From Planctomycetaceae bacterium (GTDB taxonomy: Bacteria; Planctomycetota; Planctomycetia; Planctomycetales; Planctomycetaceae): a stretch of DNA of 46,320 bases. The notes under the pieces are model-generated. The model had not been told where the DNA came from, ran no database searches, and saw only the letters and a program-made list of their open reading frames with translations. Positions 1-46,320 of this stretch are shown one piece after another. A program made the translations under genes and the position numbers. Location: assembly GCA_021732995.1 (NCBI GenBank), contig JAKFWA010000068.1, positions 179,099 through 225,418 on the forward strand, read 5' to 3'. The stretch's first letter is position 1, and every line of letters starts with the position of its first letter.

Positions 1-111
1 TTCCACGACTATCGGAACAGCGAAACGATGTGACGCACGCCGCGATGGACAGGAAGTCTGTCGCTTGTTTGGACTCAGATCTTAATCACCCACGTCGCCA
101 AGGATGGCGTA

Positions 112-804
112 ATGACACTACCAGTTCAGCGGACTCAACGAAGCTGGCGACGAACGCTCACCGCGGCTCTATGCCTGATGGGCTTGTGTTTTGCAGCCAG
201 CGGCTGCAATTACATCGTCCTGCTGGGCTACCTCATCGGTGGTCCGCCATCGATCGAGCCTGACTTCGACGCGATGACCAAGAAATCGCTGACTGAGAAG
301 GAAGTGATCGTCGCGGTGGCGTGCTATGCGCCGAAAGAAGTGCTCTACGATCACGCAAACATCGATAAAGAAGTGGCTCGCCTGGTCTCGTACCGGCTGC
401 GCGATCACAAGATCACCGTACGTCACCCCGATGTCGTACTGAAGTGGCTCGACGAGAATCCCGACTACGATCAGCCCGAAGAGATCGGCGAAGGCGTGCA
501 AGTCACGCACCTGATCTACATCGACCTGACCAGTTTCTCCCTATTTGAGAACGGCAGCAGCGAACTGTATCGCGGTCGTTCGGAAGGCATGGTCACCGTC
601 TTCGAGATCGACAAAGAGAACGGCGGCGGAGAACCCATCTACAACAAAGAAATCATCTCCGTCTTCCCGCTCGCAGTGCCGCGTTCCAGCTACGAAGTCA
701 GCAAGCAGGGCTTTATGGCTCAGTACCTCACGCGCTTGAGTGAAGAAATCGGTCGACTGTTCTACGAATACTACAACGGCGACGACATGTCCGACGCGGC
801 TTAA
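112..804 (+). CDS. Predicted lipoprotein of unknown function
   Basis: A 230-residue protein with a basic N-terminus, a hydrophobic stretch and a lipobox ending ASGC with Cys32 as the lipidated residue, so it should be exported and membrane-anchored. The ATG follows an AAGGA ribosome site at a suitable distance. The mature part is mixed alpha/beta and rich in charged residues (KEVIVAVACYAPKEVL, THLIYIDLTSFSLFE, RGRSEGMVTVFEID). That resembles periplasmic lipoproteins whose beta strands carry a modified-substrate or assembly domain, but I cannot name a family. The following gene starts about 145 bp downstream with an inverted repeat in between, so co-transcription is uncertain. Confidence 0.85.
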   Translation: MTLPVQRTQRSWRRTLTAALCLMGLCFAASGCNYIVLLGYLIGGPPSIEPDFDAMTKKSLTEKEVIVAVACYAPKEVLYDHANIDKEVARLVSYRLRDHKITVRHPDVVLKWLDENPDYDQPEEIGEGVQVTHLIYIDLTSFSLFENGSSELYRGRSEGMVTVFEIDKENGGGEPIYNKEIISVFPLAVPRSSYEVSKQGFMAQYLTRLSEEIGRLFYEYYNGDDMSDAA

Positions 805-833
805 TCATTCATCAAGGCTGAGAGAACAAGTCC

Positions 834-882
834 GTAGGTCGGACAATCCTGTCCGACAGCCGGACGCGATTGTCCGGCCTAT
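834..882. repeat. Dispersed inverted repeat, family A copy 1
   Basis: GTAGG-t-CGGACAATCCTGTCCG is followed by a second arm reading CCGGACGCGATTGTCCGGCC. The two arms are imperfect inverse copies and the whole could fold as a long hairpin. Related copies occur at 22533-22590 and 23929-23977, and a single arm at 24872-24896. All are intergenic. Confidence 0.85.
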
Positions 883-948
883 TTGTCATTCAGTTCGAGA
901 GGTTGGGCTTCGCGTCAGCGACAACGAGGAGCCCGGTTAGGTTTCATC

Positions 949-2295
949 ATGCGTATTGCCTTCTTTGAAGATTCTCTGGCCACGAACTTCACGCCGATTG
1001 CTTTGCTGCGACCGGTCTTTGAATTGCTCTGCGGCCAGTTCTCGGCGCGCGAACGGTGTATCCGCCTGGTGCCGGTCAGTGAATGGGGCGTGATCGTTCG
1101 CCCGTACCTGGCGGAGACCTACAAAGAAGAGCATCCCGAAGCTCGCGTCAACGACTGGCCGTGGCTGCAACGCGAGAGCGTGCTGCTCGTCAACGGACGC
1201 TGGCTTGCTACAGGCAATGGCCTCGAGCAACTTCAGCAGGCTGATGAATCGACGGTGGGCATCATCGGCGATGACATCGCCTTCATCCTGCTGGAGAACG
1301 TCGAAGTCTCGTTCCTGGAAGGAAACTTCGACGAAGCCCTGGCGAAGATCGCCGTCACTCGCCGGCCTGTTGCCGCGGATGGCGTGCTGGTTCAGCGCCC
1401 GTGGGACCTCGTCGATCACAATGCAGACGTGCTACGAGCCGACTTCGCACGTAAGCCCGTACCGGAATCGCAAACTCCGATGGGCTCGCACGTGCCCTTC
1501 ACGCCCTATTCGTCGATCGGCGCCCTGGGGCAACTCGGTCATCAGGTCGCGGTGCTGGGGAATCCGCAGGATGTATTCATCGATCCGTCGGCGCAGGTGG
1601 ACCCGTTTGTCGTGATCGATGCGCGACAAGGTCCGGTCTCTGTCGACGCCGGAGCGAAGATTCAAGCCTTCACACGGCTGGAAGGTCCGTGTCACGTGGG
1701 ACAAGGCTCGCAGATCTTTCGCGCCAACGTGAAAGCCGGCACGTCGATCGGCCCCGTCTGCCGCATTGGCGGCGAGATCGAAGCCTCAATCATTCACGGC
1801 TACGCGAACAAGTACCACGATGGATTCCTCGGGCACAGCTACGTCTGCCCGTGGGTCAATCTGGGCGCGTTGACGACCAACAGCGACCTCAAGAACGACT
1901 ACTCTGCCGTCAAAGTTCCACTGGCTGGCGAGTCGATTGATTCCGGCTCAACGAAGGTCGGCTGCTTCATCGGCGATCATGCCAAGACGGCCGTGTGCAG
2001 CCTCTTCAATACCGGTTCGTCGATCGGCGTGATGTCGATGGTGTTGCCTGGCGGCGAGTTGACTCCGAAGCACGTTCCGAGCTTCTCCCGAGTCTGGCAC
2101 GGCGGCATCGACGATCATGTCTCGCTGGAAACCAGCCTGCACACCGCCGCCATCGCCATGAGCCGCCGCGACAAAGAACTGACACCCGCGCAATCGCGTT
2201 TGCTACGTCACGTCCACAAGCTCACTGCCGCTGAACGAGCACGAGCCTGCGATCGCTCTCACTCGCTTCGAGTTGCCGCTCGCGCACACTCCTGA
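949..2295 (+). CDS. GlmU-like sugar-nucleotidyltransferase / left-handed beta-helix acyltransferase (TIGR03991-like)
   Basis: A 448-residue protein. The N-terminus (MRIAFFEDS, TPIALLRPVFELLCGQ) matches the alternative bacterial GlmU family, which carries a divergent uridylyltransferase-like domain. The C-terminal half shows hexapeptide-type repeats (VFIDPSAQVDPFVVID, GPCHVGQGSQIF, GTSIGPVCRIGGEIEASIIHG) typical of a left-handed beta-helix acyltransferase, with conserved segments around NLGALTTNSDLKNDY and GCFIGDHAKT. The family is expected to make UDP-N-acetylglucosamine or a related nucleotide sugar for the cell envelope. The ATG at 949 is preferred over an upstream TTG because the family begins at this point. 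The C-terminal 40 residues are basic and probably disordered. Confidence 0.87.
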   Translation: MRIAFFEDSLATNFTPIALLRPVFELLCGQFSARERCIRLVPVSEWGVIVRPYLAETYKEEHPEARVNDWPWLQRESVLLVNGRWLATGNGLEQLQQADESTVGIIGDDIAFILLENVEVSFLEGNFDEALAKIAVTRRPVAADGVLVQRPWDLVDHNADVLRADFARKPVPESQTPMGSHVPFTPYSSIGALGQLGHQVAVLGNPQDVFIDPSAQVDPFVVIDARQGPVSVDAGAKIQAFTRLEGPCHVGQGSQIFRANVKAGTSIGPVCRIGGEIEASIIHGYANKYHDGFLGHSYVCPWVNLGALTTNSDLKNDYSAVKVPLAGESIDSGSTKVGCFIGDHAKTAVCSLFNTGSSIGVMSMVLPGGELTPKHVPSFSRVWHGGIDDHVSLETSLHTAAIAMSRRDKELTPAQSRLLRHVHKLTAAERARACDRSHSLRVAARAHS

Positions 2296-2645
2296 ATCGT
2301 ACCCGTTCAACAATAACTACTTGGCAGCGTGAATCGGCTGCTGACGAACGTGTGAAATCTCCTTGCTCGCCTGCAGGGAATGCGACTACAAAACGTTTCC
2401 ATTAGTCCTTGGAAAGCACGTAGTCATGCAGGCCGACTTCAGGAAAAACCCGACTTCAGAGCATGAGTTATACCTCAAGCTCTTCATCACCAACGGCGGC
2501 GGTCTCTGACTCGATCCCGCTGATCCGCGCTCGGCGTGCGCCTGGAGCGTGTCGTTTTTCCGCGTCGGCACTCGGCGACCTGTTTGGCTTGGCCATTCAC
2601 TGCCAGTGAAACCGCGGGCTCGTTTGCTTCCATGGAGTTGGTGCC
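2296..2645. other. Intergenic gap, 350 bp
   Basis: No recognisable gene, terminator or repeat. It holds one short open frame (2463-2609), listed separately at low confidence, and presumably the promoter of the membrane-protein gene that follows. Confidence 0.5.
2463..2609 (+). CDS. Possible small protein of 48 residues
   Basis: An ATG-started frame of 48 codons, beginning MSYTSSSSSPTAAV and ending GDLFGLAIHCQ, closes 36 bp before the next gene. No clear ribosome site is visible and no family is recognised. It is listed only because it is the sole open frame in this gap on the coding strand and its position would allow co-expression with the membrane protein. It may well be non-coding. Confidence 0.2.
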   Translation: MSYTSSSSSPTAAVSDSIPLIRARRAPGACRFSASALGDLFGLAIHCQ

Positions 2646-2978
2646 ATGTCCGTCAATCCCCCGGCGGGGTCTCTGCTCGTCGTTGTCGCTCGCGTTTTCT
2701 GGCTGATGTGCGGCCCCATGATCCTGCTGCTTCTACTGTTCAAGATCCTCAGCGATCGCAATGGCTGGATGACCAACAACGACATCGTGTATTGGGTGGT
2801 GCTGGGGCTACTCCCGTTGAGTCGATGGGTTGAGTTCCGCGACGGTGAGTCCACGACATCAATGGGTGAACCAGCAACTTCGGGCCATCTTCGTCGGTAC
2901 GTGGTGAGTTCTGTGCTGCTGGGTGCCGGAGCGTGGGTTCTGGCGAATCTGATTGGGAACCACGTACTGTCTTCATGA
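2646..2978 (+). CDS. Small membrane protein of unknown function
   Basis: A 110-residue protein with three likely membrane segments: residues about 9-33 (VVVARVFWLMCGPMILLLLLF), about 48-60 (IVYWVVLGLLPLS) and about 86-106 (VVSSVLLGAGAWVLANLI). A short polar loop joins the second and third. The start is supported by a GGAG-like sequence in CATGGAGTTGGTGCCATG. No family is recognised. It lies 125 bp ahead of a putative antiporter on the same strand and may share its transcript. Confidence 0.7.
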   Translation: MSVNPPAGSLLVVVARVFWLMCGPMILLLLLFKILSDRNGWMTNNDIVYWVVLGLLPLSRWVEFRDGESTTSMGEPATSGHLRRYVVSSVLLGAGAWVLANLIGNHVLSS

Positions 2979-3103
2979 CTTGTTGTTGTCTCGCAGGTCT
3001 CGCTTCCTGGCTTCCCCGCTGGTGCGGCTTGTCAGGAGCCCGCCTCCCTGGCTCGCTGTCTCTACGCGTTCCGCGCCCCGCTGAAAACGCTCTGAAGGAT
3101 CGA

Positions 3104-4375
3104 ATGAATCCGTCGCCTAATGAAATACTGGCAACCGTCCTGTTCGTGTTAGCGGTGTTGCACACGTTCTCGGTCAAGCGTTTCGCGCATTGGGCTCACC
3201 AATACCCGAGCGGCTCGATTGCCGAGAACGTCCTGCATTTCCTGGCGGAAACGGAAGTCGTGTTTGGCCTCTGGGCGAGCCTGCTGTTCCTCGGCATTGC
3301 GTGCCTTGAGCAGTCTTTCGAAGCAGCGACTCACTACATCCACAAGCTGAACTTCAACGAGTCCAAGTTTGTGCTGGTGGTGATGGTCGTGGCCGCGACG
3401 CGCCCAGTGGTCACACTTGCCGAGAAACTCCTGACCGGAGCCGCCAACCTCCTGCCGATTCCGAAGAGCATAGCTTTTTATGTAACGGCACTCAGCTGCG
3501 GTCCATTGATTGGATCGCTGATCACCGAACCAGCAGCGATGACGCTGCTGGCAATCATGTTGAAACGCCGCTACTTCGATCAGGGAATCAGTCGCCGCTG
3601 CGCCTATGCCACGCTGGGATTGCTGTTCGTCAACGTTTCAGTAGGCGGCACCTTGACCCACTTCGCCGCTCCACCCGTGCTGATGGTCGCCCACACGTGG
3701 GGTTGGGATACGTCCTTCATGGTGACGCATTTCGGCTGGCGCGCCGTGCTGAGTTGCATCACAGCAACGTTGATAACCGCCTTCGTCTTCCGGCGAGAGC
3801 TGCTCTCACTGGAACCGGTCGAAGGTCGCAGCGGACATATCCCGGCGTGGCTGACGATTCTGCATCTCGTGTTCTTGGCGACCGTGGTCTACTTCGCTCA
3901 TCACCCCGAAGTCCTCTTCGGTGTCCTGATGCTGTTCCTGGGCATGACGCAAGCCACTCAAGAATATCAGGATCATCTCAAGCTGAAGGAAGGGTTGCTG
4001 GTCGGCTTCTTCCTCGCAGGCCTGGTGACGCTGGGAAACCTGCAGGAATACTGGCTGCGGCCGCTGATCAGCAGTCTCAACGGATCGACGCTGTACTTCG
4101 GGGCCACCGCTCTGACAGCCATCACAGACAACGCAGCACTGACTTATCTCGGCTCGTTGGTCAAAAATATCAGCCCGGACCTGCAGTACGCTCTCGTCGC
4201 CGGCGCTGTGACAGGCGGCGGCTTGACCGTCATTGCGAATGCGCCCAATCCCGCTGGCGTCGGAATCTTGCAGACGGCGAAGGTGTTTGAAGGCGAGGGT
4301 GTCAGCCCCGTCAATCTGTTCCTGGGAGCGCTCCTGCCGACAACAGTCGCGATCGTCTCGTTCTGGCTGGTTTGA
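3104..4375 (+). CDS. Putative Na+/H+ antiporter (PF07399-like)
   Basis: A 423-residue polytopic membrane protein with about ten to twelve hydrophobic segments. Features typical of the Na_H_antiport_3 family are the opening MNPSPNEILATVLFVLAVLH, the helix start ENVLHFLAETEVVFGLWA, the segment GPLIGSLITEPAAMTLLAI with an acidic residue in the membrane, and the C-terminal TAITDNAALTYLGSLV and VIANAPNPAGVGIL. Such proteins resemble the ArsB/NhaD (ion transporter) superfamily and are inferred to exchange sodium or protons across the inner membrane. The frame is open upstream to 2933, but only the start at 3104 gives the family's usual N-terminus. Confidence 0.85.
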   Translation: MNPSPNEILATVLFVLAVLHTFSVKRFAHWAHQYPSGSIAENVLHFLAETEVVFGLWASLLFLGIACLEQSFEAATHYIHKLNFNESKFVLVVMVVAATRPVVTLAEKLLTGAANLLPIPKSIAFYVTALSCGPLIGSLITEPAAMTLLAIMLKRRYFDQGISRRCAYATLGLLFVNVSVGGTLTHFAAPPVLMVAHTWGWDTSFMVTHFGWRAVLSCITATLITAFVFRRELLSLEPVEGRSGHIPAWLTILHLVFLATVVYFAHHPEVLFGVLMLFLGMTQATQEYQDHLKLKEGLLVGFFLAGLVTLGNLQEYWLRPLISSLNGSTLYFGATALTAITDNAALTYLGSLVKNISPDLQYALVAGAVTGGGLTVIANAPNPAGVGILQTAKVFEGEGVSPVNLFLGALLPTTVAIVSFWLV

Positions 4376-4436
4376 GCTAGCTGAGAGACAGACCACCGAG
4401 ATGATCATTCGTCCCCAAACGACCTGGCTCGCGGCA

Positions 4437-5006
4437 TCAGGAAACGGGGCCGGCCTCATCAAGAATGCGTTGCCACGAATCTGACAGTTCCAGGGATCGG
4501 ACCCAATGCTCAATGTACTTGAGGTCCAAACGGCCAAACTGAACTTCAAAAACGCGGAGGGCATCGCCGAATTGTTTCTCACTACCACCGGATGCCTTTG
4601 CCCACTTCAGCTTCATGACAATCGTGTCTTCCGGAGAGCTGACGGGAATGGCCAAGCCGTAGATATTGGCTGACCGTCGGCGCTGGAAACGGCTTTGATC
4701 AAACGGATCCTGAGTCACCAGCCAGAAATCGATCTTGTCACCCGTCGTGGTATCCAGCAGGTTGAACATGCGGCGGCTTTGAACAGCTTCTGCAACCGCA
4801 GTCCGGCTGAGATAGAAGTTCGGATCATTCAGAGCATGCAGCAACCGATCGATGTCCTTCGCGTCGAGGTCGACCAACAAGTCGACATCGTGCGTCGAAC
4901 GTGGTTCCCCTTGAAGACTCGACACCAGAGACCCGGTCAACATGCAGGGGATCTGCAGCTGATCAAGCGCTTTCACAACTCGGCTCAATAGTTCCTGTTG
5001 TGACAT
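4437..5006 (-). CDS. Nucleotidyltransferase-fold protein, possible toxin-type partner
   Basis: A 189-residue protein with the signature of the polymerase-beta-like nucleotidyltransferase fold: GSLVSSLQGEPRSTHDVDLL (Gly-Ser, then Asp-x-Asp) at about residues 25-44, followed by a third acidic position around DKIDFWLV. A C-terminal helical segment contains SSPEDTIVMKLKWAK, as in AbiEii/MNT-like families. The preceding gene overlaps it by 22 bp, so translation is probably coupled. The pair could act as a toxin-antitoxin-like module or as a tRNA-modifying or regulatory nucleotidyltransferase; the sequence cannot decide. Confidence 0.8.
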   Translation of the reverse strand: MSQQELLSRVVKALDQLQIPCMLTGSLVSSLQGEPRSTHDVDLLVDLDAKDIDRLLHALNDPNFYLSRTAVAEAVQSRRMFNLLDTTTGDKIDFWLVTQDPFDQSRFQRRRSANIYGLAIPVSSPEDTIVMKLKWAKASGGSEKQFGDALRVFEVQFGRLDLKYIEHWVRSLELSDSWQRILDEAGPVS

Positions 5007-5206
5007 AGCGCGAGTCGCTCCAGATACAGCTTGTGAAAGTCTTCTTCTGAAAGCTCGGGAAACCGTTCACGCAGACCTTGTCGGAAGAGGGCACGAGTTG
5101 CCTCGCTCAGTTCAAAAGCCTTCGTTAGTCGTTGCTCGGGAGTCATGCGCCGCAGGACTTCCAGATAGGCAGCATGGTTGGGACGCTCTTTCAATGTGTC
5201 AGTCAT
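4985..5206 (-). CDS. Small helical protein paired with the nucleotidyltransferase
   Basis: A 73-residue protein with the core LRRMTPEQRLTKAFELSEAT and LSEEDFHKLYLERL. I recognise this as a small conserved family often encoded beside nucleotidyltransferase genes, including in cyanobacteria. The ATG at 5206 follows GAGGGAGAA; the longer frame back to 5281 is rejected because its extra residues run into the queD end. The gene starts 35 bp after queD stops and overlaps the next gene, so the three form one operon-like run. An antitoxin-like role is inferred only from gene pairing and size. Confidence 0.75.
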   Translation of the reverse strand: MTDTLKERPNHAAYLEVLRRMTPEQRLTKAFELSEATRALFRQGLRERFPELSEEDFHKLYLERLALCHNRNY

Positions 5207-5241
5207 GTGGAAACATTCTCCCTCGCGCATCCCATTCGACG

Positions 5242-5745
5242 TTACTGATCGCCGCGCAGGTTCATCGTGCAGATGGCCCATTGGCCGAAGTTCTCCTCGA
5301 CCTCGATCTGTAGCGCGGTGGCTTTTGCGCCGGGATGGTTCTGCACTATGGGGCGGAGTCGTTCTCCGATCCAGTGAGCGATCAGCTCGGCGGTCGTATT
5401 GGCGACGGGCAGCAGAATGCAGTCCTCGCGCGGGAAGATCCAGCGGCGATCCTCAAACCTGGCTTCGACTTCGCGGTCGCTGGCGGTGACTCGAATGGCC
5501 GGATGCAGAGTCGGCAACAGCACGCGGTGATCGAGTTCCGCGACGATGGCCTGCAGGCCGTCACGCAGAGCGATGAAGTCGAACACATAGCTGTTTTCAT
5601 CGAGTGGGCCGAAGACTTCAACAGCGGTCCGCCAGTTGTGACCGTGCAGGCGCTCGCAGATGTTGCCGTTGAACGTGATGAAGTGAGCCGCGCTGAAGAC
5701 CAGATGGTCCTTGGTGACGCGGACTCGATATTGCTCGTGGGACAT
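5242..5745 (-). CDS. queD: 6-carboxy-5,6,7,8-tetrahydropterin synthase (QueD / PTPS family)
   Basis: A 167-residue protein of the 6-pyruvoyl-tetrahydropterin synthase family. The zinc ligands are visible as His21 (FSAAHF) and the HGHNW pair at residues 35 and 37; the catalytic Cys lies in GNICERLHGHNW. A second conserved block is VFDFIALRDGLQAIVAELDH, and the end EVEENFGQWA fits the family's substrate-binding Glu. The enzyme makes 6-carboxytetrahydropterin in the queuosine/7-deazaguanine pathway. It is somewhat longer than minimal QueD (about 120 residues) because of an insert around residues 95-115. A queC homologue lies 20 kb away in this window, which supports a QueD rather than a biopterin role. 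Confidence 0.88.
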   Translation of the reverse strand: MSHEQYRVRVTKDHLVFSAAHFITFNGNICERLHGHNWRTAVEVFGPLDENSYVFDFIALRDGLQAIVAELDHRVLLPTLHPAIRVTASDREVEARFEDRRWIFPREDCILLPVANTTAELIAHWIGERLRPIVQNHPGAKATALQIEVEENFGQWAICTMNLRGDQ

Positions 5746-6039
5746 GAGGCTGATTCGTGTGGTGGTAAGAGTTTTCAGAGTCGCTGAGGCGGAGTAACCG
5801 GCAAAGTTTATCCAGTCTTCGCGAGCGTTACAGCAGGCTTATTGGGTGCAACACGCACGACTGGCACGGCAGGAGGCGATTGAGCCACCACGGTACGAGT
5901 GGCGCGAAGAGTATCGCCGTCATAAACCGATTCTCTGGTACGTCCGTCAGTCCGCGCAGGAGGCGCGTTGCGCCGGAGAAAGGGTTGTCGCTTTCTACGG
6001 CTCAGTTACGGCATTTCCAGCGACAATTCAGGTGACGTC
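5746..6039. other. Divergent intergenic region
   Basis: This 294 bp gap separates queD (minus) from the polysaccharide export gene (plus) and must contain promoters for both. I see no repeat, terminator or strong consensus promoter. A frame open from 5968 into the next gene is not favoured as its start. Confidence 0.4.
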
Positions 6040-7281
6040 ATGCTGGTCGGAACGGATTCCACCATTCGCAGTATTTCCCTGCACGCCGCAGTGTTGGCGG
6101 CTCTCGGACTGCTGACGATCGGTTGCGCCACACCCTTCGGTGGACAACGTCTGAGCTGGGGCAAAGGCAACAACTCGGCTTGCGAAGACAAAGCGGAAGG
6201 CCAGACTGACGAGGTACGGCCCGAGACCTACGTGCCGCCTGCCGAGCAAGCCAACTGCCCGGCGAAGCACTCGGTGTCCGCGAAGGGCAAAGCCGAATGC
6301 CAGCAATGCCAGTTCGAGCAACCGCGCGAACTGAAGAAGATCTCGCTACCCGACTACGTCATCGAGCCGCCGGATGTGCTGCTCATCGAAGCCACGAACA
6401 GCCTGCGTCCGGCTCATGCGCCGTTGCGAGTGGGTGAGACATTGCAACTGGCCGTCGCCAACACGCTGCCGCTGGACAACGAAGACGATGACGTCATTCG
6501 CGGCTTCAAGCAGATCAACGGCACGTACCGCATTCATCCGGATGGCAGCATTCATCTTGGTCCTGAGTATGGCAGCGTGCCCGTGAAGGGACTGACGGTT
6601 CTGGAAGCTCAGCGGGCGGTCGAACTGCATCTGAAGCAGACGCTGCGAAACCCGCGTGTCTATGTCACCCTGCCGAGCGATCAAGCCGCGCAGCACGTCG
6701 CTGGTGAGCATCTCGTTCGTCCCGATGGAACAATTGCGTTAGGCATCTACGGCAGCGTGTACGTCGCTGGCATGACTCTGGAAGGTGCTCGGCAACACAT
6801 TGAGCGACACCTTGCAAAGCACATCTTCAATCCGGAAGTCACCGTCGACGTGCTGGCCTATAACAGCAAGGTCTACTACGTCGTGACAGACGGAGCCGGC
6901 GCGGGCGAGCAAGTTTTTCGGTTTCCCTGCACGGGTAATGAAACCGTGCTGGATGCTCTGGCCCAGATCAATGGTCTCCCGACGGTGGCGTCAAAGAAAC
7001 ACATCTGGATCGCTCGACCCGCACCACCAGAACTGGGCTACGAACAAGTCCTCGAAGTGGAATGGGATGCGATCGTGCGAGGCGGGCAGGCGAAGACCAA
7101 CTATCAACTCTTGCCGGGTGATCGCGTTTATGTCCGTGCAGACGATCTGATCACGTTCGATACTGCTGTCGCGAAGATCACGGCTCCGCTGGAACGAGTG
7201 CTGGGTTTCGTGCTGCTGGGCAACGGCACGGTGCGAGCCGTGCAGAATGGGCATCGAGCTAGCGGCGGTGGTGGCTTCTAG
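6040..7281 (+). CDS. Polysaccharide biosynthesis/export outer-membrane lipoprotein (Wza-like, Poly_export)
   Basis: A 413-residue protein with a lipoprotein signal (LLTIGC, Cys29). A Cys-containing linker follows, then a Poly_export-type domain starting LPDYVIEPPDVLLIEA, which is the usual YxIxPGDxL region. There are two related blocks, YRIHPDGSIHLGPEYGSVPV and LVRPDGTIALGIYGSVYVAG, each followed by a helix with EAQRAVE or EGARQHIE. A SLBB-like segment (KVYYVVTDGAGAGEQVF) and a closing QLLPGDRVYV follow. These proteins form the periplasmic/outer-membrane channel for exopolysaccharide. The start at 6040 gives a proper signal peptide. No Wzc-like kinase or glycosyltransferase is adjacent; two secreted proteins follow on the same strand. 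Confidence 0.88.
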   Translation: MLVGTDSTIRSISLHAAVLAALGLLTIGCATPFGGQRLSWGKGNNSACEDKAEGQTDEVRPETYVPPAEQANCPAKHSVSAKGKAECQQCQFEQPRELKKISLPDYVIEPPDVLLIEATNSLRPAHAPLRVGETLQLAVANTLPLDNEDDDVIRGFKQINGTYRIHPDGSIHLGPEYGSVPVKGLTVLEAQRAVELHLKQTLRNPRVYVTLPSDQAAQHVAGEHLVRPDGTIALGIYGSVYVAGMTLEGARQHIERHLAKHIFNPEVTVDVLAYNSKVYYVVTDGAGAGEQVFRFPCTGNETVLDALAQINGLPTVASKKHIWIARPAPPELGYEQVLEVEWDAIVRGGQAKTNYQLLPGDRVYVRADDLITFDTAVAKITAPLERVLGFVLLGNGTVRAVQNGHRASGGGGF

Positions 7282-7312
7282 GGACATTTCAGAGCAGAGT
7301 GCGAGAACCGCA

Positions 7313-7843
7313 ATGAACATTTCTCGGCGAGTGCAATTGCTGCTGCTGGTTGGAGCCGTGCTGGCCGGACTGCAGGCGTTGACGCAGGCTCAGACGCCCT
7401 ACTACGGCGGTGCGCGCGGAGCTCGGCAGCCGCAACGGTTCGGCAGCATGAATCGCTCCGTTGCGCAACCGACAGTGAGCCCGTACATCAACTTGTTGCG
7501 TCGAGGGAACTCGACCGCGCTGAACTATTACGGACTCGTCCGGCCTGAGCAGGAATTTCGAGCTGCCAACGAGCAGTTCAGCGAGAACTTCGGTCAGGTT
7601 GATCGCGACATCCGCAGAGTGCGTTCTGAAACCGAGATGGGTTCCGAACGCACCGAAAGCGGGCATCGCACATCCTTTATGAAGGACCAGCAAGGCGGTC
7701 CCGGCAGCGTGGTTGAGACTCTGAAAGAGCGCGACGGCAAGCTGCGCGACCTGCCGCAGTCATCCGCCAGTCGACTGCCTCCCACCGGACACGGGTCCTA
7801 CTTCGGCAATACGGGAACATACTACCCGCAGCAGCAACGCTAA
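7313..7843 (+). CDS. Secreted protein of unknown function
   Basis: A 176-residue protein with a clear signal peptide (MNISRRVQLLLLVGAVLAGL, probable cleavage near AQA at about residue 27). The mature part is hydrophilic and rich in Gln, Arg, Ser and Gly, with a conserved-looking segment SPYINLLRRGNSTALNYYGL and ending in SYFGNTGTYYPQQQR. It starts 31 bp after the export lipoprotein gene stops, so it is likely co-transcribed. No family is recognised; the context suggests a cell-surface or exopolysaccharide-associated role. Confidence 0.75.
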   Translation: MNISRRVQLLLLVGAVLAGLQALTQAQTPYYGGARGARQPQRFGSMNRSVAQPTVSPYINLLRRGNSTALNYYGLVRPEQEFRAANEQFSENFGQVDRDIRRVRSETEMGSERTESGHRTSFMKDQQGGPGSVVETLKERDGKLRDLPQSSASRLPPTGHGSYFGNTGTYYPQQQR

Positions 7844-7923
7844 GGTTTTTCGTTGGAACATGTTTGAGGAATGGAACTCGACCGTCGCCTGAGCGTGACG
7901 CGGCGATCAAAGGATTGAGCAAC

Positions 7924-9006
7924 ATGGCTTTCACTCGTGGCAAGACATGGATCGGACTGGGCGTGGGAGCAGCAGCGTTGGCGGCGTTGCAGCAGTGCGA
8001 TGCATCCCTGCTGAAATGCTTCTGCGACAAGGATCGCTGCAACACCCCCGAATGCCGCATCGAGCGACGTGCTCCCGAATGCGAGTGCCGTTTCGGTCAT
8101 CATCAGACCAGTTGGGCCCCGTGGGGGATGAACTGCCAGGACGGCGCCTGCGCGACGAACCAGTACCCGGCGCCAGGATATTCCAACGCACTGGGAGCGA
8201 CTCGCGGCTGCACGACGGAACCTGCTCAAACCTACGCGCCGCAGCCGTATCAGCCTTACCTGCCGGAACCCACCGGTTCCGTTTATCAACAACCAGTACC
8301 CGGTTACGAAGCCTATCCAGCCGAGCAACTCGTTGATCCCAACTTCGCGGCTCCGCCGTTGAATCAGCAGCCATCGTTCTATGAACAGGGGCCGATTGGT
8401 CTACCGTTGCCCGAGCCACAGTTCGCTCCGCCTCACATTGGCGGCCCACAATCTCTGCCGCCGCGTCCAGACGCCCAGCAATCGCCATTCAACAGTGCTC
8501 AGCCACAGTTGCCGCTGCCGCCGGATGTGATTTCTCCCATGCCGCCCACGGTGCCGGAACCCATTCCGCAACCACCGGCTATTCAACCCCCTGCAATCCA
8601 GCAGCAACAGCCGCCACAACCGATCCCACAGCCGGGTCACACGTTTCAGCCGGGCCCCGGCCGTCCGATTCCAGACGCCACTCCGGGCGCGCTGCCTCAA
8701 GTGGTACCGGGCTCCATCGGAGACCCGGCCAACGGCTTCGCGCCCAACGCACCAACCCGTTCAGCGATTCCTGAAGGTGAAGCCTTCTTCCGCCGCCTGA
8801 CCCCGGTGCAACCCACGAACCATTGGCAGCGAGGTACAACCACGGCCGCACCACAAGCACAGCGAATGCCCTACGCGCCGCAGCAGTTGCCGCAGCAACA
8901 ACAGTTGCCTCAGGGACGCTGGCGTGTCATGCCCGGCTATCAGGGTTCTCAACAACAACCCGCGATGTCGCAGCCCTTCAATGCGAACGGCGGGTACGTC
9001 CAATAG
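7924..9006 (+). CDS. Cys-rich N-terminus with long Pro/Gln-rich region, likely surface protein
   Basis: A 360-residue protein. After a short basic start and a hydrophobic stretch (WIGLGVGAAALAAL) comes a Cys-rich block of about 60 residues (CFCDKDRCNTPECRIE, APECECRFG). A long disordered region of Pro, Gln and Tyr follows (PQPYQPYLPEP, QPPAIQQQQPPQPIP) to the end. The ATG at 7924 is chosen because the upstream extension is short and unlike a signal peptide. It is the third gene of a plus-strand run with the polysaccharide export lipoprotein. The low-complexity Pro/Gln part suggests an extended wall- or matrix-associated segment; no function can be assigned. Confidence 0.75.
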   Translation: MAFTRGKTWIGLGVGAAALAALQQCDASLLKCFCDKDRCNTPECRIERRAPECECRFGHHQTSWAPWGMNCQDGACATNQYPAPGYSNALGATRGCTTEPAQTYAPQPYQPYLPEPTGSVYQQPVPGYEAYPAEQLVDPNFAAPPLNQQPSFYEQGPIGLPLPEPQFAPPHIGGPQSLPPRPDAQQSPFNSAQPQLPLPPDVISPMPPTVPEPIPQPPAIQPPAIQQQQPPQPIPQPGHTFQPGPGRPIPDATPGALPQVVPGSIGDPANGFAPNAPTRSAIPEGEAFFRRLTPVQPTNHWQRGTTTAAPQAQRMPYAPQQLPQQQQLPQGRWRVMPGYQGSQQQPAMSQPFNANGGYVQ

Positions 9007-9184
9007 ACCCAGTGTCGTGTCATCGCGACCGAGCGAAGCATCGCAGCCTCAGCGCCTGCCTCGAACATCGGCGGACGCCACATGGAATGTGCCTGCTACG
9101 TTATCCATTTGGCGACCAGAACCAGCCCGCGGGATCGCTGCAACCGCGTCCGCACCTGCCAGACAACTTCGCGACAAACAAAAA

Positions 9185-11038
9185 TTACGAACGGCGTATG
9201 AAGTGCGCCGCGAAGCTGCGGATTTGCTTGCCGTTCAGCACGTGCACCATGCGCAATTGCTGAATGGTTTCCTGCCCGAAGCGCCCGAGCGGCACGTGCA
9301 CCAGTTTTTTACCATATTTCTTCGCGATGCGCCGCCACGCCAGACCGGGAGGCTGCTCGCTGAGAATGGCAATATGTTTCTCATGCGCGTTGATACACGC
9401 CGCGCCGAGCAGACGTTCTTCCATTGTGTCTGCGAAATCCAGTCGAGGGTCCGACCAGACGTCTACAATCGGTCGCGGCGGGAACAGGAAACAGGCTCCA
9501 CCGTACTTCGCCAGACCGATTCCCGGACCCACCATTTCGGCTTGAAAATTCGTCGCAAACAGGGCCAATGTTGATTCGTCCTGATGCTCGGCAACCCAGG
9601 TGATGCGCCACGGATAATCACGCGGATCAGCCGGCGAATCGAATAACATCAGCACGCAATCCAGATTACCCATTTGCGGCGGAAAAACCTTGACATACAG
9701 ATCGCCCGTATGCCAATTGCGCAGCGTTTCTCGTATATCCAGTCCATCTTTCAGACTGGTCGAGAACTTCTCGGTCTTTGCCAGATCCGCGCCCATAATG
9801 GCGAGCGCAGCGTCTTTCACATGGTTGCGGAATTTTTCGATCGCCACATCTTCCGGCGGCCAACTGCACTGCCGATAAGGATTCCACTGCATCCGCCATT
9901 GATCCTGATCAATCTTCGGCGGCTTGCGATTGAGTTGCATCGTTCGCCAGGTAACTGGATTGCCCGGCAAGCGCGTCTCCGGGTCGCAAAAGTCGCCCGT
10001 CGGAAGCTGGCCACGACCGAGGCTCATGCGAAACACTGGCAGCCCGGTTTGATCCTGGTACGGATAATCCTTCGCGACCTCGGCGAGTTCGACCGCAAAC
10101 TGATCTCCGAAGATCTGCTGCGCCGCCAGTATCAGAGTATAAAGATCTGGAGTTAAGCGATTCTCAATCAAGCTGAGATTACGAATATATTTGAAGTAGG
10201 AACCCAGCGTCTTCGGCGTCACCTTGCGAGCAAGGGATTTCAATTCCCGCTTGTAGCGGTCTCGCGAGGCCAGCAGCAGTTGTTTAAGGCCATCTACCGA
10301 CAGATTCTCATCGTCATCAAGTTCAGCTCGAGCAGCCTCGTACAACCCGGTGACAAACGGCAACTCACCCAGCAGGAACAGCAAGCCGTTGTGCTCGACC
10401 GAATACAGTTCGGCCGGCGTCACCTCTTCGTCGGCGGCTTCGGACGTTCGTTTCTCCGTATAGGCTTCTTTCACCCACGGCCACTCTGACAGCGAGCACA
10501 CAAACAAGATCGAGCGAAAACGCTGCTCGAGTTCGCGCAGCCGTTCCGCCATGACGACCACGCGCGAGCGGTGCAGCTCCGAATCTGGACGCGGAATCGC
10601 GGGCAACGAAGCCGCCGCAAACTTGTCGACGCTGACCTTCTTCAAGGCGTAGGCGTCCGGCAGAGACAGAGCACTCGGCGTCCAGGTTTCGACTTCGCGA
10701 TCGATGTAGGCCCGGGGGATGCGTTCCTGAATGGCCACTCGCAGTGCGGCGATCACAGGCTGGCACGGATCAATCGGCACATAGCTGACCGGAAATACCT
10801 GATCCTCGGCGTCCGGCTGGTACTCGACCGGCTCCTGCTGCACAGCGATGGTGATGGCCGGCAGCCGCGCAATTCCTCCCTCAACCGCCTCGCGAAACGA
10901 CTCAGGCAGCGGAACCGCGAGGCAATCGAATCGCTCGGATAGGAGAATTCGCCGAGCTTCGACCGCAAAATCCCCGCTCCCGTGCACGACGGGCAGAACC
11001 AGAATGCGATCGCTGAGCCTCAGAAATTCGTGGACCAT
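9185..11038 (-). CDS. Uncharacterised MoxR-associated protein with ChaN/TIKI-like N-terminal pattern
   Basis: A 617-residue cytoplasmic-looking protein without signal or membrane segments. The N-terminal third reads like the DUF5682/ChaN/TIKI-type arrangement: ILVLPVVHGSG, then FDCLAVPLPESF, then YVPIDPCQPVIAALRVAI with IPRAYIDREVE, then VMAERLRELEQRF and ILFVCSLSEWPWV. In order, these match a strand with a catalytic-type His, a 'who is responsible' acidic segment and a final strand with a Trp/His pair. The C-terminal half is unrecognised and aromatic-rich (QWRMQWNPYRQCSWPPED, WHTGDLYVKVFPPQ). It starts 9 bp after the MoxR ATPase stops, with its AAGGTGA ribosome site inside the gap, so it is translated from the same message. 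The fold assignment is inference. Confidence 0.8.
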   Translation of the reverse strand: MVHEFLRLSDRILVLPVVHGSGDFAVEARRILLSERFDCLAVPLPESFREAVEGGIARLPAITIAVQQEPVEYQPDAEDQVFPVSYVPIDPCQPVIAALRVAIQERIPRAYIDREVETWTPSALSLPDAYALKKVSVDKFAAASLPAIPRPDSELHRSRVVVMAERLRELEQRFRSILFVCSLSEWPWVKEAYTEKRTSEAADEEVTPAELYSVEHNGLLFLLGELPFVTGLYEAARAELDDDENLSVDGLKQLLLASRDRYKRELKSLARKVTPKTLGSYFKYIRNLSLIENRLTPDLYTLILAAQQIFGDQFAVELAEVAKDYPYQDQTGLPVFRMSLGRGQLPTGDFCDPETRLPGNPVTWRTMQLNRKPPKIDQDQWRMQWNPYRQCSWPPEDVAIEKFRNHVKDAALAIMGADLAKTEKFSTSLKDGLDIRETLRNWHTGDLYVKVFPPQMGNLDCVLMLFDSPADPRDYPWRITWVAEHQDESTLALFATNFQAEMVGPGIGLAKYGGACFLFPPRPIVDVWSDPRLDFADTMEERLLGAACINAHEKHIAILSEQPPGLAWRRIAKKYGKKLVHVPLGRFGQETIQQLRMVHVLNGKQIRSFAAHFIRRS

Positions 11039-11047
11039 ACCGTCACC

Positions 11048-12058
11048 TTATCGCCGACGCCGACGAGGATCGTCGTCTTCATCCTCGTCATCTTCAAAAT
11101 CCTCGTCCTCATCCTCGTCGAGTTCATCGTCCGCATCCGGATGCAGGGGGTCATTTGGATCGAAGAAAAAGTCCCCCAGCCCCATCGGCATGACGTTGCC
11201 GCCCAGCGTCTGACCTCGTTTCTTCGCCAGATTCGCAAGGTCCATCGCGTCGTCGCCGAGGCACTTGAGGAGAGAATCTCGCCAGGCGGCGTCCTTACCG
11301 AGCGGGTGTTGCGGATCTTGAGCCAACCGCTTGAGGGCGTACCGGAGGACGTTAATGCCGTCACGGGTCGAAAAATCGAGCCGCAACTGATGTGCTTGCT
11401 GCAAGAAATCGACCGTCAGGCTCAGAAGCTGTTCATCCGCAAACGGCAAGTGGTACCGCAGAATGGCCAGTTCGTCCGCCTTGGCTGGATGAGCCAGCGT
11501 CAGGGTCGGCTGCAGACGGCTCAGGATGTAGTCGGGAATTTCAAAGGTAGATTCGTCATCGTTCATTGTCACGGCACAGCGAAAGTTCGGGTGCGCCTGA
11601 ATCGTGATGCCCGCCACGATGGACTCGACGTAACGCCGGTGATCGAGTAGCGGAGCCAGGCTGGCCCACGACTTCTCGTTCATGCGGTTGCCTTCGTCCA
11701 GAATGCAGACCGCGCCCGTGATCATCGCCGTAACTAGCGGTGAGGCATGATACTTAATGCGACCATTGTCATCCAGAACGGGGCTGACCAGCAGGTCTTC
11801 GGGACGCGTGTCCGCCGTGCACTGGTAGATGTAGAGATCCTGCTGGCGCGCCCGTGCGGCAGCCATCCCCAGGGTCGTTTTGCCGATACCCGGCGTCCCC
11901 ACGATCCGGGGGGCCAGCGGCAGATCTTTCTCATCCACCACCAGCCAGCAGGCGAGCAGTTGTTTCAGCGCCTCGCGCTGACCGATCCATTCGCCCGAAC
12001 TTTCGTCCGAACTCGACAGGGTGAGCTTGACTCCCCCGATTTCAACAACTTGATTCAT
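11048..12058 (-). CDS. MoxR-family AAA+ ATPase with acidic C-terminal tail
   Basis: A 336-residue ATPase. Walker A is GTPGIGKTT (about residues 54-62), Walker B is [13 protein letters not shown], sensor 1 is in [12 protein letters not shown] and an arginine-finger region is in [13 protein letters not shown]. MoxR ATPases act as chaperone-like remodelling motors for partner complexes, usually with a von Willebrand A protein. No VWA gene is adjacent; the only partner is the 617-residue protein downstream. The last 30 residues are almost entirely Asp/Glu ([19 protein letters not shown]) followed by RRRRR, an unusual tail that could bind a basic partner. Confidence 0.88.
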
Positions 12059-12247
12059 GCCATACCTAACTGACGGAACCGGGAGAGCTAAACCGTGACC
12101 GGGGGATTGTAAGGTTTTCGAACAGCCGAGCGAGAAAGCGTGTTGAATTCGTGAAGACCGCCCGATATTTTGCGGTTGCCAGCTTTTGCCTTTTTGCCTC
12201 GATGTTCGAGGCTCATTTTTGTTGTTCCCTATTTGGGGAGAAAAGTT

Positions 12248-13378
12248 ATGGCTACGAGTCGTCTAGTGAAGAAGGGCTTCACGCTGATCGAGCTGCTGGT
12301 GGTGATCGCGATCATCGCCGTGCTCATCGCGCTGTTGCTGCCCGCAGTGCAGCAAGCCCGCGAAGCAGCCCGCCGATCGGACTGCAAGAACAAGTTGAAG
12401 CAGATCGGTCTCGCTCTGCACAACTACGAGGAAACGCACAAGACGTTCCCTCCGGGAGTTGTGAAAACGGAAGCCGTCGCCGTTGCTGGCGGCAACATTG
12501 CTTCTGGCTTTGGCTGGGGTACCTACATCCTGCCGTTCTTGGACAATGCACCACTGTTCAAGAAGTTCAACACCAACCAGAACGCTTCGAGCACAATCAA
12601 CGTCGCTTTGGTGGCTACCGTTCTCCCGGCTTATCGCTGTCCATCGGACGTTGGTGAAGGTCAGGCTGTGGTGGCTGGCACCGGCGCTGGAACTTGGGGA
12701 ACGACAAACTACGTTGGCAACTACGGCATCAGTTTGCCGGTGCTCCAAGACACTGTTGGCGGCAACTGGGGAGTAGAAACCGCAAAGGTTGTTCAAGGGA
12801 TTTTTGGACAGAACACCCGCACACGAATTCGTGACATCCGCGACGGTGTGACGAACACTGTGTTGGTGATGGAACGCCGCATGCCACGATCCGGCTCTGC
12901 CTGGACCAACGCTGCCAGCGGTACTTTCAATTCGTTCTGGGCGGGTGATCCTGACACCTCGAACGGCCTGACGGACATCCTCGGTACGACCTCCACGAAC
13001 TCAGCTGCCACGCCAGGTAATTACTACGCGGTTGCTGGCTGGGCTTGTGAAGGCACCTACGTTGGCGGCGGCGTCGGTGTGGCAGGCGGTGTTTGGACTG
13101 ACACCACCGCAAACTGTAGCAGCGGTACACCCATGCCAACCGCCACGAGCGCTTACGGTAACCCGATCAAGATCAATAAGCTGCCCGGAACCACCGGCGC
13201 CGCCTTGACCGGATCTAACGTAGATCAGACGACGGCTGGGTCCCAGAGCTACCATCCAGGCGGAACGCAAGTGATGCTGGGCGATGCCTCGGTCCGCTTC
13301 GTCAGCGATAGTGTTGACATCGGAACGTGGATCAATCTGCACCGCCGCAACGACGGCCGAACCTTGGGCGAATTCTAA
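12248..13378 (+). CDS. DUF1559 pseudopilin-like protein
   Basis: A 376-residue protein of the large planctomycete DUF1559 family. The N-terminus has the type IV prepilin/GspG cleavage motif KKGFTLIEL (cut after Gly10), a hydrophobic helix and the family hallmark [20 protein letters not shown] plus [19 protein letters not shown]. The C-terminus carries [19 protein letters not shown], the usual HPGG...GDGSVRF signature. Such proteins are exported and processed by a prepilin peptidase; their cellular role is unknown. The ATG at 12248 follows GGGGAGAAA. The gene is monocistronic, closed by a strong hairpin terminator. Confidence 0.93.
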
Positions 13379-13416
13379 GAACCCTTGGTTTGACTTAATA
13401 CGTTGCTCGTGAACAG

Positions 13417-13452
13417 ATCCCTGCGGTGGCTATGCTGCCGCAGGGATTTTTT
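13417..13452 (+). terminator. Rho-independent terminator after the DUF1559 gene
   Basis: A perfect 10-bp stem, ATCCCTGCGG at 13417-13426 and CCGCAGGGAT at 13438-13447, with an 11-nt loop and followed by a run of T. It lies 39 bp past the DUF1559 stop. Confidence 0.9.
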
Positions 13453-13503
13453 GTTTCCTGGAACCAGCCAATCGGTCCAGTTTCGAACGAGGATGTGCCG
13501 TTC

Positions 13504-14253
13504 ATGGAATCTGCTCAGAGCGCCTCTGTGGTTCCACTTGATGAAACTCAACGCCGAGTTCTCGGAGTGCTGCTGGAGAAGGCTTTTACCACGCCTGAAT
13601 ACTACCCGATGACACTGAAGGGACTGACGTCGGGCTGCAACCAGAAGAACAACCGCGACCCGGTGCTGGATCTGTCCGAGGACGATGTCGACGAAGCGGT
13701 GTCCACGCTGGAGAAGCTCCAGCTCACCGAGCGGATCTTTCCTGAATCTGGACGCACGGAGCGCATCCGCCACTGGGCTCGCAAGAAGTTCACCCTCTCC
13801 GAGCCCCAACTGGCCATCATGACCGAGCTCTGGCTGCGCGGTCGGCAATCGCTGGGTGATCTGCGTGTGCGAGCGAGCCGTATGGAGCCAATAGCGGATC
13901 TCGACACGCTCCGCGCAGAACTTAAGGGCCTGGTCAGCCTCGGGATGATCCAGGCCAACGGGCCGCTGGAATCGCGCGGCGTCGAGATCGACCATTGCTG
14001 CTACGTGCCTGCAGAACGCCGCTCGCTGCCCCCGCTGGCTGCTGCCTCACCGGCCCCAACCAGTTCAACAGTCTCCTCCGGTGCAACTTCCCCGTCTGCG
14101 GTGCAGCACTCGTCAGCCGCCTCAAACGCGGAGCTTGCGCAACTCAAGCAGGAGCAGGCGGAATTGAAAGCCGAAGTGGTCCGTCTCCGTACGCTGGTCG
14201 AAGAACTTTCGGATCGAGTCGCACGCATCGCGTCGGACCTTGGTATCTCGTAA
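13504..14253 (+). CDS. YceH / DUF480 family protein
   Basis: A 249-residue protein of the YceH (UPF0502, DUF480) family. It has two winged-helix-like repeats with the family markers LGVLLEKAFTTPEYYPMTL, GCNQKNNRDPVLDLSEDDV and LMTELWLRG-like (AIMTELWLRGRQSLGDLR). The C-terminus adds a Ser/Ala/Pro linker (about residues 172-205) and a heptad-patterned coiled coil (ELAQLKQEQAELKAEVVRLR), found in many family members. The biochemical role is unknown; DNA binding is suggested by the winged helices. The ATG at 13504 is chosen because the frame further upstream runs through the terminator of the preceding gene. Confidence 0.9.
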   Translation: MESAQSASVVPLDETQRRVLGVLLEKAFTTPEYYPMTLKGLTSGCNQKNNRDPVLDLSEDDVDEAVSTLEKLQLTERIFPESGRTERIRHWARKKFTLSEPQLAIMTELWLRGRQSLGDLRVRASRMEPIADLDTLRAELKGLVSLGMIQANGPLESRGVEIDHCCYVPAERRSLPPLAAASPAPTSSTVSSGATSPSAVQHSSAASNAELAQLKQEQAELKAEVVRLRTLVEELSDRVARIASDLGIS

Positions 14254-14264
14254 CGCGATAACAA

Positions 14265-15161
14265 CTACTTCGAATCGTCTTTCACGGTTGCAGCCAGCCC
14301 GTGCAGGCGCAGCCAGTCCGTCGCTCGCGCTGACCAGTCCGTCGGACCGGTCGCATTCGGGCGCGAACGCATACCGAAGCCGTGCCCGCCTTTCTGATAG
14401 ATATGCAACTCGGCGGGGATCTTGCGGTTGATCAGCTCCAGAAACAGCAGCGTACTGCCCTGCGGCGCCGATGATGTGTCGTCCGCGCACTGGGCGATGA
14501 ACGTCGGCGGCAGACCTTGATCAACTCGAATATCGGAACGCAGCGCCTTGGTTCGGTCGTCGTAGATCTTGAAGGGATAGATCAGCAGCATGAAGTCCGC
14601 CTTGTGCGACGCAGCCTGCCCTTCGATCTGGAATCGCAGATCATTCGTACACGCCACGGCGGCTGTTTGACCTCCGGCTGAAAATCCCAGCAGCCCGATC
14701 TTGCGCGGGTCGATGTTCCATTCAGCAGCGCGGCTCCGCACGATCTGCATGGCTCGTTGAGTGTCGTAAACCGCTCCGGAATTCGGTTCCGTCTGCGGCG
14801 GGTTGGGACAGCGATAGGCCAGTTGAAACGCGGTGATGCCCAGGCCCTTCAGCCAAGTGGCGCAGTCTGAACCTTCGTGTTCGTCAGCCAACTTTCCGAA
14901 GCCGCCGCCCGGCACGACGATCACCGCCGCGCCGGTTCGCATCTCGGCCGGGGGAGCATGCACGAACAGCCGCGGCTTCGACACGTTGAAGCGTCGCGAC
15001 AGACCATCGGCCCCCTTCTCGACGCGTTCCGGCTGCTCAGTCTGCGCAGCCGGTCCCTGCAACCCGTTGGGCCACAGCTCGATTTCCGCAGGCTCAGCTC
15101 CCGCCGCCAGCGATGAGACCACAAACCAGCACATCACCAGACCGACGGAGCGCAGCGGCAT
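14265..15161 (-). CDS. Secreted alpha/beta-hydrolase, probable carbohydrate esterase
   Basis: A 298-residue protein with a signal peptide (MPLRSVGLVMCWFVVSSLAAG). The alpha/beta-hydrolase elements are VIVVPGGGFGKL (oxyanion loop, GGG), the nucleophile elbow GFSAGGQ, the acid in AQCADDTSS and the catalytic His in KGGHGFGMR. This matches the acetyl-xylan/xylanase-type esterase group (BD-FAE-like) often annotated as 'endo-1,4-beta-xylanase B' or acetylesterase. It is expected to act in the periplasm on esterified sugars; the substrate is not established. Its start lies 3 bp after the rodA-like gene stops, so the two are probably co-transcribed. Confidence 0.88.
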   Translation of the reverse strand: MPLRSVGLVMCWFVVSSLAAGAEPAEIELWPNGLQGPAAQTEQPERVEKGADGLSRRFNVSKPRLFVHAPPAEMRTGAAVIVVPGGGFGKLADEHEGSDCATWLKGLGITAFQLAYRCPNPPQTEPNSGAVYDTQRAMQIVRSRAAEWNIDPRKIGLLGFSAGGQTAAVACTNDLRFQIEGQAASHKADFMLLIYPFKIYDDRTKALRSDIRVDQGLPPTFIAQCADDTSSAPQGSTLLFLELINRKIPAELHIYQKGGHGFGMRSRPNATGPTDWSARATDWLRLHGLAATVKDDSK

Positions 15162-15164
15162 GAT

Positions 15165-16307
15165 TCAGACTTCCTCAAATCGGAAGGGATCGGCGATCAG
15201 ATCGCGCTCAGGACGCAGCGCCACGTTGATGACCAATCCCAACGCAATGCAGGTAAATAGCAGGCTCGATCCACCGTAACTCACCATCGGCAAAGTCATA
15301 CCGGTGACGGGCAGCAGGCCCACAGTCATGCCAGTGTTAATCACAGTCTGCGTGCCAATCAACGCAATGACGCCTACGACGATCAGTCGTCCGTATGGTT
15401 CGCGGGTCTGAGCGGCCACCAGCAGCCCGCTGCCGACCAGCGAGGCATACAGTATCAGCACCGTCACGCAGCCGATCAGTCCCCAGCGTTCACCGACCAG
15501 GCAGAACACGAAGTCGGTGCGTGACTCGGGCAAGCGGTACGCCTCAACGTTGCTGACGGGCATGCCCGCCAACTGGCTGCCGAAGACTCCACCCAAGGCC
15601 AGCACGCGCTTCGACTGATGCTGGTGATAGCTGTCGTCGTCGGCAGCATCACCGCCGGTCTTCTGTCGAAACAAAGAGACTACGCGGGACTTCTGCTCGG
15701 CGCTCATGTGCTTCCACAGCACAGGCAGGCAAAGCACTCCCATGATGGCCACAATCGCCAGGTGTCGCGGACGCGCCCCAGCCGTGAAGAGCATCGCGAA
15801 CAAGACAGGCCCAAACAGCAGCGACGTTCCCAGATCCGGTTCCTTCAGAATCAAGGCCATCGGGACGACCATCATCAGGAAGGGAACCACCAGCCCCAGC
15901 CAGGTGCGGAGCGATTCTCGCCAGACCAGATATCGAGCGGTCCCGAGAATGAAGGCCAGCTTGGCGAGTTCTGACGGCTGGAAGTCCATGAAGCGCAGCG
16001 GAATCCAGCGATGCGAGTAGTTCTTGGCGGGAAAGAAGAACACCGTGACCAGCAGCACGAGGCTGAGGGCGTACAGCGGATAGCTGATCCATTTGAGCTT
16101 GCGATACGGCCAGACCGCCGTGCAGACCAGCCCGACCATTCCCACTGTCGCCCAGATGCGTTGACGCGGAGCGAACTCACCGAGTTTGAACAGTTCATCA
16201 CCGCGCGCGATCGCGTTGGCTCCGATAACCAGCAGCCCGATAGCCGCCAGAATCATCAGCCACGGCAGGCGACGAACCCATTCCCAGCGATCCTGCTCCA
16301 TGTCCAT
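15165..16307 (-). CDS. rodA: RodA/FtsW/SpoVE-family peptidoglycan glycosyltransferase
   Basis: A 380-residue polytopic SEDS protein. Family markers are the conserved loop RWIPLRFMDFQPSELAKLAF, EPDLGTSLLF, the segment LPESRTDFVFCLVGERWG and the terminal NTGMTVGLLPVTGMTLP with MVSYGGSSLL. SEDS proteins polymerise lipid II glycan strands with a class B penicillin-binding protein in the inner membrane. The TDF...EE-like block favours RodA over FtsW, but no mreC, mreD or PBP2 gene is adjacent. The ATG at 16307 is preferred because GGAG precedes it by 7 bases. A loop insert (GGDAADDDSYHQHQ) looks disordered. The esterase gene follows 3 bp after the stop. Confidence 0.87.
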   Translation of the reverse strand: MDMEQDRWEWVRRLPWLMILAAIGLLVIGANAIARGDELFKLGEFAPRQRIWATVGMVGLVCTAVWPYRKLKWISYPLYALSLVLLVTVFFFPAKNYSHRWIPLRFMDFQPSELAKLAFILGTARYLVWRESLRTWLGLVVPFLMMVVPMALILKEPDLGTSLLFGPVLFAMLFTAGARPRHLAIVAIMGVLCLPVLWKHMSAEQKSRVVSLFRQKTGGDAADDDSYHQHQSKRVLALGGVFGSQLAGMPVSNVEAYRLPESRTDFVFCLVGERWGLIGCVTVLILYASLVGSGLLVAAQTREPYGRLIVVGVIALIGTQTVINTGMTVGLLPVTGMTLPMVSYGGSSLLFTCIALGLVINVALRPERDLIADPFRFEEV

Positions 16308-16437
16308 ACCTAGACTCCGCGATTCACAACATTTCCGCGCCAAAACGCATCTTCGCGGAATGCGGCCATCGCCGGAACATCTCTTTTACTTGGAGAACGT
16401 GACGCAACTAATCGCGGCAGAGGAAGCCCCGCCGAAC

Positions 16438-18987
16438 TTAGGTTTTTCTCTTCGGTCGAGCTTCCGGCAACGCAGTCAGCGGATCTTCCGGCCACGCGTG
16501 TTTGGGGTAGCGGATTTTGAGCGTCTTGCGGACCTGCGGGTACGTGTTCTGCCAGAAGCTCCGCAGGTCTTCGGTGATTTGTTCCGGCCGATGGTTGGGT
16601 GCGAGCAGATGCATCAGCACGGGAACCCTGCCGCCCGCCACGCGCGGCGTTTCCAGCATGCCGAAGATCTCCTGAATCCTCACGGCCAGAATCGGTGGAC
16701 GGTCCAATTCGTAAGCCAGCTTGATATGGCTGCCGCTGGGCACCTGAATCCGCTCGGGGGCGTCGTTCTGAATCGCCTGTTGCTGCGGCATCGTGAGTTC
16801 CGCGCGCAGGTAGTCCAGCCACGGTGCCTTGCGCAATTCATCGGCTGACGAGTACTGCTGGCACAGAGACTTCAGCACCCCGCGCAGGTAGTCGTCATCG
16901 AACGCGGGCAGATTGAGATCCGGCCGCCAGCGTGACAGGCATTGAGCTCGCAGCAGCCATTCGCCGATCTCACCATCGCGCGGGATGAGGGTTTCCAGTT
17001 GCGGACTGAGGGCTTCGAACAGAACCTCGCCAACGCGTTCCGACTTCGGCAACTGAGCGGTCGCTTCTTCGATCACCAGATCGTCCCAGTACGTGCGGCG
17101 ACGAGCGGCCACGCGCTTGTTGCTGGGGTGATAGAACAGATCGTCGCGCGTTTGCAGCAACGCGCCGTCGAGCCACTCGCGTTTGACCAGCGAGGCTTCT
17201 CGAACCGTTGCATCGGTTTGTCCGGCGTCGACGTCGATGCACAGGAAGAGATCACCGTCATCGACGGCCGATCGCACGTCGAGCTTCACGCCGCGACCGC
17301 CGACCATCAGGCCGCGTTTGTCGCGCGGCGCCCGGCGTCGAGCCAGTCGATCGGGAAACGCCGCCAGTAGTGACTGCATGACGGCGTCATCAGACTCATC
17401 ACGCGATTCACCCTCGCGGCGCGGGAGCATGTCGAGGAACTGGTTCGCGGCTTTCAACACGAACCTCGCGGCGTTCATGTTGACCGTTCCGAAAGCGCAA
17501 TCTTTCTTGCCTTCGCGAGCGAAATCTTCGATCGCGCAAAGCCGATCGAGCGTGTCGGAATTTGAGCGATGCCGCGCCGCGTGAATGGTACGCGGACCCG
17601 TCGAGTTCTGATGCGGGCCGCTGCTTCGGAAGAACGGATCACGCTCCGACAGCAACGACGCCAACAACGCGACGCGCTGCACGCAACCTCGTTGCTGACC
17701 TTCTATCAACAGACGCCCCAAACGAGGATGCACAGGGAAGCGTGCGATCTCACGCCCCAGTGGAGTGACATCGTGCTCGTCGATGGCTCCCAAACGACGC
17801 AGTTGAGTCACCGCATTCTCGATTGCTTCCGCTCGCGGCGCTTCGAACCACGGGAAGTTCGCGACATCACGCTCGCCCCAGCACCACAATTGCAGCATGG
17901 TGCCCGCGAGGTCGACTCGCCGCACCTCCGGTTCCTCGAAGACCGATCGCAGTGCATGCGAACGCTCATCCCACAATCGCAGGCAGATGCCCGGTGCGGT
18001 GCGTCCCGCGCGACCGGCTCGCTGATCCGCCGATGCCTGCGAACACTTCTTCAATTCCAGTCGATCGAGGCCGATATTCGGCTCAAACGTCGGCACGCGG
18101 GCCAGCCCCGAATCAACGACCGCCGTCACGCCATCCACGGTGATCGACGTCTCAGCGACGTTCGTTGCCAGCACGATCTTGCGACGTTCAGACGGCGTCA
18201 GCACCGCATCCTGCTGCTCGGCAGGCAGGTCACCGTACAGCGGCATGATCGCGACGTTCTTTACGCGCGATTCGAGTTCCTGCTGCGTCTTGCGGATCTC
18301 CCCCACACCCGGCAGAAACACCAGCACATCGCCAGCACGACGGTCGAGTACCGAGGCTGCCGCTTCAGCCGCCTGCACGTGAATGGGCCGCAAGTCCGCG
18401 GATTTCAGATAGCTGATTTCAACGGGATAAGTGCGGCCCAGCGATTCAACGATCGGACAGCCTCCGAGGTACGCCGCAATCGGTTCGGCGGCCAGCGTGG
18501 CCGACATGACGACGATCTTCAGTTCGGGCCGAATGGTCTGCTGGATCCGCCGCACCATGCCGAGCGCCAGATCGCTCGCCAGACTGCGTTCGTGAAACTC
18601 GTCGAAGACCACTACTCCGAGACGTTCCAGATACGGATCGTCGAACAGCATCCTCAGCAGGATGCCTTCGGTGACAACTCGAATGCGGGTGCGCGACGTC
18701 ACCTGTTCGTCGAAGCGAACTTGATAACCGATGTCCTCACCGAGTCGCGTGCCGCGTTCGTAAGACATACGTCTCGCTGCAGCTCGAGCGGCCACGCGAC
18801 GCGGTTGCAGCATCAAAATCTGGCCGGCGCCCGCCAGCCCGGCATCCAGAACTGCGGGCGGCACTCGAGTTGTCTTGCCCGCGCCGGCAGGAGCCCTCAG
18901 CACGACCGAGTTGGCTTCCGCAAGACGCTGCATCAGTTCCGGAAGAACGGCATCAATCGGCAACGCAACGAGCGGCATGAAGGGCAT
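16438..18987 (-). CDS. hrpB: ATP-dependent helicase HrpB
   Basis: An 849-residue DEAH/RHA-type helicase. In order: Walker A APAGAGKTTRVP (about residue 33), motif Ia LQPRRVAARAAARRM, the DEFH box in VVVFDEFHERSL, motif III MSATL, TNVAETSITVDGV, and QRAGRAGR (motif VI). The HrpB-specific C-terminal domain follows (about residues 480-849), with segments GGRGVKLDVRSAV and DWL-type PWLDYLRAELTM, and the family's end GRVPVLMHLLAPNHRPEQIT with a Trp/Tyr-rich close. Length matches HrpB (about 800-850). The role of HrpB is poorly defined; nucleic-acid unwinding is expected. The gap to the rodA-like gene is about 130 bp. Confidence 0.95.
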   Translation of the reverse strand: MPFMPLVALPIDAVLPELMQRLAEANSVVLRAPAGAGKTTRVPPAVLDAGLAGAGQILMLQPRRVAARAAARRMSYERGTRLGEDIGYQVRFDEQVTSRTRIRVVTEGILLRMLFDDPYLERLGVVVFDEFHERSLASDLALGMVRRIQQTIRPELKIVVMSATLAAEPIAAYLGGCPIVESLGRTYPVEISYLKSADLRPIHVQAAEAAASVLDRRAGDVLVFLPGVGEIRKTQQELESRVKNVAIMPLYGDLPAEQQDAVLTPSERRKIVLATNVAETSITVDGVTAVVDSGLARVPTFEPNIGLDRLELKKCSQASADQRAGRAGRTAPGICLRLWDERSHALRSVFEEPEVRRVDLAGTMLQLWCWGERDVANFPWFEAPRAEAIENAVTQLRRLGAIDEHDVTPLGREIARFPVHPRLGRLLIEGQQRGCVQRVALLASLLSERDPFFRSSGPHQNSTGPRTIHAARHRSNSDTLDRLCAIEDFAREGKKDCAFGTVNMNAARFVLKAANQFLDMLPRREGESRDESDDAVMQSLLAAFPDRLARRRAPRDKRGLMVGGRGVKLDVRSAVDDGDLFLCIDVDAGQTDATVREASLVKREWLDGALLQTRDDLFYHPSNKRVAARRRTYWDDLVIEEATAQLPKSERVGEVLFEALSPQLETLIPRDGEIGEWLLRAQCLSRWRPDLNLPAFDDDYLRGVLKSLCQQYSSADELRKAPWLDYLRAELTMPQQQAIQNDAPERIQVPSGSHIKLAYELDRPPILAVRIQEIFGMLETPRVAGGRVPVLMHLLAPNHRPEQITEDLRSFWQNTYPQVRKTLKIRYPKHAWPEDPLTALPEARPKRKT

Positions 18988-19055
18988 CCAGAAGTTTCAG
19001 TCGATCAGCAGGAACTCTGCGCAGTCTAAGTCGAACGCTCGGTTTCCCGAATCAA

Positions 19056-19502
<447 letters not shown>

Positions 19503-19535
19503 AGGGGCTTCAATCAAAGCTGTCTCGGAGGCTCA

Positions 19536-19587
19536 GGAACAGGTCGTTCCGACAATAGATTTCACGCCGGAGCAGAAGTATGCTCCG
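19536..19587. promoter_or_regulatory. Two palindromic sites upstream of the sigma-54 promoter
   Basis: CGGAGCA-6-TGCTCCG (19568-19587) is a perfect 7-bp dyad, and GGAAC-5-GTTCC (19536-19550) is a perfect 5-bp dyad. They sit roughly 80-130 bp upstream of the -24 element, the usual distance for an NtrC-like enhancer-binding protein. Binding is inferred from position and symmetry; they could also serve the divergent arsC gene. Confidence 0.45.
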
Positions 19588-19663
19588 AGCGCGACGACCC
19601 GGCCAGTTGAGGTGCGTGTTCCAACTGGTTTGACAGGAAGTGACGACTCCCCGAATGGATTGG

Positions 19664-19680
19664 CTGGCACGGTCATTGCT
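19664..19680 (+). promoter_or_regulatory. Sigma-54 (-24/-12) promoter of the glutamine synthetase gene
   Basis: CTGGCACGGTCATTGCT matches the sigma-54 consensus YTGGCACGRNNNTTGCW at every defined position. The invariant GG (19666-19667) and GC (19678-19679) are separated by exactly 10 bp. Transcription would start near 19691, leaving about 400 nt of leader before the GTG start of the GSII gene. Glutamine synthetase genes are classic sigma-54/NtrC targets in proteobacteria. Confidence 0.75.
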
Positions 19681-19691
19681 TTAAGGAGTGG

Positions 19692-20090
19692 CATTACCAA
19701 GTTGCGGAGTTCTCCGACTGGATGAAGCTCAACGATTGCAGCGACGGTTTTTGCGAAGGTTAACGTGTTTCGCAGGAAATTACGTGGGCGCCAAGGTGAG
19801 CTCAAGTTCGTAAGGCGCTCATCTGTTCGGTTCCTCGAGGGAGTCTCACCCGGCTTGCTGGGCATCACGCGTGCTTCAAGTAAGTGCAGCTTTGCATATG
19901 TTTGAGGCAAAGGCCAAACAGCCGAAATCAACAACAGAAAGGAGCGCTCGACGAAAGCTGAAATTCACCGCTCGGGGTCGTAAATCCGCCAGCGATGAGC
20001 ATGATGCATGTTGTTGTTCCTGGCAGCCGCAGTCCGCGTGCCCAGGATTGGTTGTCGGAAGTCATTCACAGTTCATTTGAGGATTCACAA
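19692..20090 (+). other. Long 5' leader of the glutamine synthetase message
   Basis: This stretch of about 400 bp lies between the predicted sigma-54 start site and the GTG start of glutamine synthetase. It holds no gene I can support. A 13-codon ATG frame (MKLNDCSDGFCEG at 19703-19744 or nearby) and a 60-codon frame (19898-20080, Lys/Arg-rich N-terminus) are open, with composition unlike the neighbouring genes. A regulatory leader is possible; no riboswitch fold is recognised. Confidence 0.4.
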
Positions 20091-21113
20091 GTGTCGTCAG
20101 CATCTAAGTTTAAACTCGAGTACGTGTGGTTGGACGGTTACCTCCCGGAACCGGGCCTTCGCAGCAAGACGAAGGTCGTTAGCAAAGAACCAGGCTCTGT
20201 CGCTGACTGCCCGATTTGGGGCTTCGACGGCAGCTCCACGCAACAAGCCGAAGGCAAGAGCTCTGACTGTGTGCTGAAGCCCGTTGCCTTGTATCCGGAC
20301 AGCACCCGCATCAACGGCTACCTCGTGATGTGCGAAGTGCTGCTGCCCGATGGAACTCCGCATCCGTCGAACTTCCGCGCGACCGTTGAGCAGAGCGATG
20401 ACCTCTGGATCGGTTTCGAGCAGGAATACTTCTTCTGGCAGGATGGCCGTCCGCTCGGCTTCCCGCTGGAAGGCTATCCAGCGCCGCAAGGCCCGTACTA
20501 CACCGGCGTGGGTTACAAGAGCGTTGGCGACACTGCTCGCCAGATTGCTGAAGAACACATCGACATCACTCTCGACGCTGGTATCGAACTCGAAGGTATC
20601 AACGCCGAAGTGGCCAAGGGACAGTGGGAATTCCAGATCTTCGGCAAAGGCTCGAAGAAGGTTTGCGACGACATGTGGATGGCTCGCTACCTGCTCCTCC
20701 GCGTCTGCGAGAAGTACGGCGTCGACATCAACTGGCACTGCAAGCCGCTGGGCAAAGACGTGGACTGGAACGGCTCGGGCATGCACACCAACTTCTCGAC
20801 CGCGATCCTCCGCGATAAGGGCGGCAAGGAATACTTCGAGAAGCTCATGGCCGCCTTTGATAAGTACAAGAACGAGCACATTGCTGCTTACGGTCCTGAC
20901 AACCACTTGCGTCTGACTGGTCTGCACGAGACCCAGTCGATCGACAAGTTCAACTACGGTGTCGCGAACCGCGGCGCTTCGATCCGTATTCCTCACAGCT
21001 TCGTCGCGAACGACGCTTACAAGGGCTACCTCGAAGATCGTCGTCCCAACTCGCAAGCCGATCCGTACAAGATCGTCTCGCGAATCCTCAAGACGATTGC
21101 TTCTGTGAAGTAG
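20091..21113 (+). CDS. glnII: Glutamine synthetase, type II (GSII/GlnII-like)
   Basis: A 340-residue enzyme that joins ammonia to glutamate using ATP. It follows the short eukaryote-like GSII layout, not the 470-residue GSI: a beta-grasp N-terminus with FKLEYVWLDGYLPEPGLRSK and WGFDGSSTQQAEGKSSD, then the catalytic part with GFEQEYFFW, EGINAEVAKGQWEFQIFG, DVDWNGSGMHTNFST, LTGLHETQSIDKFNYGVANR and SIRIPHS. No adenylylation-site loop of GSI type is expected. The GTG start at 20091 follows GAGG by 8 bases and matches the family N-terminus; an ATG at 19995 would add 32 unrelated residues. A terminator lies 37 bp past the stop, so it is a single-gene unit. Confidence 0.93.
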   Translation: MSSASKFKLEYVWLDGYLPEPGLRSKTKVVSKEPGSVADCPIWGFDGSSTQQAEGKSSDCVLKPVALYPDSTRINGYLVMCEVLLPDGTPHPSNFRATVEQSDDLWIGFEQEYFFWQDGRPLGFPLEGYPAPQGPYYTGVGYKSVGDTARQIAEEHIDITLDAGIELEGINAEVAKGQWEFQIFGKGSKKVCDDMWMARYLLLRVCEKYGVDINWHCKPLGKDVDWNGSGMHTNFSTAILRDKGGKEYFEKLMAAFDKYKNEHIAAYGPDNHLRLTGLHETQSIDKFNYGVANRGASIRIPHSFVANDAYKGYLEDRRPNSQADPYKIVSRILKTIASVK

Positions 21114-21150
21114 TTGATCGTTCGCGATCAATCACTCTGCTTGATGAGTC

Positions 21151-21187
21151 AACGCCGTCCCGATCCAATTCGGGGCGGCGTTTTTTA
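21151..21187 (+). terminator. Rho-independent terminator after glutamine synthetase
   Basis: AACGCCGTCCCG pairs with CGGGGCGGCGTT (one T-G wobble) around a short loop, followed by TTTTTTATT. It lies 37 bp beyond the stop codon. Confidence 0.92.
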
Positions 21188-21231
21188 TTGCACTCGTTGA
21201 GTCATCTCTGAAATGTGAAGCTGTTTGAACT

Positions 21232-22470
21232 ATGCACGAAACGAAGAACACCGCGCGATCGCTCGTGCGGATTGGATATGACGGACGCGTCCACAAAGTC
21301 TTTCGAGCCGCTGACGCTCAATCCCGATTCGACAACGAAATCAAGGTGCTGAAGTATCTTGAACAACGCGGCTGCCCCTTTGTGCCGCGCGTGCTGGAGA
21401 CAGATCCCAATGAGCTGAAGCTGGTGACGTCCAACTGCGGCGCGCGAGTGGATCAACTCACAGACGACAAACTCAAGGAACTGTTCGAAGAATTGGAACG
21501 CTACGGCGTGCGTCACGATGACCCGTACTTGCGGAACATCACCTACCGCGCGATGGACGGCCGGTTCTGCATCATCGACTTTGAATTCGCCACCATCCTG
21601 GATGAGAAAGCCGTCACTCCAGCACCGACATCAACAAGTCCGGTTGGCGCGAGTGCTCCGCTGACATTCCGCTGGTCCGGAATTACTGACATCGGACGTT
21701 TCCGCCCCAACAACGAAGACGCCTTTCTGGCGGTTGCGTTCGACCACAACGACTTCACCTACCTTGGCAAAACCGGTGGTGCTGCCGTCGAGGGCATGGA
21801 CTTCGTCTTCGCGGTCAGCGACGGCATGGGCGGCGAAAAGTCCGGCGAATTCGCCAGCCGCCTGACTGTCGACAACATCACTCAGTTACTGCCGCGGCGC
21901 TATCAGATGTCGCCCGCGAACTATCCGGCCGGCATTTCGGACTTCCTGTATCTGCTGTTTCAGAAGACGCACCGGCAGTTGACAACGCTGGGCGAGAGCT
22001 ACGCCGACGGTCACAACATGGGTTCAACGCTTAGCATGTTGTGGTTCTGCCATGACCGTTTTTACTTCGGACATATTGGCGACAGCCGCATTTATCGCCT
22101 GCCGAAAGAAGGCGGCATGCAGCAAATCTCGAATGATGACACGTACGTGGGTCACCTGCGGCGTGCCGGTCAATTGAACGAACGCGAAGCGCGAACTCAT
22201 CCTCGCAAGAACGTGCTGTCGCAGTCGCTAGGCGCGGGGAATCAGTTCATCAATCCGCAGGTCGGTGAGATCTTCTGTCAGCCGGGTGACCGCTTCGTGC
22301 TGTGCACCGATGGCGTCATCGATGGGCTGTGGGATCACGCGATTGAAGATCTGGTGGTGAATCCTCCGAAGTCACTGGAAGAACTATCTCCGGCGCAGCG
22401 ACTAGTGAAGTGTGCCGTGGAGGAATCCGGCCGCGACAACGCAACGGCGGTCGTGCTGGAGATCGTTTGA
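21232..22470 (+). CDS. Fusion of a minimal kinase-like domain with a PP2C protein phosphatase
   Basis: A 412-residue protein in two parts. Residues 1-125 resemble a compact protein-kinase or lipopolysaccharide-kinase fold: GYDGRVHKVF (a candidate Lys at 22), NEIKVLKYL (Glu36), then HDDPYLRN at 95-102, which fits HxDxxxxN, and FCIIDFEFA with Asp116 in the place of DFG. A Pro/Thr/Ser linker (about 128-142) follows. Residues about 148-412 are a PP2C phosphatase: GRFRPNNEDAF, VSDGMGGEKSGE, NMGSTLSMLWF, GHIGDSRIYRL, LCTDGVIDGLWD and GRDNATAVVLEI. All metal-binding Asp positions appear present. The kinase part is much shorter than a full Ser/Thr kinase. It would be expected to act in cytoplasmic phospho-signalling; substrate unknown. 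Confidence 0.85.
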   Translation: MHETKNTARSLVRIGYDGRVHKVFRAADAQSRFDNEIKVLKYLEQRGCPFVPRVLETDPNELKLVTSNCGARVDQLTDDKLKELFEELERYGVRHDDPYLRNITYRAMDGRFCIIDFEFATILDEKAVTPAPTSTSPVGASAPLTFRWSGITDIGRFRPNNEDAFLAVAFDHNDFTYLGKTGGAAVEGMDFVFAVSDGMGGEKSGEFASRLTVDNITQLLPRRYQMSPANYPAGISDFLYLLFQKTHRQLTTLGESYADGHNMGSTLSMLWFCHDRFYFGHIGDSRIYRLPKEGGMQQISNDDTYVGHLRRAGQLNEREARTHPRKNVLSQSLGAGNQFINPQVGEIFCQPGDRFVLCTDGVIDGLWDHAIEDLVVNPPKSLEELSPAQRLVKCAVEESGRDNATAVVLEIV

Positions 22471-22532
22471 AACGGAGTTCACGCTCAGCGCTGATGCTTG
22501 AAGGTCTTTCGTTTGTGGTTCGAATGGATCAC

Positions 22533-22590
22533 TGTAGGACGGACAATCCTGTCCGTCGAAACGCTGGCGGACAGGATTGTCCGCCCTACA
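22533..22590. repeat. Dispersed inverted repeat, family A copy 2
   Basis: TGTAGGACGGACAATCCTGT opens one arm and GACAGGATTGTCCGCCCTAC closes the other. The arms form a near-perfect long palindrome around a short central spacer. It lies 22 bp ahead of the DUF4432 gene start. Confidence 0.92.
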
Positions 22591-22611
22591 ACCTGTCTTC
22601 CGGAGTCTACC

Positions 22612-23901
22612 ATGCTGAAATCGGCGGCTGTCTTACTCGCGTGCTGCACGGCTCAACTTCAAGCGTCTCACGCTGCAGAACACACCGTGCGGACTTTGGT
22701 CGTAGGCGATCACATCGCGTTCCCTGTGGTCGGCGCTTTTCAGCCTGCCGATCCGTTCTTAGTGACACACGAAAATGAAAGCCGAATCCCACCAGGTTGC
22801 TGGATTCGTAAGTCGACGCTGTATGGAGGCAAGCAAGATGGTGTCGAGGTGATTGCCGTACACAACGGTAAGTTGACGATCACAGTCATACCGACTCGCG
22901 GCATGAGCATTCTGAGTGTGGAGCGTAACGGAGTCGTCGAGTTGGGCTGGAAATCACCAGTGACGGAAGTGGTCCATCCGAAGTTCATCAACCTGGAAGC
23001 ACGAGGTGGCTTGGGGTGGTTGGACGGATTCAATGAATGGATGACTCGCTGCGGCTTGGAATACGCGGGACATCCAGGCTTGGACCAATTCACGAACAAT
23101 ACGGGCGACCAAGCTTCAATGATGCTGTCGTTGCATGGCAAAATTGGAAACATTCCCGCTTCCCAGGCCCTCGTCATGATTGAGACCAAGGCCCCGCATC
23201 GTATCACAATTAGCGGCTCGGTTTCCGAGCGCATGTTCTACGGTCCCAAACTTGATCTGAGGACCGAGGTTTCATTTCTGCCCGGTGAAGAGTCCTTCCG
23301 GATTTCGGACTCAGTGACCAATGCGGGCGCGTTCGATCAAGAATTTCAGCTCATCTACCACGCTAACTATGGTGAACCACTACTGGAAGCCGGATCCAAG
23401 TTTGCGGCGCCCATCAAGACGGTGACTCCGATGAACGATCAGGCGGCGAAGTCGGTGAGCGCTTACGCAACCTACAAAGGCCCGACGAAGGGGTTCATCG
23501 AAGAGGTGTTCTTGTTGGAGCCGCTTGCGGATAAGGACGGCAAGACGACCGCGCTGCTGTCGAACGCCGCCGGAGACTTGGGCACCTCTTTGACTTGGTC
23601 CGTCAGCGAACTGCCGTACCTGACGCAGTGGAAGAACACGGCCGCCGAAGCCGATGGTTACGTGACGGGCATTGAGCCTGGGACCGGCTACCCCTTCAAT
23701 CGGCGCGTCGAACGGCACTTTGGTCGAGTTCCCAAACTGGCTCCGAACGAGACGCGGTCCTTCACCCTGGACTTCGGCATTCATCATGGAGCCGAAGCCG
23801 TGAAGGCTGTTGAGAAGCGGATTGCGGCGCTTCAAGGCGACGTCAAAGTTGAAGTCCGCGCGGCTTCTCCAGTGGTTCCGAAAATCACGGAAGTGAAATA
23901 G
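22612..23901 (+). CDS. DUF4432 / aldose-1-epimerase-like secreted protein
   Basis: A 429-residue protein with a short signal peptide (LKSAAVLLACCTAQLQASHA, cleavage near AHA/AEH). The body matches the DUF4432 galactose-mutarotase-like fold: VEVIAVHNGKLTITVIPTRG, GMSILSVERNGVVELGWKSP, GLGWLDGFNEWMTRCGLEYA, LHGKIGNIPA, LIYHANYGEPLL and TGIEPGTGYPFNRRVER. The His in HGKIGN and HANYGEP and the Glu in GIEPGT are candidates for the active site. Such proteins bind a sugar in a beta-sandwich and are inferred to isomerise or sense it; the substrate is not known. The ATG at 22612 is chosen over in-frame upstream codons that run through repeat A. Confidence 0.88.
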   Translation: MLKSAAVLLACCTAQLQASHAAEHTVRTLVVGDHIAFPVVGAFQPADPFLVTHENESRIPPGCWIRKSTLYGGKQDGVEVIAVHNGKLTITVIPTRGMSILSVERNGVVELGWKSPVTEVVHPKFINLEARGGLGWLDGFNEWMTRCGLEYAGHPGLDQFTNNTGDQASMMLSLHGKIGNIPASQALVMIETKAPHRITISGSVSERMFYGPKLDLRTEVSFLPGEESFRISDSVTNAGAFDQEFQLIYHANYGEPLLEAGSKFAAPIKTVTPMNDQAAKSVSAYATYKGPTKGFIEEVFLLEPLADKDGKTTALLSNAAGDLGTSLTWSVSELPYLTQWKNTAAEADGYVTGIEPGTGYPFNRRVERHFGRVPKLAPNETRSFTLDFGIHHGAEAVKAVEKRIAALQGDVKVEVRAASPVVPKITEVK

Positions 23902-23928
23902 CAGACCGTCCGAACTCAAACAAATTAT

Positions 23929-23977
23929 GTAGGCCGGACAATCTTGTCCGGCTGTCGGACAGGATTGTCCGACCTAC
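23929..23977. repeat. Dispersed inverted repeat, family A copy 3
   Basis: GTAGGCCGGACAATCTTGTC opens the first arm and GGACAGGATTGTCCGACCTA closes the second. It has the same architecture as copies 1 and 2, between the DUF4432 gene and the SDR gene. Confidence 0.92.
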
Positions 23978-23998
23978 CTTCAGATGGAAGCCGGATCG

Positions 23999-24865
23999 AT
24001 GACAGAGGAAGCACAGCCCCGTAAGCGACTGATTGTTGGTTGTGGCTATCTGGGGCGGCGAGTGGCAGAGCGGTGGCTGGCTGCTGGCGATGAGGTCTAC
24101 GCGCTGACGCGATCGATTGATCGTGCTCAGGAGTTGCACGCGCTGGGCATCGAACCGTTCATTGGAGATGTGACGCGGCCAGCGAGTCTCAGTCAGTTGC
24201 CGGTAGTTGATTCCGTGCTGCACGCCGTCGGCTATGACCGTTTCGCGTCGCCATCGAAACGCGAAGTTTATGTGGACGGTCTGCAAAACGTACTGACAGC
24301 GTTGCAGAACCGCTGCCGGCGCTTCGTGCATGTCTCCAGTACCAGCGTGTACGCGCAGTGCGAAGGTGAAGTTGTCGATGAGATGTCCCCCTGCGAACCG
24401 ACGGAAGAGTCTGGTTGTATCTGTCTGGACGCCGAACATCTGGTGAACGCCGCCGCCGCCAGCTTCGATGTCAACATCTTGCGACTGTCGGGGATCTATG
24501 GCCCCGGGCGACTGCTGTCGCGTGTCGATGCGTTGAAGTCCGGAACACCCCTGCCCGGTCCGCCGGACGCATGGCTGAACCTGATTCATGTCGATGACGC
24601 CGCAACTGCGGTTGTGAAGTGTTCCGAGTCCGGCGTACCCAGTCGCACGTACCTGATCAGCGATGACCGTCCCGTGCTGCGTCGTGACTACTATTCCCTG
24701 CTGGCTCAACTGGTCGGCGCTGGACCTCCGACATTCGCCACTGATGCCGTCGCGCGCCACATGCGCGGCATCAACAAACGCTGCAGCAACCGCCTCATGC
24801 GCGAGGAACTGCAGGTCAATCTGACGTTCCCGACGATCGACGCCGGCTTGCCCGCGTCCGTTTAA
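23999..24865 (+). CDS. SDR-family NAD(P)-dependent epimerase/oxidoreductase
   Basis: A 288-residue protein with an extended-SDR Rossmann fold. Markers are the dinucleotide loop KRLIVGCGYLGRRVAERW, the D/N-type region FIGDVTRPASL, SVLHAVGYDRF, and RRFVHVSSTSVYAQCEG with Ser and Tyr; the conventional YxxxK Lys is not evident, as in YeeZ-like members. The conserved ILRLSGIYGPGRLL region follows. It resembles YeeZ/NAD-dependent epimerases and acts in the cytoplasm; the substrate is unknown. Two in-frame ATG codons exist; 23999 is favoured by the GGA-containing leader, while 23984 would add five residues. Confidence 0.85.
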   Translation: MTEEAQPRKRLIVGCGYLGRRVAERWLAAGDEVYALTRSIDRAQELHALGIEPFIGDVTRPASLSQLPVVDSVLHAVGYDRFASPSKREVYVDGLQNVLTALQNRCRRFVHVSSTSVYAQCEGEVVDEMSPCEPTEESGCICLDAEHLVNAAAASFDVNILRLSGIYGPGRLLSRVDALKSGTPLPGPPDAWLNLIHVDDAATAVVKCSESGVPSRTYLISDDRPVLRRDYYSLLAQLVGAGPPTFATDAVARHMRGINKRCSNRLMREELQVNLTFPTIDAGLPASV

Positions 24866-24871
24866 CCTGCA

Positions 24872-24896
24872 GATCGGACAAGATTGTCCGGCCTAC
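24872..24896. repeat. Family A repeat, single arm
   Basis: GATCGGACAAGATTGTCCGG-CCTAC resembles one arm of the repeat. The second arm is absent, so this is probably a decayed or partial copy. Confidence 0.75.
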
Positions 24897-25010
24897 GTGA
24901 CGCTCACCTGTTGATTGGACGATCTGCCGCGGGGCGTCATAGTTCAGATCACGCTTGGCACGCCGCACATTCGAGTTCACTTCAGGAGCTGACACTCGTC
25001 AGCAAACACC

Positions 25011-25688
25011 ATGACGTTATCTTCATCGGCCCTCGTACTCTTCTCCGGAGGGCAGGATTCCACCACGTGCCTGTATTGGGCGAAGGAACGCTTCGAACGG
25101 GTCGAAGCGATCGGGTTTCATTACGGGCAGAAGCATGTCGTCGAACTGGAGCAGGCGAAGCTGATCGCTCAACAGGCGAACGTGCCGTTAACGATCTTCG
25201 ATATCCGGGGCACGTTGAGCGGCTCGGCGCTGACGGAACACAATCTGGATGTCTCCAGTCAGCACGCGAAAAACGCGGACCTGCCGGCGTCGTTCGTGCC
25301 GGGGCGTAACGCGCTGTTCCTCACACTCGCAGCGGGGCACGCCTACAACCGGGAGATCCACGATCTCGTCGGCGGCATGTGCCAGACGGACTATTCCGGC
25401 TATCCCGACTGCCGGCGCGTCTTCGTCGATTCGATGCAGACGTCACTGTCGCTCGCGATGCAAGTCGATTTCCGGATTCACACGCCGCTGATGTACCTCA
25501 CTAAGGCAGAAACCTGGCGGATGGCGCGTGAGCTGGGCATTCTGGAAATCGTCCGCGACCTGACGCACACGGACTACAACGGCGACCGTAGCACGCACAA
25601 CGAGTGGGGCTATGGGCAACTCGACAACCCCGCATCGGTGCTGCGCGCGAAAGGCTACGCCGAAGCCAAAGCCAACGGCTGGATTTAA
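25011..25688 (+). CDS. queC: 7-cyano-7-deazaguanine synthase-like protein (QueC) lacking the zinc cysteines
   Basis: A 225-residue protein of the QueC N-type ATP pyrophosphatase family. The P-loop is LFSGGQDSTTCLYWAKERF (residues 10-28), and further hallmarks are GFHYGQKHVVELEQAK, FVPGRNALFLTLAAGHA, MCQTDYSGYPDCRRVFVDSM and TPLMYLTKAETWRMA. QueC converts 7-carboxy-7-deazaguanine to preQ0 using ATP and ammonia. In the usual C-terminus a Cys in T-C-Y and a CxxCxxC triad bind zinc. Here the same frame reads THTDYNGDRSTHNEWGYG, then QLDNPASVLRAKGYAE, so the four positions are Asp188, Gln203, Asn206 and Ser209. Everything around them is conserved. Function may still be retained or may have shifted. 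Confidence 0.88.
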   Translation: MTLSSSALVLFSGGQDSTTCLYWAKERFERVEAIGFHYGQKHVVELEQAKLIAQQANVPLTIFDIRGTLSGSALTEHNLDVSSQHAKNADLPASFVPGRNALFLTLAAGHAYNREIHDLVGGMCQTDYSGYPDCRRVFVDSMQTSLSLAMQVDFRIHTPLMYLTKAETWRMARELGILEIVRDLTHTDYNGDRSTHNEWGYGQLDNPASVLRAKGYAEAKANGWI

Positions 25689-25784
25689 TTCAGAGTTCAG
25701 TGAGACATCCGTAGTCGCCAGGCGTGTCCGTTGGAGTGCTCGCCCAAGCCGAAGCACTCCGGGACATGGCCCTATGTCGCGGCA

Positions 25785-27272
25785 TCAAGCGGGTGCTTCG
25801 ATTCCGCCAGCGGCCAGTTCGACGAGCGTACGCAGCATCACCCCGGTGGCTCCACCTTCGCGGTGAGGCTTGTTGCTCGAGGCGAAGGCTGGGCCGGCGA
25901 TGTCGAGGTGCACCCACGGTTTGCCGGACACGAATTTCTCCAGGAACTTGCCGGCGGTGATCGCTCCACCCCAGCGACCGCCAATGTTGCGACAGTCGGC
26001 GACGTCACTCTTCAGCAGGTCGGTGTAGAGGTCGAACATCGGCAGTTGCCACATCAGCTCGCCCGCTTGCTTCGCGGCCGTCGAGACTTGATCACACCAC
26101 GCTTGATTGTTGGTCATCGAACCAACCACTTCTTCACCGAGTGCCACCACGCAGGCGCCCGTGAGCGTCGCCAGGTCGACGATACGATCCACGCCGCGAT
26201 CGACGGCGTAGCTCAGCACGTCGGCTAGCACGAGCCGCCCTTCGGCGTCGGTGTTTTGCACTTCAATGGTGACGCCGTTGCGGGCTTTCAGGATGTCGCC
26301 CAGCTTGTACGACGAGCCGCTGATCATGTTCTCGACGAGGCCCATATAAGCCGTGACGTTGATTGGCAGCTTCAGCTTGGCGATGGCGGTGATGGCTCCC
26401 AGCACCGTCGCGGCGCCGGCCATATCGCACTTCATGGTGAGCATGCCGTCCGTCGGCTTGATGGACAGACCGCCGCTGTCGAAGGTGACTCCCTTGCCGA
26501 CGAGGGCCAGAGTCGGAGCACCAGCAGCGCCGCCCTTGTAGTCGATGACCACGACTCGCGGCGGTTCCACGCTGCCTTGAGCGACCGCCAGCAGCGAGCC
26601 CATACGTTCGACAACCAGGCGGTCCCGATCCATGACATCGCAGGACAGGCCCAACCCGGCTGAAACCTCGCGAGCGCGCTCAGCGAAGGATTCTGGCGTC
26701 AGATGCTGGGGCGGCAGATTGATGAGTTCGCGCGTCAGGTTGATGGCTTCGCCCAGCACTTCACCGCGACGTGCCGCATCGGCAAGATCCGGGTTCGCAA
26801 TGAGGTGCACTCGGACGAACTCGAAACGCGTGGCTTCGCTCTTCAAGAGATCCTGCCCGGCAGTCGCGACTCGGCTGGCGGTGCCGATCACTTCGGCGGC
26901 AGTGTTTGCAGACAAGTTCGGATCGAGTTGTTCCGGCAACGCGAACGCGACGCTGACTTCCTTCTTGGTCGCAACGTTGCGGAGGGCGGACATCGCCGCT
27001 TTTTCGAACTTGACGCGGTCCAGACTGTCGACTGCGCCGATGCCGACCAGCAGCAGGCGTTTGGCCTTGATGCCGTTCGGAGCGTGCACCGGCACCAGTT
27101 CGGCGAGTTTGCCGGTCGCGTCCTTCTGATCGAACAGTCGCTTCAGAAGTCCGCCGGTGGACTGATTGAGGTCGCTCAGCGCGCCGGAGAATTCGGACGA
27201 GTCTGAGACGCAGACGATCAACCAGTCGGCGTCGATTTCAGACCAGACGTGAGAGCTGATTTCCAAGGGCAT
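25785..27272 (-). CDS. pepA: Leucyl aminopeptidase, M17 family (PepA-like)
   Basis: A 495-residue peptidase with a variable N-terminal domain (MPLEISSHVWSEIDADWLIV) and a conserved C-terminal catalytic domain. The metal-binding motifs are VGKGVTFDSGGLSIKP, CDMAGAATVLGAI and NTDAEGRLVLADVLSYA (the family signature). VDLATLTGACVVALGEEV and GGRWGGAITAGKFL follow. It removes N-terminal residues from peptides in the cytoplasm with two divalent metal ions. The ATG at 27272 gives the usual length; the longer frame to 27359 runs into the region divergent from the next gene. It is transcribed away from the quinone oxidoreductase gene. Confidence 0.95.
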   Translation of the reverse strand: MPLEISSHVWSEIDADWLIVCVSDSSEFSGALSDLNQSTGGLLKRLFDQKDATGKLAELVPVHAPNGIKAKRLLLVGIGAVDSLDRVKFEKAAMSALRNVATKKEVSVAFALPEQLDPNLSANTAAEVIGTASRVATAGQDLLKSEATRFEFVRVHLIANPDLADAARRGEVLGEAINLTRELINLPPQHLTPESFAERAREVSAGLGLSCDVMDRDRLVVERMGSLLAVAQGSVEPPRVVVIDYKGGAAGAPTLALVGKGVTFDSGGLSIKPTDGMLTMKCDMAGAATVLGAITAIAKLKLPINVTAYMGLVENMISGSSYKLGDILKARNGVTIEVQNTDAEGRLVLADVLSYAVDRGVDRIVDLATLTGACVVALGEEVVGSMTNNQAWCDQVSTAAKQAGELMWQLPMFDLYTDLLKSDVADCRNIGGRWGGAITAGKFLEKFVSGKPWVHLDIAGPAFASSNKPHREGGATGVMLRTLVELAAGGIEAPA

Positions 27273-27435
27273 GTTGAATCCGTTCGAAGTTGGAGGGCAG
27301 AGTTGAGCGACCGTGCGAACGTTATTGAGTGGCCGCCTGATACGGAACAGAGGCCGCAAGGTGGAATCGCGCGGGCGTGTTCCGCTACCAATCGCTTATT
27401 CCCGAATTGTTGATCGACTCCTTGAAAGGAATCAC

Positions 27436-28434
27436 ATGAAGGCAGCCTTCATTCGCGAACCCGGCGCCGCCAGCGTCATTCAATACGGCGACGTGCCGAA
27501 GCCCGAACCTCAACCCACCGAAGTGCTGGTGAAAGTCGGCGCGGTGGCGGTCAATCCCATCGACACCTACATCCGCGCGGGCATCGTCAAAATGCCGCTC
27601 GGCAACCCTCATATCATTGGTTGCGATCTGGCTGGAACGGTGGAAGCCGTCGGCTCTCAGGTACGTCGCTTCAAGCCCGGTGATCGAGTCTGGGGCAGCA
27701 ATCAAAACCTCTTTGGTCGTCGCGGCTCCTTCGCTGAGTACGCCGCCGTCGGCGAAGAATGGCTCTACCCGACTCCCTGCTGCATGACGGACGAAGTCGC
27801 GGCTGCGGGTGCTCTGGTTGGCATCACGGCGCATCTGGGGCTGTTTCTCAACGCGGGTTTGAAGTCTGGTGAAACCGTCTTTGTGAATGGTGGAACCGGT
27901 GGCGTCGGTGCGGCAGTAATCCAATTGGCCAAAGCGGCTGGAGCGAAGGTCATCACCACTGTCGGCAACGACACCAAGAAGGCTCTGTGCGAAAGTTGGG
28001 GAGCCGATTGTGTGCTGAACTATCGCGACGAGAAGCTCGACGACCGCATTCGCGAGTTCACCGCAGCAAACGGCGGTCTGCAGGTCTGGTTTGAAACACA
28101 GCGCGAACCGACGCCTGATCGCACGGTCGGACTGATGTCCAATCGCGGGCGAATCATCGTGATGGCCGGCCGGGCTGCTCGTCCCGAGTTTCCGATCGGT
28201 CCGTTCTACGTGAAGGACCTGCGCATGTTCGGATTCGCGATGTTCAACGCGACGCCCGCCGAGCAGCGCGAATGTGCCGAAGCAATCAATGCCGCGTGCG
28301 AAGCTGGTCACTGGCAGCCTCAGATCGGCAAGGTGTTCCCGCTGAGCGAAGCCGCTGCCGCGCATCAGATGCAGGAAGACAACACCCTGGCGGGAAAAGG
28401 CACTTTGACCGGCAAGATCGTGTTGAAGCCTTAA
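27436..28434 (+). CDS. Zinc-independent quinone oxidoreductase, MDR family (Qor-like)
   Basis: A 332-residue medium-chain dehydrogenase/reductase. It has MKAAFIREPGAASVIQYGDV at the start, VAVNPIDTYIRAGIV, GCDLAGTVEAVGSQVRRFKP, and the NADPH-binding VFVNGGTGGVGAAVIQLAKA with AKVITTVGNDTKKALCESWG. The Cys/His/Glu set of zinc alcohol dehydrogenases is absent, so it belongs to the quinone oxidoreductase branch, which reduces quinones or enones with NADPH. The start follows GAAAGGA. A family B inverted repeat follows the stop at once. Confidence 0.9.
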   Translation: MKAAFIREPGAASVIQYGDVPKPEPQPTEVLVKVGAVAVNPIDTYIRAGIVKMPLGNPHIIGCDLAGTVEAVGSQVRRFKPGDRVWGSNQNLFGRRGSFAEYAAVGEEWLYPTPCCMTDEVAAAGALVGITAHLGLFLNAGLKSGETVFVNGGTGGVGAAVIQLAKAAGAKVITTVGNDTKKALCESWGADCVLNYRDEKLDDRIREFTAANGGLQVWFETQREPTPDRTVGLMSNRGRIIVMAGRAARPEFPIGPFYVKDLRMFGFAMFNATPAEQRECAEAINAACEAGHWQPQIGKVFPLSEAAAAHQMQEDNTLAGKGTLTGKIVLKP

Positions 28435-28441
28435 GGCACCA

Positions 28442-28517
28442 GGCGAGCGGGGGATGTCAATCCCCCGAGAACTTCACGCCGCTACCAAAACTCGGGGAAC
28501 AGACGTCCCCGCTCGCC
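28442..28517. repeat. Dispersed inverted repeat, family B copy 1
   Basis: GGCGAGCGGGGGATGTCAAT starts the left arm (ending CCCCCGAG), and the right arm reads CTCGGGGAACAGACGTCCCC-GCTCGCC. Both arms are themselves short palindromes. A second copy lies at 30922-31003. Confidence 0.9.
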
Positions 28518-28553
28518 GGGCACGTGAAACTTCATGGAAGGAACAGAATCCCG

Positions 28554-29303
28554 ATGCCTGAACTCACGCCGTATCAATGGATGCTGGCCATCGCGGCTTC
28601 GATCGGAGTCGGGCTGTCGAAGAGCGGCTTCACGGGCGTGGGCATGTTTCATGTGCTCGTGTTCGCATTCCTGTTCGATCCCAAACAATCGACGGGCGTC
28701 GTCTTGCCGATGCTGATCGTGGCGGACATCCTGGCCGTGTGCACTTTCAAGCAGCATGCCCGCTGGGACTACGTCATCAAGATGCTGCCGCCGACCTGCC
28801 TAGGGGTCATTGTCGGTTGGCTGCTGATGTTCAAGCTGAACGAAGCTGCCTACAAGCCAGTAATCGGCTCACTGATTCTGGCACTGGCTGGAGTTCAGAT
28901 CGCACGCCTGCGCAAGCCCAGTTGGTTTGATCACATTCCCCATGCGAAATGGTTCGCCTGGTCAATGGGTTTACTGTCCGGCTTCAGCACGATGCTGGCC
29001 AACGCGGCCGGGCCGATCATGAGTCTCTACCTCGTTACAGTGGCTCTCCCGAAGCTGGAACTGATCGGCACAATTGCCTGGTTCTTTCTGATCCTGAACA
29101 TCTTCAAGGTGCCGTTCAGTTGGTCGCTGGGACTGATTCGCACGGACACGCTGGCGCTGAATGCGGTCTTGGTACCGGGCATCGTCTTCGGCCTCTTCAT
29201 CGGCCGCTGGTTGGTGCACCGCATTCCGCAACGATTGTTTGATGGGCTAGTGCTGGTGTTCTCGATCATTGCCGCACTGAAGCTGATCGCTGAGGCGTTT
29301 TAG
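28554..29303 (+). CDS. TauE/SafE-family membrane permease
   Basis: A 249-residue protein with about seven or eight hydrophobic segments. It starts MPELTPYQWMLAIAASIGVG with GLSKSGFTGVGMF, then LPMLIVADILAVCTF and GFSTMLANAAGPIMSLYLV, the paired glycine/asparagine motifs of the TauE/SafE (DUF81, PF01925) family. Members export sulfite or organosulfonates or carry other anions through the inner membrane; the substrate is not evident here. The start is 37 bp past the repeat, with GGAAGGAAC upstream. No sulfur-metabolism gene lies nearby. Confidence 0.92.
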   Translation: MPELTPYQWMLAIAASIGVGLSKSGFTGVGMFHVLVFAFLFDPKQSTGVVLPMLIVADILAVCTFKQHARWDYVIKMLPPTCLGVIVGWLLMFKLNEAAYKPVIGSLILALAGVQIARLRKPSWFDHIPHAKWFAWSMGLLSGFSTMLANAAGPIMSLYLVTVALPKLELIGTIAWFFLILNIFKVPFSWSLGLIRTDTLALNAVLVPGIVFGLFIGRWLVHRIPQRLFDGLVLVFSIIAALKLIAEAF

Positions 29304-29308
29304 TTGCA

Positions 29309-29432
29309 ACTCGTTACCAAGCTCTGCTTGGTAACGCACCTTCAAGCTCTGCTTCCTGGTCGTCAGCTCTGCTTGATCAAATGAAGCGGAGCTTCCAACA
29401 GATTCGTTACCAAGCAGAGCTTGGTAACGAGT
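29309..29432. repeat. Inverted repeat with GTTACCAAGC arms (family C)
   Basis: ACTCGTTACCAAGCTCTGCT (left) and AAGCAGAGCTTGGTAACGAG (right) are near-perfect reverse complements, about 75 bp apart. Each arm is itself palindromic around AAGCTCTGCTT, and further AAGCTCTGCTT-like pieces lie in the middle. Confidence 0.9.
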
Positions 29433-29448
29433 GAACTATCTCAACAAG

Positions 29449-29477
29449 AAAGGCCGCGTCGTGGGGACGCGGCCTTT
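29449..29477 (-). terminator. Terminator of pgk (minus strand)
   Basis: AAAGGCCGCGTC and GACGCGGCCTTT form a perfect 12-bp stem with a 5-nt loop, about 28 bp past the pgk stop. On the minus strand it is followed by a T-rich run (CTTTCTTGTT). Confidence 0.85.
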
Positions 29478-29505
29478 GAGAATGCTGATCTGCTCAACAA
29501 AAGAA

Positions 29506-30705
29506 TTACTTCTCGTCGAGGATCTCGACGGCTTTGAACTTCTTGCCTTCGAGCATTTCCAAACTGGCGCCGCCGCCGGTGCTGATATGAGAGACTTTGT
29601 CGGCGAAGCCCAGTTGCTGCATGGCTGCGGCGCTGTCGCCACCACCGATGATGCTGGTTGCGGAGCTGTCGGCAATCGCCTGGGCGACCGCCTTGGTACC
29701 GGCGTCGAACGGCGGCATCTCAAACACGCCCATCGGTCCGTTCCAGACGACGGTCTTGGCGGATGAAACCAGCGACGCATAGTGCTTTGCGGTGTCAGGT
29801 CCGATGTCGAGTCCTTCAAAACCATCCGCAATCTGGCCGAATGGAACCACCTGCTTGTTGCAGGTGCTCTTGAAGTCGTCACCGCAGTGAGTGTCAGTGG
29901 GCAGCACGAGCTTGTCGCCACCCGACGCCATCAGTTCCTTGGCCAGTTCGACCTTATCCAGTTCGACGCGGCTCTTGCCGAGCTTTCCGCCCTTGGCGAG
30001 ACCGAACGTGTAAGCCATCGCGCCGCCGATCAGCACTTTGTCGCAGACGCTGAGCAGGTTCTTGATGACTTCGATTTTGTCCGAGACCTTCGCCCCGCCG
30101 ACAATCGCCACAAACGGACGCTGCGGATTGGAGATCGCGTCGGACAGATACTTGATTTCTTTCTCGACCAGGAATCCAACCACCTTCGGCTTGCTGCCCA
30201 TCGCCTGCGGAACGGCGTACATCGAAGCGTCCGCACGGTGGCAGGTGCCGAAGGCGTCGTTGCAGTAGATGTCCGCGAAGCCAGCCAGTGCTGCTGAGAA
30301 TTCCTGGTGCACCGCCTTATCCGACTTGCGGTCCTCACCCGCGTTGAAACGCAGGTTTTCGAGGACCAGCACCTGACCGTTCTGCAGGGCTGCAACCTTG
30401 GCCTTAGCGTCAGCTCCCACGGTGTCCGTGGCAAAAGTCACCGGCTTGCCGAGCAGTTCCGCGAGCTTGTCGGCGGCGGGCTTCATGCTCATGGAGGGCA
30501 CGACCTGGCCTTCGGGGCGACCGAGGTGGCTCATGAGGATCAGCTTGCCACCGCGCTCCAGCACGGACTTGATGGTCGGCAGCGCCATGCGGACGCGCAG
30601 GTCGTCCGTCACGTGTTGCTGATCGTCCAGAGGAACATTGAAGTCCACGCGCATGAGGACTTTCTTGCCGGAAACATCGACGTCGGCAACAGACTTCTTG
30701 GCCAT
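29506..30705 (-). CDS. pgk: Phosphoglycerate kinase
   Basis: A 399-residue glycolytic enzyme that converts 1,3-bisphosphoglycerate and ADP to 3-phosphoglycerate and ATP. It opens [20 protein letters not shown] with DFNVPLDD, has [74 protein letters not shown] and the ending [20 protein letters not shown]-type nucleotide region with [13 protein letters not shown]. Length is normal. The ATG at 30705 is preferred over an in-frame TTG at 30714. The gene is alone on its strand with its own terminator; no gap or tpi gene is adjacent. Confidence 0.97.
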
Positions 30706-31115
30706 AACAGACAACTTTCTATGAGGTGCGTTGAGAGTTCCTCATCGCCAGCGGTAAGGCACAGGCTCCCCTTGGAGCGGCCTTGGATGAGGCAGCGTGT
30801 CAACGAAGTGATTCACGCCCGTTCGAGTGCGGCGGGATAGTATTCCGCTCGGCAGGGAACGCAAAGCGCCCGACCAATGCATCAACGAGCTCCCACATAA
30901 ACGCATGACTTCATGCGCGAATTGGCGAGCGGGGGATGTCAATCCCCCGAGCTTTTGTCAGCGACTGGAGCCCCTCGGGGGACTCACGTCCCCCGCTCGC
31001 CAACTGGTCAAGGATTCGCTCGGTTCTCAAAGAATCCTGTTAAGGCCGGTTTCTGATTTCGGTCAGCCTCGCACGGGCGAATTCAATCCAACGTTGAACA
31101 GTCGGCGAGGCACTC
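30706..31115. other. Intergenic region, about 410 bp
   Basis: It separates pgk (minus) from the unknown 270-residue gene (plus) and must hold two promoters. It contains a small hairpin GCTCC-CCTT-GGAGC near 30765-30778 and a family B repeat (30922-31003). No gene is supported; a 105-codon frame on the plus strand crosses the repeat and is probably not coding. Confidence 0.5.
30922..31003. repeat. Dispersed inverted repeat, family B copy 2
   Basis: TTGGCGAGCGGGGGATGTCA begins the left arm (ending CCCCCGAG), and CTCGGGGGACTCACGTCCCC-CGCTCGCCAA is the right arm. The same design and almost the same sequence occur at 28442-28517, with an unrelated centre. Confidence 0.9.
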
Positions 31116-31928
31116 ATGGAAACGGTCGAACAACTGCAGCGTGAATACGATGATCTGCACGCTCAAGCGACGCGTCTGGCCGGCGGACTGACGGATCTGG
31201 CCCAACGAGCGATGGTCTATCATCACATCTTCGAAGCGTCTGGTCGCAATCACATCTTTCCGCTGATCGCGGCTCACGGAGCCCTCTGGGCTCGCGGCTA
31301 CTTCGCGTTCGGCATGCGGCTGGGTGCCGCGCTCGCCTGGCAGTTCCCATTGTCAGCCGCCAAACGCCGCCGTCATCTCGATCAACTGGCTGAGTTCGCC
31401 AACGCCTTTCGCAACGTCAATCGGCTGGTCTGCATTGATACCTACACCCACTTTCATTTCACGGAACGCTGGGGACATCATCCGGAAGCCACGCGGTTTG
31501 TGGCTCCTGAGTTGCTGGCGGCACTCGATGAGATGCACGCCGCGCGGCGGGAAGGTCGCGAACTCTCCGACGAACGTAAGCGTCGTGTCTTTGAGAGTCA
31601 TTTTTTCGATGAACAACAGCACGTGGTCGGTCCGCGCATCAACGACGCGTTGACCGCGTTGGAGTGGCCACTGGTAAAAGCCGCAGCACTGAAGCCCCTG
31701 ATTCGTTTCGCCTATTTCCCGGCGCGAACTTACTTCTGGTTCCAGCACTTCGACCGTCGCGAAGAACGCATCACGCGCGGTCTGCAGGCCTTCGACATCG
31801 CGGCATCGGTCGGCTGGGATCAGGTCGAAGCGGCGCTTCGCAACTACGCCGTTCTGCCGATAGCTTTCTTCGACTCGTCCACGACTCACTTCGCGCAACT
31901 GCGAGAAGCGGTGTTGTCAGCGACCTAA
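31116..31928 (+). CDS. Unknown protein rich in His and aromatic residues
   Basis: A 270-residue protein with no signal peptide and no recognised family. It is mostly helical and unusually rich in His, Phe, Tyr and Trp. Clusters are MVYHHIFEASGRNHIFPLIA, IDTYTHFHFTERWGHHPEAT and ESHFFDEQQHVVGPRI (contains ExxH), and ARTYFWFQHFDRREERI. The clusters could form a metal- or heme-binding helical core, but no known diiron pattern is complete. The start follows CGAGGCA. It stands alone, with pgk divergent upstream and a convergent gene downstream. Confidence 0.7.
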   Translation: METVEQLQREYDDLHAQATRLAGGLTDLAQRAMVYHHIFEASGRNHIFPLIAAHGALWARGYFAFGMRLGAALAWQFPLSAAKRRRHLDQLAEFANAFRNVNRLVCIDTYTHFHFTERWGHHPEATRFVAPELLAALDEMHAARREGRELSDERKRRVFESHFFDEQQHVVGPRINDALTALEWPLVKAAALKPLIRFAYFPARTYFWFQHFDRREERITRGLQAFDIAASVGWDQVEAALRNYAVLPIAFFDSSTTHFAQLREAVLSAT

Positions 31929-31991
31929 CCAGCGCGTTCCGACGATCATGCTGATCAGGAAATGCCCCGCATTGACGCCTCTTGCAGTCGT

Positions 31992-33140
31992 TCAGCGAAC
32001 GCGACGTTGCATGCGTCGGAAGTGACGGCGAGTGCGTCGCCAGAGTTCGTGGGGAGCGGAGAGCAGGATCGCACCCGCGGCGGCGATCGTTGTGGTGCCC
32101 TTACTGAGCGGTGCCACGGCCTGTGCGTCGTCGGATTTCAGTTCCAGAACAGGCTCAGTCGCTTCTTCGACACCCTGTGCCGGTTCGGCTGGCAGAAAAC
32201 GTCGCGGCGTTGCGGGGACAGCTTCCTCGGCGTCTTCCGCAGCAATTCTGGCGGGTGCCACTTCCTCCAGAGCCGGTGCCGATTCGCTGGCGGGTTCAGG
32301 AACCTGCAGCTCGCGTGGTTCCGGTTCCGGCACTCTCTGATTGAACAGCGAATTGATCACATCCATCCGCCGCGTCTTTACGGTGTCGGGATCAACCAGT
32401 TGCGGAGCCGATTGAACCTTCTCAGCAGCGGCTGGCTGAATCTTCGAGCCTTCCGTGGCTGCCACATCCTTCGCAGCGGTGACAACTCCCGAATCATTCA
32501 ACGCATCAGGTCTCGCGGCCGAAGTCAGCGAAGCTGTAGCGGCGATCGCATTACTGAGGGGCGGAAGTGCGGATGGGAGGCTCTGATTGAGCATCGTCAC
32601 GAGTTCCGCCTGTCGCGAATTGTTCGACACCAGCAGCGTGGGGGCGCGGAACAGAGAGGGTTCCGGCTCGGTGTCTTCATTGACCGTCAGACGTTGTTCC
32701 GGGTCGCTGGCCGATGTGTCATCGACGGGCTCAACGTTGACGTCATCCACTTCATCAGCGGATGAGAAGAGCGTGTAGAAGATGGCATCCATAGGAAGCT
32801 CTTCGTCGACGACATCGGCGAACTGCTCATCTGATTTCGCTTCACCAGTCGCGTCGATGGTCGTCTCAAAGATTTCATCACTGGCGAAGGGCATGTCGGT
32901 GATGAAGAACTCTGCGCGGACCTCCGTCTGCAGTTCCTCAACCGGGACGTTGTCCTGAGCGTCTAGAGCTTCATCCGATGACGTTTCCTCAACGATCCCC
33001 GGTTCAACGGAGACGAGGACCGCAGAGAGCAGCGACCGGTCTTCCAGGCGGTCTCCGAACGCGCACAGGCTCTTGCGGCGGCGAGCCGCCGATGGGCGTC
33101 CCATCAGCGCATGAAGCCAGTCGAGCGTGCGGCGGATCAT
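31992..33140 (-). CDS. Acidic exported protein with LEPR-XLL-like N-terminal motif
   Basis: A 382-residue protein. The N-terminus is basic (SAARRRKSLCAFGDRLEDRS) and residues 32-40 read LEDRSLLSA, a variant of the planctomycete LEPR-XLL motif that precedes exported proteins. The middle is strongly acidic and low-complexity (Asp/Glu, then Ala/Pro/Glu-rich), so largely disordered. The C-terminus has a hydrophobic stretch (TTIAAAGAILLSAP) followed by an Arg-rich end (WRRTRRHFRRMQRRVR). The gene starts with GAGAGAGGG just upstream. It may be a surface protein; no catalytic domain is visible. Confidence 0.75.
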   Translation of the reverse strand: MIRRTLDWLHALMGRPSAARRRKSLCAFGDRLEDRSLLSAVLVSVEPGIVEETSSDEALDAQDNVPVEELQTEVRAEFFITDMPFASDEIFETTIDATGEAKSDEQFADVVDEELPMDAIFYTLFSSADEVDDVNVEPVDDTSASDPEQRLTVNEDTEPEPSLFRAPTLLVSNNSRQAELVTMLNQSLPSALPPLSNAIAATASLTSAARPDALNDSGVVTAAKDVAATEGSKIQPAAAEKVQSAPQLVDPDTVKTRRMDVINSLFNQRVPEPEPRELQVPEPASESAPALEEVAPARIAAEDAEEAVPATPRRFLPAEPAQGVEEATEPVLELKSDDAQAVAPLSKGTTTIAAAGAILLSAPHELWRRTRRHFRRMQRRVR

Positions 33141-33376
33141 CCCTCTCTCCTCGCGACGCCCGCAAAGATTGTCTCAGCGCGAGACTGCAGGCGCTTAATA
33201 TGTGCATCGTCCGGAGCGCGATGCTCTGACGAGGCAAAGGTGCGCACCGCAACCGATTGGAAGACTGGCAAAGCTGGGATATTTCTGCGTCGCTTGCCGC
33301 TTGTACCGCTCGGGAAGACGCTGACGTTTGATAACGACTGTCATCACGCGCACTTTTCTGTGCCGATACCACCGGC

Positions 33377-35251
33377 ATGAACAGCAAACTCACATACCCG
33401 CAACGTCCCGGCTGGATCGCCAGCATCGCGGCCCGCCGTTTCATAAACTCTCTGCTGCTGCCGACATGCGTCATCGTGAGCGGTTCCTGTCAGGCGTTTG
33501 CGGCGACGCCACCCGGTCTGGCCAAGGCGCCGCGCGCCCGTCAGGAGACTCCACAGACTCAGCGGAAAGTGATTGTCCGTCCTGAAATCAGCAGCCGTCC
33601 GGTTGCGGCGCCATCCCAGAAGGGAAGTTTCCAGTTACCCACTGCGGCTCAACCGTCACCGAGTCCCGTTGCCACTCCTGCGCTCGTCCCAGTTCCTGCT
33701 CCTGAGCCGGTTGTTCAACAAACAGCGGCCACTCAACAGATGAGCGGCGTCTTGCAGCCTGTGCCTGCGCACGTCACGCCTGCCCCGGTTGCAGCCACTC
33801 CGCTCGTTGCGGCTCCCACTGTGCCGAGTTTGCCGACGCAGCCTGTCAGCCCCGCACTCATCAATAATCCGCCGCGTGGAACGGATCCCTCGACAATGCT
33901 CGTCGCCCCGTTCATTCAGAAACGCGGTGCAGTCGGACGCGCCGGACCGACGTACGCTCAGCCGGCTTATACGGCGGCTCCGCCGCGCGTGCGGGTGCCG
34001 TTGCCAGAGTCCGCTCCGCTGCCGGAACTCGATATGCCAACGGGCGGGCGGCCTGTGAGCCGACCCGGTTCTGGAAAGATCGAACAAGCTGTCGGCGTGA
34101 AGTCTGAATACTCAGCTTATCCGCGTGAGCCTCAGGTGCTGTCGGAACTGGCCCTGACCAACGTGCGACCAGCACTCGGTGCGGAAGGCTTGCCGATTCT
34201 CGCGGACTCCGTGTCCACCGCCGCCAGTCGCACGGTTGTGCGCGGCGAAACGGCTTCCACTCCAGCCGTCGTTCAGCCACCGCCAGCGGCGACGCGAATA
34301 CCCAAACCGGTTCCAGCTCAGGTGCAGACTGCACCCGCTCCGAAACCCCAGCAAGCGCAGGTAACGTCGACCGCCATCCCGACAACCAAGCCCGCCGCGC
34401 CGAAGGCCGAGCCGCCGCGACTGGTTTCCGAAGCTGAGGTCAGCGATGAGATGTTCGTCGATCCGGTGTCACGGCCGACCGTCTCTGCCGCGCCGCGGGT
34501 GACTCAAGTCCGATCCACGACTCCCGCAGGATCGCTGGCGGAAATCGCCAACCTTGTCCTGCCCGAGCCAGAATTACCTCTCGCGACTCACACCGGCTTC
34601 ACGGTTCCACCAGTCCCAGCCGCCGAACCGGTTGAGCTTCCCGTCGCGCTGCCCGTGCTGCTACCAACAAGATCATCCCTGGCAGAACCAGGCCGATTCC
34701 AATTGGCAGCGGTGTCGAGTCCGGCGGCTCCTACGATTGAGTCTGCCAAGGCGGTCTCACAAATCGCGGCCGAGACTATGGAAGTCGAAGCCGAGTCGTT
34801 CACCGCCCAAGCTGGAGCGGCCACAGCCGTGCGACAGGCACCGCCTGTTGTGACGCAACTCACCGCGACCATGGGCGAACGCAAGGCAACTCCGGTCCAG
34901 ACTGCCGCTGTCTCGGCGAGTCAGCAGTTCGCTCTCGGTGAAGCCGCGCAGGCTGGCTCACAGGTGAACGAATCGCTGGCGATCGGGCAGAAGCTGTATA
35001 GCCGAGGCCAGTTGATCGAAGCCGAAGCAGCGTTTCGAGCGGCCATGCTGGATGCAGCAACGCCCTATCAGCGCACGCTGGCGACTTACCTGGTCGCGAC
35101 TTGCCTGCGTCGACAGGAACGCTGGAGCGAGGCGGTGCCACTCTTTGAACAGGTCGCAGCTCAAAAGGCCGAGCCCACACTGGCAAGCTTGGCCCGCGCT
35201 CAGTTGAATCACGCCGATGGGCATCGAGCACCCGCTGCCTCCATGAGGTAA
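33377..35251 (+). CDS. Secreted Pro/Ala/Val-rich protein with C-terminal TPR-like repeats
   Basis: A 624-residue protein. A long N-terminal signal-type segment (INSLLLPTCVIVSGSCQAFA) is followed by about 450 residues of Pro, Ala, Val, Thr and Gln repeats of PxxP and APxP type, probably disordered and extended. The last 110 residues contain TPR-like helices: LAIGQKLYSRGQLIEAEAAF and LATCLRRQERWSEAVPLFEQ-type segments. The layout suggests an anchored periplasmic or surface protein with a protein-binding end. No family is recognised. It is convergently arranged with none of its neighbours; Maf follows 66 bp downstream on the same strand. Confidence 0.75.
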   Translation: MNSKLTYPQRPGWIASIAARRFINSLLLPTCVIVSGSCQAFAATPPGLAKAPRARQETPQTQRKVIVRPEISSRPVAAPSQKGSFQLPTAAQPSPSPVATPALVPVPAPEPVVQQTAATQQMSGVLQPVPAHVTPAPVAATPLVAAPTVPSLPTQPVSPALINNPPRGTDPSTMLVAPFIQKRGAVGRAGPTYAQPAYTAAPPRVRVPLPESAPLPELDMPTGGRPVSRPGSGKIEQAVGVKSEYSAYPREPQVLSELALTNVRPALGAEGLPILADSVSTAASRTVVRGETASTPAVVQPPPAATRIPKPVPAQVQTAPAPKPQQAQVTSTAIPTTKPAAPKAEPPRLVSEAEVSDEMFVDPVSRPTVSAAPRVTQVRSTTPAGSLAEIANLVLPEPELPLATHTGFTVPPVPAAEPVELPVALPVLLPTRSSLAEPGRFQLAAVSSPAAPTIESAKAVSQIAAETMEVEAESFTAQAGAATAVRQAPPVVTQLTATMGERKATPVQTAAVSASQQFALGEAAQAGSQVNESLAIGQKLYSRGQLIEAEAAFRAAMLDAATPYQRTLATYLVATCLRRQERWSEAVPLFEQVAAQKAEPTLASLARAQLNHADGHRAPAASMR

Positions 35252-35317
35252 CTCGAAGGAAGTCTTTCGCGCCGCTGGCTTGGTGCGGCCACTGCGTCGC
35301 TGGAGTTTCAGACGTTC

Positions 35318-35893
35318 ATGCAACTCGTTCTCGGTAGCACTTCCCGTTATCGCCGCGACCTGCTGTCGCGGTTAAGGCTGCCGTTTGAGTGCCTGGCTCC
35401 GCCCGTCGACGAAGAGCCGTACAAAAACAGCGGCGCCAGCCCGTCATCGATTGCCGCTGTGCTCGCAGTGGCCAAAGCCGAGAGCCTGTCTGGAATACGC
35501 CCCGAGGCAGTGATCATCGGCAGCGATCAAGTCATCGACTGCGACGGCGAAGTGCTCGGCAAACCCGGTACGCCCGAAGCGGCTATCGAACAGCTGGAAC
35601 GCCTCTCGGGCCGTGAGCACCGTTTGATAACTGCCGTCGCCGTCTGGCACCGCTATCACACTCAGTTGGCGGTGGATTCCACGCTGCTGGTGATGCGCGA
35701 CCTCTCTCGTTCAGAGATCGAACGCTACGTCGCCCACGATCAACCGCTCGATTGTGCCGGCTCCTACAAGATTGAGTCGCTCGGCATCACCCTGTTCGAC
35801 GCGATCGAATCATCGGACCAGACCGCCATCGTCGGGCTGCCCCTGATCGCCACCACGCGCATGCTCCGGCAAATCAGTTGGGACTTGCCCTGA
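35318..35893 (+). CDS. yceF: Maf-like nucleotide pyrophosphatase, YceF type
   Basis: A 191-residue protein with the Maf fold. It starts MQLVLGSTSRYRRDLLSRL, with the conserved Ser-Arg motif, then IIGSDQVIDCDGEVLGKPG (the catalytic Asp and Lys region), QLERLSGREHRLITAVAVW and CAGSYKIESLGITLFDAIES with VGLPLIAT. The CAGSYKxE...GITLF block fits the YceF group, reported to hydrolyse 7-methyl-GTP, rather than the dTTP/UTP-specific YhdE group. Probable role: removal of modified nucleotides from the pool. Confidence 0.9.
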   Translation: MQLVLGSTSRYRRDLLSRLRLPFECLAPPVDEEPYKNSGASPSSIAAVLAVAKAESLSGIRPEAVIIGSDQVIDCDGEVLGKPGTPEAAIEQLERLSGREHRLITAVAVWHRYHTQLAVDSTLLVMRDLSRSEIERYVAHDQPLDCAGSYKIESLGITLFDAIESSDQTAIVGLPLIATTRMLRQISWDLP

Positions 35894-35896
35894 CCG

Positions 35897-38290
35897 CTAC
35901 TGTGCCGACTTCTCGTTCTGAGCGACTTGTTGAGTGGACTTCGCAGCCGGACCTTCCGCCACCTTTGAGTCCGGCTTGATGATCCCCGCGCTCGTGAATG
36001 CCTCACGCAGAGAAGACATCGTCCACGCGTCTCGCAAAATAATCGGCTCTTTCGGACGATCGGGCGAGAACACCGCCAGAACCGGAATGCTGTTGGCACC
36101 GAGCTTATCCAAGACTTCACGGATCTCGTCGGAACCATCGGTCCAATCGGCCTTGAACGGCATGATGTTGTACTTGGCAACCATGTCTGCCGTTTCGCCA
36201 ACATTCAACGTCGTCTTCTCAACGACCTTGCACGTCAGACACCAATCCGCCGTGAAATCAACGATGACTGGTTGCCCCTTCGCCAGTGCATCGGTCACGT
36301 TCTGGGGATTGAATTTGTGCCAAGTGTAAAGCTCCGCTTTTTCACGCAAACTGAAACCGAACCATGACATTCCAGCGACGGAAACGAGTGCCGCCGAGCG
36401 AATCACCCAGCGGCGTTGAGCACTGCTGTTGAAGTCGTAGAGATTGCCCACCATCCAGCCACCGAAGGCAACTCCCAGTAACGTGATCAAGACGGCCATC
36501 TGGTAGCTGCCCTCAACCAGCGACAGCATGTAAATCGAAGTTCCCAGCAGCACGAAGCCAGCGAATTGCTTGAAGGTCACCATCCAGTTACCGGGTCGAG
36601 GCAGCAACTTGATGGCTCGCGGATAGAGAGCAAACAGCAGATACGGTGATGCCATGCCCAAGCCCATCGTGCCCATGACGAGGTAAATGATGTGCGGCGG
36701 CTGCTTCACGGCCCAGCCCAGCGTTGCCCCGAGAAATGGGCCGCTGCAGGGCGTCGCCAGCAGCGTCGCAAAGATGCCCGTGAGAAACGCTCCCGACGGT
36801 CCTTCGCGATGCTGAGAACCCGCGGCTGCACCCACAAAGCCGGGCAGTGGAATCTCAAAGACGCCCAGCAGGCTCAGCCCCATCGAAAACACCAGCACGC
36901 ACATGGCGATGTTGAAGCCAACCTTCTGAAACAACCCACCCCAGCCTAACCCCGCAAAGGCGGCCAGCGTCGCGAGAATGAGAAACACACAAATCACACC
37001 GGCTGAATAGGACACGTTCAACAACAGCACGCGGCTGCGGTTTTCGCCAGCCTGCTGCACAAAGCTCAAAGCCTTAATCGCGATCACCGGCAGCACGCAC
37101 GGCATCACATTGAGGATTAGCCCGCCAATGAAGGCATACACCAGGTACATGAACAGGCCGGTTTGGGACGTCCCTTCCCCTAAGTTCTTGTACTTCATGC
37201 CATCGAGGAACATGGCCAGGGCATCTCCTCCGCCGCTGCCGCCATTTGATGAGGCCTGAGTCCCGTTTGCGGGAGCAACCGCAGCGCGCTGATTCTCAGG
37301 CTTCTTGGCTTCGACCGTGCCTAACACGAAATCAAACTTGGGCATGCGACAATTGCCTTCCCGGCAGATCTGATAGATCACCCGGCCGCGAATCCCGTAA
37401 GAGGATTTATCGCCCTCGTTCTTCACGTTGAACTTCTGCGAGAAAGTGACGGCGTCGTGGTGAATACGCTGAGCTTTTCCTTCAGCCACATGGTCTTCGG
37501 GCTTTCGATCGGCTTGAAAACCCATCTTTGAATCGACAGCGATCAGGCCGTTGATTGCTTCGATGAGAAATGTCGGAGGCTTTCCAACGTTGTTTGGGTT
37601 TTGATCCAGTGCGAATGTGTGGTACCCCTTGGCCAACTTAGCTGAGAACGAAAGCGTGACGGTCTCGCCATTTTTGGCTGTTGCTGGTGTCAACGAGGCA
37701 GTCCACTCGGCGATCTGCAGGTCCTTGCCTGAACCGTCTTTGGCTGTAAGTGGGTGGGTCGATGAGAACTCCGGCTTGCCCAACTTCAGCGTGAACTTCT
37801 TGTTGAGCGGACGGCAACTGGAGGCGTCGCAAACTTGCAGGCGGACCTCGCCACTGAGTTCGGCGACTGCTGGGTCCACAACGCGATACTTGCGAGACCA
37901 GCTCACCTTGCCTTTCAGCGTCTCGACCTTCTGGCCAAAGTTTTTGTCGTCCTTCACGACCGGTTTTTGGTTGGCCGTGAAGTCCTTGTCGATCGCTTCG
38001 AGGCCGTTGACCGTCGGCGTGTTGATGCGGGTGCGACCGCTGAAGGCCGGGTCCATCGAGTACGTATAGGCGTCTGCAGGGCAGTCGATTTCGACCTTCA
38101 GCGTCACCGTATCTCCAGCCTTCGCTGGTGCAGGAGACAGCGTCACTGAGATTTCCGGCTCTTTTGCACCCGCACCCACCTTTTCGCCGGGTCCGAACAG
38201 CTTCAGCAGGTCGTTTTGCGCAAACGCAACCACGCCCAAACAGACGCAAGCCGCCAATGCGAGAGACAACCGGACAACATGGCTTCGCAT
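35897..38290 (-). CDS. dsbD: Thiol:disulfide interchange protein DsbD-like, with two N-terminal domains
   Basis: A 797-residue inner-membrane electron carrier. After a signal peptide there are two tandem DsbD-alpha-like domains, residues about 45-170 with Cys154/Cys159 (QVCDASSCRP) and about 195-325 with Cys309/Cys314 (QICREGNCRM). A Gly/Ser linker leads to the eight-helix beta domain with MPCVLPVI (Cys398) and LLATPCSGPFLGATLG, and the C-terminal thioredoxin domain with DFTADWCLTCKVVEK. Electrons pass from cytoplasmic thioredoxin to periplasmic substrates. Ordinary DsbD has one alpha domain. A long C-terminal extension is Lys/Gln/Ala-rich. It ends convergently with Maf, 3 bp apart. Confidence 0.92.
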   Translation of the reverse strand: MRSHVVRLSLALAACVCLGVVAFAQNDLLKLFGPGEKVGAGAKEPEISVTLSPAPAKAGDTVTLKVEIDCPADAYTYSMDPAFSGRTRINTPTVNGLEAIDKDFTANQKPVVKDDKNFGQKVETLKGKVSWSRKYRVVDPAVAELSGEVRLQVCDASSCRPLNKKFTLKLGKPEFSSTHPLTAKDGSGKDLQIAEWTASLTPATAKNGETVTLSFSAKLAKGYHTFALDQNPNNVGKPPTFLIEAINGLIAVDSKMGFQADRKPEDHVAEGKAQRIHHDAVTFSQKFNVKNEGDKSSYGIRGRVIYQICREGNCRMPKFDFVLGTVEAKKPENQRAAVAPANGTQASSNGGSGGGDALAMFLDGMKYKNLGEGTSQTGLFMYLVYAFIGGLILNVMPCVLPVIAIKALSFVQQAGENRSRVLLLNVSYSAGVICVFLILATLAAFAGLGWGGLFQKVGFNIAMCVLVFSMGLSLLGVFEIPLPGFVGAAAGSQHREGPSGAFLTGIFATLLATPCSGPFLGATLGWAVKQPPHIIYLVMGTMGLGMASPYLLFALYPRAIKLLPRPGNWMVTFKQFAGFVLLGTSIYMLSLVEGSYQMAVLITLLGVAFGGWMVGNLYDFNSSAQRRWVIRSAALVSVAGMSWFGFSLREKAELYTWHKFNPQNVTDALAKGQPVIVDFTADWCLTCKVVEKTTLNVGETADMVAKYNIMPFKADWTDGSDEIREVLDKLGANSIPVLAVFSPDRPKEPIILRDAWTMSSLREAFTSAGIIKPDSKVAEGPAAKSTQQVAQNEKSAQ

Positions 38291-38616
38291 AACGCAATCC
38301 TCAGCAGGGAACGCAACCTGTTGGCAACCGACGGTGAGATTGTGCCTCTCCTTCGGCAGACAACCGGCAGAATCTCAAATCAACCGTCGCCGATCTAACA
38401 CATCAGAATCAGCATTACGAACGCGACGGTGAGTTTGATGATACCCGAGCCCTCGAAAGCCCGACAATTCGAGTCTTGCCGCGTTAGAAAATCCTAATTC
38501 GACTCTTTCGATTGCGACGGTCGGAGTGTCTCGGCTCGTTTCCGCCTGCCGGACTCCGCACTACAGTTCTGGCCTCTCAAACGAAAAGCGTCTGCCACGA
38601 AAGAAGGTTCTCCCGC
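38291..38616. other. Divergent promoter region of dsbD and the ClpP-like gene
   Basis: It holds no recognisable gene. A near-identical direct repeat AATTCGAGTCTT / AATTCGACTCTT at 38466-38477 and 38496-38507 (30 bp apart, 11 of 12 matching) lies in the middle and could be a regulator site. Confidence 0.45.
38466..38507. promoter_or_regulatory. Direct repeat in a divergent promoter region
   Basis: Two 12-base boxes with one difference lie 30 bp apart, about three helical turns. This is a spacing typical of a dimeric regulator but not diagnostic. Neither gene's regulator is known here. Confidence 0.3.
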
Positions 38617-39258
38617 ATGACACGTCGCGAGTCGCCCCGCCCCGGTTGGTATCGTTCAGCCCCGCATCGCGGACGACAGGCCTATCCCGCGCCTCATCGC
38701 AGCGGCCCGTTCAACGACGAGCCCTCCAAAAACGGTTGGGAAATCTCCATCAGTGGCGATCTCACCGACAAGCAGCAGGACTTGGTGGAACGTCTGCTCG
38801 AACTGCCTCGCAACAGCAGCGGGTACATCTTCTTCGATTCGGGGGGCGGTAGTGCCTATGTCGGGCTGGCCTTGGCCAGCGTGATCCGGTTGCGCGGGTT
38901 GAAGGCGACCGGAGTCGTGGCGAGTGAATGTTCTTCCGCCGCAATTCTGCCATTCGCTGCCTGTGAACGGCGCTTCGTGACCACGCACGCCTCGCTGCTG
39001 TTCCATCCCATTCGCTGGTCGAGCGAAGAAGAAATCCGTCTGGAAGAAGCCGCCGAATGGGCGCGGCACTTCGCCGCGCTGGAGCAAGATCTCGACCGAC
39101 TGCTGGCCCAGATGTTCCCGCTTAGTGACGAGAAACTGCAGGCGTGGACTCGCCCCGGTCGGTTCATTTCCGGTCAGGAGATGGTCGACGAAGGCTTGGC
39201 CGAGATGATTGACCTCTTCTCTGGCGATCTGTGGACGCAGATCGCAGCCAAACGATGA
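38617..39258 (+). CDS. ClpP-like (crotonase-fold) putative serine peptidase
   Basis: A 213-residue protein. After a disordered basic start (residues 1-38) comes a ClpP-like core: ISISGDLTDKQQDLVERLLE, GYIFFDSGGGSAYVGLALAS (the Asp-Ser-Gly-Gly-Gly turn) and VVASECSSAAILPFAACERR with Ser106/107 in the nucleophile position. LFHPIRW follows with His130, 24 residues later as in ClpP (Ser97/His122). The third residue, an Asp in the DLDRLLAQMF region, is less certain. The ATG at 38617 follows AAAGAAGG. The stop overlaps the ATG of hpnE by ATGA, so the two are translationally coupled. Confidence 0.85.
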   Translation: MTRRESPRPGWYRSAPHRGRQAYPAPHRSGPFNDEPSKNGWEISISGDLTDKQQDLVERLLELPRNSSGYIFFDSGGGSAYVGLALASVIRLRGLKATGVVASECSSAAILPFAACERRFVTTHASLLFHPIRWSSEEEIRLEEAAEWARHFAALEQDLDRLLAQMFPLSDEKLQAWTRPGRFISGQEMVDEGLAEMIDLFSGDLWTQIAAKR

Positions 39259-40655
39259 GCGATTCGCGCGTCATTATCATCGGCGGCGGCCTGGCCGGAT
39301 TGGCGGCCGCCGTGGCACTCAGTTCGCGCGACGTGCCCGTGACGCTGCTGGAATCACGCCCCCGCTTAGGTGGACGCGCCAGTTCGATCATCGATCAGGA
39401 AACGGGCCAGACCATCGACAACTGCCAGCACGTGGCGATGGGTTGCTGCACCAATTTCCTGCATTTCTGCGAGACCATCGGCTGCAGCGACCTGCTGGAG
39501 CGACAGCGCGAGCTGTACTTCATCGGCCCACCATCTGAATCTGGCCCCTCGCCGTGCGTGACCTTTCGCGGAGCAAACCTGCCAGCGCCACTCCACCTGG
39601 CGTCATCGCTCGCCGCCATGCCTTGGTTGAGCTGGTCTGACAAGCTCAAGCTGGGTTTTGCTCTGCGCTCACTCGCGCGGCTTCCCGAGAGCGCACCTGA
39701 TGAACCATTCGCGACGTGGCTGCAACGACATCGCCAATCGCCCGCGGTATGCGAGCACTTCTGGCACACGGTCTTGGTCAGTGCCCTCAGCGAAACTCTC
39801 GATCGCATCAGTTTAAAGCACGCTCGCAAGGTCTTCGTCGACGGTTTTTTGCTCAACCGCACGGGTTGGGAGGTCACTGTTCCACGAGTGCCCCTGACAA
39901 CGATCTACGACGAGCATCTCACGAGCTGGTTTCGTGAGCATCAAACCGACGTGCGGCTGAAAGCTGGCGTCAAGAAGCTGATCGAAACTAACGGCGTGAT
40001 CTCCGGCGTTGAGTTGCGATCCGGCGAAACCCTGGCAGGCACCAACTTCATTCTGGCCGTACCGCAGAATCTCGTGGCGGGAATCGTTCCCGAGTCGTTA
40101 GCTCAGCATGACCACGTGCGCCGTCTGGAACAGATTCAGACCGCTCCCATCGCCAGTGCTCACTTGTGGTTTGATCGCTCTTTGACGGACCTGCCGCATG
40201 CGGTGCTGCTTGGCCGGTTGAGCCAATGGGCCTTCAATCGCGGAGTGACCGATCAAGGCCATTACCTGCAGGTCGTCATCAGTGCCGCCTTCGAACTATC
40301 CACCCGCCCCGAAGCGGACATCGTGGAACAAGTCAGTCGCGAGTTGCAGGCCATTTGGCCGAAAGCACGCGATGCCAAGCTATTGCATGGTCGCGTCATC
40401 ACCGAGCATCGCGCTGTGTTCTCACCGCTGCCCGGCATTGATGATCTGCGTCCACCACAACAATCACCGATCGCCAACCTGCAATGGGCAGGCGATTGGA
40501 CGCTCACCGGCTGGCCCGCCACGATGGAAGGCGCCGTCCGCAGCGGCTACCTCGCCGCCGAAAACGTACTGCGGCGCATGGGGCGAGCAGAACAAGTCCT
40601 GCAATCAAATTTGCCTGTGGAAACGCTAGCAGGTTGGCTGTATCGACAAGCCTGA
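39255..40655 (+). CDS. hpnE: Hydroxysqualene dehydroxylase (HpnE)
   Basis: A 466-residue flavoprotein of the amine-oxidase fold. The FAD-binding GGGLAGLAAAVALSSRDVPV is at residues about 10-29, with ESRPRLGGRASS and TIDNCQHVAMGCCTNFLHF, close to the family's DNGQHVLMGCY motif. The C-terminal FAD end is LQWAGDWTLTGWPATMEGAV. HpnE removes the hydroxyl of hydroxysqualene to give squalene for hopanoids, together with HpnC and HpnD, which are not adjacent here. The ATG at 39255 overlaps the preceding stop codon. Confidence 0.93.
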   Translation: MSDSRVIIIGGGLAGLAAAVALSSRDVPVTLLESRPRLGGRASSIIDQETGQTIDNCQHVAMGCCTNFLHFCETIGCSDLLERQRELYFIGPPSESGPSPCVTFRGANLPAPLHLASSLAAMPWLSWSDKLKLGFALRSLARLPESAPDEPFATWLQRHRQSPAVCEHFWHTVLVSALSETLDRISLKHARKVFVDGFLLNRTGWEVTVPRVPLTTIYDEHLTSWFREHQTDVRLKAGVKKLIETNGVISGVELRSGETLAGTNFILAVPQNLVAGIVPESLAQHDHVRRLEQIQTAPIASAHLWFDRSLTDLPHAVLLGRLSQWAFNRGVTDQGHYLQVVISAAFELSTRPEADIVEQVSRELQAIWPKARDAKLLHGRVITEHRAVFSPLPGIDDLRPPQQSPIANLQWAGDWTLTGWPATMEGAVRSGYLAAENVLRRMGRAEQVLQSNLPVETLAGWLYRQA

Positions 40656-40710
40656 GCTCGGGATGAGTGCCTGCGCATTGGACGCGACAACGCTGCGATA
40701 GTTCATTCGG

Positions 40711-40790
40711 TTGTCCCCATTCGTCTGACATTCGATGGCTTAGAGTTGCGCCTTTAAAGTGCCACAAACGAATGGGGTCAGACGAATGAC
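40711..40790. repeat. Inverted repeat with CATTCGTCTGAC arms
   Basis: CATTCGTCTGAC (40718-40729) and GTCAGACGAATG (40777-40788) are perfect complements. Next to them CCCCATTCG and CGAATGGGG form a second, nested pair with swapped order. It occupies the gap between convergent hpnE and the DUF1552 gene. Confidence 0.85.
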
Positions 40791-40822
40791 AGACAGTCAA
40801 ATTCCGGCTTCAGATGATGTAG

Positions 40823-42166
40823 TTACGCTAGTCCGTTCAGCGTGCCCGTTGAATCTCGGAACTTGTCTGTTTCAACGCCCATCTTTTGAGCCATCGTCAG
40901 CAGCATGTTCGACATGGGCGGATGACCGCTGACTTCGAACGCGAGGTGCTGCCCGTGCCTGAGGCCCAGCTTGTGACCGCCGGCCAGCAGCGTCGGCAGA
41001 TTCTTGGGCGAGTGTTCGCCGCCGGTGCCGGAGTTCATCCCCGAACCGAACATCACGATGGTGCGGTCGAGCATGTTGCCGTCGCCATCTTCGGTCGACT
41101 TCAGGAACTTGATGAAGCGGCCCAGCCGTTCCAGATGGAAGCGGTCAATCACGCCGAGCTTCTTCAACATGCCTGCGTCGCCACCGTGATGCGACAGCTC
41201 GTGGTGGTTCTCACCGCCACCGCCGTAGCCACCGGCTTCGCGAGACCATTCGTACGTGATGACTCGCGTGGTGTCGGTGAGGAACGCGAGGTAGCTCAGT
41301 TCCAGCATGACGTCGATCCACATCGGCCGGTCGTGCGCGTTGCCGGGCTGGCTGTTGAGCTGCAGGTGATTGGAATCCACTTTGGGCTTGGGCACATCCA
41401 CCCAGGTTTCCAGACGCTGCACGCGCTGCTCGGTTTCACGCACCGAACTGAGGTATTCATCCAGCTTCCGCTGATCCGGCTTGCCGAGCTTGCTGTGCAA
41501 TGAATTCGCTTCAGCCAGCACGCTGTCGAGGATCGACTTCTTCTCCGCATAGCGTTTCAGAGTGGCCGCGCGATCGGCCGAGCTTTCCGGCACGAAGAGT
41601 CTTTCGAACAATCGCCTCGGTGAATTCTCCGACGGCATCGGCGTGCCCGCGCGGTCGAACGACAGGGTATGACTGTGCCCGGCCGAACCCGTGCCTGATC
41701 CATCGGCCAACTGCAGCGATGGGAACCGCGTCTGCTTGCCATGCACTTCGGCAACGAGCTGATCGACGGAAACCGAGTTCGTGTAGTCGCTGCCCGGCGT
41801 GGCCTTGAGGTCAGCTCCGGTGAGCCATGTATCCGCGCCGCTGTGTCCCCCCTGCGACGCAGGATGCCCAATCCCGGTGATGACCGAAAAGTCCTGACGC
41901 AGGTCCTTCAACACTTCCAGCGTCGGCGAGAGCGTGTAGTCCTTGCCTTTATCCTTCGGCATCCATTCCAGAATGTTGACGCCGTTCGGCACGTAGCAGC
42001 AGATCATGCGCGGCTTGGGACCTTGCGACTTCCCCAGCGGCTGAAACTGCGACGGAGCCGCCCAGCCACGCGGCAACATGGCTTCCAGCAACGGCAGACT
42101 GACCGCCGCGCCGAGACCTCGCAGAGCATGCCGACGCGACAGCGGTTGATCGAACAAGAATGACAT
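40823..42166 (-). CDS. DUF1552 protein with Tat-type signal
   Basis: A 447-residue planctomycete protein. The signal starts MSFLFDQPLSRRHALRGLGA with Arg-Arg, consistent with Tat export. DUF1552 markers follow: PRMICCYVPNGVNILEWMPK, VITGIGHPASQGGHSGADTW, SVDQLVAEVHGKQTRFPSLQ, AHLFxxDTTRV-type AFLTDTTRVITYEW and GENHHELSHHGGDAG. The end MFGSGMNSGTGGEHSPKNLP with LLAGGHKLGLRHG is typical. It is thought to work with DUF1592 cytochromes in an oxidative degradation or envelope role, not proven. The GAGGAAT ribosome site precedes the ATG. Confidence 0.95.
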   Translation of the reverse strand: MSFLFDQPLSRRHALRGLGAAVSLPLLEAMLPRGWAAPSQFQPLGKSQGPKPRMICCYVPNGVNILEWMPKDKGKDYTLSPTLEVLKDLRQDFSVITGIGHPASQGGHSGADTWLTGADLKATPGSDYTNSVSVDQLVAEVHGKQTRFPSLQLADGSGTGSAGHSHTLSFDRAGTPMPSENSPRRLFERLFVPESSADRAATLKRYAEKKSILDSVLAEANSLHSKLGKPDQRKLDEYLSSVRETEQRVQRLETWVDVPKPKVDSNHLQLNSQPGNAHDRPMWIDVMLELSYLAFLTDTTRVITYEWSREAGGYGGGGENHHELSHHGGDAGMLKKLGVIDRFHLERLGRFIKFLKSTEDGDGNMLDRTIVMFGSGMNSGTGGEHSPKNLPTLLAGGHKLGLRHGQHLAFEVSGHPPMSNMLLTMAQKMGVETDKFRDSTGTLNGLA

Positions 42167-42212
42167 GAGAATTCCTCAGACAGCAGTAGCGCGATTGATT
42201 AATGCTTGATCG

Positions 42213-42773
42213 CTATTTGGGTAATGGCGGAAACAAGCCCGCAACCTGGCACTGGAACCCAGGCAGTATGTCGTCTCCAGTCAGGATGTCATGAGGCCCG
42301 AGTTGTCGCACGGCGGCACCGCTGCGAAAAACTCGGACCGTCTGATTGCCGGGATTGATCAGCCAGACCAGCGGCACTCCCGCAGCCAGATATTCGTCGG
42401 TCTTGTGCTCAACCTCGTAGTAGAGATCGTTTGGCGAAATGATCTCGACAGCCAGATCGGGCTGAATGGTGACGAACCCTTCTGGCGGCAGATCGTTCGG
42501 CAGACGACCCGAGCGAATGAAGGACGCATCCGGGCGACGGAACTTTTCGGGGTCTTCGGGATAGCAGCGATAGGCAGTACTCGACCCAAACGCGCAACCA
42601 CCGTGCTGACGTCGATAGAGCCCCAATTCTATAAGTACCAGAGCTTCGACCGCACCCGTGATCCCACTCATGTCCTTCTCCACGATCACGCCGTCTGCGA
42701 ATTCACAACGATCGAACTCCGGGTTCGCAAAAACGTCATCGGCGGTTAGTGCCGCAGCATCAGTTGCGTTCAT
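42213..42773 (-). CDS. Uma2-family PD-(D/E)XK putative endonuclease
   Basis: A 186-residue protein of the Uma2/DUF820 family. The visible elements are CEFADGVIVEKDMSGITGAV, FRRPDASFIRSGRL (Pro-Asp), QPDLAVEIISPNDLYYEVEH (Asp, then Glu-x-Ile) and KTDEYLAAGVPLVWLINPGN with the conserved Lys and Trp. These fit the restriction-endonuclease-like fold. The ATG at 42773 is favoured over the longer frame to 42806. It lies on the same strand between the DUF1592 and DUF1552 genes with gaps of about 48 and 46 bp, so it appears inserted in that unit. Confidence 0.92.
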   Translation of the reverse strand: MNATDAAALTADDVFANPEFDRCEFADGVIVEKDMSGITGAVEALVLIELGLYRRQHGGCAFGSSTAYRCYPEDPEKFRRPDASFIRSGRLPNDLPPEGFVTIQPDLAVEIISPNDLYYEVEHKTDEYLAAGVPLVWLINPGNQTVRVFRSGAAVRQLGPHDILTGDDILPGFQCQVAGLFPPLPK

Positions 42774-42821
42774 ACCTGGACTCCCACCTAACTTTCTGGC
42801 ACGCAAAGCTTCGAGCTTATT

Positions 42822-45407
42822 CTATTTCGTCGCAAAGGCTTCGGAAGTTGCAATGAATTGAATCAAAGCCCGCAACGTGTATTTGTTTTGCTTCGCATGG
42901 GTAACGGACGCCTTTACCAACGGCTGATCGGCGATGCCGAGTTCGCGACCCAGAGCGTACGTGAACAGCTTGCTGCTGAGACAGTTCAGGAACAGGTCCT
43001 CTTTCTTCAGCAGCGCCGCTCGCAGTTCGTCGACACCGTTAATCGCGGTGCCGTCGGGGAGTTTCGATGAGGCATCAATCTTCGGATCATTGCGATCAAC
43101 TCGGCCCTTGTAACCAAAGCCTTCCTGATCGCGCCATTCGCCAGCCGCGTTGAAGTTCTCCAGCGCGAAGCCGAGCGGGTCGATCTTGCTATGGCAGCGG
43201 GCGCATTGCGGCAGCTCGCGGTGAATTTCGAGCCGCTTGCGAACCGTCGCCTTATCAATGCCGGGAACCTTCGGAGCGATGTCGCCGGCATTGGCGACCG
43301 GCAAGCCCGGATCGGTCCCCAGCACGTTCTTCAGCACCCACGTGCCACGCTTCACGGGCGATGTCCGCGTGCCGTTCGAAGTGATGGTGAGCATGGAGGC
43401 CTGAGTCACAATGCCCCCGCGATGGGCAGCACTGGTGGCTGGCACTTTGCGAAACTCATCGCCCTTCACGTTGAAGAGGCCGTAGTAACGCGCCAGTCGC
43501 TCATTAATGACCACGAAGTCTGAACTGATGAAGTTCAGCATGCTCAGGTCACTGCGCAGGATCTCGTTGAAGAACGCGCGCGGCTCTTCGGCGATCGACA
43601 GTTCCAGATGTCGATCGTACTGCGGATAAAGGTCCTGAGCGGGCGGGTTCGCACCGACCTCCCGCAGCCCCAGCCACTGACCGGCAAAGTTCCGTGACAG
43701 CGCTTCCGACTTCGGATCCGCCAGCATGCGGTTGACCTGTGCGAGCATGGTCGCCTTGTCTTTCAGCTTGCCGGAATCCGCGAGCCGGAACAGTTCCTCG
43801 TCCGGCATGGTGGACCACAGGAAGTAACTCAACCGCGACGCCAATTCGTGATCGGTCAGTCGTTGTGCCGCCGGTGCCGTCGAACCTGTACTCTTCGATG
43901 ACGCTGCCCCGGTTCGCGGCGCTGCGGGCTCTGCCAGATACAGGAAGTGCGGCGAGACCATCACAGCCACCAGCGGCGTCTTGATGGCCTGCATGAACGA
44001 TGGCGAGTCCTTGCGCACCAGGTCGTAGAGCTTCAGTTTCTCAGCGACTTCCGCATCGGTCACCGGGCGTCGATACGCGCGGCGCATGAACTTCGTCAGC
44101 ACGTCGCGGGCGTAGGTGCGTTCATTGGACTTCGCCTGCGGCGCATCAAACAACGTCAGCGAGTGACTCTTCGGCGGCCAGCTTTCGTAGACCGGTCCTT
44201 CCAGTTCGAACCAGTCGACGTAAGCCTCTGGCCGAGCGAAATCGTCGTGCGACTGGAACCAGAAGTTCTCCAGCACACGCGGCAGTGCGTAGGCATATTC
44301 CAGTGTAATACCGGCCGACTCAGTCGTGAACCGCGTGTGAAACTCATAGGTGCCGAACTTGTCGAGTGATGCCGGAACATCGAACTCGGCTAGCACACGC
44401 GGCTGACCACCCAGCGTCTGAATGAGCTTGATACGCGGCGCGCCGTAGTCATAGATGCGATCGTTCTTGAAGTGATTCAGATCGCGTTCCAACTGCTCGC
44501 GGTGATAACGCTCGCCGCGCGGGTTCTCTTTCATCTGCTTGTCAAAGCGAGTGGTGAGTGCCTTCTCGGCAGAGCGCACCACGTCCTCGCGGGACGGCAC
44601 CTTGCCACCTGTGCGAATGCGGATGATGTAGTCACCCTCGTGCTTCACCTTGAAATCGCGGGCGTTCAACGTGCGGTCCCACGATTCGTGATGCAGCACT
44701 TTGTAGCCGTCTTTGACGGGGTTGCGGCCGCCGTTCACGATCGCGTTGTTGCCGTCGTACCGCACGCGGTTGCTGTCGCTGTCGCCGGTTTCGGGCTCGA
44801 ACCGCCAGCGAATCATCGGCGGCTTATCGCCCTCAACGAACGCTCGGTCGAGAATCTTACGGGCGGCGTCGAGATACAATTCGGTTTGCAGCGGTGAGAT
44901 TGTCAACGCCTTGCCGTTGTTATCAAAACCGCCCGCAGGGGAATCCTGCGGGAACCCCGACGGATCAAAATCAACGCCGATCAGATCGCGGATGGTGTTG
45001 CGGTATTCGTCGCGATTGAGCCGCCGCAAGACGATGACGCCGTCTCGACGCACCAGTTCGGCCTGAGTCATCTGCGCCGTGATCCAGTCCACGACAGCCC
45101 CGACTTCCGCAGGCGTCGGCTGCTTCTCCTTCTCGGGCGGCATCTCGTGCGAATTCAGCACGTTGACGACTTCGCCCCACTTCTCTTTCACGGCCGGGTC
45201 GAGGAACTGTGTCGTCAGGTGCTGATCAATCCGCAGATTGCCTTCCTTCTTCTCCGCGCCGTGACAACGCACGCAGTGGGTTTTCAGGAACGGTGTGACG
45301 ACCTTCTGAAACCCCGCCTCGTCGGCGCGAAACGCAGGTGCGTCCGCCGCCAGACCGATCGAATTCAGTGCCGTGACGCTCAACAATGCCAGCAACAAAC
45401 GACGCAT
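42822..45407 (-). CDS. DUF1587/DUF1592/DUF1588/DUF1585 cytochrome c protein
   Basis: An 861-residue exported protein. The signal peptide is [21 protein letters not shown] c-type heme site follows ([20 protein letters not shown], CxxCH). DUF1587 begins [20 protein letters not shown], and a jelly-roll-like insert (about residues 230-400) has [18 protein letters not shown]1592 begins [20 protein letters not shown], and DUF1588 has [20 protein letters not shown] and a second CxxCH in [23 protein letters not shown]1585 closes with [13 protein letters not shown]. These large periplasmic proteins usually precede a DUF1552 gene; here Uma2 intervenes. Confidence 0.95.
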
Positions 45408-45468
45408 CAAGACGACTCCCACCGCTGAAATAAGCCAATCTGGATGTTGTTGTAATGAGAATGCCAGT

Positions 45469-46254
45469 TCAAGTTGCGATCTTTCTCACCACCACTCCAA
45501 AAGACCGCAGTTCGATCACTTCCACCGGCTCGCTTTCGGAAATGAAGCCGGCTTCCGCTTGAGCCAGCAACTTCTGCCGATTGATCTGGACGTAGCCGGT
45601 CGGCCCCAGAGCAGTCTTCGCGAAACCATTGTCACCAATCGTGATGCCCCGGTACGTGTGTGGCGGATCGGGAACTTTCGTCTCAGACTCATCCGACTTC
45701 TGCTGACTGGAGGTTGTGCCGCAGCAACTGTCGATCGAGGTGATCACACAGCAGTCCGCTCCACAATTGCAGCATCCCGCTCCTACGGCAGCACAGTCTC
45801 CAGACGCACAGCACTCAACTCCTGCGCATGCACCTTCAGCACCCATCGCCGTTGCGCAATCGCAACAGCACACTAAGCCGTCACATCGGGCGAACGTGTA
45901 ACCCGGCTGCCCAACAAATCCCCAGTCCTGCCAGCGCGCTTTCCGCGTGGCACGGCGTTGCCACGGCAGTTGTGTATTCTCCAACCGATGGCACAGGCCG
46001 AGCAGCAACCGCGTCGTGACCGCATTTGCCGAAAGTTGCTCGTCACCATGCCAGCCCGCTTGAGCCAGAAACAGTCGCGCATCCTGCAACGCAGCTTCGG
46101 CAGAGGCCTGATCGGGCAGAGGGTTGCAGCGACCGCGTTTCTGGTCGGTCTCCCAATCCACCGAGCAATCAAACGCGATGATCGCGGCACCGACATTCTG
46201 GCCGACCGATGTCAGCCACGTTGCATTAGAACCACTCACTCGAGGTGCGGACAA
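45469..46254 (-). CDS. Cys-rich protein with NfeD-like C-terminus, start uncertain, may be partial
   Basis: A frame of 261 residues that stays open to the right edge of the window. Its first in-frame starts are TTG (46254) and GTG (46239), so the true start may lie outside. Residues about 1-110 are unrecognised (WHGDEQLSANAVTTRLLLGL, PWQRRATRKARWQDWG). Residues about 124-180 hold 16 or more Cys (LVCCCDCATAMG, VECCASGDCAAVGAGCCNCG). The last 60 (GFAKTALGPTGYVQINRQKL with SEPVEVIELRSFGVVVRKI) resemble the OB-fold end of NfeD. NfeD normally has membrane helices before this; none are obvious here. Confidence 0.6.
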   Translation of the reverse strand: MSAPRVSGSNATWLTSVGQNVGAAIIAFDCSVDWETDQKRGRCNPLPDQASAEAALQDARLFLAQAGWHGDEQLSANAVTTRLLLGLCHRLENTQLPWQRRATRKARWQDWGFVGQPGYTFARCDGLVCCCDCATAMGAEGACAGVECCASGDCAAVGAGCCNCGADCCVITSIDSCCGTTSSQQKSDESETKVPDPPHTYRGITIGDNGFAKTALGPTGYVQINRQKLLAQAEAGFISESEPVEVIELRSFGVVVRKIAT

Positions 46255-46289
46255 GAATAGCTCGTCCGCGCTGATAAATGTCGTCGCTG

Positions 46290-46317
46290 CCCTCGCCCCA
46301 GTAATCTGGGGAGAGGG
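46290..46317. repeat. Hairpin repeat at the window edge
   Basis: CCCTCGCCCCAG-TAAT-CTGGGGAGAGGG is a near-perfect hairpin (6-bp inner stem, one mismatch, 5-bp outer stem). It is REP-like in look and presumably intergenic, which argues that the Cys-rich gene starts between 46239 and 46290. Confidence 0.7.
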
Positions 46318-46320
46318 GCT

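Follow-up and report, generated by a model that had tools for sequence, protein, structure and literature searches.

The 46,320-nucleotide stretch of planctomycete DNA that was analysed, referred to here as the window, carries a gene for a GSII-type glutamine synthetase at 20091-21113; this gene and all of the features described below lie on the + strand unless otherwise stated. The protein, read from a GTG start, scores over the cut-off for both Pfam PF00120 and PF03951, and its best NCBIfam match is NF041605 (GlnII), at 365 bits against a cut-off of 500. There are two PF00120 matches in the source genome, this GSII and one other protein, whose sequence reads as that of a GlnT-type enzyme. 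An ArsC-like phosphatase gene (19056-19517) lies upstream of GSII on the opposite strand, and a PP2C-like gene lies downstream. The GSII start codon was placed by homology.

Sigma-54 promoters conform to the consensus GG-N10-GC (TGGCAC/TTGC). Upstream of GSII the sequence TGGCACGGTCATTGCT, at 19665-19680, has no mismatch to this consensus, with GG at 19666-19667, GC at 19678-19679 and 10 bp between them; the letters of the perfect -24/-12 element reported in the initial annotation are therefore confirmed. Nowhere else in the 46-kb window is TGGCACGNNNNTTGCW matched without a mismatch, and matches with up to three mismatches number 71, not above chance (89.8). The source genome also encodes RpoN (PF04552, one match, 209 bits) and 18 strong sigma-54 activator domains. 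With +1 predicted from the -12 position at about 19691 and the GTG start at 20091, the predicted 5′ leader of the GSII mRNA (19691-20090) would be around 400 nt, the length given in the initial annotation; this agrees with a relative in the same genus, in which the GTG start falls at the same residue. A 17-bp TGC-N11-GCA palindrome, TGCTTTAAGGAGTGGCA (19677-19693), overlaps the -12/+1 region, and its meaning is uncertain.

Two palindromes had been noted upstream of this promoter and both are present: CGGAGCA-N6-TGCTCCG at 19568-19587 and CCAGTTG-N12-CAACTGG at 19603-19628, their starts being 96 and 61 bp ahead of the promoter 17-mer. Such a pair is no more than mildly unusual, since division of the window into 357 consecutive 129-bp tiles gives 49 with at least one inverted repeat with 7-bp arms and 10 with two separate ones. 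Neither is retained as a palindrome in the same-genus relative or in genus g43, where other short inverted repeats occur. What is kept of the first, in genera g1 and g43, is TATGCTC (19579-19585 in the window), found in the same-genus relative and in g43 at 73-87 bp before the promoter 17-mer; this may be a second, vegetative promoter, which is a guess. The dyads are thus real as letters and unremarkable, and they are not conserved as dyads, the CGGAGCA dyad surviving in these relatives only as TATGCTC. Their proposed role as NtrC-type enhancers was not borne out, because the conserved sites with the shape of an NtrC box lie instead downstream of the promoter, inside the leader.

Conservation of the sigma-54 element was assessed with self-set weights built on the consensus. 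The family set, from the GTDB family of the window, comprised 69 loci, these being 67 of 68 GSII places together with two partial genes; L107, which has too little upstream DNA, was left out, giving 68 places from 67 genomes and 22 genera. A score of at least 15 within 600 nt was found on the coding strand in 41 of the 68 places; the corresponding counts were 1 for the reverse strand and 1.3 for shuffled sequences. Six of 26 named planctomycete loci also reached this score, but five of those six are the same DNA as family places, so that outside the family the count is one of 21 (L006). The expectation that the element would recur upstream of planctomycete GSII genes therefore holds for the family and hardly for the other named loci. 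One locus, L086, whose GSII is 90% identical and which keeps an exact tandem of the sites described below, gave no sigma-54 match within 800 nt upstream of GSII. Among verrucomicrobial GSII loci, 32 of 52 scored at least 15, versus 1 on the reverse strand, and at a score of at least 14 the element lies 55-141 nt before the start in 46 of the 54 loci L030-L083. Furthermore, a scan of all 3-mer dyads in the verrucomicrobial upstream regions ranked GCA-N7-TGC, the core of the sigma-54 element, first (50/52 against 6.0 expected).

The same dyad scan in the family upstream regions ranked a different pattern first, TGC-N11-GCA, present in 60 of 68 places (10.1 expected); in the 69 family upstream regions it occurs 127 times, against an expectation of about 9.5 and counts of 11-40 for other spacings. 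In the window two such 17-bp palindromes, overlooked in the initial annotation and predicted to be operator sites, lie in the leader: site 1, TGCTTCAAGTAAGTGCA, at 19872-19888 (about +182 to +198), and site 2, TGCATATGTTTGAGGCA, 21 bp further on at 19893-19909 (about +203 to +219). A tandem of this kind (no more than one mismatch, spacing 20-22 bp and mostly 21) was found in 54 of 68 family places, compared to 0.4 in shuffled and 0 in reversed sequences. It accompanies a sigma-54 element scoring at least 14 in 50 places; the element occurs alone in 6, the tandem alone in 4 and neither in 8, and five family loci of genus g34 have neither. In its inner bases site 2 shows a tendency towards TGCYYA...GCA and towards a purine at position 14.

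In 44 of the 50 places with both features the tandem lies downstream of the sigma-54 element, at a small number of fixed offsets measured from the promoter 17-mer to the start of site 1. An offset of 61-63 nt (about +35) is seen in 23 of the 44 (g6, g29, g42, g47 and g53), one of 93-96 nt (about +67) in eight (g5, g16 and g27) and one of 203-215 nt (about +182) in ten (g1, g31, g43 and L143 of g53, the last doubtful as its promoter call is weak); three places have other offsets. The window, at 208 nt, belongs to the 203-215 group. A look-up by position only, at the 61-63 nt offset, found 9-12 of the 12 defined bases in 27 of 28 loci of g6, g29, g42, g47 and g53. The best tandem is upstream in the remaining six places (L089, L105, L140, L147, L154 and L158), with one mismatch in each, and for L140 the position-based look-up showed that a weaker copy is present downstream, where the tandem usually lies. 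Outside the family, 4 of 21 named planctomycete loci (L006, L010, L011 and L014) have a tandem with 22-bp spacing, and the verrucomicrobial GSII upstream regions show no excess of TGC-N11-GCA (10 versus 8.9).

The exact tandem at 19872-19909 is the only one in the 9.39-Mb source genome. With up to one mismatch there are 37 tandems in that genome, fewer than the 67 of the control, and exact tandems number 0-7 per family genome against 0-6 in the reversed control (4 in the source genome). A genome-wide tandem search, in which L177-L206 were inspected among the matches listed, was accordingly rejected as a means of finding the regulon, as it gives too many chance matches. A composite pattern of promoter plus tandem, with a spacing range that stops short of the longer spacing of the window itself, was found in 20 of 397 genomes of the class, once in each, compared to 3 in the reversed control. 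Sixteen of these 20 matches precede GSII, 13 by coordinates, two by reading frame (L257 and L270) and one, L272, by inference, as its contig ends ahead of the gene; the other four (L256, L273, L274 and L275) lie elsewhere.

Since the sites are transcribed, they could in principle act as DNA or as RNA. The outer pairs of the tandem (n = 168) are consensus in 151 cases, changed but still complementary in 2 and changed without complementarity in 15; five of these 15 are T-G and five come from L143. The sites used for covariation were picked with no more than one mismatch and so are uninformative on the outer pairs; at the inner positions there is no consistent covariation, pair 4/14 of site 1 giving p = 0.016 and the pooled sites p = 0.16. 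As the outer changes are mostly uncompensated and the inner positions lack consistent covariation, a DNA operator for a dimer is favoured. The tandem as a set of hairpins or a riboswitch core was set aside on these pair counts and on the presence of sites of the same kind upstream of amtB. At gathering scores Rfam gave no matches in the window and none in eight loci searched, where there were three sub-gathering matches.

The leaders contain other conserved elements. A third, GGAGCGCTC, lies at 19941-19949 in the window, 48 nt from where site 2 begins; it is present in 11 of 68 leaders (the window, L085, L086, L090, L091, L159, L163 and L165-L168) compared to 0.25 in shuffled sequences, and in the nine loci of g1, g31 and g43 the corresponding distance is 47-51 nt. 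By eye, it pairs with a downstream GCTCCC in g31 and g43, and L166 has a short frame following AAAGGAG. A hairpin with a 7-nt NRYGTNN loop, and stems that vary in sequence and remain paired, is found in 21 of 27 leaders of g6, g29, g42, g47 and g53, against 0.75 in shuffled sequences and none on the reverse strand, for a locus set and loop that were chosen after inspection; of 32 other leaders, 2 have it. It lies about 96-160 nt before the start in L112, L098, L106 and other family GSII leaders, is absent from the window leader, and has the appearance of an RNA element of its own that has yet to be named.

The TGC-N11-GCA sites are shared with amtB. The source genome has an operon of the order amtB-glnK-amtB-glnK-glnK, with three PII paralogues (L251 1132-5609, contig C32; genes named by eye, amtB matching PF00909 as well). 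A sigma-54-like sequence, CTGGCACACACTTTGCC, lies 184 nt before its amtB, and there are four TGC-N11-GCA sites at -393, -367, -350 and -208, together reaching from -393 to -192, on a background of 0.33-0.39 per kb. Over 32 amtB loci the motif occurs 36 times, versus 3-17 for other spacings; it is present at 18 of the 32 (5.4 expected) and ranks eighth in the dyad scan. At five of these loci (L221, L222, L231, L233 and L246) a motif lies 113-127 bp upstream of the sigma-54 17-mer, and at L221 and L222 there are also sites near or after the promoter. Among the matches listed in the genome-wide search, the exact tandem precedes a GSI-like gene (L182, by eye) and an amtB (L180) of relatives. Sigma-54 and nitrogen control of GSII, as proposed in the initial annotation, are thus supported: the promoter element is conserved both within the family and among Verrucomicrobia, rpoN is present, and GSII and amtB-glnK have operator sites in common. 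Two further features were seen in passing. L252 (1883-5968) encodes a 1361-aa fusion of an AmtB domain with a sensor histidine kinase and receiver domains, adjoined by a receiver-HD-GYP-like gene (all except AmtB by eye), and PII-like frames were found by motif at 14 verrucomicrobial loci, where they lie 3.3-4.0 kb upstream of GSII in 13 cases and just downstream of it in one.

The protein that would bind these sites is probably a response regulator of the NtrC subfamily. The curated NtrC model (TIGR01818, cut-off 558.6 bits) has no match above its cut-off in any of the 170 family genomes, and so the regulator has been left without an assignment. The best score to this model in the source genome is that of L114, at 491.4-491.5 bits; L122 (477.2 bits) and L118 (473.8 bits) are also below the cut-off, L114 and L122 coming from a comparison of 4 of the 18 strong activators and L118 from the 170-genome search. 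L114 has REC, AAA+ (with GSFTGA) and Fis domains and is encoded just downstream of a kinase-like frame (by motif and by eye). A further NtrC-like regulator of the source genome, L127 on contig C62, has GAFATA in place of the GAFTGA loop, a change that probably leaves it unable to activate sigma-54. In the flanks of the GSII loci (around 1.5-4 kb, less at contig ends), a motif scan found no gene for an enhancer-binding protein.

A tree of GSII proteins, for which 12 short translations were dropped, a subset of the outside loci was used and no support values were printed, has two deep clades. The GSII of the window groups with Pirellula-type and verrucomicrobial enzymes, and most family loci fall in the second clade. 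Tandem leaders are present in both clades, and the long-offset leader with GGAGCGCTC is common to g1 and g43 of the first clade and g31 of the second. As the tandem occurs in both clades and there is no verrucomicrobial excess, the distribution of the operator tends to go with the group of the host instead of the lineage of the enzyme; exceptions are the g34 family loci without an operator and, outside the family, the four loci with the 22-bp-spaced tandem.

Taken together, these observations make it fairly probable that GSII is driven by sigma-54 and an NtrC-family activator working from an enhancer inside the leader. RNA polymerase with sigma-54 would transcribe GSII from the element at 19665-19680, and dimers of an NtrC-family response regulator would bind at 19872-19909, where the 17-bp TGC-N11-GCA sites lie 21 bp apart. 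The pair of dimers would form a platform for assembly of the AAA+ hexamer, which could then reach back to the promoter by DNA looping and bring about its opening; with the platform at this position, the enhancer would be part of the transcribed leader itself, downstream of the start site. This regulator would also control amtB-glnK from sites mostly upstream of its sigma-54 promoter, joining these genes in one nitrogen regulon.

Alternatively, the tandem might be the target of a nitrogen-responsive repressor, or of an activator that serves as a roadblock, so that polymerase is stopped in the leader. Repressors often act downstream of the promoter, where the sites lie in 44 of 50 places, and the extra site in the window overlaps -12/+1; however, the distance differs by group (about +35, +67 and +182), and sites 113-127 bp before the 17-mer at five amtB loci would suit an enhancer better, an argument that is not decisive given the further sites near or after the promoter at L221 and L222. 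A pair of dimer sites separated by a double turn, at a variable distance from a sigma-54 promoter and on either side of it, fits an enhancer-binding protein better than a repressor, and we regard repression or a roadblock as rather unlikely. Action of the leader as RNA after transcription, through hairpins of the tandem or a riboswitch or ANTAR-type element, would be in keeping with transcription of the sites and with the structured appearance of another part of the leader in five genera (the NRYGTNN hairpin). It is nevertheless very unlikely, as the outer pairs are mostly uncompensated, the inner pairs do not covary consistently, 17-mers of the same form lie upstream of amtB promoters, Rfam gives nothing at gathering in the window or the eight loci, and the window does not have the NRYGTNN hairpin.

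The remaining alternatives concern the DNA upstream of the leader. That the upstream palindromes are the true enhancer in the source genome would agree with their position, since 96 and 61 bp before the promoter 17-mer is a usual enhancer distance, but neither survives as a palindrome in the same genus or in g43 or g31, and such repeats are common in the window; we give this possibility very little weight. It is also quite improbable that the sigma-54 element is vestigial and that GSII is expressed mainly from a vegetative promoter at TATGCTC. Such a promoter would fit two observations, that g1 and g43 retain TATGCTC 73-87 bp upstream of the sigma-54 promoter and that many GSII genes of relatives have no sigma-54 element; yet the element in the window is perfect, and 50 of 68 family places have kept an element alongside the tandem. 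Vegetative and sigma-54 promoters may coexist at GSII, as two promoters do at E. coli glnA.

Returning to activation by sigma-54 from within the leader, a wider proposal can be made more tentatively. The family may possess a standard class of sigma-54 promoter with the enhancer in the leader at a few fixed spacings, which has been kept or rebuilt before two GSII lineages that are about 60% identical and which is read by an NtrC-like regulator with a DNA code of its own. If this is true, polymerase would cross the activator platform in each round of transcription and the response could be self-limiting. The operator would in addition define a concrete candidate nitrogen regulon in planctomycetes, comprising GSII and amtB-glnK, with a GSI-like gene as a further member in one relative, and these loci would provide a natural, repeated set of sigma-54 promoters with a downstream enhancer, useful for questions of enhancer position and looping.

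Sigma-54 control of glutamine synthetase is classical. A 2025 survey of predicted sigma-54 regulons places this control mainly in Pseudomonadota, describes a limited presence of NtrB/NtrC in Planctomycetota and mentions in passing glutamine synthetase-akin proteins of Planctomycetes (PMC12316311). Searches of open-licence PMC papers showed none on a GSII gene with a leader enhancer, none that treats a downstream enhancer together with sigma-54 and an enhancer-binding protein, and none on planctomycete nitrogen-limitation transcriptomics with rpoN.

The arrangement seen here resembles several known systems and differs from each. The enterobacterial NtrC box, TGCACCAnnnTGGTGCA, is given in two papers as having a 17-bp TGC-N11-GCA frame (PMC8743547, PMC4987338), and glutamine synthetase and glnK-amtB are described as shared targets of enterobacterial NtrC in the latter (PMC4987338). 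The glnALG and glnK-amtB operons of enterobacteria are thus like the planctomycete loci in their -24/-12 promoters, 17-bp TGC-N11-GCA sites and shared targets. The box itself is TGCACC/GGTGCA in enterobacteria, whereas in the family of the window bases 4-5 differ and the inner bases tend to YYA/YRR; furthermore, the enterobacterial glnA product is a GSI and its NtrC sites lie upstream of the promoter, while here the enzyme is a GSII, no curated NtrC is present and the sites are downstream. The rhizobial (alphaproteobacterial) glnII promoters, which depend on sigma-54 and NtrC, are similar in that a GSII gene is under sigma-54, but again the sites are upstream. Verrucomicrobial GSII genes share a sigma-54 element before a related enzyme and differ in that the element is close to the start and is accompanied by no TGC-N11-GCA excess. 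Downstream sites are reported for FleQ, though they did not appear in the passages of one paper that were checked for them, and rocG of Bacillus subtilis (SigL/RocR) is a natural case of a sigma-54-type promoter activated from a downstream enhancer; at rocG the enhancer is located past the end of the gene, whereas the enhancer predicted here lies inside the 5′ leader and is conserved across genera.
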